A stretch of DNA of 64,000 bases from Dehalococcoidia bacterium (GTDB lineage Bacteria > Chloroflexota > Dehalococcoidia > DSTF01 > JACRBR01), in NCBI GenBank assembly GCA_040902535.1, contig JBBDXD010000022.1:68104-132103 (forward strand), given 5' to 3'. Position 1 is the stretch's first letter, and the number at the start of each line of letters is the position of its first letter. The notes beneath the pieces were generated by a model. The model did no database searches. It saw only the letters and a program-made list of their open reading frames with translations, and was not told the DNA's origin. This document shows positions 1 to 64,000 of this stretch, one piece after another. The translations under genes and the position numbers were made by a program.

Positions 1-364
1 CGGCGGACTTGCGTGCGGTCTTCTTGGCGGCGGTCTTGCGTCCGCCCTTCTTGGCGGCGGACTTGCGTGCGGTCTTCTTGGCGGCGGTCTTGCGTCCGCC
101 CTTCTTGGCAGCGGACTTGCGCGCGGTCTTCTTGGCGGCGGTCTTGCGGCCGCCCTTCTTTGCCGCAGCCTTTCGGATGGACTTCTTCGCGGCCTTCTTG
201 GCCGGCGACTTCTTCGCGGCGGCCTTCTTCGCCGAGCGCTTGCGGGTGGCCTTGCGCGCAGACTTCTTCGCCGGCGCCATCGGCATCGCCATCGGTTCTT
301 CCATGGCTGGCGAATCCCACGTCATCTGCGACGATGGCGTTTCCAACGTCATTGGTTCCGACAT
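1..364 (-). CDS. Histone H1-like Lys/Ala-rich repeat protein (partial, C-terminus off window)
   Basis: The minus-strand frame starts at an ATG (364) preceded by a strong ribosome site (AAAGGAGG). It encodes a short acidic/methionine-rich N-terminus, then a long run of AKK, ARK and KKGGRKTAAKKTARKSAA units, the composition of bacterial histone H1-like (Hc1/KAKA-repeat) DNA-binding proteins. It probably binds the nucleoid non-specifically. At least three 18-residue units are visible as 54 bp direct repeats, and the gene runs past base 1, so the full length is unknown. Plus-strand ORFs here are shadows of the repeat. The family call rests on composition only. Confidence 0.8.
   Translation of the reverse strand, partial: MSEPMTLETPSSQMTWDSPAMEEPMAMPMAPAKKSARKATRKRSAKKAAAKKSPAKKAAKKSIRKAAAKKGGRKTAAKKTARKSAAKKGGRKTAAKKTARKSAAKKGGRKTAAKKTARKSA
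8..165. repeat. 54 bp tandem repeat, about three copies
   Basis: Three direct copies with a period of 54 bp begin near 8, 62 and 116, with only a few substitutions between copies (for example cttgcgtgcgg versus cttgcgcgcgg). Each encodes one 18-residue Lys/Ala/Arg unit of the histone-like protein. The array continues off the left edge, so the copy number is unknown. Confidence 0.85.
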
Positions 365-387
365 ATAGAGACTCCTTTCCTCCTTTG

Positions 388-725
388 ACAAGGTGCCCTC
401 AGAACGGTGGGGCGTCATGTTGTGAGACCCGCAGTCGTCCAGCGGGCCGGGTTCCTGATCAAGATGGGCGCGCGCCGCGGCGCCACGCCCGTCGCCGTAC
501 GCCATTATCGTACGCCCGTGCGTCAAGTCGAACGATCGCCGGGTCTGCGTGCTCATGCCGTCGCGCGGTGTCGTGCGAGGTGCGAAGGTGCGCGGTGATG
601 AAGGCCATGCGTCGCTGTCATGCGGAGTGCCACTGCCCCGCGGTGCGCCCGACGGCGGGAGTCCTCTATGAGGTCGGCGCTAATGCTAACAGAGTGCCGC
701 GTCATATGGAACGAGGAAAATCATC
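388..725. other. Intergenic stretch without a convincing gene
   Basis: No ORF here has a credible ribosome site or protein-like composition. The only local structure noted is a direct repeat of CGTACGCC separated by ATTAT near 496-516, which could belong to the upstream control region of the divergent histone-like gene. Nothing else is supported. Confidence 0.4.
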
Positions 726-756
726 TTGCGCGGGACTTCTTGCTGGCGGCTATACT
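726..756 (+). promoter_or_regulatory. Candidate promoter for the leader ORF and acetyltransferase pair
   Basis: TTGCGC (726-731) and TATACT (751-756) are separated by 19 bp, slightly longer than the optimum. Transcription would begin near 763, just upstream of the small leader ORF at 780. Read by eye only. Confidence 0.4.
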
Positions 757-779
757 CAGCCAACTTTTCCAGGGGCGAG

Positions 780-899
780 ATGATGATGATCCACAGGACG
801 GCTTCCGGCCCCGCGACGGCGGCGGGCAGCGCGAAGATCGCAGCGTTCTCGATCGCCGCTGCGGCAGCCGCGCGGGCCAACTTTCGTCGACGACCCTGA
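780..899 (+). CDS. 39-residue leader peptide or small protein
   Basis: The ORF starts with three ATG codons in a row behind an AGGGGCGAG ribosome site and encodes a 39-residue peptide very rich in alanine (14) and arginine, ending at TGA 897-899. It lies between a candidate promoter and a rho-independent hairpin that precedes two acetyltransferase genes, the arrangement expected of a transcription-attenuation leader. It could equally be an independent small protein; no homologue is recognised. The Ala-rich run starts about residue 10 and a basic RRR tail closes it. Confidence 0.4.
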   Translation: MMMIHRTASGPATAAGSAKIAAFSIAAAAAARANFRRRP

Positions 900-927
900 G
901 CAGGATCACCGCTACCGAGCGAAAGCG

Positions 928-956
928 GCCCACCCGATGAGGTGGGCTTTGTTGTT
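928..956 (+). terminator. Rho-independent terminator / attenuator before the acetyltransferases
   Basis: GCCCACC (928-934) pairs perfectly with GGTGGGC (941-947) across a 6-nt loop and is followed by TTTGTTGTT. It sits 29 nt after the leader ORF stop and 13 nt before the start of the first acetyltransferase, so it is inside the transcript if the promoter at 726-756 is used. Confidence 0.7.
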
Positions 957-968
957 GGAGGGACAGGC

Positions 969-1526
969 ATGATCGAGGGGACGACCGTCAACCTTCGCGC
1001 GCCCGACATGAGCGATCTGGAGCGCAATCATCGCTGGATCAACGACCGTGAAGTCGCCCGATACCTCGGCGGGCAGGCGCGCTACCTGATGTCGATGGCG
1101 GCCGAAGAGGCGTGGATGCGCGGCGTCTGCGAACAGCTCCAGTCATACGACCGCGTGTTCTTGGCGATCGAGACGAAGGACGGCCGGCACATCGGCAACA
1201 CGAATTTTTTCGGCGCGATTCCCGAGCAGCGCCGCGCCGAGCTCGGCATCATGATCGGTGAGAAGGAATGCTGGTCGCAGGGCTTCGGCACGGATGCGCT
1301 GCGGACGCTCGTGCGATTCGGGTTCGACGAGATGAACTTCAACCGCATCGTGCTGCAGGTGTTCAGTTACAACCCGCGCGCGATCGCATGCTACCGAAAG
1401 CTCGGTTTCGTGGAGGAGGTGCGGATGCGCCAGGATATGTGGCACGAGGGCGCCTACCACGACACCATCGTCATGGGGCTGCTGCGCGACGAGTACTTCG
1501 CGCGCGACAAGGAGCCGGCGCGATGA
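969..1526 (+). CDS. GNAT N-acetyltransferase, RimJ/RimL type (copy 1)
   Basis: A 185-residue GNAT-fold acetyltransferase of the RimJ/RimL group, which transfer acetyl from acetyl-CoA to protein N-termini or small amines; the substrate is unknown. Visible are the N-terminal TVNLRAPDMSD strand, the acceptor-loop region HIGNTNFFG, the acetyl-CoA-binding segment around GFGTDALRTLVRFGF, and the closing NPRAIACYRKLGFVEEVR motif. ATG 969 was chosen over an upstream GTG (942) because GGAGGGACAGGC precedes it and its N-terminus matches the downstream paralogue. It overlaps the next gene by ATGA, so the two are translationally coupled. Confidence 0.9.
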   Translation: MIEGTTVNLRAPDMSDLERNHRWINDREVARYLGGQARYLMSMAAEEAWMRGVCEQLQSYDRVFLAIETKDGRHIGNTNFFGAIPEQRRAELGIMIGEKECWSQGFGTDALRTLVRFGFDEMNFNRIVLQVFSYNPRAIACYRKLGFVEEVRMRQDMWHEGAYHDTIVMGLLRDEYFARDKEPAR

Positions 1527-2089
1527 TCGAAGGCAAGCTCATCAACCTCCGCGCCATCGATCTCAGCGACGTCGATCGATACCTGGCTTGGTTCAACGAC
1601 CCGGAGGTCACGCGCTATCTGCAGAGGCGGTATCAGATGTCCCGGCTGGCGGAGGAGACCTGGCTCCGTGAGCGCGGCACGCAGCAGATGTCCTACGGCT
1701 CGGGCGGCAACTTCGCGATCGAGACCAAGGACGGCGTGCATATCGGCAGCGTCGGCTTTCACTACGTGAATCCGGAGAACCGCAAGGCGACGCTCGGCAT
1801 CACGATCGGCGACAAGGAGTACTGGTCGAAGGGCTACGGCACCGACGCGATGCTCACGATGCTCCGCTTCGGATTCGAGGAGATGAACCTCCGGCGGATC
1901 GACCTCAGCGTCGACGAGGACAACGAGCGGGCGATCGCCTGCTACCGCAGGTGCGGCTTCGTCGAGGAGGGGCGGCTGCGGGAGGAGCGCTACTCGCGCG
2001 GCACCTACCGCGACCAACTCTGGATGGGGGTGTTGCGCGAGGAGTTCCACTCGCTGCATGGGGTTGGAAGCGAGACGCGGGAGGAATAG
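1523..2089 (+). CDS. GNAT N-acetyltransferase, RimJ/RimL type (copy 2)
   Basis: A 188-residue paralogue of the preceding gene and clearly a tandem duplicate: both begin MIEG and share the order of strand, acetyl-CoA loop (SKGYGTDAMLTMLRFGFEE) and the ERAIACYRRCGFVEEGRLR closing motif. It starts inside the stop of copy 1 (ATGA overlap). The predicted role is acetylation of an amino group using acetyl-CoA, with an unidentified substrate. Divergence in the substrate-facing part (residues about 30-90) suggests different specificities. Confidence 0.9.
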   Translation: MIEGKLINLRAIDLSDVDRYLAWFNDPEVTRYLQRRYQMSRLAEETWLRERGTQQMSYGSGGNFAIETKDGVHIGSVGFHYVNPENRKATLGITIGDKEYWSKGYGTDAMLTMLRFGFEEMNLRRIDLSVDEDNERAIACYRRCGFVEEGRLREERYSRGTYRDQLWMGVLREEFHSLHGVGSETREE

Positions 2090-2160
2090 GGGAGACCCAT
2101 GGCCACGGCCATGACCGCCCTAAGTTCCCGCGGCTACCGTCTCGCCGGTGTGTTTTCTGG

Positions 2161-2709
2161 TCATTCTTCTTGCGGGCCGCTGGGCAAGATAGGTTCGAGG
2201 AGCTCCGGGCGTGGATCCTTCACAAACCCGACCCAAGGTCCGGCCAGCCACACCAACCAGGGTTCAGCGGTCTCCCCAACGATTAGATGACACCTACGTC
2301 CATCCGCCGTAGCGGCCACGAATCGTTTCGCCGGAGAGTCGCGGCTCCACCACGCTGTCTCCATTTTCATCCCGGATGATCCAACCAGTCTGATCCAATC
2401 TGCATCAGCCTCTGCCGTTGTCATGGCCAGCCATCGGGGCTGTGCTCTCACGAACACGCCGACCGCGCAACCGAAGCGACTACCCCTAGGGCGGCGCATG
2501 CCCACGGTTGAGACAGACATGGGAACTACGAGAAGTAGGGCTAGGGCAGCTGCTGCCACGAAGGCCAGAATCCCCGACGGCTGTGCGGCGTGCTCCTCCC
2601 CGTAGGCAACCAGCAGAAATACGCCCAGTAGGGAAGCCAACATCCAGCAGGCCACCCAGACTTGAGTCCGCATGCGAGGAGACCATCCAGACGACGGCTT
2701 CTGGTCCAT
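2161..2709 (-). CDS. Small membrane protein, two transmembrane segments
   Basis: A 182-residue protein with two hydrophobic helices near residues 17-36 (VACWMLASLLGVFLLVAYG) and 45-68, then a soluble C-terminal domain of about 110 residues rich in tryptophan (VRAQPRWLAM, WLVWLAGPWVG) that resembles PH-like or YdbS-like membrane-anchored domains, though I cannot assign it. The ATG at 2709 shares its A with the stop of the enoyl-CoA hydratase gene (TGATG), so the two are coupled. Function unknown. Confidence 0.65.
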   Translation of the reverse strand: MDQKPSSGWSPRMRTQVWVACWMLASLLGVFLLVAYGEEHAAQPSGILAFVAAAALALLLVVPMSVSTVGMRRPRGSRFGCAVGVFVRAQPRWLAMTTAEADADWIRLVGSSGMKMETAWWSRDSPAKRFVAATADGRRCHLIVGETAEPWLVWLAGPWVGFVKDPRPELLEPILPSGPQEE

Positions 2710-3617
2710 CAGTCCTTGAGCTTCGCTTCCTGCTGGGAGCGCCGCTGCTGGTAGTCCTCCGTGCCGCGGCCGTCGCCGAACTTGCTGTCGCGCCATTCGA
2801 GCGCGGCCTTCAGTCCCCGCGTCATCGCCAGCCGCGCGAACTCCTTCACGGCCGGCGCCTGGTGAGCGCGACCATCGTTCTCCGCCGCCATGCGCTGGAT
2901 GGTGCGCGCGCCCATCAGCTCGAGCGCGACGTTGACGATGCGCTTGTTCGGCGAGAGCAGTTCCACGTCGATCTTCTCCATCTTCGACGCGATCGCCTCG
3001 ACCTCGGCTTCCAGCCGATCGGCGGGGACCGACTTCAGCACGAGCCCGATCTCGGCCGCCTTCCTGCCGTCGATGCTGTCGCCGGTAAGCAGCATGTACT
3101 TCGCCCACTGCGGGCCGACGAGATACGTCCACATGTGCGCAGGCGGCGAGCCCATGGCGCGGACCGGCGGAAATCCGATGACCGCATCATCCGCCACGAC
3201 GACGAGGTCGCAGAGCAACGCCAGGTCGGTGCCGCCGGCCAGGCAGTAACCATGCACCTGCGCGATGACGGGCTTGTGGATCTCCCAGATCGCCATGCGT
3301 TCGCGCTGCTGGCGTTCGAGTTGCCAGATATCGTCGTCCATGGACGCCATGCCGCGATAGACGTTCGTGTAGGTCTCGTCCTTGTCGCCTTGGCGTGGCG
3401 GTGACTGCATGGGCGTCAGGTCGTAGCCGGCGCAGAACGCGCGCCCGGCCGCCTTCAGGATGATGACGTGGACATCGGCGTCGTTGTCGGCCTCCCAGAG
3501 CGCGCTGTTGACCTCGCGCTGAAGCTTCATCGAGAGCGCGTTGAGCTTTTCGGGGCGGTTGAGGGTGATGCGGGCCTTGCCGCCGTCCTTCTCGTAGAGG
3601 ATCGTCTCGAATTCCAT
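2709..3617 (-). CDS. Enoyl-CoA hydratase/isomerase family protein
   Basis: A 302-residue crotonase-fold protein acting on acyl-CoA thioesters, most likely hydration or isomerisation in fatty acid or aromatic acid breakdown. It shows the oxyanion-hole segment GRAFCAGYDL, the second oxyanion region around HGYCLAGGTDLALLCD, and the PPVRAMGSPPAHMW region where catalytic carboxylates usually sit. Exact chemistry is uncertain because the usual catalytic glutamates are not obvious. ATG 3617 follows GGAGGCGCC. Coupled to the downstream membrane protein gene. Confidence 0.88.
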   Translation of the reverse strand: MEFETILYEKDGGKARITLNRPEKLNALSMKLQREVNSALWEADNDADVHVIILKAAGRAFCAGYDLTPMQSPPRQGDKDETYTNVYRGMASMDDDIWQLERQQRERMAIWEIHKPVIAQVHGYCLAGGTDLALLCDLVVVADDAVIGFPPVRAMGSPPAHMWTYLVGPQWAKYMLLTGDSIDGRKAAEIGLVLKSVPADRLEAEVEAIASKMEKIDVELLSPNKRIVNVALELMGARTIQRMAAENDGRAHQAPAVKEFARLAMTRGLKAALEWRDSKFGDGRGTEDYQQRRSQQEAKLKD

Positions 3618-3730
3618 GGCGCCTCCGTTTCGTGGCTGAGGCTCGATGGTAGTCGCGTACGGCGAAAGAGGCCAGACCCGAGTCCGGCGCAGGGGCACGT
3701 TGCGTCCGTAGGGCGGCCGCTTGCGCATCC

Positions 3731-3751
3731 GCGCGGGCTGAAAGCCCGCGC
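3731..3751. repeat. Short perfect palindrome (REP-like hairpin)
   Basis: GCGCGGGCT (3731-3739) pairs with AGCCCGCGC (3743-3751) across GAA. It lies in the divergent intergenic region between the enoyl-CoA hydratase and the radical SAM gene. It has no T tract and resembles interspersed palindromes of high-GC genomes; no second copy was seen in this window. Confidence 0.4.
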
Positions 3752-3780
3752 TCGGCTTCAAAACCTTGAGGCGAGAGCGC

Positions 3781-3810
3781 TTGACAAACATTTGTTCTAG
3801 GGGGTAGAGT
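3781..3810 (+). promoter_or_regulatory. Sigma70-type promoter of the radical SAM gene
   Basis: A consensus TTGACA (3781-3786) is followed after 18 bp by TAGAGT (3805-3810). The first SOS-like box overlaps the -35 element and spacer, and the second lies just downstream of the -10, so binding of LexA at either would block RNA polymerase. Confidence 0.7.
3785..3800 (-). promoter_or_regulatory. LexA (SOS) box candidate 1, radical SAM promoter
   Basis: Read on the minus strand it is CTAGAACAAATGTTTG. It shares CTAGAACA plus a YGTTTG-type right half with the box in front of lexA at 8308-8323, and fits the Gram-positive LexA pattern GAAC-N4-GTTC with one mismatch. It overlaps the -35 region. Confidence 0.6.
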
Positions 3811-3821
3811 GCCCATCCAAC

Positions 3822-3837
3822 CTAGAACAAACGTACT
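3822..3837 (+). promoter_or_regulatory. LexA (SOS) box candidate 2, radical SAM promoter
   Basis: CTAGAACAAACGTACT has the same CTAGAACA left half as the other two boxes in the window and one mismatch to GAAC-N4-GTTC. It sits just downstream of the -10 element; the two box centres are 37 bp apart. Confidence 0.55.
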
Positions 3838-3856
3838 GAAACAGGAGTCCGGGGCC

Positions 3857-4747
3857 ATGCCGGATGTCATCTTCGAAGAGATCGAGTGCAAGAGCGCCGT
3901 GAACCGCGTCGCCGCGGGGAACATGCCATTCCGCTGGACGCTCAACCCGTACCGGGGGTGCCAGCACGCCTGCACCTATTGCTTCGCGCGCGGAACGCAC
4001 GAGTACCTGGGCTACGACAGCGGCCGCGATTTCGAGACGCGCGTCGTGGTGAAGGTGAACGCGCCGGAAATGCTCCGCAACGATCTCTCGCGCGAAAGCT
4101 GGCGGCGCGAACTCATCGCGGTCGGGACGGCGTGCGACCCGTACCAGCCGGCCGAGCTCAAGTACTCCCTCACGCATCGTCTGTTGAAAGTGCTGCGCGA
4201 CGCCGCCAATCCGGCGAGCATCATCACGAAGTCGCCGTTCATCGTCCGCGACGCCGACGTGCTCGAGTCGCTCTCGCAGGTCGCCGAGCTAACGGTGAAC
4301 TTCAGCATCTCGACGCTCGATGAAGAGATCTGGAAGCGCATCGAGCCGTCGACGGCGCGCCCGCAGAAGCGGCTCGAAGCGATGAACCTCCTCACGGAGC
4401 GGGGCGTCCGCTGCGGCGTGCTGCTGGCGCCGGTGCTTCCCGGCCTCACCGACGATCCGCAGAGTCTGGAGCAGGTGGTCGAGGCGGCGCGCGAACACGG
4501 TGCGTCGTTCGTGCACGACAACGTCCTGTACCTGAAGCCCGGCACGAAGGAATGGTTCATGCCCTTTCTCCGGGAGGCGTACCCGCACCTGTCGGAGCAA
4601 TACGCGAAGTACTACCGGGGCGCCTACGCACCGAAGACGTACACCCAGGACGTGCATCGCACGGTGCAAGACCTGCGCAAGAAGTACGACCTGCTGACGC
4701 CGCGCCACGTGGCGCCGAGCGCCGGCCAGCTTCAGCTGGCGATGTGA
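3857..4747 (+). CDS. Radical SAM protein, Rv2578c / spore photoproduct lyase-like
   Basis: A 296-residue radical S-adenosylmethionine enzyme with the [4Fe-4S] motif C-x3-C-x2-C in GCQHACTYCFAR near residue 35. Conserved features of the Rv2578c-like / SPL-like group are the NPYRGC segment before the cluster and the DPYQPAE segment about 60 residues later. These proteins are related in sequence to spore photoproduct lyase, but the reaction is unknown. ATG 3857 is used because AGGAG precedes it. The promoter carries two SOS-like boxes, so the gene is probably DNA-damage inducible; a repair-related role is inferred from that. Confidence 0.85.
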   Translation: MPDVIFEEIECKSAVNRVAAGNMPFRWTLNPYRGCQHACTYCFARGTHEYLGYDSGRDFETRVVVKVNAPEMLRNDLSRESWRRELIAVGTACDPYQPAELKYSLTHRLLKVLRDAANPASIITKSPFIVRDADVLESLSQVAELTVNFSISTLDEEIWKRIEPSTARPQKRLEAMNLLTERGVRCGVLLAPVLPGLTDDPQSLEQVVEAAREHGASFVHDNVLYLKPGTKEWFMPFLREAYPHLSEQYAKYYRGAYAPKTYTQDVHRTVQDLRKKYDLLTPRHVAPSAGQLQLAM

Positions 4748-4795
4748 CGGGAGGCTCTTCATCCCGCTCCGGCTGAGGTGCGGGACGAGCGGTGG

Positions 4796-4839
4796 CGGGG
4801 CATGCGGCGCATCTGCGGGGAGGCGTCGCATGCCCCCGC
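4796..4839. other. Long GC-rich inverted repeat downstream of the radical SAM gene
   Basis: CGGGGCATGCGGCGC (4796-4810) is nearly complementary to GCGTCGCATGCCCCCGC (4823-4839) across a 12-nt loop. It could end transcription or stabilise the 3' end of the radical SAM mRNA, but no T tract follows, so it is not called an intrinsic terminator. The rest of the gap to 5006 is relatively AT-rich and presumably holds the promoter of the next gene. Confidence 0.45.
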
Positions 4840-5006
4840 TGCGAATCGGGTGATCCCATTAAGGGATATCCATCGCTGTTCTCTTTACGGGTTCTTAATC
4901 TGCCCTTAATTGCCGTTTACTCATGCGAGAGCGCCAACAGGCTACGCTCGTAACTGACGAGAATTGGTAGGAAAGAACGATAGCCGGCGACGGGTCAGCG
5001 CCGGAT

Positions 5007-5357
5007 ATGAACATGACTCCAGCCATCAACCTCCAACTGCTTCGACAGACTGACGCCTCCGCGGCTCGGATCCTGGCGCTTCCCGAGCGCATCGCCGCGA
5101 CGATCTCAACGACCGACGGGCACCACATCTCGGGCGGGGTCATCGAGATCACGCAACGACGCGATGGCTGGTGGGGCAGCGTACGGCACCTCGACCGGCC
5201 GGGGGTCGTCGCGTCGATGTATTTCGCTGATGGCGTCCGCGAGGTCCTCGTCACGCTTGAAGACGGGCGGCACGGCATCGCTCGCATCACAAGTACGAGC
5301 TTCATCGCCGGCGCGCAGCGCGTGTGCGACGTGATAGGCCGCGGGATCCTTGCCTGA
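5007..5357 (+). CDS. Hypothetical protein (116 aa)
   Basis: A soluble 116-residue protein with no recognised family. The first third is helical-looking (residues 1-30), followed by a beta-rich part with GGVIEITQRRDGWWGSVRHL and VREVLVTLEDGRHGIARI, which has the alternation of a small beta-barrel. A perfect CCGGCG / CGCCGG inverted repeat lies directly in front of the start (about 4983-5003) and may affect translation. It is followed by a strong terminator, so it is probably a single-gene transcript. Confidence 0.6.
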   Translation: MNMTPAINLQLLRQTDASAARILALPERIAATISTTDGHHISGGVIEITQRRDGWWGSVRHLDRPGVVASMYFADGVREVLVTLEDGRHGIARITSTSFIAGAQRVCDVIGRGILA

Positions 5358-5384
5358 CGTTTTGGGGGAACGCGTTGCCATAAG

Positions 5385-5411
5385 CGCCGCCCGCTTGGGC
5401 GGCGTTCTTCG
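5385..5411 (+). terminator. Rho-independent terminator
   Basis: CGCCGCCC pairs with GGGCGGCG across GCTT (5385-5404), then TTCTTCG follows. It ends the transcript of the hypothetical gene before holA. Confidence 0.75.
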
Positions 5412-5443
5412 TAGAATGTCGTCGTGAATCTTCGGGCTGGCTT

Positions 5444-6481
5444 GTGATCCATCTCTTCTTCGGCGAGGATGACTATCGCGTCCGAGGCGCCGTGCGCGAG
5501 CTGTGCGACCGGATCGCCGCGTCCGACGACATGCTCCAGAGCAATACGACCGTGCTGGACGGCCGGGAGACCTCACCGCAAGAACTGCTGTCGCACGCGA
5601 CCGCCGTGCCGTTCCTGGCGTCGAACCGGCTGGTGATCGTCGAAGGCCTGCTCCGCGCGCTGGGCGAGATCAAAGGGGGCCGGCGCAAGAAGGTGAAAGA
5701 CGACGACCCCATGGCGCCCTGGCGCGACGTCATCGTGACGCTTGGCGACAAGGCCGCCGTGCCGGAGACGACGACGCTCGTCTTCGTCGAAGGTGAATTG
5801 ACCAAGACGAACGTCGCCTTCTCGATGATCGCCCCGATCGCAAGGGCGGTGGAGTTCGCGGCGCTCGGGAAGAATGAGCTCGCCCCGTGGATCGACGCCG
5901 AGGCGAAGCGTCGCGGCGTGAAGCTGGCGCCGCGGGCGATCACGGCCCTCGCGCAGCTCATCGGTCCTGACCTCTGGATGCTGTCGAACGAACTGGAAAA
6001 GCTTGGCGCGTATGCGGCAGGCGAGATCGTCGAGCAGGAGACGGTCGCGGAGTTGGTCAGCGCCGCCCGCGAGTCGCGTATCTGGGATCTGACGGACGCC
6101 GTCGTCGCGGGCGACGAGCGCAAGGCACTCGCCGCGCTCTCGCGCCTGCTCGTCGAGGGCCAGGCGGCGCCGATCCTGGCGTTTATGGTCGTGCGCCAGT
6201 TCCGGCAGATCGTGCTGGTGAAGGATCTGCGCGAGCGGCGCCTGCGCCAGGACGAAGTCGCTCGGCAGTCCGGCGTACCCGGCTTTCGCGTCGAGGCGGT
6301 AGGTGCGCTGGCATCGCGCTACTCGTGGCCGACGCTACGCGCGGCGTATGCGCTGCTGCTGGAGGCGGACCTCAGCGTCAAGCGCGGGCTGCAAGACGAC
6401 GAGTCTTCGCTGCAACTGATGGTACACGAACTGTGCGCGCTCGCTCCACGCGCATCCGGGCGCCGAGCGCACTCGCGCTGA
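5444..6481 (+). CDS. holA: DNA polymerase III subunit delta
   Basis: A 345-residue clamp-loader delta subunit, which opens the beta sliding clamp and helps load it at primed sites. The start is a GTG giving MIHLFFGEDDYRVRGAV, the typical N-terminal 'xxFGEDxYRxxxAV' signature of HolA. The family's central ARESRIWDLTDAV motif and the C-terminal helical domain with LLEADLSVKRG are present. Length is normal. Alone between terminators; no operon partner apparent. Confidence 0.9.
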   Translation: MIHLFFGEDDYRVRGAVRELCDRIAASDDMLQSNTTVLDGRETSPQELLSHATAVPFLASNRLVIVEGLLRALGEIKGGRRKKVKDDDPMAPWRDVIVTLGDKAAVPETTTLVFVEGELTKTNVAFSMIAPIARAVEFAALGKNELAPWIDAEAKRRGVKLAPRAITALAQLIGPDLWMLSNELEKLGAYAAGEIVEQETVAELVSAARESRIWDLTDAVVAGDERKALAALSRLLVEGQAAPILAFMVVRQFRQIVLVKDLRERRLRQDEVARQSGVPGFRVEAVGALASRYSWPTLRAAYALLLEADLSVKRGLQDDESSLQLMVHELCALAPRASGRRAHSR

Positions 6482-6533
6482 GGGGCTATCCCGTCTTGTC
6501 TGGACCGATTCGATGTACCGGCCCCGCTCGCGG

Positions 6534-7517
6534 CTAGGTGCTTACCGGGTGAAACATCGGGTTATAGCAGGCGACTGCGTGCCCGCCGGGCCCCGCCGCC
6601 AGCGCCGGCCAGGGCTGCGTGCGACACGCGACGACCGCCTTTGAGCAGCGTGGCAGGAACGCGCACTCGCCGCTGAGTTCGGCGAGGTCCGGCGGCGCGC
6701 CGCGGATCGGCTGCAGCGGCTGTCGCTCGTTATCGAGCCGCGGCCGCGCGGCGAGCAACGCCGACGTGTACGGATGCGTCGGCCGCGCGAAGACCTCGCG
6801 CACGTTCCCCTGCTCGACGATGCGTCCGGCGTACATCACGGCCATCTCGTCGGCCATCTGGGCGACGACGCCGAGGTCGTGGGTGATGAGGATAATCGAG
6901 GCGCCCAGGTTGCGTTTCAGTTCGTTCAACTCGCGCAGGATGCCGGCCTGCACGGTGACATCGAGCGCCGACGTCGGCTCATCGGCGATGATGATGTCGG
7001 GATGCAGCACGGTCGCGATGGCGATCATCACGCGCTGGCACATGCCGCCGGACAGCTGGAACGGATAGGAGTCCATCAGCCGGTCGACGTCGCTCAGTCC
7101 CTGGCGCCGCAGCGCCTCGGCGGCCATGCGCCGCGATTCGCGCTTCGGCACGCTCAGGTGCGTGCGGATCATCTCTTCGACCTGCGAGCCGATGTTGAGG
7201 ACCGGATTGAGGCCGCTCTGGGGATCCTGGAAAATCATCGAGATGCGACGTCCGCGCACCGCGCGCAGTTCGCCGGCCGGCAGCGTGAGCACGTCCCGGC
7301 CATCGAAGAACACATGGCCGGACTCGATCGCGCCGGGCTTTGGCACGAGGTCCAGCGCCGCCAGGGCGATCGTGGTCTTGCCGCAGCCGCTCTCGCCGAC
7401 GATCGCCAGCGTCTCGCCCCGCCGCAGCGTGAGGTCGACGCCATCGACGGCCTTTATGGTGCGTTCGCGTTCGTGGTAGTAGACGCGCACGTCTTCGATG
7501 CGGAGGATTTCGTCCAT
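6534..7517 (-). CDS. Oligopeptide/dipeptide ABC transporter ATP-binding protein
   Basis: A 327-residue ATPase of the OppD/DppD group that energises peptide or nickel import. It has Walker A GESGCGKTT (about residue 38), the Q-loop MIFQDPQSGLNP, signature LSGGMCQR, Walker B IIIADEPTSALD and switch HD (LITHDLG), plus the C-terminal OppD/F extension with CAFLPRC and later cysteines. ATG 7517 follows GGAGGCGCC. No permease, binding protein or partner ATPase gene lies next to it, so it is an orphan whose partners must be encoded elsewhere. Confidence 0.88.
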   Translation of the reverse strand: MDEILRIEDVRVYYHERERTIKAVDGVDLTLRRGETLAIVGESGCGKTTIALAALDLVPKPGAIESGHVFFDGRDVLTLPAGELRAVRGRRISMIFQDPQSGLNPVLNIGSQVEEMIRTHLSVPKRESRRMAAEALRRQGLSDVDRLMDSYPFQLSGGMCQRVMIAIATVLHPDIIIADEPTSALDVTVQAGILRELNELKRNLGASIILITHDLGVVAQMADEMAVMYAGRIVEQGNVREVFARPTHPYTSALLAARPRLDNERQPLQPIRGAPPDLAELSGECAFLPRCSKAVVACRTQPWPALAAGPGGHAVACYNPMFHPVST

Positions 7518-7618
7518 GGCGCCTCCGGGGCCGGTGTGGGTGCGATCCGAGTATAGCCAGCGAGACGAAAGCGGCGGAGCGCAGGCTCCGCCGCTGAGGA
7601 GTACTCCGTGGCTGCGCG

Positions 7619-8260
7619 CTAGTCGCGCTTGCCGATCGTGGCCAGCACCTTGCCCTGGATCTCGACGTTGTCGGCGGAAGTGAAGATCGGCTTCATGGTG
7701 CTGTTCGCCGGCTGCAGGCGCACGCGGTCGCCCTCGCGGTAGAACTTCTTGAGCGTGGCCTCGTTCTCCTGCCGTAGCCAGGCTGCCACCATGTCGCCAT
7801 CGTCGCACGAACTTGTCTGCTCGAGGATGACGATGTCGCCGTCATTGACGAGCGCATCGATCATCGAGGTGCCGCGCACCCTCAGTGCGAAGACGTGCTC
7901 CTTGCCTTTCGTGAGATCTTCGGTCGCGTCGAAGACGGTGTCATAGTCGATCTGCTGCCAGGTGTCCGATGTCGGCACCGGGATCGGTTGTCCGGCGGCG
8001 ATCGTGCCGATGATGGGCACCGGCACCGTGCGCGGACGCCGCGAGCCGCGGTCGAGCAGTTCGATGGCGCGGGAGACCTCGCGGTCGCGGCGGATGAAGC
8101 CCATCCGTTCGAGCGCCTTCAGGTTGTAGTCGACCACCGACGTGGAGCTGATGTCGCATCCGACCTGGATATCGCGGATGCTCGGCGGGTAATCATGCTC
8201 GTCGATGAACCGCCGCATGAACTCAAGGATGCCCTGCTGCTTGGCAGAGAGACCCTTCAT
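7619..8260 (-). CDS. lexA: LexA repressor (SOS response regulator)
   Basis: A 213-residue LexA: an N-terminal winged helix (residues 1-65, LSAKQQGILEFM and IQVGCDISSTSVVDYNL) binds SOS boxes and a C-terminal S24 peptidase domain cleaves itself when RecA filaments form. The scissile Ala-Gly is in GTIAAGQP, the catalytic serine in RGTSMIDALVNDGD and the lysine in EATLKKF. ATG 8260 follows GGGAGGAG at good spacing and matches family starts. An SOS-like box identical in its left half to those of the radical SAM gene lies in the promoter region, as expected for autoregulation. Confidence 0.93.
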   Translation of the reverse strand: MKGLSAKQQGILEFMRRFIDEHDYPPSIRDIQVGCDISSTSVVDYNLKALERMGFIRRDREVSRAIELLDRGSRRPRTVPVPIIGTIAAGQPIPVPTSDTWQQIDYDTVFDATEDLTKGKEHVFALRVRGTSMIDALVNDGDIVILEQTSSCDDGDMVAAWLRQENEATLKKFYREGDRVRLQPANSTMKPIFTSADNVEIQGKVLATIGKRD

Positions 8261-8307
8261 GTAGCTCCTCCCGTTGCCGGTGATCATAATTCGGCAACCA
8301 TCTGTTT

Positions 8308-8323
8308 CAAACGCCTGTTCTAG
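8308..8323 (-). promoter_or_regulatory. LexA (SOS) box candidate in the lexA promoter
   Basis: Read on the minus strand it is CTAGAACAGGCGTTTG. It matches the radical SAM boxes at CTAGAACA and, for box 1, also at GTTTG. It lies just downstream of the lexA -10 element and 48 nt upstream of the lexA start codon. Confidence 0.65.
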
Positions 8324-8329
8324 CTGGCA

Positions 8330-8359
8330 AATGTACGTGAGGTGGAACATCCTTGTCAA
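8330..8359 (-). promoter_or_regulatory. lexA promoter
   Basis: On the minus strand TTGACA (8359-8354) is followed after 18 bp by TACATT (8335-8330). A degenerate second box-like sequence, GAACATCCTTGT (8345-8356 plus strand), lies inside this promoter about 35 bp from the main box, similar to the 37 bp spacing in the radical SAM promoter; it has two or more mismatches and is only suggestive. Confidence 0.6.
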
Positions 8360-8360
8360 G

Positions 8361-8640
8361 CTTTTGGTGGAAGGCTGCGCTCAAAGGAAGGGGCACCGGA
8401 GGCTGGAGGTAGAGGATGGACGACGGCGATACGCGTAGACGCAGCGGCAAAAGCGGAAGCCCTCCGACGGCCGCTGGAAGAAGAAGCGCTGGAGGGTGAG
8501 GCGCGGGCAGACGGCGTTACGCGCGCAAGGGCAGGGCGGAAGCGTCCATAACCGCTTCAGAGATTAGCGCGCGAGGTCTTTCGGGATTTCCAGCATCCAG
8601 CCTCCAGCTTCCAGTGCCCGGACCGCGAGCGGGTGGCGGC
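8361..8640. other. Intergenic stretch without a supported gene
   Basis: Short plus-strand ORFs occur (for example one from ATG 8416 behind GGAGGTAGAGG, 27 codons) but none has protein-like conservation I can recognise. The stretch separates the divergent lexA and rpsL promoters. Confidence 0.4.
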
Positions 8641-8652
8641 TACGTCGCAACC

Positions 8653-8682
8653 TTGACACTCCAAATCGGGCGTTGATAGTAT
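8653..8682 (+). promoter_or_regulatory. Promoter of the ribosomal superoperon
   Basis: TTGACA (8653-8658) and TAGTAT (8677-8682) are separated by 18 bp. A leader of about 215 nt precedes rpsL and includes a small hairpin AAGGC/GCCTT with trailing TT (about 8824-8842), a possible attenuation element. Confidence 0.65.
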
Positions 8683-8905
8683 TCGGCGTTGCGTCCGAAG
8701 CAGACGCAGATTCACCGCGCCAGCTCACACAGGTCGGAAGACCCCAAAGTGACAACGGCCGGCACATAGTGGTCGCGGATCCGCCGTGGCGGACGGAGCG
8801 GCTACGCCGGACTGGCTCAGCAATAAGGCTTCGCGGCCTTTTGTGTGCCCTGAAGCAGAGCACGCCGGGCCGCTGGCTGACAGAAGTAGAAACGCAGGTA
8901 TCACG

Positions 8906-9316
8906 GTGCCGACGATTAACCAGCTCGTGCGCAAGGGTCGCAAGAAGTCGACCAAGAAGACCAAGGCGCCCGCGCTTCGCTTTACCTATAACTCGCTGAA
9001 GAACCGCACCGTGCGCGGCAAGGGCTCGCCGCAGAAGCGCGGCGTCTGCACGCAGGTCCGCACGATGACGCCCAAGAAGCCGAACTCGGCGCTGCGGAAG
9101 ATCGCCCGCGTGCGCCTCACGAATCACATCGAAGTGACCGCGTACATTCCGGGCGAGGGCCACTCGCTGCAGGAACACTCGGTGGTGCTGATCCGCGGCG
9201 GGCGCGTGAAGGATCTGCCTGGCGTGCGCTATCACATCATCCGCGGCGCCCTCGATGCGCAGGGCGTAGCGAATCGCAAGCGCGGCCGCAGCAAGTACGG
9301 CACCAGGAAGGCGTAG
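8906..9316 (+). CDS. rpsL: 30S ribosomal protein S12
   Basis: A 136-residue S12, part of the decoding centre of the small subunit. The start is GTG 8906, giving the conserved [12 protein letters not shown]; upstream in-frame codons are not S12-like. Hallmarks include [11 protein letters not shown], the [10 protein letters not shown] loop (site of streptomycin-resistance mutations) and [15 protein letters not shown]. First gene of the superoperon, 12 bp before rpsG. Confidence 0.96.
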
Positions 9317-9328
9317 GCGGAGAGACAG

Positions 9329-9799
9329 ATGCCGAGACGAGCGAAAGTCCCGAAGCGCGAGATCCTTCCTGACATGAAGTACGGCAGCCGCACCATCACC
9401 ATGTTCGTCAACAAGGTCATGGAGCGCGGCAAGAAGAGTACCGCCGAACGCATCATGTACGACGCGCTCGAGCGGATCGAACAATCGACGCGGCGCAATC
9501 CGATGGACACGTTCGATGCCGCGCTTCGCAACGCGACGCCGACCATCGAAGTGAAGCCGCGACGCGTGGGCGGCGCCACGTACCAGGTGCCGGTGGATAT
9601 CCGCGCGGAACGTCGCATGGCGCTCGCGATCCGCTGGCTTCTGCGCTCGGCGCGTTCCCGAGGCGGCCGCTCGATGGCGGAACGCCTGGCCGCCGAGTTG
9701 ATGGACGCCGCGCAAGGGCAGGGCGCCACGATTAAGAAGAAGGACGATACCCACCGCATGGCGGAGGCGAACCGTGCCTTCGTGCACTATCGGTGGTAG
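9329..9799 (+). CDS. rpsG: 30S ribosomal protein S7
   Basis: A 156-residue S7, the primary 16S rRNA binder that organises the small-subunit head. Full normal length, with [15 protein letters not shown] at the N-terminus, the [12 protein letters not shown] segment and the [14 protein letters not shown]-terminus typical of the family. Second gene of the str cluster. Confidence 0.96.
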
Positions 9800-9830
9800 G
9801 CGAGTACTGATCCGCTCTCGAAGCGGACAC

Positions 9831-9860
9831 GCCGCCGGAGACGGGACCGTCACCGGCGGC
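9831..9860 (+). other. Stable hairpin in the rpsG-fusA gap
   Basis: GCCGCCGG (9831-9838) pairs with CCGGCGGC (9853-9860), and inside it ACGG pairs with CCGT, forming a long stem with a tiny loop. There is no T tract. In other bacteria intercistronic structures of the str operon bind S7 for feedback control; whether this one does is unknown. Confidence 0.45.
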
Positions 9861-9931
9861 AAACTTTGCCAGCCAGATCGCCGCGCACGCACCGGGCGCG
9901 ACAAAACGGCTGGAGTAGCTAACGGCAGGAC

Positions 9932-12031
<2,100 letters not shown>

Positions 12032-12052
12032 CCGCGAAGAAAGCAGACGACG

Positions 12053-12361
12053 ATGGCAAGGCAGAAGATCCGGATCAGGCTCAAGGCGTACGACCACCGT
12101 ATTCTCGATCAGTCGGCGGAGCAGATCGTCGAAGCCGCCGAACGGACGGGCGCGGCGGTCGCCGGGCCCATCCCGCTGCCGACGGAGATCAAGAAGTACT
12201 GCGTGATCCGGTCGCCATTCATCGACAAGGACTCGCAGGAGCAGTTCGAGATGCGCACGCACAAGCGGCTCATCGACATCCTCGAACCGACGTCGAAGAC
12301 GGTGGACACGCTGATGCGCCTCCAATTGCCGTCGGGCGTCGATATCGAGATCAAGCTGTAG
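12053..12361 (+). CDS. rpsJ: 30S ribosomal protein S10
   Basis: A 102-residue S10 (also the transcription antitermination factor NusE in other bacteria). It starts [15 protein letters not shown] and includes [11 protein letters not shown] and the [10 protein letters not shown] loop contacting 16S rRNA. First gene of the S10 cluster, directly after fusA. Confidence 0.96.
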
Positions 12362-12370
12362 GGGACTGAG

Positions 12371-13009
12371 ATGCCGCTCGAGGGAGTGCTCGGACGCAAG
12401 CTGGGAATGACCCAGATCTTCGATGACAAGGGGACCGTACACGCGGTCACCGTCGTCGAAGCGGGGCCGATGGTCGTCACGCAGGTGAAGTCGCCCGAGA
12501 AGGACGGCTACGCGGCGATCCAGGTCGGATACGGCGAACGCAAGCGCAGCAACAAGCCTATGCGCGGCCACTTCAAAAAGCTCGGCGACTTCCGCCTGCT
12601 GCGCGAGTTCCGCGTGAAGGGCGACGGCGACTACAGCGTCGGCGACAAGCTAGGCATCGAGTTGTTCGACGAAGGCGACTACGTCGACGTGACCGGCGTA
12701 TCGCGCGGCCGCGGGTTCGCGGGCGGCGTGCGCAGGTGGGGCTTCCACGGCGGACCGAAGACGCACGGTCAGTCGGACCGTCACCGCGCGCCTGGTTCGA
12801 TCGGCGCCGGCACGACGCCGGGGCGCGTCTACAAGGGCCAGAAGATGGCCACGCACATGGGCGCGGCGCAGGTGACCGTGCGTAACGTCCGGATCGTCGC
12901 GAAGGACGAAACGAAGGGGCTGCTGCTCATCGAGGGGCCGGTGCCGGGCGCGACGAACGCGACCGTGACCGTGAAGCACACGACGAAGCACAGCACGGCA
13001 AAGAAGTAG
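12371..13009 (+). CDS. rplC: 50S ribosomal protein L3
   Basis: A 212-residue L3, an early-assembly 23S rRNA binder near the peptidyl-transferase centre. Recognised by the GRKLGMTQIFDDKG start and the internal RGFAGGVRRWGFHGGPKTHGQS segment that reaches the catalytic centre. Normal length. Confidence 0.96.
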   Translation: MPLEGVLGRKLGMTQIFDDKGTVHAVTVVEAGPMVVTQVKSPEKDGYAAIQVGYGERKRSNKPMRGHFKKLGDFRLLREFRVKGDGDYSVGDKLGIELFDEGDYVDVTGVSRGRGFAGGVRRWGFHGGPKTHGQSDRHRAPGSIGAGTTPGRVYKGQKMATHMGAAQVTVRNVRIVAKDETKGLLLIEGPVPGATNATVTVKHTTKHSTAKK

Positions 13010-13013
13010 AGCG

Positions 13014-13676
13014 ATGAAACTTCCAGTACACGACGCCGCCGGTAAAGAAGTCGAATCGATCGAGGTCGACGACGCGGTGTTCGGCATTGAGCCGAATGGG
13101 CCCGTCGTACACCAGGCGTTCGTCGCGACGATGGCGAACCGGCGCGCGGGCACCGCATCGACGAAGACGCGAAGCGAGGTGCAGGGCTCGACGGCGAAGA
13201 TCAGGCGCCAGAAGGGCACGGGGCGCTCGCGCCAGGGCTCGATCCGGGCGCCGCACCACCGCCATGGCGGCATCGTCTTCGGGCCGAAGCCGCGTGAATA
13301 CGACAAGGCGCTGCCGAAGCGCATGCGGCGGCTGGCGATTCGATCCGTGCTCTCCGCGAAGGCGGCCGATGGCTCGCTCCGCGTCGTCAGCGACCTCGGC
13401 GTGACGTCGCCGAGCACGAAGGTCATGGCGGCGGCGCTGCAGGCGCTTGGCTTCGACCGCTCGGTGCTCGTCGTGACGGGTGAGACCGATGCGGCGGTGA
13501 AGGCGAGCGCGCACAACCTGCAAAACGTGACGCTGCTGCCGGCTGCGTATTTGAACGTCGGCGACCTGCTTTCGAGCCAGGGACTGCTGATGACGGTCGA
13601 TGCCGTGCGCAATGCGGAAGCGCTCTGGGGCGGCGAACGCGCGACGAAGCGCTTCACGGCGAAGGCGGAGGCGTAA
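13014..13676 (+). CDS. rplD: 50S ribosomal protein L4
   Basis: A 220-residue L4, lining the peptide exit tunnel. The characteristic loop has RRQKGTGRSRQGSIRAPHHRHGG and GPKPREYDKALPKRMRRLA; the C-terminal alpha/beta domain follows. In E. coli L4 represses its own operon; no equivalent site was identified here. Confidence 0.95.
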   Translation: MKLPVHDAAGKEVESIEVDDAVFGIEPNGPVVHQAFVATMANRRAGTASTKTRSEVQGSTAKIRRQKGTGRSRQGSIRAPHHRHGGIVFGPKPREYDKALPKRMRRLAIRSVLSAKAADGSLRVVSDLGVTSPSTKVMAAALQALGFDRSVLVVTGETDAAVKASAHNLQNVTLLPAAYLNVGDLLSSQGLLMTVDAVRNAEALWGGERATKRFTAKAEA

Positions 13677-13678
13677 GC

Positions 13679-13975
13679 ATGCCAAAGCAACTCAACGCGT
13701 TCGGCATCATCATGCGGCCGCTGATCACAGAGAAGGCGCAGGTCATGACGGCGCAGAACAAGTACGCGTTCGAAGTCGACAAGCGCGCGAACAAGATGCA
13801 GATCAAGGACGCCGTCGAGACCGCGTTCAACGTGCGCGTCGAGAACGTGAACACGATGACCATGAAGGGCAAGTACAAGCGCTACGGCCGCATGATGTCG
13901 AAGCTGCCCGACTGGAAGAAAGCCGTCGTAACGCTCGCACCGGGCGAGAAGATCGAACTCTTTGAAGGCGTATAA
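13679..13975 (+). CDS. rplW: 50S ribosomal protein L23
   Basis: A 98-residue L23 at the tunnel exit, docking site for trigger factor and SRP. It carries [12 protein letters not shown] near the N-terminus and the [16 protein letters not shown] segment. Normal length and position between rplD and rplB. Confidence 0.95.
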
Positions 13976-13977
13976 CC

Positions 13978-14805
13978 ATGGCGATTAAGCAATTCAAGCC
14001 AACATCTCCGGGCCGTCGCGGCATGTCGGGCTTCACCTTCGACGAGATCACGAAGAAGAAGCCCGAGAAGTCGCTGCTCGCCACGCGCAAGAAGATGTCG
14101 GGGCGCAACGCGCAGGGTCGCATTACGGTGCGCCACCGTGGCGGCGGCTCCAAGCGCCGTATCCGTATCGTCGACTTCAAGCGCGACAAGATCGGCGTTC
14201 CCGGCAGGGTGGCGTCGATCGAGTACGACCCCGGTCGCACCGCGCGCATCGCGCTCATCAACTATCGGGACGGTGAGAAGCGTTACATCATCTCGCCGCT
14301 GGGGCTGAAGGTCGGCGACATGATTCAGTCTGGCCCCGAAGCCGAGGTGAAGACCGGCAATACGCTGCCGCTGCAGAACATGCCGAACGGCACGGTCATC
14401 CACAACATCGAGCTGACGCCGGGGCGCGGCGGCCAGATCGTGCGCAGCGCCGGCGGCTCGGCGCAGCTCATGGCCAAAGAGGGCGACTACACGCTCTTGC
14501 GCCTTCCCAGCGGCGAAATGCGGCGCGTGCTGTCGCGCTGCATGGCGACCGTCGGGCAGGTCAGCAACCCGGAGAACAGCCTGATCAAGCTCGGCAAGGC
14601 CGGCCGCACGCGTCACCGCCGCCGCCGGCCGCAGGTGCGCGGCTCGGTGATGAATCCCGTTGACCACCCGCACGGCGGTGGCGAGGGCAAGGCGCCGATC
14701 GGCCTCCCCGGCCCGAAGTCGCCGTGGGGCAAGCCGACCCTGGGCAAGCGCACGCGCATGAAGAAGCCCTCGGACAAGTTCATCGTGCGGCGGAGAGGGA
14801 AGTAA
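13978..14805 (+). CDS. rplB: 50S ribosomal protein L2
   Basis: A 275-residue L2, needed for subunit association and peptidyl transfer. Family hallmarks: [22 protein letters not shown], and the C-terminal [15 protein letters not shown] containing the essential histidine. Full length. Confidence 0.97.
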
Positions 14806-14808
14806 GCC

Positions 14809-15093
14809 ATGTCCCGATCGCTCAAGAAGGGTCCGTTCATCGACCCGAAGCTGCTCAAGAAAGTCGAAGAAGTGCGCCGCACGAGCGCGCGCACGGTGAT
14901 CCGCACGTGGTCACGCGCCTCGACGATCATGCCGGAGATGGTCGGGATGACGATCGGCGTACACGACGGGCGGCGGCACGTGCCGATCTTCGTCTCGGAG
15001 AACATGGTCGGGCACAAGCTGGGCGAGTTCGCGCCGACGCGGACGTTCCGCGGTCACACGAGCAAGTCCGAGAAGACGACGGCGAGGCGGTAG
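14809..15093 (+). CDS. rpsS: 30S ribosomal protein S19
   Basis: A 94-residue S19 of the small-subunit head. It shows [11 protein letters not shown] at the start, the VRTWSRAS-type segment ([10 protein letters not shown]) and [16 protein letters not shown] near the end, all typical. Follows rplB after 3 bp. Confidence 0.96.
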
Positions 15094-15096
15094 GCA

Positions 15097-15429
15097 GTGG
15101 AAGTCAGCGCAACCGCCAAGTATCTGCCGGTGTCGGCGCGCAAGGTCCGCCTCGTGCTGGACCAGTTGCCGGGCAAGCGCATCGAGGAAGCGATGGTGAT
15201 GTTGCGCTTCCTGCCGACGCCGCACGCACGCCTTGTCGAGAAGGTTGTGAAGTCGGCGGCGGCGAACGCAGAGAACAACTACGCGCTGGATACGGGCGAG
15301 TTGCGCATCAAGCGCGCCTACGCGGGCGAAGGTCGCACGCTGAAGCGCTTCAAGGCAAAGGCGCGTGGTCGCGTCGCGCCGATCCTCCGCCGCACGAGTC
15401 ACGTGACGGTGGTCGTGGAGGAGGGATAG
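15097..15429 (+). CDS. rplV: 50S ribosomal protein L22
   Basis: A 110-residue L22, whose extended hairpin lines the exit tunnel. GTG start giving MEVSATAKYLPVSARKVRLV; the C-terminal GRVAPILRRTSHVTVVVEE matches the family (site of macrolide-resistance changes). Normal length. Confidence 0.95.
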   Translation: MEVSATAKYLPVSARKVRLVLDQLPGKRIEEAMVMLRFLPTPHARLVEKVVKSAAANAENNYALDTGELRIKRAYAGEGRTLKRFKAKARGRVAPILRRTSHVTVVVEEG

Positions 15430-15430
15430 G

Positions 15431-16195
15431 TTGGGTCACAAAGTACATCCGACGGGGTTCCGGCTCGGCGTCATTTATGACTGGCAGAGCAAGTGGTACG
15501 CCGGCAAGAACTACAAGGACCACCTGCACGAGGATTTCGGGATCCGCAAGCGGATCATGAACAACCCGGATGCGGGCATCTCGCGCGTGGAGATCGATCG
15601 CAACGCGAACCAGTTGACCGTGACGATCCACACCGCCAAGCCCGGCATCGTGATCGGGCGGAGCGGCGCGAACGTCGACCTGCTGCGCACGGACCTCGAG
15701 AAGCAGACGGGCCGCAAGGTGCGCGTCAACATCAACGAGATACGCACGCCGGAACTGGATTCGTATCTCGTCGCCCGCAGCATCGCCGAGCAACTGCAGC
15801 GGCGCGTCGCGTTCCGGCGCGCGATCAAGCAGGCGGTGCAGCGCACGATGGGTCGCGGTGCCAAGGGCATCAAGGTGATGGTCGGCGGACGCCTGGGCGG
15901 ATCCGAGATGTCGCGTCGTGAGACGGAAAAGCAGGGGCGCATTCCACTCCACACGTTGCGGGCTGACATCGACTTTGGCATCGCGGAAGCGCACACGACG
16001 TTTGGCCGCATCGGCGTCAAGGTGTGGATCTACAAGGGCGACATCATGCCGGAGCCGAAGCAGATGCCGCGCGAAGGAAGTCGCGCGAACCGCGTCACCG
16101 AAGAGTCGATCGTGGCGCCGACGGCACAGGCCGCCGACACGGCGACGGCATCGGCGCCTGCGGTGGGGTCGCCGTCAGAAGGTGCGGGCGAGTAA
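15431..16195 (+). CDS. rpsC: 30S ribosomal protein S3 with C-terminal tail
   Basis: A 254-residue S3, part of the mRNA entry channel. TTG start (15431) gives MGHKVHPTGFRLG. The type II KH domain shows IVIGRSGANVDLLR and the C-terminal domain MVGGRLGGSEMSRRE and GIKVWIYKGD. After about residue 215 there is a low-complexity Ala/Thr/Ser tail (about 40 residues) beyond the family core. Translation from TTG is supported by the family N-terminus and a GAGG site. Confidence 0.95.
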   Translation: MGHKVHPTGFRLGVIYDWQSKWYAGKNYKDHLHEDFGIRKRIMNNPDAGISRVEIDRNANQLTVTIHTAKPGIVIGRSGANVDLLRTDLEKQTGRKVRVNINEIRTPELDSYLVARSIAEQLQRRVAFRRAIKQAVQRTMGRGAKGIKVMVGGRLGGSEMSRRETEKQGRIPLHTLRADIDFGIAEAHTTFGRIGVKVWIYKGDIMPEPKQMPREGSRANRVTEESIVAPTAQAADTATASAPAVGSPSEGAGE

Positions 16196-16201
16196 CGAGA
16201 G

Positions 16202-16621
16202 ATGCTGCAACCAAAGCGCACGAAATTTCGAAAGCAGCACCGCGGCCGTCGCCGGGGGCAGGCGAACAGCGGCAACCAGGTGAGCTTCGGAGAGTTCGGC
16301 CTGCAGGCGTTGGGCGCCGCCTGGATCGATAGCCGCCAGATCGAGGCGGCGCGTCGCGCGATCACGCACGAACTGAAGCGCGGCGGCAAGGTGTGGATCC
16401 GCATCTTCCCGGATAAGCCGGTGACATCGAAGCCGGCGGAGACGCGGATGGGAAGCGGCAAGGGCGCGCCGGACCACTGGGTGGCCGTCGTCAAGCCGGG
16501 ACGCATGCTGTTTGAGGTCGCCGGTGTGAAGGAAGACCTGGCGCGCGAGGCGCTCCGCCTGGCATCGCACAAACTGCCGATCCAGACGCGCACGGTGATC
16601 AGAGAACACGAGGGTATGTAG
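16202..16621 (+). CDS. rplP: 50S ribosomal protein L16
   Basis: A 139-residue L16, organising the A-site of the large subunit. Starts [16 protein letters not shown]; includes [11 protein letters not shown] and [20 protein letters not shown], the conserved catalytic-loop region whose arginine is hydroxylated in some bacteria. Normal length. Confidence 0.96.
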
Positions 16622-16864
16622 ATGGCGGGGCGCAAGAAGAAGGAACGCGCTGACGAGTTGAGAGGGATGTCCGACGACGACCTGGGAAAGGAACTCCAGG
16701 AGACGTACCGGCGGCTCTTCACGCTGCGGTTGCAACTGAGCACGCGGCAGAGCACCAACACGTCGGAGCGCGCGAAGGTCCAGCGCCAGATCGCCCGCAT
16801 CCGGACGCTCCAGCGAGAGCGCGAACTGGCCGCCGCGTACAGCGCGCTGGGGCAAGGAAGGTAG
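16622..16864 (+). CDS. rpmC: 50S ribosomal protein L29
   Basis: An 80-residue L29, a coiled-coil protein at the tunnel exit next to L23. It starts directly at the rplP stop, has a basic N-terminal extension (AGRKKKERADE), the ELRGMSDDDLGKEL helix and the closing VQRQIARIRTLQRER. Slightly longer than average (about 65). Confidence 0.93.
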   Translation: MAGRKKKERADELRGMSDDDLGKELQETYRRLFTLRLQLSTRQSTNTSERAKVQRQIARIRTLQRERELAAAYSALGQGR

Positions 16865-16873
16865 CGAGACCAG

Positions 16874-17350
16874 ATGGGTTCGCAAGAAAAAGCTCAGGTC
16901 GGGACGGTGGTCTCGACAAAGATGGACAAGACGGTGGTGGTGCGCATCGACCGGCAGAAGCGACATCGCTTGTACGGGAAGACGCTTCGCACGACGCACA
17001 GGTACAAGGCGCACGACGAGAACAACGAGTGCAGCCTGGGCGACGTCGTCCGCATCTCGGAGACGCGTCCGCTGTCGAAGGAAAAGCGCTGGCGCGTGCT
17101 GGAAATCATCACCCGGGGTGACGTCGCCGACGTCGCGCCGCGCGATATCGGCGCGCGCATCATCGAGGAGACGCTCGAGGCGGCCGCGGCCGAAGAAGCG
17201 GCGCGCAAGGCGGCCGAGCCGCCGGCCGTGCAGGCAGCAGCAGCAGCGGAAGCGGAAGCGGAAGTGGAAGCAGAAGCCGAAGCAACGGCGTCCGAGGCGC
17301 CTGAGGTCGCCGAAGAAGAAGCGGCGGCCGGCGAGGAGTCGGAGTCGTGA
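16874..17350 (+). CDS. rpsQ: 30S ribosomal protein S17 with long acidic tail
   Basis: A 158-residue S17; usual length is about 85. The first 80 residues are a normal OB-fold S17 ([51 protein letters not shown]). The last 75 residues form a tail of alanine and glutamate repeats ([13 protein letters not shown]) with no rRNA-binding character. The reading frame through the tail is intact and ends in the GTGA overlap with rplN, so it is not a frameshift artefact. The acidic tail's role is unknown. Confidence 0.94.
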
Positions 17351-17715
17351 TCCAGCAGTACTCGCGCCTGAAGGTGGCGGACAACTCCGGAGCACGGCAG
17401 CTCATGTGCATCACCGTCCTCGGCGGCACGCGACGGCGTTACGCCTCGGTCGGCGACGTGATCGTCGCGTCGGTGAAGGCAGCGCAGCCGGGCGGCGGCG
17501 TGAAGAAGGGCGATGTCGTGCGGGCTGTCGTCGTGCGCGTCGCGAAGGCGTATGGCCGCCCCGACGGTTCGTACATACGCTTCGACGAGAACGCCGCGGT
17601 GGTGCTCTCCGATAAGCAGAACCCGCGTGGCACGCGCATCTTCGGCCCCGTGGCGCGCGAACTGCGCGACCGGAACTACATGAAGATCGTCTCCCTGGCG
17701 CCGGAGGTGGTGTGA
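17347..17715 (+). CDS. rplN: 50S ribosomal protein L14
   Basis: A 122-residue L14 at the subunit interface. GTG start overlapping the rpsQ stop; [17 protein letters not shown] and the [27 protein letters not shown] segment are diagnostic. Translational coupling to rpsQ is likely. Confidence 0.96.
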
Positions 17716-17716
17716 C

Positions 17717-18070
17717 ATGAGGAAGATCAAACGAGATGACAACGTGCTGGTGCTCGCGGGCAGAGATCGTGGCAAGACCGGCATCGTGCGGCAAGTGTTC
17801 GGCGGCGGCGACCTGGTCAAGGTCAAGGGTCACCGCCCCAAGCTGACGCCCGATACGGTGATCGTCACCGGCATGAACATGGTGAAGCGGCACAAGCGCA
17901 CGCAGCCCGGCGTTACTCAGACAGGCATCGTCGAAAAGGAAATGCCGATGCCGATCTCCAAGGTGCAGCTCATCTGCAAGACATGCAACAAGGCGACACG
18001 CGTGGGCTTCGCCGTCCGCGGCGACGGCAAGCATCGCGTATGCCGCAAGTGCGGACAGGACATCGACTGA
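17717..18070 (+). CDS. rplX: 50S ribosomal protein L24
   Basis: A 117-residue L24, an assembly initiator. KOW motif in [18 protein letters not shown], then [10 protein letters not shown]. The C-terminus has two CxxC-type pairs ([11 protein letters not shown] and [10 protein letters not shown]), a zinc-ribbon form seen in many lineages. Ends at the start of rplE. Confidence 0.95.
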
Positions 18071-18621
18071 TGGCGCCGAGACTCAAGGAACGCTACAAGG
18101 CCGAGATCGTGCCGGAGCTCATGAACGAGTTCAACTACGGCAACGTCATGCAGGTGCCGCGTGTCGACAAAGTGACCGTGAACATCGGCCTCGGCGAGGC
18201 GAAGGACAACGCGCGCGCGGTCGAGACGGCGACGGCCGACATCGCCACGATCACCGGCCAAAAGCCGGTCGTCACGCGAGCGAAGAAGGCCATCGCGAAC
18301 TTCAAGATCCGCGAGAACATGCCTATCGGCGTCGCGGTCACACTTCGCGGCGACCGCATGTACGAATTCATGGACCGCCTGCTGAACGCCGCGCTGCCAC
18401 GCATCCGCGACTTCCACGGCGTGCCGACGAAGGCGTTCGATGGCCGCGGCAACTTCAGCCTGGGTGTGCGCGAACAACTGATCTTCCCTGAGATCGACTA
18501 CGACAAGGTCGACCGGATCCGCGGCATGCAGGTGAACATTGTCACGACCGCGCGGACGGATGAGGAAGGTAAGCGGCTGCTCGAGCTCATGGGCATGCCA
18601 TTCTCGAAGGAGCGGAGCTAG
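18070..18621 (+). CDS. rplE: 50S ribosomal protein L5
   Basis: A 183-residue L5 that binds 5S rRNA and contacts tRNA in the P site. ATG 18070 overlaps the rplX stop. Typical segments: [27 protein letters not shown], and [22 protein letters not shown]. Confidence 0.96.
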
Positions 18622-18623
18622 CC

Positions 18624-18809
18624 ATGGCGAAGATCTCCATGATCGTCAAGGCCAACCGCGAGCCGAAATACGAATCGCGGAAGAAGAACCGATGCAAACT
18701 CTGCGGCCGGCCGCGCGCGTTCATGCGGCAGTTCGCGTTGTGCCGCATCTGTTTCCGGCAGCACGCCCTCAAGGGACAACTGCCGGGCGTGAAGAAGTCG
18801 AGTTGGTAG
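18624..18809 (+). CDS. rpsN: 30S ribosomal protein S14 type Z
   Basis: A 61-residue zinc-binding S14. The CxxC...CxxC site is RCKLCGRP and LCRICFRQ; the C-terminus [11 protein letters not shown] is characteristic. Short zinc form, as in Gram-positives and Chloroflexota, rather than the 101-residue zinc-free form. Confidence 0.95.
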
Positions 18810-18811
18810 TC

Positions 18812-18830
18812 GCCCGCCAAGGGCGGGCTT
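18812..18830 (+). other. Hairpin between rpsN and rpsH
   Basis: GCCCGCC (18812-18818) pairs with GGCGGGC (18822-18828), then only TT follows. It may reduce read-through or protect the upstream mRNA; the operon clearly continues beyond it. Confidence 0.45.
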
Positions 18831-18882
18831 CCCGAAGCTGGCGGCGCGGCCAGAGCGCGGGAGCAATAAGGAGGCGGAAGCC

Positions 18883-19281
18883 TTGAACATGACGGACCCC
18901 ATAGCGGACATGCTGACGCGGATACGCAACGCCGTGACGGCGAAGCACGACTACGTCAATATCCCCTCTTCGAAAATGAAGATCGCGATTGCGGACGTGC
19001 TCCAGAAAGAGGGGTACATCCGCAGTTACGAGGTGCAGGACGAAGCCGCGAAGAAGCTGATGCGCGTGCAACTGAACTACACGGGCAAGAAAGAGCCGGT
19101 GTTATCGGGCATCCAGCGCGTCAGTAAGCCGGGCCTGCGCGTCTACGTGCAAAAGCTCGAGATTCCGCGCGTCTACGGCGGCCTCGGCATCGCGATCCTC
19201 TCGACACCGCAGGGCATCATGACCGGACAGGACGCGTGGCGCCGGAAGATCGGCGGCGAAGTCCTGTGTTACGTGTGGTAG
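18883..19281 (+). CDS. rpsH: 30S ribosomal protein S8
   Basis: A 132-residue S8, a 16S rRNA binder and in E. coli the spc-operon repressor. Start chosen as TTG 18883 (8 nt after AAGGAGG) rather than ATG 18889; either yields the TDPIADMLTRIRNA motif. The C-terminus GLGIAILSTPQGIMT and GGEVLCYVW matches the family. Confidence 0.95.
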   Translation: MNMTDPIADMLTRIRNAVTAKHDYVNIPSSKMKIAIADVLQKEGYIRSYEVQDEAAKKLMRVQLNYTGKKEPVLSGIQRVSKPGLRVYVQKLEIPRVYGGLGIAILSTPQGIMTGQDAWRRKIGGEVLCYVW

Positions 19282-19285
19282 AGCA

Positions 19286-19831
19286 ATGTCACGAATAGGC
19301 AAACTGCCGGTACCAATCGCAAAAGGCGTCCAGGTCGAGATCGACGGCCAGGCGGTCAAGGTGAAGGGCCCTAAGGGCGAACTTCACCGCGACTTCCCGG
19401 CGGGTATCTCGCTCCGTCTCGATGACAGCCAGGTGAACGTCGAGCGCGCGGACGACGAGAAGCGGACCCGCGCGCTGCACGGACTGTCGCGCTCGCTGCT
19501 CGCCAACATGGTCATCGGCGTATCCGATGGTTTCACGAAGACGCTGGAATTGCAGGGCGTCGGCTACCGCGTCACGCAGTCCGGTGACAAGGTGACGCTC
19601 GCCGTCGGATTCTCGCACCCGGTCGAGGTCGCGCCCCCGGAAGGCATCCAGCTCGAGGTGGAGGGCAACAACCGGGTGCACGTGCGCGGCATCGACAAGG
19701 AATTAGTCGGCCAGGTAGCGGCTAATATCCGCAAGGTGCGCAAGCCGGAGCCGTACAAGGGCAAAGGTATCCGCTACCTTGGAGAACGCGTGCGCAGGAA
19801 GGCCGGCAAGGCCGGCAAGGCAGGCAAGTAA
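19286..19831 (+). CDS. rplF: 50S ribosomal protein L6
   Basis: A 181-residue L6 near the factor-binding site. [14 protein letters not shown] at the start, the duplicated fold, and [21 protein letters not shown] at the end are typical. Ends with three GKA repeats and overlaps the first base of rplR. Confidence 0.96.
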
Positions 19832-20193
19832 TGAAGGGCAACAAGACCGCACGGGCCGCACGTCAGCGCCGCCACATCCGGGTGCGGAAGATCGTCTCGG
19901 GGACGGGCGCGCGGCCGCGGCTCGCCGTCTACCGCAGCCTTACGCACATCTACGCGCAGGTGATCGACGACGCGCAGGGGCGTACCCTGGCCGCGGCGTC
20001 GGACCTGGAGCAGTCGTTGCGCGAATTGAAGGGCAACAAGTCAGAACGCGCGAAAGCCGTCGGCAGCGCCGTCGCAAAGAAGGCGATCGATGCGGGCGTC
20101 ACGCAGGTCGTGTTCGACCGCGGCGGCAATCGTTTCCACGGACGGGTCAAGGCGCTCGCCGAAGCAGCGCGCGAAGCCGGCCTCAAGTTCTAG
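19831..20193 (+). CDS. rplR: 50S ribosomal protein L18
   Basis: A 120-residue L18 that binds 5S rRNA with L5. [23 protein letters not shown] and the C-terminal [24 protein letters not shown] are diagnostic. Starts at the rplF stop. Confidence 0.96.
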
Positions 20194-20211
20194 GCGGCGC
20201 AGGAGTACAAC

Positions 20212-20733
20212 ATGGTCACAGCGACAAAGCGAGAGAGAATCGAGCCGCGCGATCTGGAACTGCAGGAGAAGGTCGTCTTCATCAACCGCGTCTCCAAGGT
20301 GGTGAAGGGCGGACGCCGCTTCAGCTTTAGCGCCGTCGTCGTCGTGGGCGACGGCCAGGGGCACGTCGGCGCCGGCCTGGGCAAGGCGAACGAGGTGCCG
20401 GAGGCGATTCGCAAGGGCTCCGCCGCGGCGCGCAAGAGCCTGATCCGCGTGCCGATGAACAAGACCACGATCGCCCATCCGATCCTCGCCCGCTTTGGCG
20501 CCGCGAAGGTGATGATGAAGCCGGCGTCTGAGGGCACGGGCGTGATCGCCGGCGGCGGCGTGCGCGCCGTCATGGAGGCCGCGGGCATCAAGGACGTCCT
20601 CACGAAGTCGCTGGGCTCGGCGAACGCCCTCAACGTCGTGCGCGCGACGATGCAGGGGCTGTCCGAGCTGCGCGATCCGGCGCAGGTCACCGCCCGGCGC
20701 AAGGCCAGCGTCGCGCGCGCAGGGGCATCGTAA
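20212..20733 (+). CDS. rpsE: 30S ribosomal protein S5
   Basis: A 173-residue S5, important for decoding accuracy and mRNA unwinding. The double-stranded RNA-binding-like N-terminal domain has [19 protein letters not shown]; the C-terminal domain has the [19 protein letters not shown] motif. Normal length. Confidence 0.96.
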
Positions 20734-20915
20734 TGTCGAGGATCAAAGTCACCTGGCAGCGCAGCGGCATCAACCATCGCGAGGACCAGAAGCGTACGAT
20801 CCGCGCGCTCGGTCTGCGCAAGCTCGGGCAGACGGTCGAGCACGAGGACAATCGCACGATCCGCGGCATGGTTCACAAGGTGCGCCATCTCGTGGTCGTG
20901 GAGGAGGGTGCGTAG
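20733..20915 (+). CDS. rpmD: 50S ribosomal protein L30
   Basis: A 60-residue L30. Its beginning ATG overlaps the rpsE stop; SRIKVTWQRSGINHREDQK and the closing GMVHKVRHLVVVEE are typical of the short bacterial form. Confidence 0.94.
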   Translation: MSRIKVTWQRSGINHREDQKRTIRALGLRKLGQTVEHEDNRTIRGMVHKVRHLVVVEEGA

Positions 20916-21569
20916 ATGCAGCAGCACGAACTGCGGCAGCCCGCGGGCGCGACGCACAAGCGCAAGCGCGTGGGCCGCGGCAACGCCAGTGGACACGGCA
21001 CATACGCGACGAGGGGCCTCAAGGGTCAGAAGGCGCGCTCAGGCGGCGGAGTCCGCGTCGGCTTCGAGGGCGGCCAGTTGCCGTTCATCCGGCGCATGGC
21101 GCGCAAGCGCGGCTTCACGAACCGATTCCGCGTTGATTACGAAGAAGTTAACGTCGGCAAGCTCGCGCGCTTTTCGGCGAACGCCGAGGTCAACGAGCAG
21201 GCGCTGCGTGACGCGCGGCTCGTGCGAGGCGGCCGCCCGATTAAGATTCTTGGCGTCGGCGATCTCTCGGTCGCGCTGACCGTCGAGGCGGCGAGTTTCT
21301 CGCAGTCCGCACGCACGAAGATCGAAGCGGCCGGCGGCACGGTGCGCTGGCTGAACGGCGAGCCGCAGCCGAAGGAGCCGGTCGAGCCGGCGCCGAAGGC
21401 GAAGCGCGCGAAGACTCCGAAGCCCGAGACGACGGCCGGCAAGGCTGCATCGAAGACCGACAAGGCTGCATCGAAGACCGACAAGGCTGCGTCGAAGGTA
21501 GAAGAAGAGCAGGACTCCGCGGGCTCCGACGAGGAGCAGGAAGAGGCATCAGATGGCGCTGGCGGCTAG
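20916..21569 (+). CDS. rplO: 50S ribosomal protein L15 with repeat tail
   Basis: A 217-residue L15; usual length is about 147. The core (residues 1-150) carries KRKRVGRGNASGHGTYATRG, GVRVGFEGGQLPF and the ILGVGDLSVALTVEAASFS region. The remaining about 65 residues are a Lys/Ala/Pro then Glu/Asp/Ser-rich tail containing three near-perfect 7-residue repeats (DKAASKT), encoded by 21 bp direct repeats at about 21440-21500. The tail overlaps the start of secY by 17 nt. Confidence 0.94.
   Translation: MQQHELRQPAGATHKRKRVGRGNASGHGTYATRGLKGQKARSGGGVRVGFEGGQLPFIRRMARKRGFTNRFRVDYEEVNVGKLARFSANAEVNEQALRDARLVRGGRPIKILGVGDLSVALTVEAASFSQSARTKIEAAGGTVRWLNGEPQPKEPVEPAPKAKRAKTPKPETTAGKAASKTDKAASKTDKAASKVEEEQDSAGSDEEQEEASDGAGG
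21438..21500. repeat. 21 bp direct repeats in the rplO tail
   Basis: Three near-identical 21 bp units (gctgcatcgaagaccgacaag and variants) encode the DKAASKT heptads of the L15 C-terminal extension. Such repeats can expand or contract by slippage. Confidence 0.75.
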
Positions 21570-22932
21570 CAGACAGCAACAGGCGAATCGCCCACGACTC
21601 CTGCAGGCTGTGTTCGATGCGATGCAGCAGCCGGACATCCGGCGCAAGCTGCTCTTCACGTTCGCGCTGCTTGTCGTGTTCCGGTTCATTGCGCACGTCC
21701 CGATCCCGAACGTCGATCCGCGGGCACTCGAGGATGCGTTCGAGGGCAACAACCTGCTGAACCTGTTCAACCTGTTCAGCGGCGGCGCGTTACGTCAGCT
21801 CAGCATCGCCTCGCTCGGCGTGTACCCGTACATCACGGCGTCGATCATCATGACGCTCGTCACGCCGATGATCCCTTCGCTGCAATCAATGCGGCAGGAA
21901 GGTGAACAGGGCCGTAACCGCATCGAGCTGTACCAGCACTGGATGACGGTGCCGCTGGCGTTCGTCCAGGGCTACGCACAGCTCGTGATCCTGGAGACGC
22001 AGGTGTCGGGCACGGGCGCGCTGCGTTTCAGCCCCAGCTTCACCGGCGACGACGCACTGCCGACGCTCACCGCGCTCTTCGCGATGACCGCCGGCACGTT
22101 GTTCCTGGTCTGGCTCGGCGAACTGATCACCGAGAACGGCATCGGGAACGGCATTTCGGTGATCATCTTCGGCGGTATCGTCGCGGGCATGCCCGGACTG
22201 CTGAACCAGTTGTTCAATTCGACGATCGGCATGTTCGGCATCGCCCTCCTGGCTGCGCTGTCCGTCGTCCTGGTCGCCGCGATCGTCTTCATGCAGGAGG
22301 CGACGCGCAAGATTCCCGTGCAGTATGCGAAGAGCGTTTTTCGAGCGGGCAAGATGTACCGGCAGTCCGGACAGAGCCACATACCACTGCGCGTGAACTC
22401 GGCGGGCATGATCCCGCTGATCTTCGCGTTCTCCATCGTCATCCTGCCGGTGACGATCGCGCAGTTCATGCTCGACTCATCCACCACACCGTGGATCCGG
22501 GACACCGCGAGCTTCTTCGTGCGCGTGCTGGGGCCGGGCACGGGGACGGGGGGCGCAGGCGCGAGCCCCGGATTCTACATCCTGGTGTTCGTGCTGGTGG
22601 TGTTGTTCAGCTTCTTCTACACACTTGTCGTGTTCCAGCAGCAGAACCTGGCGGAGAACTTGCAGAAGAACGGCGGCTTCGTGCCAGGTATCCGGCCGGG
22701 GCGCCCGACGGGCGAGTACATCATGCGCGTGCTGGTGCGTATCACGTGGGCCGGTGCGCTGTTCCTGGGCCTCGTCGCGATCTTGCCGTATCTGGTGACA
22801 AACTGGTTCGACATAACGTCACTCACGATCAGCAGCACCGGCATGCTGATCGTCGTCGGCGTCGTGCTGGATACGATGAAACAGCTGGAAGCGCAGCTCC
22901 TGATGCGCAACTACGAAGGGTTCATTCGCTAG
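21553..22932 (+). CDS. secY: Preprotein translocase subunit SecY
   Basis: A 459-residue channel-forming subunit of the Sec translocon, with ten predicted membrane helices. Hallmarks are DIRRKLLFTFALLVVFR before helix 1, the plug-region FSGGALRQLSIASLGVYPYITASIIM, and the C-terminal NLQKNGGFVPGIRPGRPT loop contacting SecA/ribosome. ATG 21553 overlaps the rplO end. Usual place between rplO and adk. Confidence 0.96.
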   Translation: MALAASRQQQANRPRLLQAVFDAMQQPDIRRKLLFTFALLVVFRFIAHVPIPNVDPRALEDAFEGNNLLNLFNLFSGGALRQLSIASLGVYPYITASIIMTLVTPMIPSLQSMRQEGEQGRNRIELYQHWMTVPLAFVQGYAQLVILETQVSGTGALRFSPSFTGDDALPTLTALFAMTAGTLFLVWLGELITENGIGNGISVIIFGGIVAGMPGLLNQLFNSTIGMFGIALLAALSVVLVAAIVFMQEATRKIPVQYAKSVFRAGKMYRQSGQSHIPLRVNSAGMIPLIFAFSIVILPVTIAQFMLDSSTTPWIRDTASFFVRVLGPGTGTGGAGASPGFYILVFVLVVLFSFFYTLVVFQQQNLAENLQKNGGFVPGIRPGRPTGEYIMRVLVRITWAGALFLGLVAILPYLVTNWFDITSLTISSTGMLIVVGVVLDTMKQLEAQLLMRNYEGFIR

Positions 22933-23517
22933 GTGTACGTGATCTTCTTCGGCCCTCCGGGTGTCGGCAAAGGCACGCAGGCGGCGATCGTCGCCGCACA
23001 GGCGGGCTGGGCGCACATTTCGACGGGCGACATGCTGCGCCGCCACGTCGACGAGGGCACGGACTTGGGCAAGCAGGCCAAGTCGTATATGGACGGCGGC
23101 CAGCTCGTCCCCGACGCGCTCGTCATCGATATGTTCATCGATCGTCTCGCGGGGCTCCGGCCCGATCAGGGCTTCGTGCTCGATGGATTTCCACGGACGA
23201 TCGCACAAGCACGCGCACTCGATCAGGCGCTGCAGTCCCGCGGCAAGGCGATCGACATGGCGCTCAACATCACCGGCCCGGACGACGTGCTCGTCGAGCG
23301 CCTGCTCAATCGCGCTAAGGAATCCGGCCGTACCGACGACACACCCGAAGCGATCCGGACGCGCCTCGAAGTGCAGAAGCCGCCTGCCGAGTTGCTCGAT
23401 CACTACCGGCAGCAAGGCAAGCTCACGGAGATCGATGGCATACCCCAGATCGAAACCGTAACCGCATCCATCCTCAAGGTGCTCGACATGGAGCGCGGTG
23501 CGCAGGCCTCGGCGTAA
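22933..23517 (+). CDS. adk: Adenylate kinase (short form)
   Basis: A 194-residue kinase that interconverts AMP + ATP and 2 ADP. GTG start immediately after secY. P-loop GPPGVGKGTQ, AMP-binding STGDMLRRHV and DGFPRT are present. The LID is short (VERLLNRAKESGRTDDTPE) and lacks the four-cysteine zinc site, so this is the short-type enzyme. Confidence 0.95.
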   Translation: MYVIFFGPPGVGKGTQAAIVAAQAGWAHISTGDMLRRHVDEGTDLGKQAKSYMDGGQLVPDALVIDMFIDRLAGLRPDQGFVLDGFPRTIAQARALDQALQSRGKAIDMALNITGPDDVLVERLLNRAKESGRTDDTPEAIRTRLEVQKPPAELLDHYRQQGKLTEIDGIPQIETVTASILKVLDMERGAQASA

Positions 23518-23525
23518 GGAGTCGC

Positions 23526-24284
23526 ATGCCGATCATTCTCAAGTCAGATGATGAGATCGCGATCATGCGCGAAGCGGGGCGCATCGTCGCGAACACGCTC
23601 AATCTGCTGGTCGAGGCGTTGCGCCCCGGGCTCGTCGTGAAGGAACTGGACAAGATCGTGCGGCGCGAGTTCGCGCGGCATGACGTGATCCCGACGTTCC
23701 TGGGCTACGGCCATCCGGCGTATCCCGCGACGGTCTGCGTCTCAGTGAACGAAGAGATCGTGCATGGGATCCCGGGCAAGCGCGTCATCAAGGAGGGAGA
23801 CATCGTCAGTCTCGACCTGGGTTGCACGTACAAGGGGTTCGTCGGCGACTCGGCGGTCACCGTGATCGTCGGCACACCGAAAGACACCGTAGCCGAACGA
23901 CTGGTCAACGTAACCAGGGAGGCGCTAGAGGCCGGCATTGCGCAGGCCAAGGCGGGTAATCGTATGGGGGACATTTCCCACGCCATCCAAACGCACATCG
24001 AATCGAACGGGTTCGGTGTGGTCCGGGAATACGTGGGACATGGCGTCGGGCGGGATATGCACGAGGAGCCGCAAGTGCCCAACTTCGGTCCGGTGGACCG
24101 GGGGCCGGTGCTCAAGAAGGGCATGGTGCTGGCGTTGGAGCCCATGGTGACCGTCGGAGACTGGCGCACCCGCCAGCTGGATGACCACTGGACCGTCGTC
24201 ACCGCGGACGGCAGCCTCGCAGCGCACTTCGAACACACGATCGCCATCACCGAGAACGGCGCCAGGGTGCTCACAGCGCCATAA
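23526..24284 (+). CDS. map: Methionine aminopeptidase, type I
   Basis: A 252-residue dinuclear metallopeptidase removing N-terminal methionine from nascent proteins. Metal ligands are visible as D in VSLDLGC and VGDSAVTV, H in YVGHGVGRDMHEEP, E in LALEPMV and E in HFEHTIAITENG (the second-last glutamate). Normal length; follows adk by 8 bp, the classic secY-adk-map order. Confidence 0.95.
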   Translation: MPIILKSDDEIAIMREAGRIVANTLNLLVEALRPGLVVKELDKIVRREFARHDVIPTFLGYGHPAYPATVCVSVNEEIVHGIPGKRVIKEGDIVSLDLGCTYKGFVGDSAVTVIVGTPKDTVAERLVNVTREALEAGIAQAKAGNRMGDISHAIQTHIESNGFGVVREYVGHGVGRDMHEEPQVPNFGPVDRGPVLKKGMVLALEPMVTVGDWRTRQLDDHWTVVTADGSLAAHFEHTIAITENGARVLTAP

Positions 24285-24304
24285 CAAAGGGATAAAACTT
24301 CTCG

Positions 24305-24334
24305 TTTCCACGGGGAGCCTGCATTTGGTATAAG
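24305..24334 (+). promoter_or_regulatory. Candidate internal promoter before infA
   Basis: TTTCCA (24305-24310) and TATAAG (24329-24334) are separated by 18 bp in the only AT-rich stretch between map and infA (86 bp gap). This would give the infA-rpsI segment its own promoter in addition to read-through. Confidence 0.5.
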
Positions 24335-24370
24335 AATAGGCTGATCACGGAGATTTCCGAGAAGGAGCGC

Positions 24371-24589
24371 ATGGCAAAGAAGGACGCGATTGAGGTTGAG
24401 GGCCTCGTGCGAGAGCCCCTCCCCAACGCGATGTTTAAAGTTGAGTTGCCCAACGGGCACCAGGTGCTGGCGCATATCTCGGGAAAGATTCGTCTTAATT
24501 TCATCAAGATCCTCCCCGGCGACCGCGTATTGGTGGAGCTTTCACCATACGACCTGTCGCGGGGGCGCATCACTTACCGGTTCAAGTAA
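24371..24589 (+). CDS. infA: Translation initiation factor IF-1
   Basis: A 72-residue OB-fold factor that binds the ribosomal A site during initiation. [25 protein letters not shown] and [28 protein letters not shown] are highly conserved. Preceded by GAGAAGGAGCGC. Confidence 0.97.
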
Positions 24590-24598
24590 GAGGACATC

Positions 24599-24712
24599 AT
24601 GCGAGTCCGGGCTTCGGTAAAGAAGCGCTGCGAGAAGTGCAAGATCATCAAGCGTCACGGCGTGCTGCGCGTGATCTGCGAGATTCCGAAGCACAAGCAG
24701 CGGCAGGGGTAG
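24599..24712 (+). CDS. rpmJ: 50S ribosomal protein L36
   Basis: A 37-residue zinc-binding L36, read directly from the sequence: [19 protein letters not shown], then the third cysteine in VICE and the histidine in PKHKQRQG, giving the C-x2-C-x12-C-x4-H site of the zinc-containing form. Standard place between infA and rpsM. Confidence 0.95.
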
Positions 24713-24715
24713 AAC

Positions 24716-25099
24716 ATGGCACGTATCGCCGGCGTCGACATTCCGCGCGACAAGCGCGTCGATATTTCGCTCCGTTACATCTACGGCATCGGTCCGACGA
24801 CGTCGAAGAATATCGTCACGACGGCGCAGGTGAATCCGGCGACGAAGGTGCGCGACCTGACCGACGAAGAAGTGAGCCGCATCCGGGAACTCATCGATAA
24901 GGAGCACACCGTCGAAGGCGATCTGCGGCGCGAAGTGCGCCAGAACGTGCAGCGCCTGATCGAAATCAATTGTTACCGCGGAGTGCGCCACCGCCGCGGC
25001 CTGCCCGTGCGTGGACAGCGCACGCGCACGAACGCGCGGACGAAACGCGGTGCGCGCCGCACGGTCGCCGGCAAGCGCAAGGCGGCAGCCAAGAAGTAG
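24716..25099 (+). CDS. rpsM: 30S ribosomal protein S13
   Basis: A 127-residue S13 at the top of the small-subunit head, contacting P-site t[28 protein letters not shown], the helix-hairpin region, and [18 protein letters not shown] near the end are diagnostic. Starts 4 bp after rpmJ. Confidence 0.96.
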
Positions 25100-25159
25100 A
25101 CCCGGACCTGTCCGGCATAACAGCACGGTGCGCCGGTGCGCGGCGCGAGAAGGAGACGC

Positions 25160-25561
25160 ATGGCTGAGCGAAAGGCATCGACGAAGACGAAGGGACGAAA
25201 GCGCGAACGTAAGTCCGTGCCGCGCGGCCGCGCCTACGTGCAGTCGACGTTTAACAACACGCTCATCACGCTGACCGGACCGAATGGCGATGTCCTGTCG
25301 TGGGCGAGCGCCGGCCAGGCAGGGTTCAAGGGCTCCCGCAAGAGCACGCCGTATGCCGCGCAGATCGCCGCCGAACAGGCCGCCCGCCGCGCGATGGAGC
25401 ACGGTCTGCGCCAGGTCGAGGTCTTTGTGAAGGGCCCCGGCAGCGGCCGCGAAGCGGCGATCCGGGCGCTCCAGAGCAGCGGACTGATGGTGCTCAGCAT
25501 CAAGGATTCCACGCCGATCCCGCACAACGGGTGCCGGCCTCCCAAGCGGCGGCGCGTGTAG
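25160..25561 (+). CDS. rpsK: 30S ribosomal protein S11
   Basis: A 133-residue S11 of the platform. ATG 25160 follows AGAAGGAGACGC; an upstream GTG (25136) would add unrelated residues. The family core has [24 protein letters not shown] and ends [21 protein letters not shown]. Confidence 0.96.
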
Positions 25562-25580
25562 GCCGGAAGGACAACAATAG

Positions 25581-26207
25581 ATGGCTCGATACACAGGACC
25601 GGTCTGCCGCATCTGCCGCCGCTACGGCGAGAAGCTCATGCTCAAGGGCGACAAGTGCGTCACCAAGTGCACGCTGGAAAAGCGCCCGACGCCTCCGGGG
25701 CAACAGTCGACGGGGCGGCGGCGTAAGCTTTCTGACCGCGCCCTGCAGTTGCGCGAAAAGCAGAAGGCTCGCTACTCATACGGCGTGCTGGAGAAGCAGT
25801 TCGTCGACTACTACGAGGGCGCCGTCCGGCAGCCGGGCGTGACGGGCGAGAACCTCGTGCGCCAACTGGAAATGCGGCTCGACAACGTCGTGCACAAGAT
25901 GGGGTACGGCGACTCGCTGGCCCAGGCTCGCCAGTTCATCAATCACGGTCACATCGCCCTTAACGGGCGCAAGACGGACGTCGCATCGGCCGTCACGAGG
26001 GCGGGCGACACCGTCGGGTGGACGGCGCGGGGAAGGAAGACGGAGGCTTTCAAGTACGCACAAGAGAACATAACGAACAAGAAGATCCCGTCATGGTTGA
26101 ACGTCGACCCCAGTGCGATGAGCGGCCGCGTGCTGTCTGCGCCCGCGGCCGGTGAAGTCGTCTCGCAGTTCGACCCCGCCGTGATCGTCGAGTACTACTC
26201 GCGGTAG
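25581..26207 (+). CDS. rpsD: 30S ribosomal protein S4
   Basis: A 208-residue S4, a primary 16S rRNA binder. The N-terminus has a four-cysteine zinc site (CRICRRYGE and CVTKC); the S4 RNA-binding domain shows RLDNVVHKMG and ARQFINHGHIALNG. Full length. Confidence 0.96.
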   Translation: MARYTGPVCRICRRYGEKLMLKGDKCVTKCTLEKRPTPPGQQSTGRRRKLSDRALQLREKQKARYSYGVLEKQFVDYYEGAVRQPGVTGENLVRQLEMRLDNVVHKMGYGDSLAQARQFINHGHIALNGRKTDVASAVTRAGDTVGWTARGRKTEAFKYAQENITNKKIPSWLNVDPSAMSGRVLSAPAAGEVVSQFDPAVIVEYYSR

Positions 26208-26227
26208 CGAACACATCGGGCAGCGGA

Positions 26228-26256
26228 GGCGCATGGGCCGCAGTGGCCGATGCGCC
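26228..26256 (+). other. Strong hairpin between rpsD and rpoA
   Basis: GGCGCATGGGCC (26228-26239) is complementary to GGCCGATGCGCC (26245-26256) except for one G-G mismatch, with a 5-nt loop. The trailing bases CGCTTTACG are not a clear T tract, so it may be a partial terminator, an RNA-processing signal or a translational control element for rpoA, whose ribosome site starts 15 nt later. Confidence 0.5.
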
Positions 26257-26281
26257 CGCTTTACGCCCGGGGAGGAACACA

Positions 26282-27397
26282 TTGAACGAGCTGGATCCCG
26301 CACAGATCGAAATCGAAGAAGAAACAGAGTATTACGTCCGTCTCGTCGCGGAACCGCTGAACGCCGGCTTCGGCACGACCCTGGGAAACGCGCTCCGTCG
26401 CGTGCTGCTCAGTTCGCTGCCGGGCGCCGCCGTCACCTCGGTCCGCATCGAGGAGGTCGAGCACGAGTTCTCGACCATCCCGCACATGAAAGAAGACACG
26501 ACGGAGTTCCTCCTCAACCTGAAGGAACTGCGGCTCCGTGCCTACTCCGACCGCCCCGCCAAGCTCTACCTGGAAGCGCAGGGGGAAGGCGCGGTGATGG
26601 CGGTGGCGATCCAGGCGACCGCCGACTACGAGATCGTCAATCCCGACCTGCATCTCGCGACGCTCGACTCGTCGGACGCGCGTCTTACCGTCGAGCTAAA
26701 CGTCGAGTCGGGCCAGGGCTACGCACCCGCCGGACAGAGCGATGGCCTGCCGATCGGCGTCATCCCTGTCGATGCGATCTTCTCGCCCGTGCGGCGCGTG
26801 AACTTCCACGTCACGCACACGCGCGTCGGGCAGATGACGAACTACGACCGCCTGACGCTCGAGGTATGGACCGACGCCACGATGTCCGGCGTCGATGCCG
26901 TCAGCAAGAGCGCGGAAATCCTGCAGGATGAGTTGCGCATGTTCGCGTTGCTCGGCAAGCCGCTGCCGCCGACCGTCGACCGCGGCCTCGGCGTCGGTAC
27001 GTCGCTGCCGCCGGACAAGTACAACATGCCGATCGAGGATCTGAACCTCTCGGTCAGGGCGTACAACTGCCTCAAGCGCAGCGGGCTCATGACGGTCGGG
27101 CAGGTGCTGGAGAAGAGCGAAGACGAACTGCTCTCGCTGCGCAACTTCGGCCGCAAGTCGTACGACGAACTGCGCGACAAGCTCATCGAACTCGGCCTGC
27201 TCGCCGCGTCCGAAGACGGCATGTCGGAAGAAGCGAGCGCAATGCCGCTCGGACGCTCCGTGCCGTCGTCGTTGACCGGCGAAACGTCGGAGGAAGGCGA
27301 GGACCTCAGCCCGCTCGGCGCGGCGCTCATCGAGGCGCTGCGCGAGGCCGGCGAGGACCCGTCGGAACTCATGCGCCGCCGCGAAAGGGAAGAGTAG
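26282..27397 (+). CDS. rpoA: RNA polymerase subunit alpha
   Basis: A 371-residue alpha subunit. TTG 26282 (7 nt after GGGGAGG) is preferred to upstream GTG 26243, and gives [21 protein letters not shown]. The N-terminal domain has [20 protein letters not shown] for assembly with beta; the C-terminal domain ([18 protein letters not shown] and [16 protein letters not shown]) binds promoter UP elements and activators. After about residue 310 an extra 60-residue acidic/serine tail is present. Confidence 0.96.
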
Positions 27398-27399
27398 GC

Positions 27400-27765
27400 A
27401 TGCGCCACAAGGTCAGCGGCCGCAAATTCGACCGTCCGGGTGACGAACGCCGCGCCCTGCTGCGGGGGCTCGTCGGCGACTTGATGCGGCACGAGCGCCT
27501 CAAGACGACCGAAGCGAAGGCGAAGGAAGTGCGCCCCATCGCCGAGCGCATGATCACGCTGGGCAAGGACGGCACCGTGCACGCGCGGCGCCAGGCGCTC
27601 GCCTATATCAACGACAAGGATGTCGTGAAGAAGCTCTTCGACGAAATCGCGCCGCGCTTCACAGCGCGCCCGGGCGGCTATACGCGCATCATCAAGCTCG
27701 GTCCGCGCAAGGGCGATGGGTCGCAGATGGCGCAGCTCGAACTCGTCGAACGCGCGGCAGAGTAG
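27400..27765 (+). CDS. rplQ: 50S ribosomal protein L17
   Basis: A 121-residue L17 near the tunnel exit. [24 protein letters not shown] is the family signature; the C-terminus [24 protein letters not shown] is typical. Follows rpoA by 2 bp. Confidence 0.96.
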
Positions 27766-27769
27766 CGAT

Positions 27770-28555
27770 ATGAGCGGCGATACCGTCGTCCGGCGGGCCG
27801 GACGTCGCATCGCCGTCTTGCTCGAGTACGACGGCACGGCGTATTGCGGGTCGCAGTACCAGGCGAACGGCCCCAGCATTCAGAGCGAGCTGGAGTCGGC
27901 GATTAACAACCTGACGGCAGAACGCGTCCGTGTGGCCTTCGCGGGGCGGACGGATGCGGGCGTACACGCGCTCGGGCAGGTAGCGGCGTTCGATACGAGC
28001 ACGGCGATCGCCCTCGAATCGGTCGTGGCCGGACTCAACCACTTCCTGCCGGAGGACATCGCCGTGAAACGGGCGGCGGACGTGGACCGGGGCTTCGATC
28101 CGCGCCGCGATGCCAAGAACCGCGTGTACGCGTATCGCATCGACAACCGGCCGCTGCGGTCGCCGCTGCTGCGCGATCGGGTGTGGCATGTCGACCGGCC
28201 GCTCGACGTGGCGGCGATGCAACGGGCGGCGCGCCGGCTCGAAGGCGCGCACGACTTCGCGGCGTTCGCACCGCCGTTCGATGGCCGCACGGAGCGCACG
28301 TTGCGGCGGTGCGAGATCATCGGTTCGTGCGAGCAGTTGACGGTGCGCATGGAGGCGCAGGCGTTTCTGCCGCACCAGGTGCGGCGCACCGTCGGGCCGA
28401 TCGTCGAGGTCGGGCTCGGGCGGCTGACGGAAGAAACGCTCGTGGAACTGCTCGATGCGGCGGAGCCATCGACCGCGGGGCCGGCGGCGCCGCCTTGCGG
28501 GCTGTATTTGGCGCACATAGAGTATTACGGACTCGATTTCGGGTCCGAAGGGTGA
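27770..28555 (+). CDS. truA: tRNA pseudouridine synthase A
   Basis: A 261-residue enzyme forming pseudouridine at positions 38-40 of tRNA anticodon stems. The catalytic aspartate lies in [28 protein letters not shown] at the start and [17 protein letters not shown] are conserved. ATG 27770 is used, since the longer frame runs back through rplQ. Sits in the common rplQ-truA-rplM-rpsI order. Confidence 0.95.
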
Positions 28556-28565
28556 ACGGACAGGC

Positions 28566-29009
28566 ATGGGAACGTATTCGCTGAAGCCGAAAGACATAGA
28601 AGAGAAGTGGCACGTCGTCGACGCCGACGGCCAGGCGCTGGGGCGCCTGGCATCGAGAGTGGCGGCGACGCTGCGCGGCAAAGACCGCCCGACGTTCACG
28701 CCGTCGATGCCGAACGGTGACTTCGTCATCATCGTCAACGCGGCGAAGGTGAAGATCACGGGCGATATGCGTGAAAAGAAGTACTGGCGGCACTCCCAGT
28801 ACCCGGGCGGACTCAAAAGCATCTCGCAGGAGAAGCTGCTCGCGACGCGCCCGGAACGGGTCGTTGAGTACGCCGTGAAAGGCATGCTGCCGCACAACTC
28901 GTTGGGCGCGCGGCTGCTCAAGCGGCTGAAGGTCTACGCCGGTCCCGACCACCCGCACGAGTCGCAGGTGAACGCGGGTAACGGCAAGAAGCGCACGGCA
29001 TCGGCGTAG
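28566..29009 (+). CDS. rplM: 50S ribosomal protein L13
   Basis: A 147-residue L13, an early-assembly large-subunit protein. [41 protein letters not shown] and [12 protein letters not shown] are diagnostic. Normal length. Confidence 0.96.
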
Positions 29010-29019
29010 GAGAAGATTG

Positions 29020-29418
29020 ATGGCAGCAACGGAGCGATACCTCTACGGCACGGGACGGCGCAAGACGGCCGTCGCGCGCGTGCGCTTGTACCCGGGCGCC
29101 GGCGAGATCCTCGTGAACGGCAAGGGGTACATGGACGTGTTCACGCGCGGCACACACCAGCAGAAGGTACTGGCGCCGCTCAAGGCCGCCGGCGTCGATG
29201 GCAAGTACAACATTCAAGCCCGCATCGTCGGCGGTGGCATCACGGGGTGGGCCGGCGCGCTTTCGCACGGCATCGCGCGCGCCATCGCCGGCAACGATGA
29301 AACGGCGAAGCCGGCGCTCCGGCGCCAGGGGCTCCTGACGCGTGACCCGCGCATGAAGGAGCGCAAGAAGGTCGGCCTCAAGCGGGCCCGGAAGGCGCCG
29401 CAGTACACGAAGCGCTAG
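29020..29418 (+). CDS. rpsI: 30S ribosomal protein S9
   Basis: A 132-residue S9 whose C-terminal tail touches P-site tRNA. ATG 29020 (7 nt after AGGAG) rather than TTG 29017. YGTGRRKTAVARVRLYPG, GGGITGWAGALSHGIARA and the terminal RKAPQYTKR are family signatures. Last gene of the superoperon. Confidence 0.96.
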   Translation: MAATERYLYGTGRRKTAVARVRLYPGAGEILVNGKGYMDVFTRGTHQQKVLAPLKAAGVDGKYNIQARIVGGGITGWAGALSHGIARAIAGNDETAKPALRRQGLLTRDPRMKERKKVGLKRARKAPQYTKR

Positions 29419-29448
29419 CCTCCGGCTACAACAGAGAACAAACAACAG

Positions 29449-29497
29449 ACAACAGAGGAGAAGGTCACCCTCTGTTGTTTTGTTGTCTGGTGTTCTT
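29449..29497. terminator. Bidirectional rho-independent terminator after rpsI
   Basis: ACAACAGAGG (29449-29458) pairs with CCTCTGTTGT (29469-29478) and is followed by TTTGTTGTCTGGTGTTCTT; on the minus strand a T-rich stretch also follows. Longer imperfect pairing (AACAACAGAC with TTGTCTGG) extends the stem. It separates rpsI from the convergent kinase gene. Confidence 0.85.
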
Positions 29498-29500
29498 AAA

Positions 29501-30362
29501 TCACGACAGGCCGCGCCACCACGGCGCGATGGACGTCTCGATCGCCCGCACGATGCCCTCGACGCGCTCCGGGTGCGCGCGCACGTCGTAGTCGAGTTGC
29601 CGTAACGACTGGTACGCCGCGAGGAACGCCAGCACATCCGGCGGACACGTCCTCGCGCGCACATTCGACAACAATGCGCGCGGCATCCGGCGGCACACGG
29701 TGGTCGATCGCGCACCAGAACGCAAGCGTCACCAGGTCGACGCGCCAGTCGCCCGACAATGCGAACTCCCAGTCAAAGACGCCTGTGATCTCGTCGCCGA
29801 TCGCGAGATAGTTGCGATGATGGAAGTCGGCGTGGACGACGTCGTTTTGCCGTAACTGCACGCGTTCGCCGTGCTCGACGACCGATGCAAGTTCTCGCGC
29901 GAGCGGCGCCGCGCGCTCGTCCTGCACGACGGTCTCCATGTGCTCACGCATTCGGGCGAAGGCGAACGAGCGCCAGTCGTTCGACTCGCCGGCGGCATCC
30001 TTGTGCATCTTCGCCAGTTCGATGCGTCGCTGCGCATGTCGCGCGGTCATGGAGTCGGGGACGTCACCGGGAAGTCTCTCCTGCAGCGACCACGCGACGT
30101 TCGGTGTTCCGCCCGTGCCAACGTATTCGGGCGCCGGGTATCCGATCGCGCGCAGGCGACCGGCAAGCCGCACGCCCCGCTCGAATATCGATGCAAGGCT
30201 GCGGCTCGTGAGGACCGCCGGAGGCGACATCGTCTTCAGCACCAACTCGCGCCCGGCGCGGTCGATGGAGAGCATGGCGCCGAACTCGCCGCCCGCCAGC
30301 GGCCCGACGACGTCTACGCCCAGGTCGCCGGCCAGGGACTGCAGTTCGGAGTTGTCGATCAT
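29501..30362 (-). pseudogene. Aminoglycoside phosphotransferase-like kinase, frameshifted
   Basis: An APH/choline-kinase-fold protein: LVLKTM holds the ATP-binding lysine, VHADFHHRNYLAIGD the catalytic Asp and Asn, and VFDWEFALSGD the metal-binding Asp. The reading frame breaks near 29641-29665: one frame carries residues 1 to about 240 as far as AARIVVECARE, and a second frame supplies a natural C-terminus (PPDVLAFLAAYQSL...WWRGLS) ending at 29501. A net +1 base shift joins them, so the gene is either inactivated or misassembled. The start may be ATG 30362 or GTG 30395. Substrate unknown. Confidence 0.7.
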
Positions 30363-30419
30363 AAGGAAATGGCCCTCGCTGCTCGCGACGGCCACCGGTG
30401 ATTGGACAGTCGGCGGGAG

Positions 30420-30785
30420 CTACTTCTTGGTGCTTTTCGTCGCCCGCTTTGCCGGCGCCTTCTTCGCGGCCGCCTTTTTGGCCGGAGCGCGGCGCTTCTT
30501 TGGGGCTTCGGCAGCCGCAGTGCCGCCGGCAGCGGCGTTCAGGTGCTTCATCAGCCGCGACTTGTGGCGCGAAGCGGCGTTCTTGTGAATGACGTTGCCC
30601 TTGGTCGCGCGGTCCAGGACGCTCATCGCCTCCCGCACAGCGGCGGCTGCGTCGCCGGAGCCTTCGGCGATGCCCGTGCGGGCCTTCTTGACGGCGGTGC
30701 GAGTGGCCGTGCGGACGGTCTTGTTGCGTTCGCGGTGTCGCTCATTCTGGCGCCACCGCTTCAGCGCGGATTTCGAGTGTGCCAA
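30420..30785 (-). CDS. rpsT: 30S ribosomal protein S20 with histone-like tail
   Basis: A 121-residue S20; usual length is about 87. TTG start (30785) after GGAGGATCTCCACA. The core has MAHSKSALKRWRQNERHRERNK, VRTATRTAVKKART and GNVIHKNAASRHKSRLMKHL. From about residue 88 there is an Ala/Lys-rich tail (KKAAAKKAPAKRATKSTKK) like histone H1, resembling the repeat protein at the left end of the window. Confidence 0.94.
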   Translation of the reverse strand: MAHSKSALKRWRQNERHRERNKTVRTATRTAVKKARTGIAEGSGDAAAAVREAMSVLDRATKGNVIHKNAASRHKSRLMKHLNAAAGGTAAAEAPKKRRAPAKKAAAKKAPAKRATKSTKK

Positions 30786-30815
30786 TGTGGAGATCCTCCC
30801 TGAAGATTGCGGGTC

Positions 30816-30844
30816 ATGCTATCGAACGGGGTGGGCGCTGTCCA
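30816..30844 (-). promoter_or_regulatory. rpsT promoter
   Basis: On the minus strand TGGACA (30844-30839) and TAGCAT (30821-30816) are 17 bp apart, leaving a leader of about 25 nt before the rpsT start. Divergent from the murJ promoter. Confidence 0.55.
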
Positions 30845-30851
30845 GCCACGC

Positions 30852-30886
30852 CGGAGGTCGCTCGATTGTAGGGAAAACGACCTCCG
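30852..30886. promoter_or_regulatory. 9 bp dyad in the rpsT-murJ promoter region
   Basis: CGGAGGTCG (30852-30860) and CGACCTCCG (30878-30886) are perfect inverted repeats 17 bp apart. The second arm lies between the -35 and -10 of the murJ promoter and the first just upstream. It could be an operator or an mRNA-independent cruciform; the cognate regulator is unknown. Confidence 0.45.
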
Positions 30887-30895
30887 TAGTATGAT
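30866..30895 (+). promoter_or_regulatory. murJ promoter
   Basis: TTGTAG (30866-30871) and TATGAT (30890-30895) with an 18 bp spacer. Its presence argues that translation starts at ATG 30948 and not at ATG 30891, which lies inside the -10. Confidence 0.5.
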
Positions 30896-30947
30896 GCGGC
30901 GACCGCGATATCCCCGGGCGGACACCCCCGAAACCGGTCTGTTGCCC

Positions 30948-32600
30948 ATGTTGAGAACGCTGCGATCTCGCTTCTTCGCGGATGAGGAGGAGCGCTCCGA
31001 CGATGCCATCCGCCTTGACGCTACGACGACGCTGGCGGCCGCCGCATCGATCGTCGCGCTGGGCTTCCTCGGCAGCAGGCTGCTCGGCCTCGTGCGGACC
31101 GTGGCGATCGCGCACGCGCACGGCACGAGCCCCGACCTGGATGCGTACTTCGTCGCGTTTCGGCTGCCGGACCTGATCTTTCAGTTGCTGGCCGGCGCCA
31201 CACTCGGCAGCGCCTTCATCCCGACCTTCGCGCGCGTGCTGAACCGCGGCAGCGAGCAGGACGCCTGGCGGCTGACGTCTTCGGTGCTGAACATCGTCTT
31301 CCTCGCGACGCTCGTCTTCGCCGTGCTCGGCCTGCTCTTCGCGCCCGTGCTCGTGCCGCTCACCGCCCCGGGCCTTGGCGACGAGACGGGCCAGAGCGAA
31401 GAACTGCGGGCGCTCGCCATCGACCTGACGCGCATCATGATGATCTCGCCGATCCTCTTCGCCGTGAGCGGCATGTTCATGGGCATCCTGAACGCCCGTC
31501 ATCACTTCCTCGCGCCTGCGATTGCGCCGATGTTCTACAACGTCGCCATCATCGTCGGTGCGCTGATCTCCGACGACGTCAAGGTCCTCGCATTCGCCGT
31601 TGTGATCGGTGCGCTGCTGCACCTGTTGGTGCAACTTCCGGCGTTGCGCCTCGTCGGCATGATGTGGCAGCCGATCTGGGAATGGCGCGATGCCGCCGTC
31701 CGCGAAGTCGGCCGCCTGATGGGCCCGCGTGTGCTCGGCCTGGGCGCCTATCATCTGAACTTCATCATCGCGACGTTCTTTGCGTCGACAGTCGGCAGCG
31801 GCGCCATCTCCGCGGTCAACTACAGCTGGCTCATCGTCATGACGCCGATCGGGCTGTTCGGCATGGCGATCTCGACCGCCGTCTTCCCGCGGCTCGCCGA
31901 GCAGGCCGCGCGCGAGGACGGCGAGCTGCGCGAGACGCTTGGTCGGGCGTTACGCCTCATCCTCTATCTCACGGTGCCAGCGAGCGTGGGGTTGATGATC
32001 CTCGCGCAGCCGGTCACGGCATTTCTCCTGCGGAGCGGCGCCTTCGACGCCGACTCGGCCGACCTCGTGGTTACCGCGCTGGTCTTCTACTCGATTGGAC
32101 TGTTCGCCCACAGCGGCATTGAGATCCTGAGCCGCGGCTTCTACGCGCTGAGCGACACGCGGACGCCGGTAGCGTTCGCCATCATCTCCATGGCGGTGAA
32201 TCTCGTGCTGTCGCTGGCGCTGGTGTGGAACTTCGGCATCGGCGGGCTAGCGTTTGCGCTCTCCGCCGCCGCCATCGTCGAGTTCGTGCTGCTGGTGCGC
32301 ACGCTCGGGCGGCGCCTGCGCGGCCTGGACAACGGCATGGTGATGCAATCGCTCGCGCGCACCGTCGTGGCCACGGTGCTCATGGCCGAAGTGCTGGCGT
32401 TGTGGCTGGCGGTGCTCAAGCTCGCTGGCGCGCTGGACCTCGGCAGCAAGCTCGACTCCGGCGTCGCCGTCGTCGGGGGGATGCTCATTGGCGGTGCGGC
32501 GTTCTACATCACCAGCAGGGCCCTCCGTAGCCAGGAGGCGGTGGTGCTGGCGGAACGGCTGCCCCTTCCGGGGGCGGTCCGGCGCCTGGTCCTGGGATAA
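30948..32600 (+). CDS. murJ: Lipid II flippase MurJ (MviN family)
   Basis: A 550-residue MOP-superfamily transporter with about 14 membrane helices that flips lipid II for peptidoglycan synthesis. The family N-terminal motif is TLAAAASIVALGFLGSRLLGLVRTVAIA; FAVSGMFMGILNARHHFLAPAIAPMFYNVAII and VGSGAISAVNYSWLI are conserved central segments. It starts after a promoter with a -10 at 30890. Presence implies a murein wall, in line with the nearby L,D-transpeptidase. Confidence 0.92.
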   Translation: MLRTLRSRFFADEEERSDDAIRLDATTTLAAAASIVALGFLGSRLLGLVRTVAIAHAHGTSPDLDAYFVAFRLPDLIFQLLAGATLGSAFIPTFARVLNRGSEQDAWRLTSSVLNIVFLATLVFAVLGLLFAPVLVPLTAPGLGDETGQSEELRALAIDLTRIMMISPILFAVSGMFMGILNARHHFLAPAIAPMFYNVAIIVGALISDDVKVLAFAVVIGALLHLLVQLPALRLVGMMWQPIWEWRDAAVREVGRLMGPRVLGLGAYHLNFIIATFFASTVGSGAISAVNYSWLIVMTPIGLFGMAISTAVFPRLAEQAAREDGELRETLGRALRLILYLTVPASVGLMILAQPVTAFLLRSGAFDADSADLVVTALVFYSIGLFAHSGIEILSRGFYALSDTRTPVAFAIISMAVNLVLSLALVWNFGIGGLAFALSAAAIVEFVLLVRTLGRRLRGLDNGMVMQSLARTVVATVLMAEVLALWLAVLKLAGALDLGSKLDSGVAVVGGMLIGGAAFYITSRALRSQEAVVLAERLPLPGAVRRLVLG

Positions 32601-32613
32601 GCGTTTCCCTCAC

Positions 32614-32643
32614 TTGTGAGGCGTCGAATCCGGCCGATATACT
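32614..32643 (+). promoter_or_regulatory. Promoter of the zinc-ribbon gene leader
   Basis: TTGTGA (32614-32619) and TATACT (32638-32643), 18 bp spacer. Transcription would start near 32650, so the terminator-like hairpin at 32679-32699 lies within the 5' leader of the zinc-ribbon gene. Confidence 0.55.
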
Positions 32644-32678
32644 GAGCATGGTGTTCACAGGCTCCGGTTACCGACACG

Positions 32679-32707
32679 GTGCGGCCTTGAGGGCCGCACG
32701 TTTTTGT
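32679..32707 (+). terminator. Rho-independent terminator or attenuator in the zinc-ribbon leader
   Basis: GTGCGGCC (32679-32686) pairs with GGCCGCAC (32692-32699) across 5 nt and is followed by GTTTTTGT. It is a near-ideal intrinsic terminator only 20 nt before the ribosome site of the next gene. It may end murJ transcription or, given the promoter between murJ and it, control read-through into the zinc-ribbon gene. Confidence 0.75.
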
Positions 32708-32725
32708 CCCTGAGGGGGAGTATCA

Positions 32726-33091
32726 TTGAGCTTCGCAGATAAGACTCTCGTATGCCGCGACTGTAAGCAGAACTTCACGTTCACCGCTGGTGAACAGGAG
32801 TTCTATGCGAACAAGGGGCTCCAGAACGAGCCCGTGCGCTGTCCGTCGTGCCGTTCGGTGCGCAAGTCGACCCGCCAGAACGAGCCCGAAGAGGGGTATG
32901 TGCGCTACGGCGTGTTCGCGAGCTTCGGCGGTCGTACGCCCCGGCAGATGCACCCCGCGACCTGCGCCGAGTGCGGCATGATGACCGAAGTGCCGTTTCA
33001 GCCGCGCGGCGACCGCCCTGTCTACTGCAGCAACTGCTACTCGAAGGTCCGCCCGCCCGAAGGCTCGACCGACGCCGAGCGCGCCAGCTAA
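32726..33091 (+). CDS. Zinc-ribbon protein
   Basis: A 121-residue protein starting at TTG 32726 after GAGGGGGAG. It has a CxxC...CxxC pair (LVCRDCKQNFTFTAGEQEFY...VRCPSCRSVRK), the common 'CxDCxxxFxFTxGEQxFY' probable zinc-ribbon family, and a second pair (CAECGMMTEVPF and YCSNCYSK) at the C-terminus. Such proteins often lie near cold-shock or ribosome genes; the exact role is unknown. The leader has its own promoter and an attenuator-like hairpin. Confidence 0.85.
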   Translation: MSFADKTLVCRDCKQNFTFTAGEQEFYANKGLQNEPVRCPSCRSVRKSTRQNEPEEGYVRYGVFASFGGRTPRQMHPATCAECGMMTEVPFQPRGDRPVYCSNCYSKVRPPEGSTDAERAS

Positions 33092-33121
33092 CGTCCGATC
33101 AGACCGCGAATCCCGGAGGCC

Positions 33122-34510
33122 TCACGAACGTGAGGCCTCTTGCGTTGCATCCGCCACTGGGTGCGCCTCTGCCGGTCGCGCGGGCGCGAGGAGGCGTAAC
33201 GTCGCGAACCCAACGACGCCCATCAGCGCCGACCCGGCGAAGACGCCGATCTTCGCCTCATCGATGAGCTCCGCCGAGTCGAATGCCAGCTCCGAGATGA
33301 ACAGCGATACCGTGAACCCGATGCCGGCGATCATCCCGGTTGCGAGCAGCATCACCCAGCTGACGCCGGTTGGCAGCGTTGCTACGCCTGCCCGCACCGC
33401 TGCGAACGAGAACAACACGATGCCGGCCGGCTTGCCCAGCATCAGCCCTAACGCTACACCGATCGACACGGGCGATTGCACCGCATCGGCGATGCTGTCG
33501 CCGCTGAGTTCGACGCCGGCATTCGCCAGTGCGAAGAGGGGGATGATCAGGTAGCTCGTCCACGGGTGCAGCGCCTGCTCGAGCCGATCCGAGACGGGCC
33601 GGCTGTCGCGCGCCAGCTCCTCGAGATCGCGAAGCGCCGCCTGCTCCAGCTCCTCGCCCTCGGGCGTGCCTTCCGCTTCGTTTCGGCGTAGCTGATCGCT
33701 TAGGTCGAGAACGCGGCTCTCGAGCTGCTTGTCCTCGTAGAACGCGTTGACCGGCGTCAGCAGACCGAGCGCCACGCCGGCGATGGTCGCATGGACGCCG
33801 GACTCGTGGAGGGCGAACCAGCCGAAGACGCCAAGGCCGATGTATACGATGAGGTCGCGGATCCCGAGCCGCCCCATGATCGCAACCGCGCCGAGGGCGC
33901 CGGCCGCGGCGGCCAGCCAGCCGTAATCGATCTCGTCGGTGTAGAACACGGCGATCACAGCGATCGCGCCGAGGTCATCGGCGATGGCGAGCGCCAGCAG
34001 GAATACCTTGAGCGCCAGCGGCACGCGGGTGCCCAGGAGCGTCAGCACTCCCACCGCGAAGGCGATGTCCGTCGCCATCGGGATGCCCCAGCCACGCGCG
34101 CCATCGCCGCCAGCGTTCAGCGAGACATAGATGAGCGCGGGTACGATCATGCCGCCGAGCGCCGCGGCAACCGGCAAGGCCGCCTTACGCGGATCCGACA
34201 GCTCGCCTCTCAGCAGCTCTCGCTTTATCTCGAGCCCGACGACGAAGAAAAAGATCGCCATCAGACCGTCATTGACCCAGTCCGTCAGCGAAAGATCGAG
34301 TTCGGCGACGTTCAGGTCGACGACGAGGTGCGCATTCCAGAACTCCGCATAGCTGTCCGTGTCCGGCAGGTTCGCCCAGACCAGAGCCGCCACCGCGGCG
34401 ACAAGCAGCAGGATGCCGCCGGCCGTTTCGGTGTGGAGAAACTCCTGGAGCGGGCGTACGAGAGGCCGCAGGACGGCGGGCGTCGTGGGGCGAGAGGCGG
34501 GATTACTCAG
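33122..34510 (-). CDS. nhaA: Na+/H+ antiporter NhaA, probable CTG start
   Basis: A 462-residue antiporter exporting Na+ for H+. The TDWVNDGLMAIFFFVVGLEIKREL region, the paired Asp of LALAIADDLGAIAVIAVFYT (ion-binding), and TVSLFISELAF are conserved. The only ATG/GTG/TTG in frame (GTG 34393) would delete the first helix segment (ETAGGILLLVAAVAALVWAN), and a stop lies further upstream; the only well-placed initiator is CTG 34510, 6 nt after AAGGAG. A hydrophilic insert of about 55 residues near the middle (EDKQLESRVLDLSDQ...) is seen in many NhaA of this type. Same strand as the upstream DHS-like gene. Confidence 0.88.
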   Translation of the reverse strand: MSNPASRPTTPAVLRPLVRPLQEFLHTETAGGILLLVAAVAALVWANLPDTDSYAEFWNAHLVVDLNVAELDLSLTDWVNDGLMAIFFFVVGLEIKRELLRGELSDPRKAALPVAAALGGMIVPALIYVSLNAGGDGARGWGIPMATDIAFAVGVLTLLGTRVPLALKVFLLALAIADDLGAIAVIAVFYTDEIDYGWLAAAAGALGAVAIMGRLGIRDLIVYIGLGVFGWFALHESGVHATIAGVALGLLTPVNAFYEDKQLESRVLDLSDQLRRNEAEGTPEGEELEQAALRDLEELARDSRPVSDRLEQALHPWTSYLIIPLFALANAGVELSGDSIADAVQSPVSIGVALGLMLGKPAGIVLFSFAAVRAGVATLPTGVSWVMLLATGMIAGIGFTVSLFISELAFDSAELIDEAKIGVFAGSALMGVVGFATLRLLAPARPAEAHPVADATQEASRS

Positions 34511-34578
34511 CGTCGTCTCCTTACGGCTCAGCGAGCGTCACTCGAAAGTATGCCAGAGGGCGGCTGCACGACCGCGCG

Positions 34579-35655
34579 CTAGAAGTGGTACTTCTCCGAC
34601 AGGTTGTACTCTTTGCCGCCGTAGATTGCGGTCAGCGTGCCATCGTCTTCGTGCCGGAAGCGGAAGCATTGCGACGAGTCCCGCGATCTGACGAGCGACG
34701 ACGCGACGGCGATCGAAAGGTTCGAGTCCAGGAACACCTCGACGGCCTCAACCTGCGGGTCGAACTTCTTCCAGCTAATGCCTTCGCTGATCGTCGAGCC
34801 GGAGAGCGCGCCCGTCTCCGCCGGCTCGATGCTGAACCGCACAGCTTCGGCGTGGCCCCTGCCCTTCGTCTTGAACATGTACGACCCGATTTGCGACTGC
34901 TGGATGTGATTCCGCGGCGCGCCGCCGCCGAAGATCACCGTCGACGTGCGCTCTCCCAGTTCTTCGGCCAGCAGTACGATCGCGGCCATCTCCAGCACGT
35001 CCTGCACGATGTCGAACTGGATGTGCTTGCCGCCCTCCGCGCGGAAGAACCCGAGATCCATGCCCAGCACCGAATCGCCGATCGCCGGGCAGTACACAGG
35101 CGTGCCGGCGTCCGCAGCGGCGGTGAGGATGCCGCGCTGCGAGCCGATCTTCTTGAAGTAGAGGCCCATGCGGTAGATGTACTCGCGCGTCGTCAGCAGC
35201 CGCTCCGGCAACCCTTCCGCAAACTCAAAGATCATGGGCTCGACGCGGCGATAGTCCGCTTCGTCGCCGAACGTGTCCCAGAAGCGATTCACATCGTGCT
35301 CGGCGAGCACCACGTCGTCGGCAGTTGCATGTCCCTGGTAGTGGAGGCTGCCGAGGATCTCGAGCATGTCATGTGTGAGTTGCGCGCCGGTGATGTCCAG
35401 GACATCGATGCGCCGCTGGTCGATCAGCGACGCGATCGCCGGCCCGAACCCCATTGGCACGGGCGCGCCGGCGACCGCGCAGAAGATCACGCGGTTGCGC
35501 TCGACCATCTTGCTCCAGAGCGCGATCGCGTCGGAAAGACGCCGTGGCTGCCCGCCCGTGCGCCCCAGCGCATCGATGAACCCGCGCAGCGAAGCAGCCG
35601 CATCGGGCTCGAAGCGCTTGATCGGCGTGACAAGAAAGTCGTGCTGGTCAGCCAC
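34579..35655 (-). CDS. Deoxyhypusine synthase family protein
   Basis: A 358-residue DHS-fold NAD-dependent enzyme. In eukaryotes and archaea DHS moves the aminobutyl group of spermidine to eIF5A; bacteria lack eIF5A, and bacterial relatives act mainly on polyamines (homospermidine formation is known for some). The equivalent of the catalytic lysine is in SEGISWKKF; GGGAPRNHIQQ and the family's PVYCPAIGDSVLG are present. GTG start at 35655. The polyamine role here is inference. Confidence 0.82.
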   Translation of the reverse strand: MADQHDFLVTPIKRFEPDAAASLRGFIDALGRTGGQPRRLSDAIALWSKMVERNRVIFCAVAGAPVPMGFGPAIASLIDQRRIDVLDITGAQLTHDMLEILGSLHYQGHATADDVVLAEHDVNRFWDTFGDEADYRRVEPMIFEFAEGLPERLLTTREYIYRMGLYFKKIGSQRGILTAAADAGTPVYCPAIGDSVLGMDLGFFRAEGGKHIQFDIVQDVLEMAAIVLLAEELGERTSTVIFGGGAPRNHIQQSQIGSYMFKTKGRGHAEAVRFSIEPAETGALSGSTISEGISWKKFDPQVEAVEVFLDSNLSIAVASSLVRSRDSSQCFRFRHEDDGTLTAIYGGKEYNLSEKYHF

Positions 35656-35753
35656 GGTGGAAGGGTAGCGAAGGACCGATCAAGGGCATAGGCGCCGTTC
35701 CGGTCCGAATCGATGTCTTCGGTTGAGGAATGGTCGCGCTGGGTCGTGCGCGA

Positions 35754-36440
35754 TTACACGCCCGCGGCTTCCTTCGCCTTGAGCAGGAAGTCTTCCTTAC
35801 CGCACTTCAACAGTTCGTCGATGCGTTGGATGACGATGTCCGGCTTGTAGTCGACCGCGTGCTTGGGGTCGAGCGCGTACTTGCCCTGCAGCACGTGGAC
35901 GGTCGTCAGCCGGTCACCGAGCGCCGCCTTCGAGCGCAGGAGGATGCCGGGCTTGTCGTCGACGAGCACGTAGTGGTCGGCCTTGAATCGCGCTCGTACC
36001 GACGGCAAGAACTTCTCCTTGTGTACGAAGATCAGCACGCGCCCTTCGACTGCCTGCGTGACGCCGCACTGGTGGATCTTGCTCGGCTGGAATACGGGGT
36101 CACCGTCGGACAGCACGATCGGCGTGCCCATGGTCTTCAGGTGCTCGATCACCTCGATGGCTTGCGGGTAGAGCCGCGGGCAGAAGTCCCACTCCATCAG
36201 CGCATCGAGCGCAGTTTGGACGAGGTCTGCATCCTTTGGATTCTCCTCGGCGAGCCTTCGCATCGTCTCGTAGAAGTCGATCACGTCCAGGTCGTCGCGC
36301 ACGACCTCGTAGAGGCGCCAGAACTCTTTGGCCAGGCGTTCGCCCAGGATGTCCCCGAGCGTGGCTTTCATGTCTTCCTTGACGCCGTCGTTGTCCAGCA
36401 AGGTGTTGTCCAGGTCGATCAAGAAGACGAGTTGCCGCAC
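35754..36440 (-). CDS. HAD-superfamily hydrolase
   Basis: A 228-residue haloacid-dehalogenase-fold phosphatase with motif I DLDNTLLDNDG near the N-terminus (nucleophile Asp10), motif II VLSDGD, and motif IV YVLVDDKPG. Start GTG 36440 after GGAAGGATCGACC; the longer ORF has an unlike N-terminus. Its substrate is not evident; phosphoglycolate- or nucleotidase-like activity is common. Confidence 0.85.
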   Translation of the reverse strand: MRQLVFLIDLDNTLLDNDGVKEDMKATLGDILGERLAKEFWRLYEVVRDDLDVIDFYETMRRLAEENPKDADLVQTALDALMEWDFCPRLYPQAIEVIEHLKTMGTPIVLSDGDPVFQPSKIHQCGVTQAVEGRVLIFVHKEKFLPSVRARFKADHYVLVDDKPGILLRSKAALGDRLTTVHVLQGKYALDPKHAVDYKPDIVIQRIDELLKCGKEDFLLKAKEAAGV

Positions 36441-36602
36441 GGTCGATCCTTCCCGGTTGGCGCCCGGCCCGGGGCGCGAGCCCCACCTCTTCAAAGTCTA
36501 AAACGCGCGAGCGTAACGGGCATCACTTCTCCGTCAAGCACATCTCAATTGAGTATATAGGCGGTTGCCAATACCCCGACGCCCTCAGATTCCGCGGCCC
36601 GC

Positions 36603-37838
36603 CTACGGCACGTACTGGTCGATGATCTTCTGCGCCGCCGTCAGCGACAGGATGTCGTTCGAGCCGTCCTCGATCATGGACGAGCGGGCGTCCCGGAACA
36701 GCATCTCGACGACCATCTCCTTCGTCAGTCCCATGCCGCCATGGAGCTGTACCGCATCGCTCGCCACCTCGAATGCGGTCTGCGTGCAGAACACCTTCGA
36801 CGAGATCGAGTACTGGGTACCCGGCGGAAACGTGCCGCTGTTGTACAAGACCGTCGCCCGCGACAGGTGCCGCGCCGCCTCGACCTTCACGAACATGTCG
36901 AAGAGCTTCTTCTGCACGAGCTGGTGCTCGGTAATCGGCACGCCGCCCTGGATGCGTCCCTTGGCGTACGTCAGCGCCTCTTCGAACGCCGCGCGCGCGA
37001 CGCCGGTGAACGTCGAGCCCATGTAGGCGTTCGCGCCGGCCAGCACCGCATCGATCGTGCCCGTGTACGCCTCGGGTGGCGCCAGCATGTACGACTTCGG
37101 GATGCGCACGTTGTCGAAGAAGATCTCGCCCTGGTTCAGCGCTCGCTGCCCAATCTTGTTCAGCGGCGCGCCCTTCGTCACGCCGGGCAGGTTCAGCGGC
37201 ACGATCGCCACGCCGCCACCCGCCATGCCGCGCGCCCGGTCGACGCCGAGAAACGCCAGCGCGTGCGTCGCAATGGTGCCGTTCGACACCCACGCCGACT
37301 TCTGGCCGTTCAGCACGTACTGATCGCCGTCGGGCGTCGCGTTCAGGCCGTACTGGATGTCGGGATTGGAGAAGTACTTCGTGCCGGGCATCAGCGTGTC
37401 GGAGCCGTGGCCCGGCTCGGTGATCGCCCAGCAGCCGATGTATCGCCCCTGCTTGTCCTCGCAGAACGGCATGACGATCTCTTCCATGATCTGCGGGTCG
37501 CGCCGGCCCGCGGCGAACGCGAACGGAAACGACGTCACCGCCAGCGCGATCGCCAGGCCCGCGCTGCCCCAGCCCATCTCTTCGTTCACGATGTGCGACT
37601 CGAGCGGCCCCATGTGCGAGCCGCCGAGCACTTCGGGGAAGTTACGCAGGTGATAGCCGTCCTCGTAGGCACGCTTGAAGACGTGCCACATCGGCGAGCC
37701 CTCGGCAATGGTCTCCTCGGGCGTCATCTTGTCCATCGCGACGCTCGCGGGGCGCATGACGTCGCGCGCGAAGGCGTGCACCTGCTCCTTGAGGGCTTTC
37801 TGCTCGTCCGTGAGGTCTTTGCGAAGGTCGACGTACAT
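36603..37838 (-). CDS. Acyl-CoA dehydrogenase
   Basis: A 411-residue FAD enzyme introducing an alpha-beta double bond in acyl-CoA. AITEPGHGSDT is the FAD-binding signature; the catalytic glutamate is within MIEDGSNDILSL; QLHGGMGLTKEM and the substrate loops match the family. ATG 37838. Likely in fatty acid beta-oxidation with the enoyl-CoA hydratase at 2709, but the substrate chain length is unknown. Not in an obvious operon; the HAD gene lies 162 bp downstream on the same strand. Confidence 0.92.
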   Translation of the reverse strand: MYVDLRKDLTDEQKALKEQVHAFARDVMRPASVAMDKMTPEETIAEGSPMWHVFKRAYEDGYHLRNFPEVLGGSHMGPLESHIVNEEMGWGSAGLAIALAVTSFPFAFAAGRRDPQIMEEIVMPFCEDKQGRYIGCWAITEPGHGSDTLMPGTKYFSNPDIQYGLNATPDGDQYVLNGQKSAWVSNGTIATHALAFLGVDRARGMAGGGVAIVPLNLPGVTKGAPLNKIGQRALNQGEIFFDNVRIPKSYMLAPPEAYTGTIDAVLAGANAYMGSTFTGVARAAFEEALTYAKGRIQGGVPITEHQLVQKKLFDMFVKVEAARHLSRATVLYNSGTFPPGTQYSISSKVFCTQTAFEVASDAVQLHGGMGLTKEMVVEMLFRDARSSMIEDGSNDILSLTAAQKIIDQYVP

Positions 37839-37962
37839 GATGCGCTCCCGGTTCTAGCCTGTCCTCAGCATTGGGGAAGCCGCGGTTACATGGAAGGGCC
37901 GAACGACGCGAGGCGGACGGTCGGGAGGTGGGAGATCGGGGTAGGAGGTCGAAGTCCGAGCT

Positions 37963-38502
37963 TCAGCCGCCCGGGAACGCCGCGATGATCCTCCGCGCGT
38001 GCTGGATGTGGTCCAGGTCGTGGACGCGCTGAAAGCCCGCCCACTCCAGGCAGTTCAACGGCCCGAAGAACGGATGCGGCAACTGCATCTCGAGGTTCGG
38101 CGCATCCGGCAGACTACGCACTGCATCGAGCAGGTCGGCGTTTCGCTGGCGCAGCTCGGCGAGCGCTTCCGCGTACGGCCGTCCGTCATCTGCCGGGATC
38201 ATGCCGATGCCGGCGCCGACCAGGTCTTCGGCGGGTGGCGTCGTACCGCGGGCCAGGTGATGGATCAGCTTTGCGATCAGGCGCTCGGTGAAGGCGGCGT
38301 GCGACGCGAGCCTGTGCAGTCCCCACTCGTCCGCGGCAGGCGCCACCCGCGCCTGTTCTTCCGTCACCGAACTGAAGATCTCGAGCAGTTCTCGCTGCGT
38401 CTCGCTTACACTCTCGACGATCGCGTCGGGCGATTTCGTCCCGTGATCGTGCATGATGTCGAGATACCGCTCGCGCGCGTCCTGGATGTCCTGGCTTACC
38501 AT
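37963..38502 (-). CDS. DinB-family protein
   Basis: A 179-residue four-helix-bundle protein of the DinB/YfiT group, usually metal-binding thiol-dependent transferases or stress proteins. The metal triad is suggested by LHRLASHAAFTE (residues about 62-72), and the C-terminal HDLDHIQHARRII. No partner gene identifies the substrate. Confidence 0.82.
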   Translation of the reverse strand: MVSQDIQDARERYLDIMHDHGTKSPDAIVESVSETQRELLEIFSSVTEEQARVAPAADEWGLHRLASHAAFTERLIAKLIHHLARGTTPPAEDLVGAGIGMIPADDGRPYAEALAELRQRNADLLDAVRSLPDAPNLEMQLPHPFFGPLNCLEWAGFQRVHDLDHIQHARRIIAAFPGG

Positions 38503-38592
38503 CGCTCAGCCCTCAACTACGTGATCCACCGGCTCTTGCATCGTAACGGTGGCACGAGGCCACGCGTCGGTCAAGCGCGGGCGGGCGGCGAG

Positions 38593-39447
38593 TCATGCAT
38601 GGATCTCGACGCGCGTCCCCGCCTCCGCGAAGAGCCAGAAGTACTGCGCATCGTGCAGTTGCAGCCCGACGCAACCGTGACTGGTTGCGGTGCTTCCGAA
38701 CACGCTTTGCGGGCGCCAGTAGTTGAGGTGCAACGCATCGCCCTGCTGGTCGTAGTACTGCGTGAAAAGCACGCGCTCGACGTCGTAGCGCGCCTGGGCG
38801 GGGTTGTAGCCCGCCTGCGCAGACGTCATGCGCTCGACCGCGATCCGTCCGTCCGGCTCGACGGCGTGCGAACCCAGTGGGCTCGGGAACTGCGGCGACC
38901 CGCTCGACACCGGCGCCGTGTAGATCGCCGCATCGCCGATCATCGCCGACGCGGTCTGCGTCGTGACGTTGACGTCGATCCACTTCTCCGCGCCCTGCGG
39001 GTCGCTCAGCGGCGATGCCTGGCCCGGCTGCAGGATGAAGAGGAACGCCGCATAGATGTACGTGCCATCGGTCAACTCGTACCAGGTCGTCGTCCAGTCG
39101 GGCACCGTCGGCACCCACGTCTGCGTCCCGACGAGCCAGTTCTCGCCCTGCACGGCGCGCGCGATGGTAACGGGCGTCAGGTCTTCGAGCGTGGCGACTT
39201 CGTCCGACTGCGTGGTCGGCGCGGAGCGCACGCGCACGTCGCCGCCAACGACGATCGCCGTGTTTTCACTGATCGCGGGCGTCGATGTCGCTGCGGGGAC
39301 GGGCGTAGACGTCGCGGGCACAGGCGTGCGGGTGGCCGTCGGCGGGATCGTGGGTGTCGGATCGGCGCCGCCGCTCGCGCAGGCGGCCAGCGTCATGGTG
39401 ATAATCGCAAGCGCGATCGCGGACGCGGGATGCCGACTGTGTGTCAT
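38593..39447 (-). CDS. L,D-transpeptidase lipoprotein
   Basis: A 284-residue exported protein. A signal peptide ends in the lipobox LAAC (Cys22), then a Pro/Thr-rich linker (to about 55), an SH3-like domain (GDVRVRSAPTTQSDEVATL), and a C-terminal YkuD catalytic domain ending in TATSHGCVGLQLHDAQYFW, which contains the HGC-type nucleophile. It crosslinks peptidoglycan stems at diaminopimelate 3-3 bonds or attaches lipoprotein; the wall is likely of the murein type. The consensus SHGCVRL has Gly in place of Arg. Confidence 0.9.
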   Translation of the reverse strand: MTHSRHPASAIALAIITMTLAACASGGADPTPTIPPTATRTPVPATSTPVPAATSTPAISENTAIVVGGDVRVRSAPTTQSDEVATLEDLTPVTIARAVQGENWLVGTQTWVPTVPDWTTTWYELTDGTYIYAAFLFILQPGQASPLSDPQGAEKWIDVNVTTQTASAMIGDAAIYTAPVSSGSPQFPSPLGSHAVEPDGRIAVERMTSAQAGYNPAQARYDVERVLFTQYYDQQGDALHLNYWRPQSVFGSTATSHGCVGLQLHDAQYFWLFAEAGTRVEIHA

Positions 39448-39493
39448 GTGGCGATCGTAGCACGCTGCTCGTGCGCCACGCGCGTGGCATCGA

Positions 39494-40462
39494 TCACGAG
39501 CGCTCCAGCACCTCGTCGACGATCCTGTCGCGCACCGACTCGGAATTGTCGATCGTGGTGTGGTTCACGGGTTTCAGGTCGCCGCCCTTGTCGCCGCTCT
39601 CCGGGCCTTGCTCGTCGCTCGCGTCCCAGTTCTCGACGTTCGGCGATTCGTAGGGTTCGCCGCTGAGCGTCGGGTCGTTCGATTCGTGGACGTTGAACAC
39701 CGGCACGACGTCCGGGCGCGAAGCCGTATCGCCCGTGTACAACTCGTCGACGCGATCGAGGTCCACGACGACGACGAATCGGTCGGCGTACTGGTCTTCG
39801 AGCCGCGCTGCGACGACGTCGGCTGTTACGGCGCCGTGGCTGTGCCCGACGATGGCGGCGCGCAGGCAGGGGTAGCGCTCCAGGTACACGCGCACGACAT
39901 TCGTCGTCCAGTCTTCCATGCCCGTGTGTACGTTCTGCGCGCCTGCCATGGCCGGCCCTGCGAGCACCGAGAGCGTGTCGACGCCCTCGTCGTCGTAGCG
40001 GTCCTGCAGGTCGCTGATGACCTCGCGGATGCCGGCGGCGCTGGCCTTGTCCTTCAGGTTCACGACGCCGCCGCCGACGCCGACGAGCAGCACGGGTTCG
40101 TCGCCCTGGTCGCATGAGACCTCGGCGGGTGAGAAGTAGCCGTGCGCAACCGCGTATTCCGGCTCGTCCGGCGCGTCCTCTGAGCACGCTTCGGTGTTCG
40201 GCGCCAGCGCGATATCGACGCCCAGCAGGAACTCGGCGTCCTGCTGGTCACGTTCGTCGTCGGCGTTGAAGTCGGGCAGTTCCCCCGGGTCCTGCGCGTC
40301 TTGCTCGTTGATCCGATCGTCGCCGTTGACATCGAGGCAGGCAATCTTGCTGAACGTCGCGCGGGGGGTCTTGGAGAGCCCCGTCGAGTCACAGGCGACG
40401 GCCGTCGCTGCGACGAGCATGGCGCAGAGTCCCGTGAGGTAGCAGATGTGCAAATTCTTCAT
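39494..40462 (-). CDS. Lipoprotein with dockerin-like repeats and alpha/beta-hydrolase-like domain
   Basis: A 322-residue exported lipoprotein (signal to lipobox VAC at residue 24). Residues about 40-85 carry two EF-hand-like/dockerin-like calcium loops: CLDVNGDDRINEQDA and PDFNADDERDQQDAEFL. The rest is an alpha/beta-hydrolase-like domain with the nucleophile elbow VGHSHGAV and the GVGGGVV strand; a charge-relay Asp may be VDLDRVDE and the His at KPVNHTT. A calcium-dependent surface lipase/esterase or protein-binding hydrolase is possible; dockerins usually bind cohesins, and no cohesin was seen here. Confidence 0.75.
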   Translation of the reverse strand: MKNLHICYLTGLCAMLVAATAVACDSTGLSKTPRATFSKIACLDVNGDDRINEQDAQDPGELPDFNADDERDQQDAEFLLGVDIALAPNTEACSEDAPDEPEYAVAHGYFSPAEVSCDQGDEPVLLVGVGGGVVNLKDKASAAGIREVISDLQDRYDDEGVDTLSVLAGPAMAGAQNVHTGMEDWTTNVVRVYLERYPCLRAAIVGHSHGAVTADVVAARLEDQYADRFVVVVDLDRVDELYTGDTASRPDVVPVFNVHESNDPTLSGEPYESPNVENWDASDEQGPESGDKGGDLKPVNHTTIDNSESVRDRIVDEVLERS

Positions 40463-40533
40463 GCGTCCAGCGTAGGAGGCGGGGCGTTACTATGCAGGGT
40501 GCATTTGGACTATCGCGAATTGCACATTCATCT

Positions 40534-41613
40534 CTATGGACGTGCGTCAACGAGTTCCAGCGCAGCAGCTTCGCCGCGAAGCTGGCCGCAGGCGGCGCTG
40601 ATCTCGACGCCCTTTTCGACCCGCACCGTGCAGGCGACGCCGCGCGCCGCGAGTGCGCGCTGGAACGCCAGCGTCCGTGCTCTCCCCGGCCGGTGGATGC
40701 CCTCGTCCGGCGTCGGGTTGACGGGGATCAGGTTCACGTGGCACAGCACGCCGTCGAGCAGGACGGCCAGCGCGCGCGCCTGCTCCGGGGCGTCGTTCAC
40801 GCCTTCCATCAGGCAGTACTCGAATGTCACCCGCCGCCCCGTCTTCGAAACGTAGTCGCGGCACGCCTGCACGATGTCCTCAATCGGGTACCGATGCGCT
40901 GTCGAGATCAGGCGTTCGCGCAGCGCGCGGTCGGGGGCGTGCAGGGAGACCGCAAGCCCGACCTGCAGTTGTTCATCGGCGAGCTTGCGAATGCCGGGGA
41001 TGATGCCGACCGTCGAGATCGTAATGTGGCGCGCCGCCATCGCCATGCCCGTGGCGCTGTTCACCGTCTCGACGGAACGCCAGACGTTGCGATAGTTCGC
41101 CATCGGCTCGCCCATGCCCATGAAGACGACGTTCGTCAGCGCGCGGCCGCCGCTGTCGCGCTGGTCGCGCGCGAACGCGACGATCTGCGCCACGATCTCG
41201 CCGGCCGTCAGGTTGCGCTCGAAGCCCGCCTGGCCGGTGGCGCAGAACGAGCAGCCCATCGCGCAGCCGGCCTGGCTCGAGACGCAGACCGTCGCCCGCC
41301 CGCGGCTGTCGCCGCGCGGGTCATACAGCATCAGCACCGACTCGATGAGCTTGCCGTCTTCGAGGCGCAGCAGGCGCTTGCGCGTCAGCCGGTCGTCGGC
41401 GGTCAACGTGGCGACCGTCTCGATGCCCGGCAACGGCAGTTCCGCGGCGAAGCGCTCGCGGAGCGCCGCCGGCACGTTGGTCATCTCGTCGTACGAAGCG
41501 GCGAAGCCCCGGTACGCCCACTCCCACACCTGGCGGGCGCGATACGGCGGCTCGCCGGCCGCTTCGACGGCGGCCGTCAGTTCGGGCAGGCTCAGGTCAT
41601 ACAGGGAAGGCAT
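40534..41613 (-). CDS. rlmN: 23S rRNA (adenine-2503-C2)-methyltransferase RlmN
   Basis: A 359-residue radical SAM enzyme that methylates A2503 of 23S rRNA (and A37 of some tRNAs). C-x3-C-x2-C cluster in QAGCAMGCSFCATGQ; the methylated cysteine is in ISAACGQLRG; GMGEPMANYRNV is conserved. ATG 41613, the downstream ATG of an upstream ORF extension, matches the family start. Confidence 0.95.
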   Translation of the reverse strand: MPSLYDLSLPELTAAVEAAGEPPYRARQVWEWAYRGFAASYDEMTNVPAALRERFAAELPLPGIETVATLTADDRLTRKRLLRLEDGKLIESVLMLYDPRGDSRGRATVCVSSQAGCAMGCSFCATGQAGFERNLTAGEIVAQIVAFARDQRDSGGRALTNVVFMGMGEPMANYRNVWRSVETVNSATGMAMAARHITISTVGIIPGIRKLADEQLQVGLAVSLHAPDRALRERLISTAHRYPIEDIVQACRDYVSKTGRRVTFEYCLMEGVNDAPEQARALAVLLDGVLCHVNLIPVNPTPDEGIHRPGRARTLAFQRALAARGVACTVRVEKGVEISAACGQLRGEAAALELVDARP

Positions 41614-41702
41614 CGATCCAGTGTAGCGAGCCGGGTTCGCCGCGCCCCGCGACGTCATACGGGCGATTACGTGCCTTTATTGCACGAATGGAAGTTCGTG
41701 TG

Positions 41703-41733
41703 TTGACAACTCCGGCACCCACGGGTGTATCAT
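41703..41733 (+). promoter_or_regulatory. Candidate promoter of A-B-C unit 1
   Basis: TTGACA (41703-41708) and TATCAT (41728-41733) are 19 bp apart. The same region before unit 2 (CTGACA at 43789, GATCAT at 43813) is one base shorter, so promoter and untranslated leader are part of the duplicated segment. Confidence 0.5.
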
Positions 41734-41984
41734 CGCTCCCCTGGCGCCGCAGCGCGTCGATCCCCCGGATGGCCGGAGGCGCCACCGCCGAGAGGAAGCG
41801 GAGGAGGCTGATCTCACGAAGAACATCCTTGCCTTTGCCCTGACCCTTGTGGTCCTTGCCGTCGTCTTCGCGGCGTCACACTGCCCCAACGATCCCGATT
41901 GCGGCCACCCTGGCGGCGAGTGCGGGAGCGACAGCGGCTGCGTGCCGGGGTTCGGCGGCATCGACGACACGCCACTCCGCTGCG
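41729..41984 (+). repeat. 256 bp near-identical duplicated segment, copy 1
   Basis: Matches 43814-44069 with two substitutions by direct comparison (at about 41934 and 41971). It spans the -10 element, an untranslated leader with a GGCGCC inverted repeat, a GGAGGAGG ribosome site and the first part of gene A1. The following sequence diverges strongly. Confidence 0.9.
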
Positions 41985-42649
41985 GCGGCGGTGGTGGAGG
42001 TGGTTCTGGACCGCCTGTCGCTACGGTCGTCATTCCAAGCCCCACGCCGACGCCCGTGCCGCAGCAAACACCAGTACCGCCCTTCAATTTTGTGCCTTAT
42101 ACCTTCAACAGCCCTAACTGCTCGGACAGCAGCCAGTATGTGGATCCTATCAACGTCATCTACGCGGAGAACGGCTCGTGGCCATCTGTTGAATCTCACG
42201 CTGGGCAGCACGGGGGTTGGAACAGCCACGATGGTAGCGAGCAGTGGTTTCAAGAACTCGACAATTGCTACCCCATGCACGGGCAGTCCGCGAGTGGGCC
42301 CAACTGGCAGTTTCCCGGGCGCTTTCACATGCGATATCGGCAGGGATCGAACTCGATTGCCGGGTACGGAATCATAAGCGTTGCCGACGCGCATCACGAG
42401 GATCTTGGCCAGTGCATCATAATGGGAATCGAAGTTCCGGCGCACGTCGTTGATCACAATTCCGACAATGCAGGCGAGAGCGGGTTCGACATGGGGAAGG
42501 AGGACATCATTCAAAACTGGGGTGTCGGCGGAACGGGCCACACTCCTCGCGATTACATATACCTCCGGAACATCATGCTCATGAAGCAGTGCGACCAAGC
42601 GTACTCTTGGGGCGATGGTTACGCCGTGATCGTCCCAATCCCAGACTAG
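41816..42649 (+). CDS. Family A exported Cys-rich protein, copy 1
   Basis: About 277 residues with no recognised family. The membrane/signal segment is NILAFALTLVVLAVVFAASHC, then a Cys-rich part (CPNDPDCGHPGGECGSDSGC), a glycine linker, a Pro/Thr linker, and a C-terminal domain of about 170 residues with conserved Cys and His (CSDSSQYVDP, HMRYRQG, MKQCDQAYSWGDGYAV). That domain aligns with gene A2: DP...G, Q.F....C, MH.R, P.H, LM.QC, DGY. The start is uncertain: no ATG/GTG/TTG lies between the ribosome site GGAGGAGG and the membrane segment, so a non-canonical CTC 41813 or ACG 41816 is proposed; GTG 41849 truncates the segment. Exported, role unknown. Confidence 0.6.
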   Translation, partial: TKNILAFALTLVVLAVVFAASHCPNDPDCGHPGGECGSDSGCVPGFGGIDDTPLRCGGGGGGGSGPPVATVVIPSPTPTPVPQQTPVPPFNFVPYTFNSPNCSDSSQYVDPINVIYAENGSWPSVESHAGQHGGWNSHDGSEQWFQELDNCYPMHGQSASGPNWQFPGRFHMRYRQGSNSIAGYGIISVADAHHEDLGQCIIMGIEVPAHVVDHNSDNAGESGFDMGKEDIIQNWGVGGTGHTPRDYIYLRNIMLMKQCDQAYSWGDGYAVIVPIPD

Positions 42650-42658
42650 GAGCGCGTT

Positions 42659-43330
42659 ATGAAACACTTGATGCCACTTGCGCTTCTGGCCGCGGCAGCC
42701 GTACTCGCTGCGCTAGCTGGAGCGGCCCGTCAGTTGACAATGGAGAGCGAAGGCTACGCCACGCTCTCGCCTTCACAGAGCTCGGCGGCGGAGGCTACCC
42801 AGTTCGACCAGTATCCCCTGTTTTGGTTGGGGGAGGCGTTCGACAATCTTCCGTTGGCCGCAGTGATCCGCGACCTGCGTTCAGACGATCCCACGTCCGC
42901 TGTTCCCACCGCAAGGGACGGATTCTATTTCGTATACGGTGATTGCACCGCGAGTGCCCACGGAGGCTGTGCACCGCCGCTTCAGCTATATGTCACCTTG
43001 AGGTGCTATATGCCGCCTGAGTTGCTTGACCCGGTAGGAATAACCAAGAGCCTTGGGGTGGCGCGCGGTGGGGCAGTGACTCTCGACATCTACGGTGACG
43101 TCACGATGTGGACTGGCGAGGTCTCCGTAACCATTTTCTCGTCGACGGATGAACTATCGGACAGGGCCATTGCAGCATTGGAGCCGGCGAATTTAGCAGC
43201 GCTCGGTTCGGACGCCACGAATGTTATTACGGGGTACGACGGCTTGCGGTCAAATCTCGCTCCACCGGGGAGTGGCAGTTGCGATCAGATCCAAGAGAGA
43301 GAAAGGTCTCGCGTCCCGGGTGTCGATTGA
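42659..43330 (+). CDS. Family B exported protein, copy 1
   Basis: A 223-residue protein with an N-terminal signal or membrane helix (MPLALLAAAAVLAALAG) and a domain shared with 44738 and 45720: YPLFWLGEAFDNLPL, then DGFYFVYGDC, GCAPPLQLYVTLRC, and a C-terminal ANLAALG-type end. The pattern FxFVYGxC...GC..PxQxxVxxC defines family B. It follows A1 after 9 bp with AGGAG in front of ATG, so it is cotranscribed. No known family recognised; paired cysteines suggest extracytoplasmic disulphides. Confidence 0.65.
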   Translation: MKHLMPLALLAAAAVLAALAGAARQLTMESEGYATLSPSQSSAAEATQFDQYPLFWLGEAFDNLPLAAVIRDLRSDDPTSAVPTARDGFYFVYGDCTASAHGGCAPPLQLYVTLRCYMPPELLDPVGITKSLGVARGGAVTLDIYGDVTMWTGEVSVTIFSSTDELSDRAIAALEPANLAALGSDATNVITGYDGLRSNLAPPGSGSCDQIQERERSRVPGVD

Positions 43331-43351
43331 TCGCACGCCAGATCTCTCGGC

Positions 43352-43630
43352 ATGAAGAGCGCATTCATCGTTTGCGGCGGTGTCTTGGCAGTGGTTGGCG
43401 CGTTCGGCGCTTTTCAAGCGCTCATACAAATGTGGCCAAACTTCCACGACCAGTTGGCGGGTACCTTTCTCCTCAGTTCGTTCGCCCTCATCGGTATCCT
43501 TACCACCGTTCTGGCGCGACGTGCCGCCTGTACCGATTTCGGGCGCCGAACGACGACCATTCTTTCTGGCGCTGTGTTTGCTTTTCTCTTCCTTCAGGGT
43601 GCTGCTCTCATCTTTCTCACCCATGCTTAG
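43352..43630 (+). CDS. Family C small membrane protein, copy 1
   Basis: A 92-residue protein with three predicted membrane helices (residues 4-24, 38-55, 68-88). Helices two and three align loosely with genes at 45358, 46577 and 47062 (FALIGILTTVLARR, then TTTILSGAVFAFLFLQGAALIFL), but it lacks their C-terminal N-x-C...PG...C tail. Follows B1 after 21 bp without a clear ribosome site. Family placement is tentative. Confidence 0.5.
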   Translation: MKSAFIVCGGVLAVVGAFGAFQALIQMWPNFHDQLAGTFLLSSFALIGILTTVLARRAACTDFGRRTTTILSGAVFAFLFLQGAALIFLTHA

Positions 43631-43810
43631 CGAGGCGAATCGGCGTTGGACTACGCTGGCGATCACGCCCCATCGCACTGACGAGATCATCTCTCGCGCA
43701 CATAGTGTAGCGAGCGGCGTATTGTCGCCCCGGCAGACCCATATTCTCTGATCATGTTCGAATCAGTACACAAAAGAGAATCTCGCTCCTGACAACTCCC
43801 GCCCGTACGG
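43631..43810. other. Gap before A-B-C unit 2
   Basis: 180 bp without a supported gene. It is visibly richer in A/T (for example ATATTCTCTGATCATG near 43741) and ends in the CTGACA-18 bp-GATCAT promoter-like element of unit 2. Confidence 0.4.
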
Positions 43811-43813
43811 GTG

Positions 43814-44069
43814 ATCATCGCTCCCCTGGCGCCGCAGCGCGTCGATCCCCCGGATGGCCGGAGGCGCCACCGCCGAGAGGAAGCGGAGGAGGCTGATCTC
43901 ACGAAGAACATCCTTGCCTTTGCCCTGACCCTTGTGGTCCTTGCCGTCGTCTTCGCGGCGTCACACTGCCCCAACGATCCCGATTGCGGCCACCCTGGCG
44001 GCGAGTGCGGCAGCGACAGCGGCTGCGTGCCGGGGTTCGGCGGCATCGACGACACCCCACTCCGCTGCG
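43814..44069 (+). repeat. 256 bp near-identical duplicated segment, copy 2
   Basis: Equivalent to 41729-41984 with two substitutions (GCGGGAGC versus GCGGCAGC, and GACACGCC versus GACACCCC). Covers promoter end, leader, ribosome site and the N-terminal region of gene A2, after which similarity is only at protein-motif level. Confidence 0.9.
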
Positions 44070-44725
44070 ACGGCGGCGGCGGCGGTGGGGGTGGTGGAGG
44101 CGGCCCGGCATCTACTCCCACGCCTGTCATCGATGCCGGATTCCGCGCCTTCGGCGGAGAGTTCAGCTACAACGACGACTGTACTCAGCGGATCGACCCT
44201 GTGACGATGATCATAAGGTACGACGGAACTAACGCCGAGGAGCACTTCATTCACCATGGAGTTACCGTAAAGACGGGTGGACTCCAGCACTTCAGGGATT
44301 TCGAAGCCTGCGTCGAAGGGGAGTACAGCACGGCTACTAACGACGGACAGACGAATTGCGGACCGCTCCCATTTCCTTGTGGTGCGGAAGCGCGCATGCA
44401 TGTCCGGTGCAATGTCGTGGGTTCAGCGCCAGATACGCACGGCGGCACCTTCGCGAGTTGTACGCCTCATTTCGACGAGGCCGTGACCTGTCGTGGAATT
44501 CCCAAACACGCGATTCCTGACCAAATGGGAGATAGGTGGCCGGGTCTCAACCCGACGAGCTCAGGGTTCAGTGCGGGGCGAGACTACTTCCATTGGGTCA
44601 TGGTCCAGGAGGGCGGGCATGCCTTCATCGCCAGTAGATGGTGGGGCAACGTTCATCTGATGAGCCAGTGCAACGGTTGGTGGACTGGAAGTGACGGTTA
44701 CGTCAATCATATCGACGGTAGTTAG
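43901..44725 (+). CDS. Family A exported Cys-rich protein, copy 2
   Basis: About 274 residues and a paralogue of 41816. The N-terminal 75 or so residues are almost identical (membrane segment, Cys-rich part), the glycine linker is longer, and the C-terminal domain is diverged but keeps RIDPVTMIIRYDGT, QHFRDFEAC, RMHVRCNV, PKHAIPDQ, NVHLMSQCNGWW and GSDGYVNHI. A GTG at 43811 is in frame but has no ribosome site and sits on the -10, and copy 1 has no start there, so the same non-canonical start (ACG 43901 or CTC 43898) is proposed. Exported; function unknown. Confidence 0.6.
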   Translation, partial: TKNILAFALTLVVLAVVFAASHCPNDPDCGHPGGECGSDSGCVPGFGGIDDTPLRCDGGGGGGGGGGGPASTPTPVIDAGFRAFGGEFSYNDDCTQRIDPVTMIIRYDGTNAEEHFIHHGVTVKTGGLQHFRDFEACVEGEYSTATNDGQTNCGPLPFPCGAEARMHVRCNVVGSAPDTHGGTFASCTPHFDEAVTCRGIPKHAIPDQMGDRWPGLNPTSSGFSAGRDYFHWVMVQEGGHAFIASRWWGNVHLMSQCNGWWTGSDGYVNHIDGS

Positions 44726-44737
44726 GAGCTCAACGAG

Positions 44738-45367
44738 ATGAGGAATTGGGTGAAAACCATCTCGCTGGGCGCGACGTTCTGCATCTCGGCGCTGGTCGGT
44801 TGGTCTGTTGTTGACCCGCTTGGCCAAACCGTGAGCGGTACCGTGGTGTCGGCCGACGACCCGGAATGCAGCGACAAGGTACGTGCGTACGACGATCATG
44901 CACTCGTCTATTTGGGCAACGAGTTTGAAGGATTGCCGCTCCTGACCTGCCAGGCCCCGTACTTTCCCGCGACGGACTACGGCATTCCCGAGACGCGATT
45001 CTTCGCGTTCGTTTACGGATGTCTTCCACTCGCCGACGAAGAACGCGAAGGCTGCACTGCGGATGTGCAAGTCACGGTGTTTCCCTGCGATGGACCGGAT
45101 TTGGCGGACGAAGTGACCGAGCGCGCAAATCTCAACATTCGCGGCGCTGGTGCCTCGAGGAAGCATGACGGCTCGATCTACATCAAGGGTGCGACCGTCA
45201 ACGTCATGATCTCAACAGGCAGGCACACCGAGGACGCCAAGAACCAGGCAGAACGCGCGGCGCATGCGCTCATAGGTGCGAATGCGCTTTCGGCCGCCTT
45301 TGACGAGTCCGACTCCTTCTCGGATGTCGAGAAGATCAAGCCGGGAGCGAACGACGTGTGCAGCTGA
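44738..45367 (+). CDS. Family B exported protein, copy 2
   Basis: A 209-residue protein with an N-terminal hydrophobic helix (ISLGATFCISALVGWSVV) and the family B domain: HALVYLGNEFEGLPLLTC, FFAFVYGC, EGCTADVQVTVFPC and ANLNIRGAGASRKHDGSIYIKG. Starts 12 bp after A2 with AGGAG, like A1-B1. Ends DVCS, overlapping the start of the next membrane protein gene by 10 nt. Confidence 0.65.
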   Translation: MRNWVKTISLGATFCISALVGWSVVDPLGQTVSGTVVSADDPECSDKVRAYDDHALVYLGNEFEGLPLLTCQAPYFPATDYGIPETRFFAFVYGCLPLADEEREGCTADVQVTVFPCDGPDLADEVTERANLNIRGAGASRKHDGSIYIKGATVNVMISTGRHTEDAKNQAERAAHALIGANALSAAFDESDSFSDVEKIKPGANDVCS

Positions 45368-45729
45368 AAGTCATCGCGCTTTCGTCAATGCTCGCGGTGC
45401 CCGCCTTTCTGTTGGCGGCGATCGTCACGATGCTGTTCCTCTCCGCGGTTTGGGCAATTTATGGCGCCACTTCTCCGTCGGAAGAAGGTCTGCGGATACT
45501 GGTCGCCTGGTCGGTCACCGCGGCGACGGTTGTGCTGTCTCTGTCCGTTCTCATAGGCGGGACTGCGCTCTTTGCGGCGCGGCTTCGCTTGAACCGCTTC
45601 GCCGCGATATCCGCCGCCGGTTTGCTCTGGGGGTTGACCCTTCCTTTTCTCCTGGGGTACCTCACGTTCTTTAACGGATGCGGCGTCAATGTCAGTGTGC
45701 CGTACCCCGGCACACCCGCGTGTTCGTAG
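45358..45729 (+). CDS. Family C membrane protein, copy 2
   Basis: A 123-residue protein with three helices (residues 7-30, 46-65, 77-98) and a C-terminal tail FFNGCGVNVSVPYPGTPACS with two cysteines. The pattern R-L-N...A..AGL - helix - N-x-C...PG...C is shared with 46577 and the broken gene at 47062. GTG start overlapping the end of B2; its own stop overlaps B3, suggesting translational coupling. Confidence 0.6.
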   Translation: MQLKVIALSSMLAVPAFLLAAIVTMLFLSAVWAIYGATSPSEEGLRILVAWSVTAATVVLSLSVLIGGTALFAARLRLNRFAAISAAGLLWGLTLPFLLGYLTFFNGCGVNVSVPYPGTPACS

Positions 45730-46580
45730 CCGGGTTGCGCATCGCGCGCACGATCGGCATCGCGCTCGGCGCGTCCTTCGCGGGCACCAGCGTGATCGTT
45801 GGTACCCTCGCGGCATACGGCCTGCTTGTGTATCCGCTTCCGTACGACACACCCAGATCCGCGATCTTCCTGCTGTCGATGATCGTGCTTGCGATCATGG
45901 TCGCCGCGATCGCCAGCTCCATTAACCGAATGGTTGCTCCTCGACGGCGACCCACATCCCTGCTTGCGATGCTTGCTGTCCTTATGATCGGATTCGCGGT
46001 TGGAAGCGGAGGAGCGAACGCGCTTTATGGCATGCTGTCTGGCGATAGCGCAGAGGCCGGCCTTGCGTCGGCGCTCGCCTGCGAGCAAGATGCATCCATG
46101 TTTATTGGTTACCCTCTGGTGTATGCGGGGCGAGAGGTCTTGGGCTACGAACTCCAGGGCTGTCGTCGCGAGAAGACACCTGATCTCTTTGCTCCGGATG
46201 GAACCCTTTATCACGCCGCAACAGATTCGTTCACGTTTGTCTACGGGCGATGCCAGATACCCGAGGGCGTGCGATCGTGCCCCGTCCCGGTCGCGATCAT
46301 TGTCTACCCGGCATGCGAGGAACCGATCTTCCCAGGAGTGATCACCGGAACAGTCAAGGTTCGCGGCGCACCGGCATACGTGAAGAACGACGGATCGCTT
46401 CGTCTTGAACTGCCAACGCATACCCTGACGATTTACGGCCCGGGATCGACATTTGTTGAACGACAGGGCAACGCCAGGGCGATCGCTGGCCTGCTCGTAC
46501 CCGCAAATGAACTTGCGTCGGCGCTCACGGCCCAATCGCCGCTGTCGACAGCATTGGGGCCGGCAGCCGTGTGTCCATGA
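45720..46580 (+). CDS. Family B protein fused to a multi-helix N-terminus
   Basis: A 286-residue protein. Three helices (about residues 14-38, 47-66, 82-100) precede a family B domain: YPLVYAGREVLGYELQGC, DSFTFVYGRCQIPEGVRSC, PVPVAIIVYPAC, GTVKVRGAPAYVKNDGS and a closing ANELASAL. GTG 45720 (in frame, overlapping the C2 stop) is preferred to ATG 45678 inside the upstream gene. This is the only B copy with more than one helix. Confidence 0.6.
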   Translation: MFVAGLRIARTIGIALGASFAGTSVIVGTLAAYGLLVYPLPYDTPRSAIFLLSMIVLAIMVAAIASSINRMVAPRRRPTSLLAMLAVLMIGFAVGSGGANALYGMLSGDSAEAGLASALACEQDASMFIGYPLVYAGREVLGYELQGCRREKTPDLFAPDGTLYHAATDSFTFVYGRCQIPEGVRSCPVPVAIIVYPACEEPIFPGVITGTVKVRGAPAYVKNDGSLRLELPTHTLTIYGPGSTFVERQGNARAIAGLLVPANELASALTAQSPLSTALGPAAVCP

Positions 46581-46951
46581 CGCTGCTTCGGTCCGCAGGC
46601 GCAGGGGGCCTGGCGTTCGCCGGCGGCCTCCTGGCATTCATCATCGCCATGATCGTGATCTGGGTGATTGCCTCGCTTTCATACGATTGGACTGAGAGTC
46701 TCAGTCGCGACATACGCACAACGCTCGCGGTGGGTACGGTCGTCGCGGCCTGTTTGGCCGCTGTGGCATGCTTGCTGTTCGTCAGCCAGCAAGCCTCCGC
46801 CCGGCTGAACGCGAACGCACTGGGCTCGCTGTTCGTCGCCGCCGTCCTCGCGGGCCTCATCTTCTACCAATTGTTGGAGATTCTCAGCGAGACGAACGCC
46901 TGCATGTGGGATGTCGGGGTTCCGTTGGATCGGGAGTGTTGGTCGAAATAG
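46577..46951 (+). CDS. Family C membrane protein, copy 3
   Basis: A 124-residue protein with three helices (residues 12-35, 53-75, 84-104) and the tail NACMWDVGVPLDRECWSK. The ATG overlaps the stop of the fused B gene (ATGA); GTG 46571 is the alternative. Conserved with 45358 at RLNANALGSLFVAAVLAGL and N-x-C...C. Presumably makes a membrane complex with the B partner; inference only. Confidence 0.6.
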   Translation: MTLLRSAGAGGLAFAGGLLAFIIAMIVIWVIASLSYDWTESLSRDIRTTLAVGTVVAACLAAVACLLFVSQQASARLNANALGSLFVAAVLAGLIFYQLLEILSETNACMWDVGVPLDRECWSK

Positions 46952-47061
46952 AGCATGCTCGGTTCCGCGTCTTCAGAACCATCCGCGGCGGCGTCGCTTA
47001 CTGGTAGCTCGATATTGACGTGCGGTGTACGATCGCCTTCACGTGGCGACAGAGGATCCAG

Positions 47062-47389
47062 ATGAAGATCTTCGTGGTAACGCCCGATCCTCGCGGTTTT
47101 CAATGGCGAGAGGGCATGTTCGCGGGCGCCCTCGATGCGAACACGTCCGACAACGCGGTGCGCACGTACAGCACGGCTGTCTTCGCGCTGGTGGGCGTCT
47201 CCGGTGCAGCGCTCGTCGCGACGGCCTATGTTCGCGCGTCGCGTGAACGGATACGCGATGGCAGCCGGGCTGATTACACTGGTTTTACTTGGCGTAGTCT
47301 TCACGTACGCCGCCTGGATCGTTGCCGTCGTCAACGAGTGCTCGTTTGACTATGCGTTTCCCGGAGGCGGCGAGGGCTACTGCCGCTGA
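47062..47389 (+). pseudogene. Family C membrane protein, frameshifted copy 4
   Basis: Reading from ATG 47062 gives a soluble start and one helix (STAVFALVGVSGAALVATAYVR), then runs out of the family pattern. A second frame from about 47243 restores VNGYAMAAGLITLVLLGVVFTYAAWIVAVVNEC and the PGGGEGYC tail, as in the other C genes, ending at TGA 47387-47389. A one-base shift near 47235-47245 joins them. Either a decayed gene, an assembly error, or a short 49-residue protein restarted at GTG 47243. Confidence 0.45.
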
Positions 47390-47503
47390 TGAGAAGGTCC
47401 TCCGTGATCCGCCCCGCTGGCCCAGGCACCTGCCGATGCCCGCTTCCTTCGCGCCGCGCGAGCAGCCAGAATAGTCGCAGAGAGTGCACCGGGAGGCGGA
47501 GCC

Positions 47504-48400
47504 ATGACCACAACAGAGAGCGCCGATATCTACGTGGGCAGGGACTACGGGCGTCACGACTTCATCATCACGCCTGAGGTCATCGGCGAGTACATGGACG
47601 GCACGGGCGACCGCAACCCGATCTACAGCGGGCCGTCGCCGCTCGGCGGCCCCGTCGCGCCGGCGCTCGTCCGTCATTCCGAGGTCTACGCATACCGCGA
47701 CCACCCGAAGGCGCAGCCATCGTGGTACCTGCCGAACATCTACGGCAACCTGCACGCGCGACAGGAGTTCGCGTTCTTCGCGCCCGTCATGGCCGGCGAC
47801 GCCCTCCACACGCGCTCATTCATCGCAGATCGGTACGTGAATCGAAACCGCCAGTACGTCGTCAACGAAGTCCTCTACTTCGACGCCGACGATCGCGTGA
47901 TCATGCGCGGACGCACGCACCAGAGCTTCCTGCTCGATCAGCAGAACGAAGGTATCGTCGTCGACAAGACGCGCGAGAAGTCGTCGGAGCGCCGGTTCGA
48001 TGTGGATACGTCGGCCGCGCTTGAAGCGATTCCGCCGGTGACGCGGCAGATCACGCCCGAGATGTGCTTCACGTTCAGCGGTCCGGCGCGCAACTACCAC
48101 AACGACAAGGAGATGGCGATCAAGCTCGGCTTCCCGGATGTCGTCGTGCAGGGCATGATGTCGATCTGCTTCCTGTCGGAGATGATGACGGATCGCTTCG
48201 CCGCCGGCTGGATCGCTGCCGGCAAGATCGACGTCAACCTCGTGAACATCGTCTGGGGCAGCGACGAACTGACGTGCCGTGGATTCGTGCGGCATATCGA
48301 ACAGGAGGGTGACCGCCGCCGCGCACACCTCGACGTCTGGGCAGAGAAGGCCGGCGGCACGAAGGTGACGATCGGCGCCGCGAGCGCAATCGTCGAGTAG
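47504..48400 (+). CDS. MaoC-like dehydratase, double hot-dog
   Basis: A 298-residue acyl-CoA dehydratase or hydratase-type protein with two hot-dog domains: DRNPIYSGPSPLGGPVAPALV (about 35-55) near the N-terminus and a second segment GPARNYHNDKEMAIKLGFPDVVVQGMM carrying the typical GRxNxxHxD-like site. Start ATG 47504 behind GGGAGGCGGAGCC. Probably acts on (R)-3-hydroxyacyl or related CoA thioesters; substrate unknown. Alone, next to P450 in convergent orientation. Confidence 0.85.
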   Translation: MTTTESADIYVGRDYGRHDFIITPEVIGEYMDGTGDRNPIYSGPSPLGGPVAPALVRHSEVYAYRDHPKAQPSWYLPNIYGNLHARQEFAFFAPVMAGDALHTRSFIADRYVNRNRQYVVNEVLYFDADDRVIMRGRTHQSFLLDQQNEGIVVDKTREKSSERRFDVDTSAALEAIPPVTRQITPEMCFTFSGPARNYHNDKEMAIKLGFPDVVVQGMMSICFLSEMMTDRFAAGWIAAGKIDVNLVNIVWGSDELTCRGFVRHIEQEGDRRRAHLDVWAEKAGGTKVTIGAASAIVE

Positions 48401-48494
48401 GAGCGCAGCGGTAGCACGAAACTGAGCGCGCCCGCGCAGTATCCCAGCAGGACACCAAGCCGACGCGAAGCGTGGAGAACAGCCGCCCCCGGCT

Positions 48495-48527
48495 GTTCAG
48501 CGTGACGGCGCACCCGTCACGCTGAAC
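48495..48527. terminator. Perfect 14 bp hairpin between convergent genes
   Basis: GTTCAGCGTGACGG (48495-48508) pairs perfectly with CCGTCACGCTGAAC (48514-48527) across CGCAC. There is no strong T tract on either side, but its position between the ends of two convergent genes fits a bidirectional terminator or mRNA-stability element. Confidence 0.55.
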
Positions 48528-48535
48528 GACTTCCT

Positions 48536-49822
48536 TCAGTCCACCCGCACCGGCAACGACCGCAACCCGCGCAACACGATGTTGTCGCCCCAGTCGAGCT
48601 TGTCCGTCGCCAGCCGGATGTTCGGGAAGCGTTGCGCGAGCGCGTTCAGCGCCGCCGGACCTTCGATGCGCGCGAGCGGCGCACCGAGGCAGAAGTGCAT
48701 GCCGTTGCCGAACGACAGGTGCTTATTGTCCTGCCCGCCGATGTCCAGGGCGTCGGGATCCTTGTATTGCTCCGGGTCGCGATTGGCCGCGCCGATCATC
48801 AGTAGCAGTTGCTGCCCGGCTTTTACGCGATGACCGTTGAACTCGGTGTCCTCCAGCACGTTGCGCGACGTGCCCTGCACGGGGCTGTCGTAGCGCAGCA
48901 GCTCTTCGGTCGCCGTGCCGATCATCTCCGGCTGCGCTCGCAGACGGTCGAACTGGTCGCGATGCTGCAGCAGCGCCAGCAGCCCGTTACCGATGAGGTT
49001 CGTCGTCGTCTCGTTCCCGGCGACGAGGATCAGGCCGATCGTGCTGTTCACTTCTTGGAGTGACAGCTTGTCCCCCTCCGCCTCCGCCGCCACCAGCGCG
49101 CTAATCAGATCCTCGCGGGGCTCGCGACGGCGCTCCTCCAGGATCGGGATCATGTACTCACGAAACGCGCGCTGCGCATCACGCGCCCGCCGCTGCTCGT
49201 CCACGTTCGCCATGCCGACGGACAGCGCCATCTCGTCCGACCAGTGCTTGAACTGCTCGCGGTCGTCCGGCGGAATCCCGAGCATCTCGGCGATGATGAT
49301 CACCGGCAGCGGGTAGGCGATCTCGCGGATCACGTCGAACGTGCCCTTGGCAGCCGCGTGCTCGACCATCTCGTCGACAAGCTGCTCGACGCGCGGCCGC
49401 AGCGCTTCGACGGAGCGCGGCGTGAACGCTTTGCTGACCAGCGATCGCAGGCGCGTGTGGTCCGGCGGGTCGAGCCCGAGCATGGACTGTCCCTCGGCTT
49501 CTTCGCGCGTGAGATCGCCGGCGGCGATGCGTTGTTCCATCATCTTCTTGAAGCGAGGCACCTTGCGCCCGTCGCTGGAGAAGCGAGGATCGCGCAGGAC
49601 GGCGCTGATGTCGGCATGCCGTGTCAGCACCCAGCCGTTGATCGCCCGGCTGAGATGAAACGGATCCTTCTCCTGGAGCCGCCGGTACGTCGGATACGGA
49701 TTGACGCGGAAGCCGCGTCGCATCGGGTTGAAGGCTACGCCGGTCTGCACACGCTCCAGTGCGAGGAATGCGCCAAACGCGCCCATCTGCATTGCCGTCG
49801 ACAGCCGGTCTTTCACGCTCAT
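48536..49822 (-). CDS. Cytochrome P450
   Basis: A 428-residue soluble heme monooxygenase. Landmarks: I-helix AGNETTT (oxygen activation), ExxR in ATEELLRYDSP, and heme-ligand loop FGNGMHFCLGAPLAR. LDPPDHTRLRSLVSKAFTP is a common P450 helix-C motif. Substrate not predictable (bacterial type, similar to CYP107-type hydroxylases). Needs a separate ferredoxin and reductase; none is adjacent. Confidence 0.93.
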   Translation of the reverse strand: MSVKDRLSTAMQMGAFGAFLALERVQTGVAFNPMRRGFRVNPYPTYRRLQEKDPFHLSRAINGWVLTRHADISAVLRDPRFSSDGRKVPRFKKMMEQRIAAGDLTREEAEGQSMLGLDPPDHTRLRSLVSKAFTPRSVEALRPRVEQLVDEMVEHAAAKGTFDVIREIAYPLPVIIIAEMLGIPPDDREQFKHWSDEMALSVGMANVDEQRRARDAQRAFREYMIPILEERRREPREDLISALVAAEAEGDKLSLQEVNSTIGLILVAGNETTTNLIGNGLLALLQHRDQFDRLRAQPEMIGTATEELLRYDSPVQGTSRNVLEDTEFNGHRVKAGQQLLLMIGAANRDPEQYKDPDALDIGGQDNKHLSFGNGMHFCLGAPLARIEGPAALNALAQRFPNIRLATDKLDWGDNIVLRGLRSLPVRVD

Positions 49823-49942
49823 GGAGCACCCTCTCTACCGAAGCAGGTCTGGATATGATGCCATGAGCGAATCTTCATCGGATAGCCGCGAGACTTGCAG
49901 ATTTCGCAGAGATGCGGCGCACGGCTTCCGCTCGAAGCGCCC

Positions 49943-50932
49943 TCAGTCGCGGGCGATGAGGAGTACCGCCGCTGCCGTGATGATCCATCCGGCCACGGTG
50001 AGCATGATCGGGATGTCCTTCAGCAGCACATCCTCGGGGCTGCCGCCTTCCTTCTTCACGTTCACCAGATACAGGTACCGGAAGATGCCGTAGAGCACGA
50101 ACGGGATCGTCAGCATCATCGAGTGGTTGGCCGGCAGGCCGTCGGCGGTGAAGGTGTAGAGCCCGTAGGCCATCAGCGTCGCGGCCGTCACGGTCGACGC
50201 CATCTGGTCAAGCAACTCCGGCGTGTACTCGTCGAGGATCTTGCGATGTGTACCCGCGCCGTCCTGCAGCAGTTCGAGCTCCGCCCGGCGCTTGTTGATG
50301 CCGAGGAACAGCGCGCCCAGCGCCGTCACGACGTACAGCCACGGCGAGATCGGCACGTCGATGGCGAGCGCGCCGGCCATTGCGCGCAGCACGAATCCCG
50401 CCGCGATTACCATCAGGTCCAACAGCACCATGTGCTTCAGGCTGAACGAGTACGCCGCCATCAGCACCGTGTACGCCAGGATGGCGCAGCCGACGCGCCA
50501 GTCGAGCGCAAACGCGCCCGCATTGCCGATGACGGCGAGACCGGCCGCCCACCTCCACGCTGACTGCGCGGAGAGCTGTCCCGCCGCGATCGGCCGGTTG
50601 CGCTTCTTCGGGTGGGCGCGGTCGCTTTCGACGTCGCGGATATCGTTGACGAGGTAGTCCGCGCTCGAGACTAGGCAAAAACAGATGAACGCGACGAGCG
50701 ACTCGAGGATCTTCGGGATCCAGACGTCCGGCTCGCCGATCTCGTACTGCTGGTTGACCGCGAAGATCAGCGCCAGGAAGACGATGCCGTTTTTCGTCCA
50801 CTGACGCGGGCGCATAGCCTTCAGGACATAACGGAGGTGCGAGAGGCGCCCGCCCTGACCGGCTTCCGCCGCTGGCGTAGCTTCGGCGAGCGACGGCTGC
50901 CCTGTCGCGAGCGCGACGTCTTCGTTCGCCAT
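49943..50932 (-). CDS. UbiA-type prenyltransferase, decaprenyl-phosphate phosphoribosyltransferase-like
   Basis: A 329-residue integral membrane enzyme of the UbiA superfamily with about nine helices. The acidic motif NDIRDVESDRAHPKKRNRPIA (site 1) binds the pyrophosphate via Mg2+, and KAMRPRQWTKNGIVFL matches the RPRQWxKN start of decaprenyl-phosphate phosphoribosyltransferases (Rv3806c group), which make decaprenylphosphoryl-phosphoribose in arabinan synthesis. The second Asp motif is less clear. No wall-arabinan partner gene is next to it, so the product may differ. Confidence 0.82.
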   Translation of the reverse strand: MANEDVALATGQPSLAEATPAAEAGQGGRLSHLRYVLKAMRPRQWTKNGIVFLALIFAVNQQYEIGEPDVWIPKILESLVAFICFCLVSSADYLVNDIRDVESDRAHPKKRNRPIAAGQLSAQSAWRWAAGLAVIGNAGAFALDWRVGCAILAYTVLMAAYSFSLKHMVLLDLMVIAAGFVLRAMAGALAIDVPISPWLYVVTALGALFLGINKRRAELELLQDGAGTHRKILDEYTPELLDQMASTVTAATLMAYGLYTFTADGLPANHSMMLTIPFVLYGIFRYLYLVNVKKEGGSPEDVLLKDIPIMLTVAGWIITAAAVLLIARD

Positions 50933-51014
50933 GGGCGCATGATAGCGCACCCCCGAAGGCCGGCGAAGCCGCAAGTTCCCCTACCAACGGCCGATGATCC
51001 CCTTGGGGGGAGTG

Positions 51015-51473
51015 ATGGAGAAAGCGCACGCTTTCAAGGCGCTCAGACTCGACCAGAGCGCCGACGGGCAGATGGTCGAGACTGCCTACTGGACGCTCGT
51101 CCGGCAGGCCCAGCATCGCGCTGCCGGCGACCCCGACGCCCACCTGGAGATAGACGCGCTCAACGAGGCGTACCAGACGCTCACACCCGACAGCCGCGGA
51201 AAGCCCATGGCGAGCACGCGAGCCCAGGCCGCCGGCACCGGATTTGCGCTCCTAGACTGGTTCGCGGACTGGTGCGCCGACCAGGCGCTCCGCACGCGCA
51301 TCCGCTGGTCGAAGCGCAACCCGGAGATCGCATTCATCGGCGGCGCGGTGATCGTGCTGATGCTGCTGGCGCTGAGTGCCGGGGCGTCGGCGCTCAACGT
51401 GTTCCTCGTCGTCGGCGTGGTGTGCGTGGCGATCTGGGCGCCGTGGCGCCGCACGCCGCCCCCGAACGAGTAG
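51015..51473 (+). CDS. J-domain-like membrane protein
   Basis: A 152-residue protein: residues 1-65 resemble a J domain (FKALRLDQSADGQMVETAYWTLVRQAQHR, then LNEAYQTLTPDSRGK) but without a recognisable HPD tripeptide, so stimulation of a DnaK partner is doubtful. Two helices near the C-terminus (AFIGGAVIVLMLLALSAGA and NVFLVVGVVCVAIWAPW) anchor it. ATG 51015 lies behind GGGGGGAG. Function unknown. Confidence 0.65.
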   Translation: MEKAHAFKALRLDQSADGQMVETAYWTLVRQAQHRAAGDPDAHLEIDALNEAYQTLTPDSRGKPMASTRAQAAGTGFALLDWFADWCADQALRTRIRWSKRNPEIAFIGGAVIVLMLLALSAGASALNVFLVVGVVCVAIWAPWRRTPPPNE

Positions 51474-51525
51474 CGCGCACGCCGCATCACAACCATGCGA
51501 CTGACCGACTGGCGGACTGAAAGAC

Positions 51526-53076
<1,551 letters not shown>

Positions 53077-53141
53077 CGCGCCGATCGTAGCAGAGCGCCC
53101 TTTGTGGCGGTATGGCGCGTTTGTACCTTGCGCGGTCGACG

Positions 53142-54572
53142 CTAGGGCGCTTGGGCGGCCATAACAGCATCGAGGGCGGGGCGCCTGTCCGCCCACGGCT
53201 GCATCTGCTCGAAGGCGCGCGCGGCGCGCAGCACCGTCGCATCGGCGTATGCCCGCCCGACGATCTGCAGCCCGACCGGCAACCCCTTCGCGTCGAAACC
53301 GCACGGCACCGACGCCGCCGGCTGACCCGTGAGGTTGAACGGCACCGTGAACGGCGACCACCCAAACGGCGGAAACGCATCTTCCCCGACGTGCGTCGGC
53401 GGTTCGCCGATCGGGAACGCCGTCACGGCGAGCGCGGGCGTCAGCAGCAGGTCGTATGTCTCATGGAATCTTCGTATCGACTGCCAGACGGCCATGCGCC
53501 GGTTATTCGCTCGCACGTAGTCCGCGCCGGTTGTCTTGCTGCCTTGCTCGAGGAACGCGCGCGCGGGAGGACCGATCTGCGCGCGCTGTTCGTCCGTTAG
53601 TTCACTCAGCCAGACTGCGTCCGACGTCGCCGCGAGCACCATGAACGTCTGGTCCGCCGAGGGGTTCGCGAAGCCCGGCGTCGCCTCGTCGACGGTGCAG
53701 CCCAACTCCTCGAATCGTCGCGCCGCCGTTTCGCAGATCGCGCGCACCTCCGGATCGACGAGCGCGTAACCGAGGTCGGCCGACCAGCCGACGCGCAGGC
53801 CGCGTACGCCGCCTTCAATATCGGAACGGAACGAAGCGCCCGGATCGTCAATCGAAAACGGATCGGATGGCTCGAAGCCCGCGATCACGTCGAGCATGAG
53901 CGCGGCATCCCCGACTGTGCGCGCCATCGGACCGCGGTGCGTCATCGTCGACCAGCCGCCGGGGCTGCGCGGCACGCGCCCGTACGTCGGTTTGAGGCCG
54001 AAGATGCCGCACAACGACGCCGGAATGCGGATCGACCCGCCGCCGTCGCTGCCCAGCGCCAACGGCCCCATGCCGGCAGCCACCTGCGACGCTGCGCCGC
54101 CGCTCGACCCACCCGGCGTGCGGGTGATGTCCCACGGGTTATGCGTCGCGCCGAACAGCAGATTTTCCGTCGTCGGGAGGAAGCCGAACTCCGGCGTGTT
54201 CGTCTTGCCGAGGTGAATCGCGCCGGCGTCGAGCAGCCGCCTCGCGCAATGCTCGTATCCCGTCGCGATGTTGTCGCGATACACGACCGAGCCCTTGCTA
54301 GTCGGCAACCCCTTCACGTCGAACAGGTCCTTGATCGAGAGCGGCACGCCGTGCAGCGGGCCGAGTACGTCGCCGCGCATGACGGCATTTTCGGCGGCCC
54401 GCGCCTGGCTTATCGCCATCTCTCGCGTCACCAACACGTATGCGTTCAGCACAGGGTTCACCGCATCGATGCGATCGAGCAGCGCGCCGGTGACTTCGAC
54501 CGGCGACAGCTTCTTCGCCCGCACGGCGGCGGCGATCTCGGTGGCAGGCATCCAGGCGAATTCGTCGTTCAT
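53142..54572 (-). CDS. Amidase
   Basis: A 476-residue amidase-signature enzyme hydrolysing amides. Catalytic triad by motif: Lys in [10 protein letters not shown], cis-Ser in [14 protein letters not shown], and Ser in the same loop; [25 protein letters not shown] follows. Start ATG 54572 (behind GAGGAGCGTC); a longer ORF start does not match. Gat-type transamidation cannot be excluded, but no GatB/GatC genes are near, so it is more likely a general amidase. Confidence 0.9.
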
Positions 54573-54668
54573 GACGCTCCTCGGAAGTGCGACGACCAGT
54601 CCGGCATGCAACATCGCCCCGCTGCGGCCACTGTGTCAACTCCCGCATGCCTGCTACCATGCCGCACC

Positions 54669-55682
54669 ATGAAGATCAGCGTTGGGCCGTTCGAGCGGTC
54701 GCGCCACCTCGATGACGCGGCGTGGCTCCTCTCAGAGCGCCAGCGGCGTGACCGCCAGCACGATGACCGGCTGCCCGTGATCTTCGAGGCGCCCGATCCG
54801 TGCCGTCCGCTCATCGAGCAGGCGCTGTCGGCGCCGGGGGCGTACGGCGTCTTCGCGACGGCGGACGGTAAGCCCGCAGGCTTCGGCATCATGTCGGTGC
54901 AACTCTTCGCGCCGACGCACTTTCTGTCTGGATTCTTCCCTCCACGCGGCGCATCGTTCTCCCACTCCGCGCACGCAGCCGCCGAAGGCATCGAGTACGA
55001 CGTGTACCGCGAGATGTACGCGGCGCTCGGGGAGCACTACGTCGCACAGGGCTACTTCGACCACACGGTGAACCTCTCGGCGAGCGACCGCGCGGCGCAG
55101 GATGCGTTCACGTCGCTCGGCTTCGGACGCACGATGGCCTGCGCGATCCGCGGCGTCGACCCGGTCGAGCGAGCGGCCGCGAACGTCGAACTGCACCAGG
55201 CGAGCGCCGAGGACGAAGCGGTGATCTTCGACCTCAATACGGAGCTTATGCTGCACCACGCGCGCTCGCCGATCTTCCAGCCGATGGTCCGCGAAACCGA
55301 CGAGAGCAGCCACGAGATGCAGCGCGGGCTGCTCGCCGACCCCGATGCGAACGCTCACTGGGTCGCGTACGAGGACGGGCGGCCGGTGGGGATGAACACC
55401 TTCATGGCGCCGACATTCCTCTCGCCCATGACCCTGCCTGACAAGACGATCTACCTGTTCCAGGGCATCGTCGCGCCCGATGCGCGCGCCGGCGGCGTCG
55501 GATCGGCGATCCTGTCGAAGGGCGTCGAGTGGGCGCGCGGCAAGGGTTACGAGCACGTCGCGCTCCACTTCGCCGCACCGAACGTGCCCGGCGCGAAGTT
55601 CTGGCAGAGCAGCCGCTTCGTACCCGTCGAATACGGCATGCGCCGCCACATCGACGAGCGCATCGCGTGGGCGAACCGATGA
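54669..55682 (+). CDS. Two-domain GNAT acetyltransferase
   Basis: A 337-residue protein. The N-terminal half is a weakly conserved GNAT-like domain (residues 1-170); the C-terminal half has the acetyl-CoA-binding segment LFQGIVAPDARAGGVGSAILSKGVEWARGKGYEHVALHF and NVPGAKFWQSSRF. Substrate unknown. Overlaps the next gene by ATGA, so they are translationally coupled. Confidence 0.85.
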   Translation: MKISVGPFERSRHLDDAAWLLSERQRRDRQHDDRLPVIFEAPDPCRPLIEQALSAPGAYGVFATADGKPAGFGIMSVQLFAPTHFLSGFFPPRGASFSHSAHAAAEGIEYDVYREMYAALGEHYVAQGYFDHTVNLSASDRAAQDAFTSLGFGRTMACAIRGVDPVERAAANVELHQASAEDEAVIFDLNTELMLHHARSPIFQPMVRETDESSHEMQRGLLADPDANAHWVAYEDGRPVGMNTFMAPTFLSPMTLPDKTIYLFQGIVAPDARAGGVGSAILSKGVEWARGKGYEHVALHFAAPNVPGAKFWQSSRFVPVEYGMRRHIDERIAWANR

Positions 55683-56278
55683 GCGGCGAATACGCGTTGC
55701 AGGCGCTCGTCGATGATGTGATCACCGTCGTGCGCGCGGTGGACGGCGTCGATGCGCGGTGCGAGCGGATCACGCCGTTCCTGCGACGCTGGATGGAAGG
55801 CGGTGACACGCTGCCCGAACAGTACACGCAGCCCTGCGACGGCCGCGCGTGCGGGCACCTCTTGTACACGGACCCGCAGGGCGAGTTCTTCGTCATCTCG
55901 GTGGTGTTCCCGTCGGGGACGAGCAGCGGCGTGCACTATCACGGCGCCTGGGGCGTCATCGGCATTTTGCAGGGCACCGACGAAGAGACGAAATACGCGC
56001 GCGACGAGTCGACCGCCGGCGAAATCGGGGCGGGCCAATCGTGCGAATTGCAGCAGACCGACAAGATCTACTCGCCGCCCGGCACGATCACGTATCTCCG
56101 GCCGCCCGAAGAGGGCTTCCACCGCGTCAAAGCCGCGGGCGACGACGCCGGCGTGTCGCTGCACATCCTCGGGGGGACGCCGAAGACGCATCCTCACTTC
56201 CTTTGCGATGGCGACAGCCGCAAACTCGTTGACTTCCCGATGGACGCCATCATCACCCACGATCCGCTCATCCGTTAG
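55679..56278 (+). CDS. Cysteine-dioxygenase-like cupin
   Basis: A 199-residue cupin in the cysteine dioxygenase-type I/ADO group. The iron-binding start is in GVHYHGAWGVIGILQG (His-x-His) and a third histidine in VSLHILGG; GTITYLRPP lies between. Probably an Fe(II) thiol dioxygenase or a related oxidase; the substrate is not evident. ATG 55679 overlaps the stop of the GNAT gene. Confidence 0.8.
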   Translation: MSGEYALQALVDDVITVVRAVDGVDARCERITPFLRRWMEGGDTLPEQYTQPCDGRACGHLLYTDPQGEFFVISVVFPSGTSSGVHYHGAWGVIGILQGTDEETKYARDESTAGEIGAGQSCELQQTDKIYSPPGTITYLRPPEEGFHRVKAAGDDAGVSLHILGGTPKTHPHFLCDGDSRKLVDFPMDAIITHDPLIR

Positions 56279-56349
56279 AAGCGAGATGCGGGACGCGGGA
56301 GCACAGGCTCGTCGACGTTAGGTTACGCTCTAACGAAACGGAGGCGCCC

Positions 56350-56559
56350 GTGACGACCGACATCGCGACGCTCTTACGCAACGAACCGGATGCGATCGAG
56401 CCCGGCGTCATCGCCACGGGGAGCGGCTTCCGGGCTGTTGTCCGCCACCAGGGCGAGATTGTCTGGCAGTGCCCCCACGTCCACTTCACCGACCACTCGG
56501 CCAAAGCCTGCAACGCGCTCGCGGCGCTGCTCCGCGGCGCGTGGACGCCTCAGTCGTAG
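56350..56559 (+). CDS. Small hypothetical protein (69 aa)
   Basis: GTG start after GGAGGCGCCC, 69 residues, beta-strand-rich start (GVIATGSGFRAVVRHQGEIVWQCPHVHF) and one helix at the end (AKACNALAALLRGA). No membrane segment. Ends 10 nt inside the convergent aminotransferase gene. No family recognised. Confidence 0.6.
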   Translation: MTTDIATLLRNEPDAIEPGVIATGSGFRAVVRHQGEIVWQCPHVHFTDHSAKACNALAALLRGAWTPQS

Positions 56560-57778
56560 GATTCGGAGAGCATGCGCTTGTACTCGGCTTCGTCCAGCGT
56601 GCCCGGCGGCAGCCCGTGCCGTGCGATCTGCTCGACGGCGGCCAGCGTCCGCGCGACGTCGCGCTCGTCGTTGAAGATGTGAAAGCAGGCGCGCACGCGC
56701 CGGTCATTGCACACGCGTCCGACGATCCTGTCGATGCACCAGAGCGCCGACACGACCTCACTGGGGTTGTAGTCGCGCACGGTGAACGTCACGATGCCGC
56801 TGCGCACCGATCGGTCGAGCGGCGTCGTGATGCGCACGCCGTCAATGCTGGCGATGCCGTCGATGAATGACGTCCCCAGTGACAGGCAACGTGCTTCGAT
56901 CGCTTCCATGCCGATCTCGCGGATTAACTGGAGTGACACTTCGAGGCCCGCGAGGACGGAGCCGCTGTGCGTCGTCAACTCGAACTTGTGGATCGTCGCG
57001 TTCGCGTACTCGAAGTTCCCCTGGTAGTCGTAGTGCACGTTCGCACCGTGGACGACGGCCAGCGGCTGCAAACGCTCGATGAGGTCGCGTCGCACGTAGA
57101 GGAATGCCGCGCCTGACGGGCCCAACAACCACTTCTGGTCGGGCAGCGCAAGGAAATCGCAGTCCATATCGTGGACGTCGAAGTCGGTCTGGCCGGCTGA
57201 CTGCGCCGCATCGACCACCACCAGGGCGCCGCGCGCGTGCGCCATGGCGCCGATCTCCTTCATCGGCAGCCGCGTGCCGCGATTGAACGAGACGTGGCTC
57301 AATATGAGCAATTTCGTGCCAGGCGTCATCGCTCGTTCGAGCGCATCGAGCATCGCCGGTGCGTCTTCGTCGGAGCGAAAGCGGACGATCGACAGGTCGA
57401 CGCCATCGCGCAGGCGCGCCATGTACGACGGCACCATGACGGCGTTGTGCTCCAGGTTGCAGGTGATGACATGGTCACCCGCCCCCTGTCCCAGTCCCCG
57501 CAGGACGACGTTCATGCCCTCGGTCGTGGTGTAGATCAACGCCAGTTCGTCGGCGTCGGCGCCGATAAGCGATCCGACGGCGTGACGCACGCGACCGATG
57601 AGCTGCGCCTTTTCGTAGCGCCGTCGACCGTCTGCGGCCCGTCGTACGCTTCGCGCTCCGCGCGCTCGTGCATCGCAGCGATCGTCTCGCGCGTCGATGG
57701 CCCCGCCCAGCCGGTGTTGAGATAGACGTTGCGCTCCGTGATCGGAAAGCCCGCGCGGATCGATGGCCAGTCGGTCAT
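56550..57778 (-). pseudogene. Class V aminotransferase (cysteine desulfurase-like), frameshifted
   Basis: Two frames are needed for a full protein. The N-terminal frame (from 57778) reads to about 57620 (SIRAGFPITERNVYLNTGWAGPS), and the other (from about 57615 to 56550) contains the PLP-binding segment LALPDQKWLLGPSGAAFLY, with the Schiff-base lysine, and VVVDAAQSAGQ carrying the Asp that contacts the pyridine nitrogen. A single missing base near 57615-57630 in GACGGCGCTACG explains the shift. It is therefore broken or misassembled; fold type I, class V, similar to isopenicillin N epimerase-like or selenocysteine lyase-like proteins. Confidence 0.75.
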
Positions 57779-57818
57779 GCGGGGCAGGTTAGTGCTTCAT
57801 GGTCGCTGACGGAACGCC

Positions 57819-58991
57819 TCAAGGCCGCCGGTACTGCGCGGGCAGCGACTCGTAGACCCGCCGGTACTCCGCGGCGATGGCCGCATGGCCGGCGGCGTTC
57901 GCGTCGAGACCGTTGACGTCGATCCAGTCGCAGTGCCCCTTGAACAGCGACCGGGCGTCTACCAGGAACGCACCGTGGCCCGTCGCGACGTCCGCGATGA
58001 CGGCGTTCCACGCATCGACGGCGCTGCCGCTGCTTGGATTCGTACACTCCTCGGCGTCGTAATACAGCAGCACGAGCAGCGGCACGTCCGCCGGCTTCGC
58101 GGCGGTGATCCGTGCGTAGATGATCTGAAGTTGCTCGCGCAGGTGCGTCAGTCCTGCGGCGAATGCATCGACGCAGGGCGGCGCGGCGCAATTGCGCCCG
58201 ATGTCGACGAGGTTGTTGCCGCCGATGCTCATCGTCAGCACGAGAAGTGGGATCTCGTTGCGCGGATAGGCCGCCATCAGCTCGAGCGCGCCATCGAGCT
58301 GCGATTGCTGGCCGTTGCGGCCATTGATGAACGTGTCCGTCGTCTCGTAGCCCGAACCGGGCGACTGCCAGATCACCGGCCGTCCCCGGCTCTGCTCCAG
58401 GTAATCGCGGAACAACGACGGCGACGACGAGCCGAGCGCGCCGCAGCATCCCCACTGGATCCCGTCGCCGATGGACAGGTAGATCACCTGCCCGGAAGCG
58501 CGCGCCGTCGCGGTCGCGACGGCCGACGTTCCCGTGGCGAGGGGTATGGGCTGGGGTGTGCTCGTCGGAATGGGCGTTTCGGTCGCCGGCGCCGACGTCG
58601 CGGTGATCGCGAGCACCGGCGTGGGCGGCGTTGATGTGACTGTTGGCACGCTGCGGACGTCGCGATCGGCGCAGGGCGTCGATGTCGGTGCTGCAGTGCT
58701 CGCGCTTGCCTCCGCCGTCATCGTCGATGCGGCCGCGGACGTCGCGTTGTCCGCGTCAACGACGCTGAGCGCCGTCGGCGTGCCGTTCGGGAAGTGCGGA
58801 GTCGGCGTGCCGGCGCCGGGTGGAATCGGTCCTTCGTCGTCGAACCGGACAACGTCATCGCAGCCGAATGCCGAGACGATGCGGTCGCCGGCAGCCTGTG
58901 CCGTCGCATCAGCCTCCGTCCGGTACGGGCCGCATGCGACGGCGAGCAGCAGCGGCGCGACGAGCCAGCCGAGCCCGGCCCTCTTCACCAT
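57819..58991 (-). CDS. SGNH/GDSL-like lipoprotein without the catalytic serine
   Basis: A 390-residue lipoprotein (lipobox AVAC, about residue 19). A long Thr/Ala/Pro linker (about 40-165) precedes an SGNH-hydrolase-like domain. Block I reads LSIGDGIQWG, where the family has GDS: the nucleophilic serine is glycine. Block III is TMSIGGNN; the closing block DANAAGHAAIAAEY supplies Asp and His. So it is probably inactive or uses another chemistry, perhaps carbohydrate binding. ATG 58991. Confidence 0.75.
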   Translation of the reverse strand: MVKRAGLGWLVAPLLLAVACGPYRTEADATAQAAGDRIVSAFGCDDVVRFDDEGPIPPGAGTPTPHFPNGTPTALSVVDADNATSAAASTMTAEASASTAAPTSTPCADRDVRSVPTVTSTPPTPVLAITATSAPATETPIPTSTPQPIPLATGTSAVATATARASGQVIYLSIGDGIQWGCCGALGSSSPSLFRDYLEQSRGRPVIWQSPGSGYETTDTFINGRNGQQSQLDGALELMAAYPRNEIPLLVLTMSIGGNNLVDIGRNCAAPPCVDAFAAGLTHLREQLQIIYARITAAKPADVPLLVLLYYDAEECTNPSSGSAVDAWNAVIADVATGHGAFLVDARSLFKGHCDWIDVNGLDANAAGHAAIAAEYRRVYESLPAQYRRP

Positions 58992-59146
58992 GCGCCGATC
59001 ATACGCCATCTGGAGCAGGGCACGGCATGCACGGCATCTCCTATCGGGTGGCTGAGGCTTCCCCACCTTGACGGGTGCCCATACGATTCGGTGCATGGAC
59101 GTTACACACGGGACGTTTGGCGACCGACGCAGGACGATCGGCCCAC

Positions 59147-59980
59147 ATGTCCTGGCTTGAACTGCTGCTCATACCCCTGGGCTTCGGCGTCGGGGCGTAC
59201 GGGACGATCGTCGGCGCCGGTGGCGGCTTCGTGCTGGTACCAGTGCTGCTCCTCGTCTACCCGGATGAGGATCCGGCAGCGATCACCTCCGTCTCGTTGG
59301 CGGTGGTGTTCTTCAACGCGCTCTCGGGGTCGGCCGCCTACGCTCGGCTGCGTCGCATCGACTATCGGACCGGGCTGGTGTTCGCGGCTGCGGCGCTGCC
59401 GGGCGCCGTCGGCGGCGCCTTCTTCGTGCACGAAGTTCCGCGCGAGGCCTTCGACGTCCTCTTCGGCGCCCTGCTGCTCGCCGTCGCCCTCTATACGATG
59501 TGGGCCGTCGGACGCCCGATCGTGATGCGGCCGCCACTGCGTGGACGCTTCGTCAGCACGCGGATACTCCAGGGCGCGCACGAGGGCGAGGTCTTCCGCT
59601 ACTCATACAACGTCCTGCACGGCGTGCTCTTCAGCGCGGCGATCGGGTTCGTGTCGAGCCTGTTCGGGATCGGCGGCGGCGTCATCCAGGTGCCCGTGAT
59701 GACGACGGTCCTGCGATTCCCGGTGCACGTCGCAACCGCCACCTCGCAATTCGTCCTGATGTTCATGTCCGGCGAGGGCAGCGCGGTACACCTGATCAAC
59801 GGCGACCTCGTCGGAGATAACCTGGTCCGCGCGCTCCTGATTTCGGCGGGAGCGATCCCCGGCGCCCAGGTCGGCGCGCGTCTGGCGCAGCGCTTCGGCG
59901 GTCCGGCGATCGCGCGGCTGCTCGCCGTGGCGCTGATCGCCGTCGGCGCCAGGCTGCTGTACACGGGCATCCCGGGCTGA
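59147..59980 (+). CDS. TSUP/TauE-SafE family transporter
   Basis: A 277-residue integral membrane protein with about eight helices in two repeats. The family motif appears as GFGVGAYGTIVGAGGGFVLVPVLLL in the first half and again as SSLFGIGGGVIQVPVM in the second. Such proteins export sulfite/organosulfonate or import related anions; the substrate is unknown. ATG 59147. Confidence 0.85.
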   Translation: MSWLELLLIPLGFGVGAYGTIVGAGGGFVLVPVLLLVYPDEDPAAITSVSLAVVFFNALSGSAAYARLRRIDYRTGLVFAAAALPGAVGGAFFVHEVPREAFDVLFGALLLAVALYTMWAVGRPIVMRPPLRGRFVSTRILQGAHEGEVFRYSYNVLHGVLFSAAIGFVSSLFGIGGGVIQVPVMTTVLRFPVHVATATSQFVLMFMSGEGSAVHLINGDLVGDNLVRALLISAGAIPGAQVGARLAQRFGGPAIARLLAVALIAVGARLLYTGIPG

Positions 59981-59994
59981 TCGAGGAGGCGCGG

Positions 59995-60636
59995 ATGAGC
60001 GATCTTTACGAGTACCGTATCGCAAGGATCAGGCGCGGCGCCCGGCGCGAACTGCAACAGGAGTTGACGGACCAGATCGCGCCGCGGACGGCCGCCGCCG
60101 GCGGTTCGATGTATGCGCTCTTCGCCGGCATGATCGGCTTCGCCACCGACGATGCTGTGCTGATGCGCACATGGCCCGATGACGAGACGCTCGCCGCGTC
60201 GGCTGATAAGACCCTCTCATCAAGCGTCATCATCGAGTCGAGCGCGGAGCGGTTGATCCCGTCCATGCGGCCGATCGACGCAACACCGCCGCGATTGCCC
60301 GGCGTCTATGCGCACCGCTGGTTCTGGTTGCAGCCGCAGGATTGGCTCGAGTTCCAGAGACTGTCCGAAGATGGCGTGTGGCCGTACTTCGAGTCGGACG
60401 GGTGCCGCATCATCGGACTCTGGCGCAGCGCCGAGCCGGGTCCGCTGGCGAAGGCGCTCTTGATCACGCGCTACCCCTCGGTCGCACACTGGGAGCGCAC
60501 GCGGCTGCAGTCGCCGGATGTGCCCGACGGGGCAGATGAGCACCTATATCACGCCGCCCGGGACGCCGGCCGCCGACGTGCCGAACTGACCGAACGCTCG
60601 ATCGCCCGCCTTGCGCGGCTGCTGTCGCCGATTTGA
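59995..60636 (+). CDS. Hypothetical soluble protein, dimeric-barrel-like
   Basis: A 213-residue protein with two similar halves, one with TAAAGGSMYALFAGMIGFATDDAVLMRTWPDDE and one with YAHRWFWLQPQDWLEFQRLSEDGVWPYFES, which hints at NIPSNAP- or EthD-like ferredoxin-fold barrels. No catalytic motif visible, cytosolic. It begins 14 bp after the TSUP gene, so they may form an operon; function not assigned. Confidence 0.55.
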   Translation: MSDLYEYRIARIRRGARRELQQELTDQIAPRTAAAGGSMYALFAGMIGFATDDAVLMRTWPDDETLAASADKTLSSSVIIESSAERLIPSMRPIDATPPRLPGVYAHRWFWLQPQDWLEFQRLSEDGVWPYFESDGCRIIGLWRSAEPGPLAKALLITRYPSVAHWERTRLQSPDVPDGADEHLYHAARDAGRRRAELTERSIARLARLLSPI

Positions 60637-60703
60637 AATAGGTCGACACGCGTTCGTCTGCACGCAGCCGTGCCGGTACGATGCCGCTAGCGAAGGAGGC
60701 CCC

Positions 60704-61333
60704 ATGGACATCGCCGTCGTTTTGCTCGGCTGGCTCGCCATCGTCGTCATCTCGATGGTGATCGTCGGTTACCTGGCGACTCGCTGGGGCCGCGATGCGT
60801 TTGGGTGGCTCGTGCTGGCCGCGGCACTCGGGCCGTTCGCGATCATCGCCCTGATCGGCACACGCCAGCGAGATCTTGAGCGCCCAGAGGCGTTCGAGCA
60901 TCGCGGCGATCGGCTGAGCCGCGAAGCCCAGAACGTGATCCTCGTCGCATGCGATGGCTCCGAGCCGAGCGAGCGCGCGGCTCGCTACGCGCGCGACGCA
61001 TACCAGGACGCCGACGAGGTTGTGCTCGTCACCGTGTTCCCGCGCGAAGCACGCCCGCGCGACGACGACGCCCCGGCCGTCCGCGAGCACGAGCAGCGCG
61101 TCGCAACCTGCACCACTGCCTCGATGGACATCCTGCGATCAGCGAAGCTCAATGCGCGGACAATCGTCGGTTACGGGACGCCGGGCGAGGAGATCGTACG
61201 CGCCGCGGATGAAGAGAAGGCGGATGCGATCGTCGTCGGCAAGCGGGGTGCAGGACTGACGAAGGCGCTGATCGGATCGGTGTCGGGGTACGTGCTGAAG
61301 CACTCCAACCGCCCCGTCGTCGTCGTCGACTAG
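60704..61333 (+). CDS. Universal stress protein with N-terminal membrane helices
   Basis: A 209-residue protein: two helices (residues 6-27 and 37-54), then a UspA domain from about residue 78. ATP-binding G-x2-G-x9-GS is visible as GKRGAGLTKALIGSVSG, after ILVACDGSEPSERAARYA. Membrane-anchored Usp, general stress tolerance. ATG 60704 follows GAAGGAGGCCCC. Confidence 0.85.
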   Translation: MDIAVVLLGWLAIVVISMVIVGYLATRWGRDAFGWLVLAAALGPFAIIALIGTRQRDLERPEAFEHRGDRLSREAQNVILVACDGSEPSERAARYARDAYQDADEVVLVTVFPREARPRDDDAPAVREHEQRVATCTTASMDILRSAKLNARTIVGYGTPGEEIVRAADEEKADAIVVGKRGAGLTKALIGSVSGYVLKHSNRPVVVVD

Positions 61334-61335
61334 GG

Positions 61336-62343
61336 TCAGGCGTTCGCCGCCTGCAGCTTCGCTTCGGCGGCCAGGTCGGACTCGACCATCATCTCAATTA
61401 GCTGGCGAAACGACACTTCCGGCTTCCAACGGAGTTTCTTGCGCGCTTTCGATGCGTCCGCGATCAGCAGGTCGACCTCCGCGGGACGCATGAACTGCGG
61501 GTCGCTGCGCACGTAGTCTTCCCAGTTCAGCCCGACGCATTCGAACGCAATCTGCGCCCATTCCTTGCCCTGGTGCGTTTCGCCCGTGCCGATCACGAAA
61601 TCGTCCGCTTCCGGCTGCTGCATCATCTTGTGCATCGCGCGCACGTAGTCGCCCGCGTAACCCCAGTCGCGGCGCGTGTCCAGGTTCCCCATCAGCAGTT
61701 CCTTCTGCATGCCGAGCTTGATCCGTGCCGCGCCGAGGGTGATCTTCCGCGTCACGAACTCCGGCCCACGCTTCGGCGATTCGTGGTTGAAGAGAATACC
61801 GCTGCACGCGTAGAGTCCGTAGCTCTCGCGATAGTTCACCGTGATGTAGTGCGCGTACGCCTTCGCAACGCCATACGGGCTGCGTGGATGGAACGCCGTG
61901 CTCTCGTTTTGCGGCGTCTCACGCACCTTGCCGAACATCTCGCTGCTGGACGCCTGGTAGAACTTCATCCCGGCGCCGGACTTTGACCGCGACGGTGAAG
62001 CCCCCGTCGTCAGGCGGATCGCCTCGAGCATGCGCAACGCGCCCAGGCCCGTGATCTCGCCCGTCAACTCCGGCTGGTTCCAGGACAGCATCACGAAGCT
62101 GATCGCCGCAAGGTTGTACACCTCGTCGGGCTGCACCTTCTGCACGGCGTTCATGAGCGATGCCTGGTCCAGCAGATCGCCCTCGATGATGCGGATCGCG
62201 GGGAGCGTGCGCTCGATCTGGCTGAGCTTTGGGTTCGCCTGCCCCCGAATGAGGCCGTAGACCTCGTATCCCTGCTTCAGCAGGTGCTCCGAGAGGTAGT
62301 AGCCGTCCTGCCCTGTGATTCCCGTAACGAGCGCTCGCGGCAT
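61336..62343 (-). CDS. gmd: GDP-mannose 4,6-dehydratase
   Basis: A 335-residue SDR-superfamily enzyme converting GDP-D-mannose to GDP-4-keto-6-deoxy-D-mannose, the precursor of GDP-fucose, -rhamnose and -perosamine. NADP-binding GITGQDGYYLSEHLLKQGYEV, the catalytic Tyr-Lys in SPYGVAKAYAHYI, and RESYGLYACSGILFNHESPKRG are diagnostic. ATG 62343. No epimerase or fucose-synthase partner here. Confidence 0.94.
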   Translation of the reverse strand: MPRALVTGITGQDGYYLSEHLLKQGYEVYGLIRGQANPKLSQIERTLPAIRIIEGDLLDQASLMNAVQKVQPDEVYNLAAISFVMLSWNQPELTGEITGLGALRMLEAIRLTTGASPSRSKSGAGMKFYQASSSEMFGKVRETPQNESTAFHPRSPYGVAKAYAHYITVNYRESYGLYACSGILFNHESPKRGPEFVTRKITLGAARIKLGMQKELLMGNLDTRRDWGYAGDYVRAMHKMMQQPEADDFVIGTGETHQGKEWAQIAFECVGLNWEDYVRSDPQFMRPAEVDLLIADASKARKKLRWKPEVSFRQLIEMMVESDLAAEAKLQAANA

Positions 62344-62484
62344 GCGTCCTTGCCCCCTTCCAGGCTGCGGCAAGGATAGCGAATCGCCCCCAGTCGCAGG
62401 GAATCGCGACCGCCCTGCGGCCATACGACCCGACGCACCGTTGCGTCGCGTCCGCACGCGCCGGCCATGGCCGCGCAGAACCGG

Positions 62485-62907
62485 TTACGCCGCCTGCGTC
62501 TCGGAGCCTGTCGCCGTGCCGGAAACCGAAAGCGGCTCGACCTTCATGATGATCCGCTGGTCGCCCGGTTGGTTGTACGGATAGGTGTCCTGGCCCAGGT
62601 ACTTGTTCGCGAGCCGATCGATGTGCTCCGGCGCGCCCTCCGTCGTCATATCAACGACCCTGCCGCGGATCTCGACGTACTGGTACGGGTTCTCCATGTC
62701 CGCGATCGAGACGGACACCCGCGCATCTCGCCTGAGGTTCTGTACCTTCACGCGCTTGACTTCGCTGTTGAGTACGATGTGCGACCCGTCGTACTCGACC
62801 CACATCGGGGACACCTGCGGCTGCCCGTCGGGCATGAGCGTGCCGACGAACGCGAAATTCTTGCCCTTGATCAGCTTGATCGTCTGGTCGGACAGTTTGA
62901 CTGCCAT
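62485..62907 (-). CDS. PPOX-type flavin/F420-dependent oxidoreductase
   Basis: A 140-residue split-barrel protein: KNFAFVGTLMPDGQPQVSPMWVEYDGSHIVLNSEV is the flavin-binding N-terminal barrel and PYQYVEIRGRVVDM the second part. Annotated often as PPOX-class F420-dependent; the cofactor is not provable here. Single gene, ATG 62907. Confidence 0.85.
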   Translation of the reverse strand: MAVKLSDQTIKLIKGKNFAFVGTLMPDGQPQVSPMWVEYDGSHIVLNSEVKRVKVQNLRRDARVSVSIADMENPYQYVEIRGRVVDMTTEGAPEHIDRLANKYLGQDTYPYNQPGDQRIIMKVEPLSVSGTATGSETQAA

Positions 62908-63002
62908 AACACCTGCTCTTCCATAACTGTGACCCCCCGAGCGTAGCGGAAATACGGATCACAACGTAACTGCCAACGCGGATAGTCGTCTATCATCCTG
63001 CC

Positions 63003-63824
63003 ATGGATGCTCCGGTCCGCGCCTTCGTGTTCGACGTCGGCAACACGCTCTGGTTCGAGGCGAAGGCGCCCGACATGGATCGCGTTGCCGAACTCGAGGC
63101 CGCCCAGGTCGCACCGCTCCTCGATCGGTGGGGTGTGAAGCTCGATGAGCCGCTCGCCCCGATCATTACCGCGATCTGGGACGCATACATGGCGGCGTGG
63201 CAGATCGAGATGGACCGCGGCCGCTTCCGCGAGCCGAGTTTGCCCTTCCTGATCCGGGGCGCGATGGCCACGCGCGACATCGAACTCACAGATGAGCAGG
63301 CTCACGAATGGTGGCGCGCCGCCTGGATCTCATCGAAAGAGTTCGGCCTGCAGCTCTACCCCGATACGCTCGACGTGCTGCGCGCGCTGAAGGCAGCCGG
63401 CATGACGATCGGCGTGAACACGAACCGGCCGTGTACCGGCGCGATGTTCCTCGAAGATGGTGCTGCGGTGTTCGGCTTTCGCGAGTACATCGACGATGCG
63501 GTGTGTTCGTGCGATACGGGTTACCTGAAGCCGCACCCTTCGACGTTCAAACTGATCCTAGATCGGCTCGGGATGCGGCCCGATGAGGTCGTGATGGTCG
63601 GTAACACGCTGCACGCCGACATCGAGCCGGCGAAGGCGCTCGGGATGCACACCGTCTGGAAGCTCAACGGCCGTTACGACCTGCCGCCGTCGCCGGCCGC
63701 GGACTACGCCATCCACGACCTGAATGAGATACTCTCGCTGCCACTGTTGGGTGAGTTCGCGCATGCCGTCGCCTCCGCCGAGAGCCCGAACCCGCACGAC
63801 GACGACAACGAAGACCGCTACTAG
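63003..63824 (+). CDS. HAD-superfamily hydrolase (FMN/PGP-like)
   Basis: A 273-residue HAD protein. Motif I is VFDVGNTLWFE, where the second acidic residue of DxDxT is Gly, as in some dehalogenase-like members; the Thr/Ser motif II is GVNTNR, and the Lys/Asp motif III-IV is YLKPHPS and VGNTLHADIEPAKALG. Helical cap inserted after residue 20. Substrate unknown. Confidence 0.85.
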   Translation: MDAPVRAFVFDVGNTLWFEAKAPDMDRVAELEAAQVAPLLDRWGVKLDEPLAPIITAIWDAYMAAWQIEMDRGRFREPSLPFLIRGAMATRDIELTDEQAHEWWRAAWISSKEFGLQLYPDTLDVLRALKAAGMTIGVNTNRPCTGAMFLEDGAAVFGFREYIDDAVCSCDTGYLKPHPSTFKLILDRLGMRPDEVVMVGNTLHADIEPAKALGMHTVWKLNGRYDLPPSPAADYAIHDLNEILSLPLLGEFAHAVASAESPNPHDDDNEDRY

Positions 63825-63893
63825 TGCCGACGCCAGGCGCGGTTGAAATTACCGAGACGGGGGCGCGTAGACCGAGAGCATGAGGAGTCCAAC

Positions 63894-64000
63894 ATGATCG
63901 AGACGAACGCGATCACCACCAAGAACATCGACGCGAACGGCATGACGTTCCGCAGCCGCGTGGCGGGCGACGCGGGCGAGCCCGTGATGCTGCTCCACGG
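63894..64000 (+). CDS. Alpha/beta hydrolase, start only
   Basis: ATG 63894 behind GAGGAGTCC begins IETNAITTKNIDANGMTF and runs into the edge with EPVMLLHG, the strand-3/oxyanion HG motif of epoxide-hydrolase- or haloalkane-dehalogenase-like alpha/beta hydrolases. The catalytic Ser/Asp and the rest are beyond the window. Confidence 0.7.
   Translation, partial: MIETNAITTKNIDANGMTFRSRVAGDAGEPVMLLH

Follow-up and report, generated by a model that had tools for sequence, protein, structure and literature searches.

A recurrent gene cassette for predicted exported and membrane proteins, arrayed between rlmN and maoC in a Dehalococcoidia bacterium

A run of unrecognised open reading frames separates rlmN from a maoC gene in this Dehalococcoidia genome (3.18 Mb, 28 contigs), which raises the question of what kind of system these frames encode and how they came to lie there. 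Translation of the open reading frames of the window, by which is meant the whole 64,000-nucleotide stretch of DNA that was analysed, revealed nine plus-strand frames in the rlmN–maoC interval in the order A-B-C, A-B-C, B-C, broken C, as the initial annotation had described. A single, N-terminal hydrophobic stretch is present in A1, A2, B1 and B2, and several are present in B3 and the C frames; the products of all three kinds look exported or membrane-bound, as was originally supposed. The overlaps between B2 and C2, C2 and B3, and B3 and C3 are each 10 nt, an arrangement that fits the translational coupling that had been proposed for them, and the last of these becomes 4 nt if C3 starts at an alternative ATG at 46577. 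The features of the interval are as follows.

41703..41815, + strand: promoter-like region read from the sequence, with TTGACA at 41703-41708, TATCAT at 41728-41733 and a spacer of 19
Within 41703..41815, + strand: 5'UTR of A1, with GGAGGAGG at 41800-41807; promoter-like region and 5'UTR both recur upstream of A2
41729..42003, + strand: near-identical 5' module, copy 1, 275 nt, 98% identity to 43814-44088
41816..42649, + strand: A1, predicted secreted protein remotely related to LssY_C, 277 aa, start inferred as ACG
42659..43330, + strand: B1, predicted membrane-anchored extracytoplasmic protein, 223 aa
43352..43630, + strand: C1, 92 aa, about three predicted TM segments, named C by position only
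43814..44088, + strand: near-identical 5' module, copy 2
43901..44725, + strand: A2, 274 aa, paralogous to A1, with ACG as its putative start
44738..45367, + strand: B2, 209 aa
45358..45729, + strand: C2, polytopic, 123 aa, two-Cys tail, overlapping B2
45720..46580, + strand: B3, 286 aa, three or four N-terminal TM segments followed by the B domain, overlapping C2
46571..46951, + strand: C3, polytopic, 126 aa, two-Cys tail, overlapping B3
47020..47389, + strand: C4, remnant of a frameshifted C gene, with a change of frame between its TM part and its Cys tail

The relationships between copies were examined by shuffle tests. The exported domains of A1 and A2 are homologous (51/156 residues identical, or 33%; z 9.8), as are B1, B2 and B3 mutually (z 8.8-17) and C2 and C3 (z 7.6), while the tail of C4 resembles C3 only if read across the frameshift (z 5.3). 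The three families of the initial annotation are thus upheld for A and B, and C2, C3 and C4 are related, but C1 falls outside, since its similarity to C2 and C3 is undetectable (z about 0). On sequence grounds, C denotes a shared position and topology and is not a proven family. The motifs that had been assigned to the families are also looser than claimed: FVYG is present in B2, with C directly after it, but B2 has HALVYLG rather than YPLxYxG, and in the N-x-C...PG...C tail of the C proteins the PG is found in C2 and C4 but is missing from C3. A fusion of C and B was considered as an origin for B3 and rejected; its N-terminus has no similarity to C2 or C3, and scores no better against C1 (z 3.0) than against SecY (z 2.8).

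None of the array proteins was named by any model in Pfam, NCBIfam, PHROGs or PADLOC. The view that they are unrecognised therefore holds for curated libraries, but not for A, which is remotely related to LssY_C (PF14067) via bridging sequences, namely homologues of A in genomes G041, G071, G013, G543 and G657. In profile-profile comparisons the bridge matched LssY_C with P 9e-7 (score 46.5, compared with 20.3 or less in 100 column shuffles) and cassette A with P 1.5e-25, whereas direct comparison of cassette A with LssY_C, without the bridge, was non-significant (P 0.028). Comparison of the whole A family with LssY_C gave P 4e-6 and 0.0012 in two runs with different settings. At the PF14067 cut-off of 25 bits there was no match to A1 or A2, the best relative reaching 13 bits, and the A relative of G071 matched the Pfam model with E 0.08 over about the first 30 positions only. 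On the strength of these comparisons A is taken to be a remote relative of LssY_C, and not a member by Pfam's standard. The alignment is collinear over the domain, and both have an R-x-H-hydrophobic-R motif and a late DG motif with hydrophobic residues after it. The LssY_C domain is attached to a multi-pass membrane protein, whereas A1 and A2 carry no hydrophobic segment beyond the N-terminal one; the window A protein appears to be secreted as a separate protein, with an N-terminus rich in Cys, whereas the LssY_C proteins that were fetched have, by reading, hydrophobic membrane segments and no Cys-rich region. PF14067 itself was found in 0 of 41 genomes of the class that were searched and in 3 of 151 genomes of the phylum sample, and a literature search for LssY_C and LssY returned no related title among the matches listed, as judged by title. 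AlphaFold modelling of A (five sequences) gave no usable model (pLDDT 30). As a separate observation, an A domain of G013 (L084:4019-5362, minus strand) is linked to a dockerin type I domain (E 4e-8); between the two lies a weak cohesin-like stretch.

A1 and A2 have in common a near-identical promoter-leader tract of 300 nt. The 275-nt block shared by them spans the 5'UTR, the signal peptide and the Cys-rich N-terminus, and includes 87 identical noncoding bases. The first 56 residues of the two proteins are identical, compared with 33% identity in the exported domains; identity ends abruptly at a polyglycine run and drops also upstream of the promoter. The block was found in only two places in this genome and in none of the other genomes of the order that were searched, and is most simply explained if promoter and leader were recently copied, or carried over by gene conversion. 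There is no ATG, GTG or TTG start in the leader common to A1 and A2, for which the best-fitting start is an ACG (41816 and 43901), preceded 8 nt upstream by the strong Shine-Dalgarno-like GGAGGAGG; a GTG at 43811 provides an open alternative start in the A2 copy only. The promoter-like region of A1 is absent from the list produced by the promoter scan because its spacer exceeds the accepted range. A regulatory RNA in the identical 5'UTR was considered and rejected, since folding was no better than that of shuffles (z +1.36), and a search of the 5'UTR against Rfam gave no match.

The occurrence of the cassette in other genomes was examined next to that of its separate members. A search of the class sample (393 genomes, E 1e-5) found A in 12 genomes and B in 23. 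Loci were then found by searching with A alone, a procedure that avoids the bias of choosing them through B, and a count by hand revealed a same-strand B neighbour at 11 of 17 A loci, comprising two in the window, two in G014, and one each in G050, G337, G181, G227, G313, G180 and G657, the last of which lies outside the class. Four further A-B pairs (G075, G298, G342 and G352) were found beside B genes with refined profiles, bringing the pooled adjacency to 15 of 21 loci in 13 genomes and six families, window included, although not all of these loci are independent, some genomes being close relatives (G313 and G180, for example, represent one genus). Co-occurrence in related genomes, which the initial annotation had put forward as a check, is therefore borne out for A and B, and there is good support for a conserved A-B cassette of exported proteins. 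Since the neighbouring genes vary between families, the cassette appears to have been gained and lost as a unit. Gene order is B-C-A in G181. B frequently occurs without A, and A occurs without B at six loci, in one of which (G141) the contig ends where B would be expected. In G543, also outside the class, the C-terminus of the protein after A can be aligned to the B-like C-termini found in G657 and in G015, at a level below the HMM threshold, and homologues of B are also present in MAGs named Actinomycetota and Thermoleophilia.

Two minor observations concern these loci. Genes with a phosphopantetheine site (acyl-carrier-like) lie beside the cassette in G014 and G181 (L065, L066, L072); L065 and L072 have a GNAT gene as well. 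A +1 shift splits the A gene both in G050 (L070:1432-2089) and in G227 (L073:526-1207), at sites within about 10 codons of each other; the shift in G050 coincides with CTT TGA, known as the slip site of prfB, and indel errors provide a simple alternative for both.

Frames following B were sought with a scan that accepts any open reading frame with at least two hydrophobic stretches in the 700 nt downstream of B. At 11 loci (L065, L066, L069, L070, L072, L075, L076, L083, L100, L101 and L110) it found frames of 92-147 aa, predicted to have 2-4 TM segments, no more than 112 nt after B; two of these loci, L069 and L083, have B-C without A. The scan gave no frame after B in L067, L068, L073, L074, L082, L102, L103 and L098, longer frames only in L071 and L099, and in L104 a frame 304 nt away from B that looks like a low-complexity artefact. 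Similarity between C frames of different loci is strong only within genomes or close relatives, with the exception of G050 and G181 (z 6.6), and signals between C2 or C3 and the C frames of G014 or G012 are weak. C as the third partner of the A-B cassette is moderately supported.

Selection was estimated in lineages other than that of the window, whose genome has no close relative that carries the array. Between G313 and G180, the one species pair behind the A estimate, dN/dS is 0.036 for A and 0.048 for a gyrA-like neighbour, and reaches 0.104 in B and 0.459 in C; the values for B and C are 0.203 and 0.407 between G075 and G342, and 0.253 and 0.599 between the two copies within G014. The diversification suggested in the initial annotation thus applies to C (0.41-0.60) but not to A, which is constrained like the gyrA-like gene; from these sequence comparisons A looks like the conserved core of the cassette and C like its flexible part. 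The window paralogues A1 and A2 have nonetheless diverged to about 33% identity. Fast evolution of C, taken together with the A-B-C layout followed by B-C and a broken C, the joining of an identical leader to diverged exported domains in A1 and A2, and the B-C loci without A, would be expected of an effector-immunity locus, with A as a secreted toxin or bacteriocin that targets other cells, B and C as the producer's protection, and the additional B-C pairs as orphan immunity genes. However, toxin or immunity domains were found in none of Pfam, NCBIfam, PHROGs and PADLOC, A1 and A2 represent one family rather than swapped domains, and the constraint on A between close species equals that on the gyrA-like gene, so that such a locus is considered unlikely.

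The model of B1 (pLDDT 69.6) has MucB (6in9), which like RseB regulates anti-sigma factors from outside the cytoplasm, as its top fold match, albeit a weak one (E 0.11, prob 0.84, TM 0.28). No match to MucB/RseB or to any other Pfam family was obtained for the 14 members of the B alignment and six further B proteins. In G657 and G015 the B domain is C-terminal in a longer protein, the N-terminal part of which may, by reading, be LolA/RseB-like; the window B proteins differ in having no such N-terminal part and no sequence match, and no anti-sigma gene was read between rlmN and maoC. B might be a MucB/RseB-like envelope sensor that signals via C or a nearby regulator, with A as its ligand or as the protein monitored. 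Besides the fold match, this explanation draws on LuxR-type HTH genes, of which G075 and G313 each have a small one immediately upstream of A and G337 a weaker case, and on genes of G657 that read as a sigma and an anti-sigma factor, divergent from A-B. The weakness of the fold match counts against it, as do the lack of a regulator gene in the window array and of any match between B or C sequences and a regulator family, and a sensing role is regarded as improbable. Other matches were set aside: a DUF3992 protein (PDB 9t3p) shares a 35-residue match with the GCxxPLxI...C region of B (E 0.033), but this is short, driven by Cys and Pro and does not extend over the domain, and was treated as chance, while matches to antibody chains in the PDB are short or due to Gly/Pro runs.

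With respect to the origin of the array, rlmN and maoC are separated by only 103-154 bp, with no array, in six of six relatives examined (G001, G003, G004, G005, G006 and G007). The array measures 5.7 kb and has a GC content of 0.607, compared with 0.656 in its surroundings, and its GC3 values are 0.61-0.80, compared with 0.86-0.93. The short gap in the relatives and the low GC of the array indicate that it was probably inserted between rlmN and maoC, rather than lost from the relatives. Ends of a mobile element were not apparent, the flanks sharing no 9-mers, direct or inverted; phage and plasmid origins were likewise rejected, as searches of viral contigs gave no relatives of A or B and a search of plasmids gave no relative of A. 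The coding scores of the array genes are low, which makes weak expression or decay possible, and the array could conceivably be a decaying island, the genes of which arrived together, are now little expressed and have no role in this organism. The frameshift in C4, the want of a standard start codon in A1 and A2, the coding scores and the atypical GC3 are all in keeping with such a state. Conversely, eight frames are intact over 5 kb, their overlaps are exact and purifying selection acts on this cassette where it occurs in other lineages, which leaves decay with a low probability.

The reading that we prefer, to which about an even chance is given, is that the array is an acquired operon, amplified in place, for an exported membrane complex. 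The signal peptide would take A across the membrane, where its LssY_C-like domain would carry out the main extracellular function, whether by catalysis or by binding a ligand. B would be held by a membrane anchor at its N-terminus (in B3, three or four helices) with its Cys-containing domain displayed outside, and might serve as a tether, receptor or folding partner of A; C, small and polytopic, would make up the rest of the complex within the membrane, and B and C would be made through coupled translation. The extra B-C pairs may have arisen by duplication, with A2 having received or kept a copy of the A1 promoter-leader. The physical A-B-C complex, the division of labour within it and its biochemical activity are what we infer from the above, as are the direction and number of events of array gain or loss.

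Among described systems no match was found for the A-B-C cassette, the best-conserved part of which belongs remotely to a known domain family. It is proposed tentatively, and at somewhat less than even probability, that A-B-C constitutes an undescribed exported membrane system of Chloroflexota, in which a secreted LssY_C-like enzyme is held by two accessory families, and which is gained or lost as a unit and amplified locally. Three kinds of unrecognised protein frame have in this way become a conserved, testable gene cassette, and LssY_C, an unexplained domain, gains a distant, secreted branch that has a recurring genetic partner. The relatives without the array offer a natural comparison, and the complex, if real, would be a component of the Chloroflexota cell envelope that has yet to be described.

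Two exported proteins are encoded on the minus strand on the rlmN side of the array. The gene at 39494-40462 of the window, adjoining rlmN, encodes a secreted lipase-like protein (Lipase_3 E 0.0025, below the cut-off), and four of the six relatives that were examined have a lipase-like gene next to rlmN. The product of 38593-39447 is an L,D-transpeptidase (YkuD E 3e-13), likewise exported, that includes an SH3-like region.
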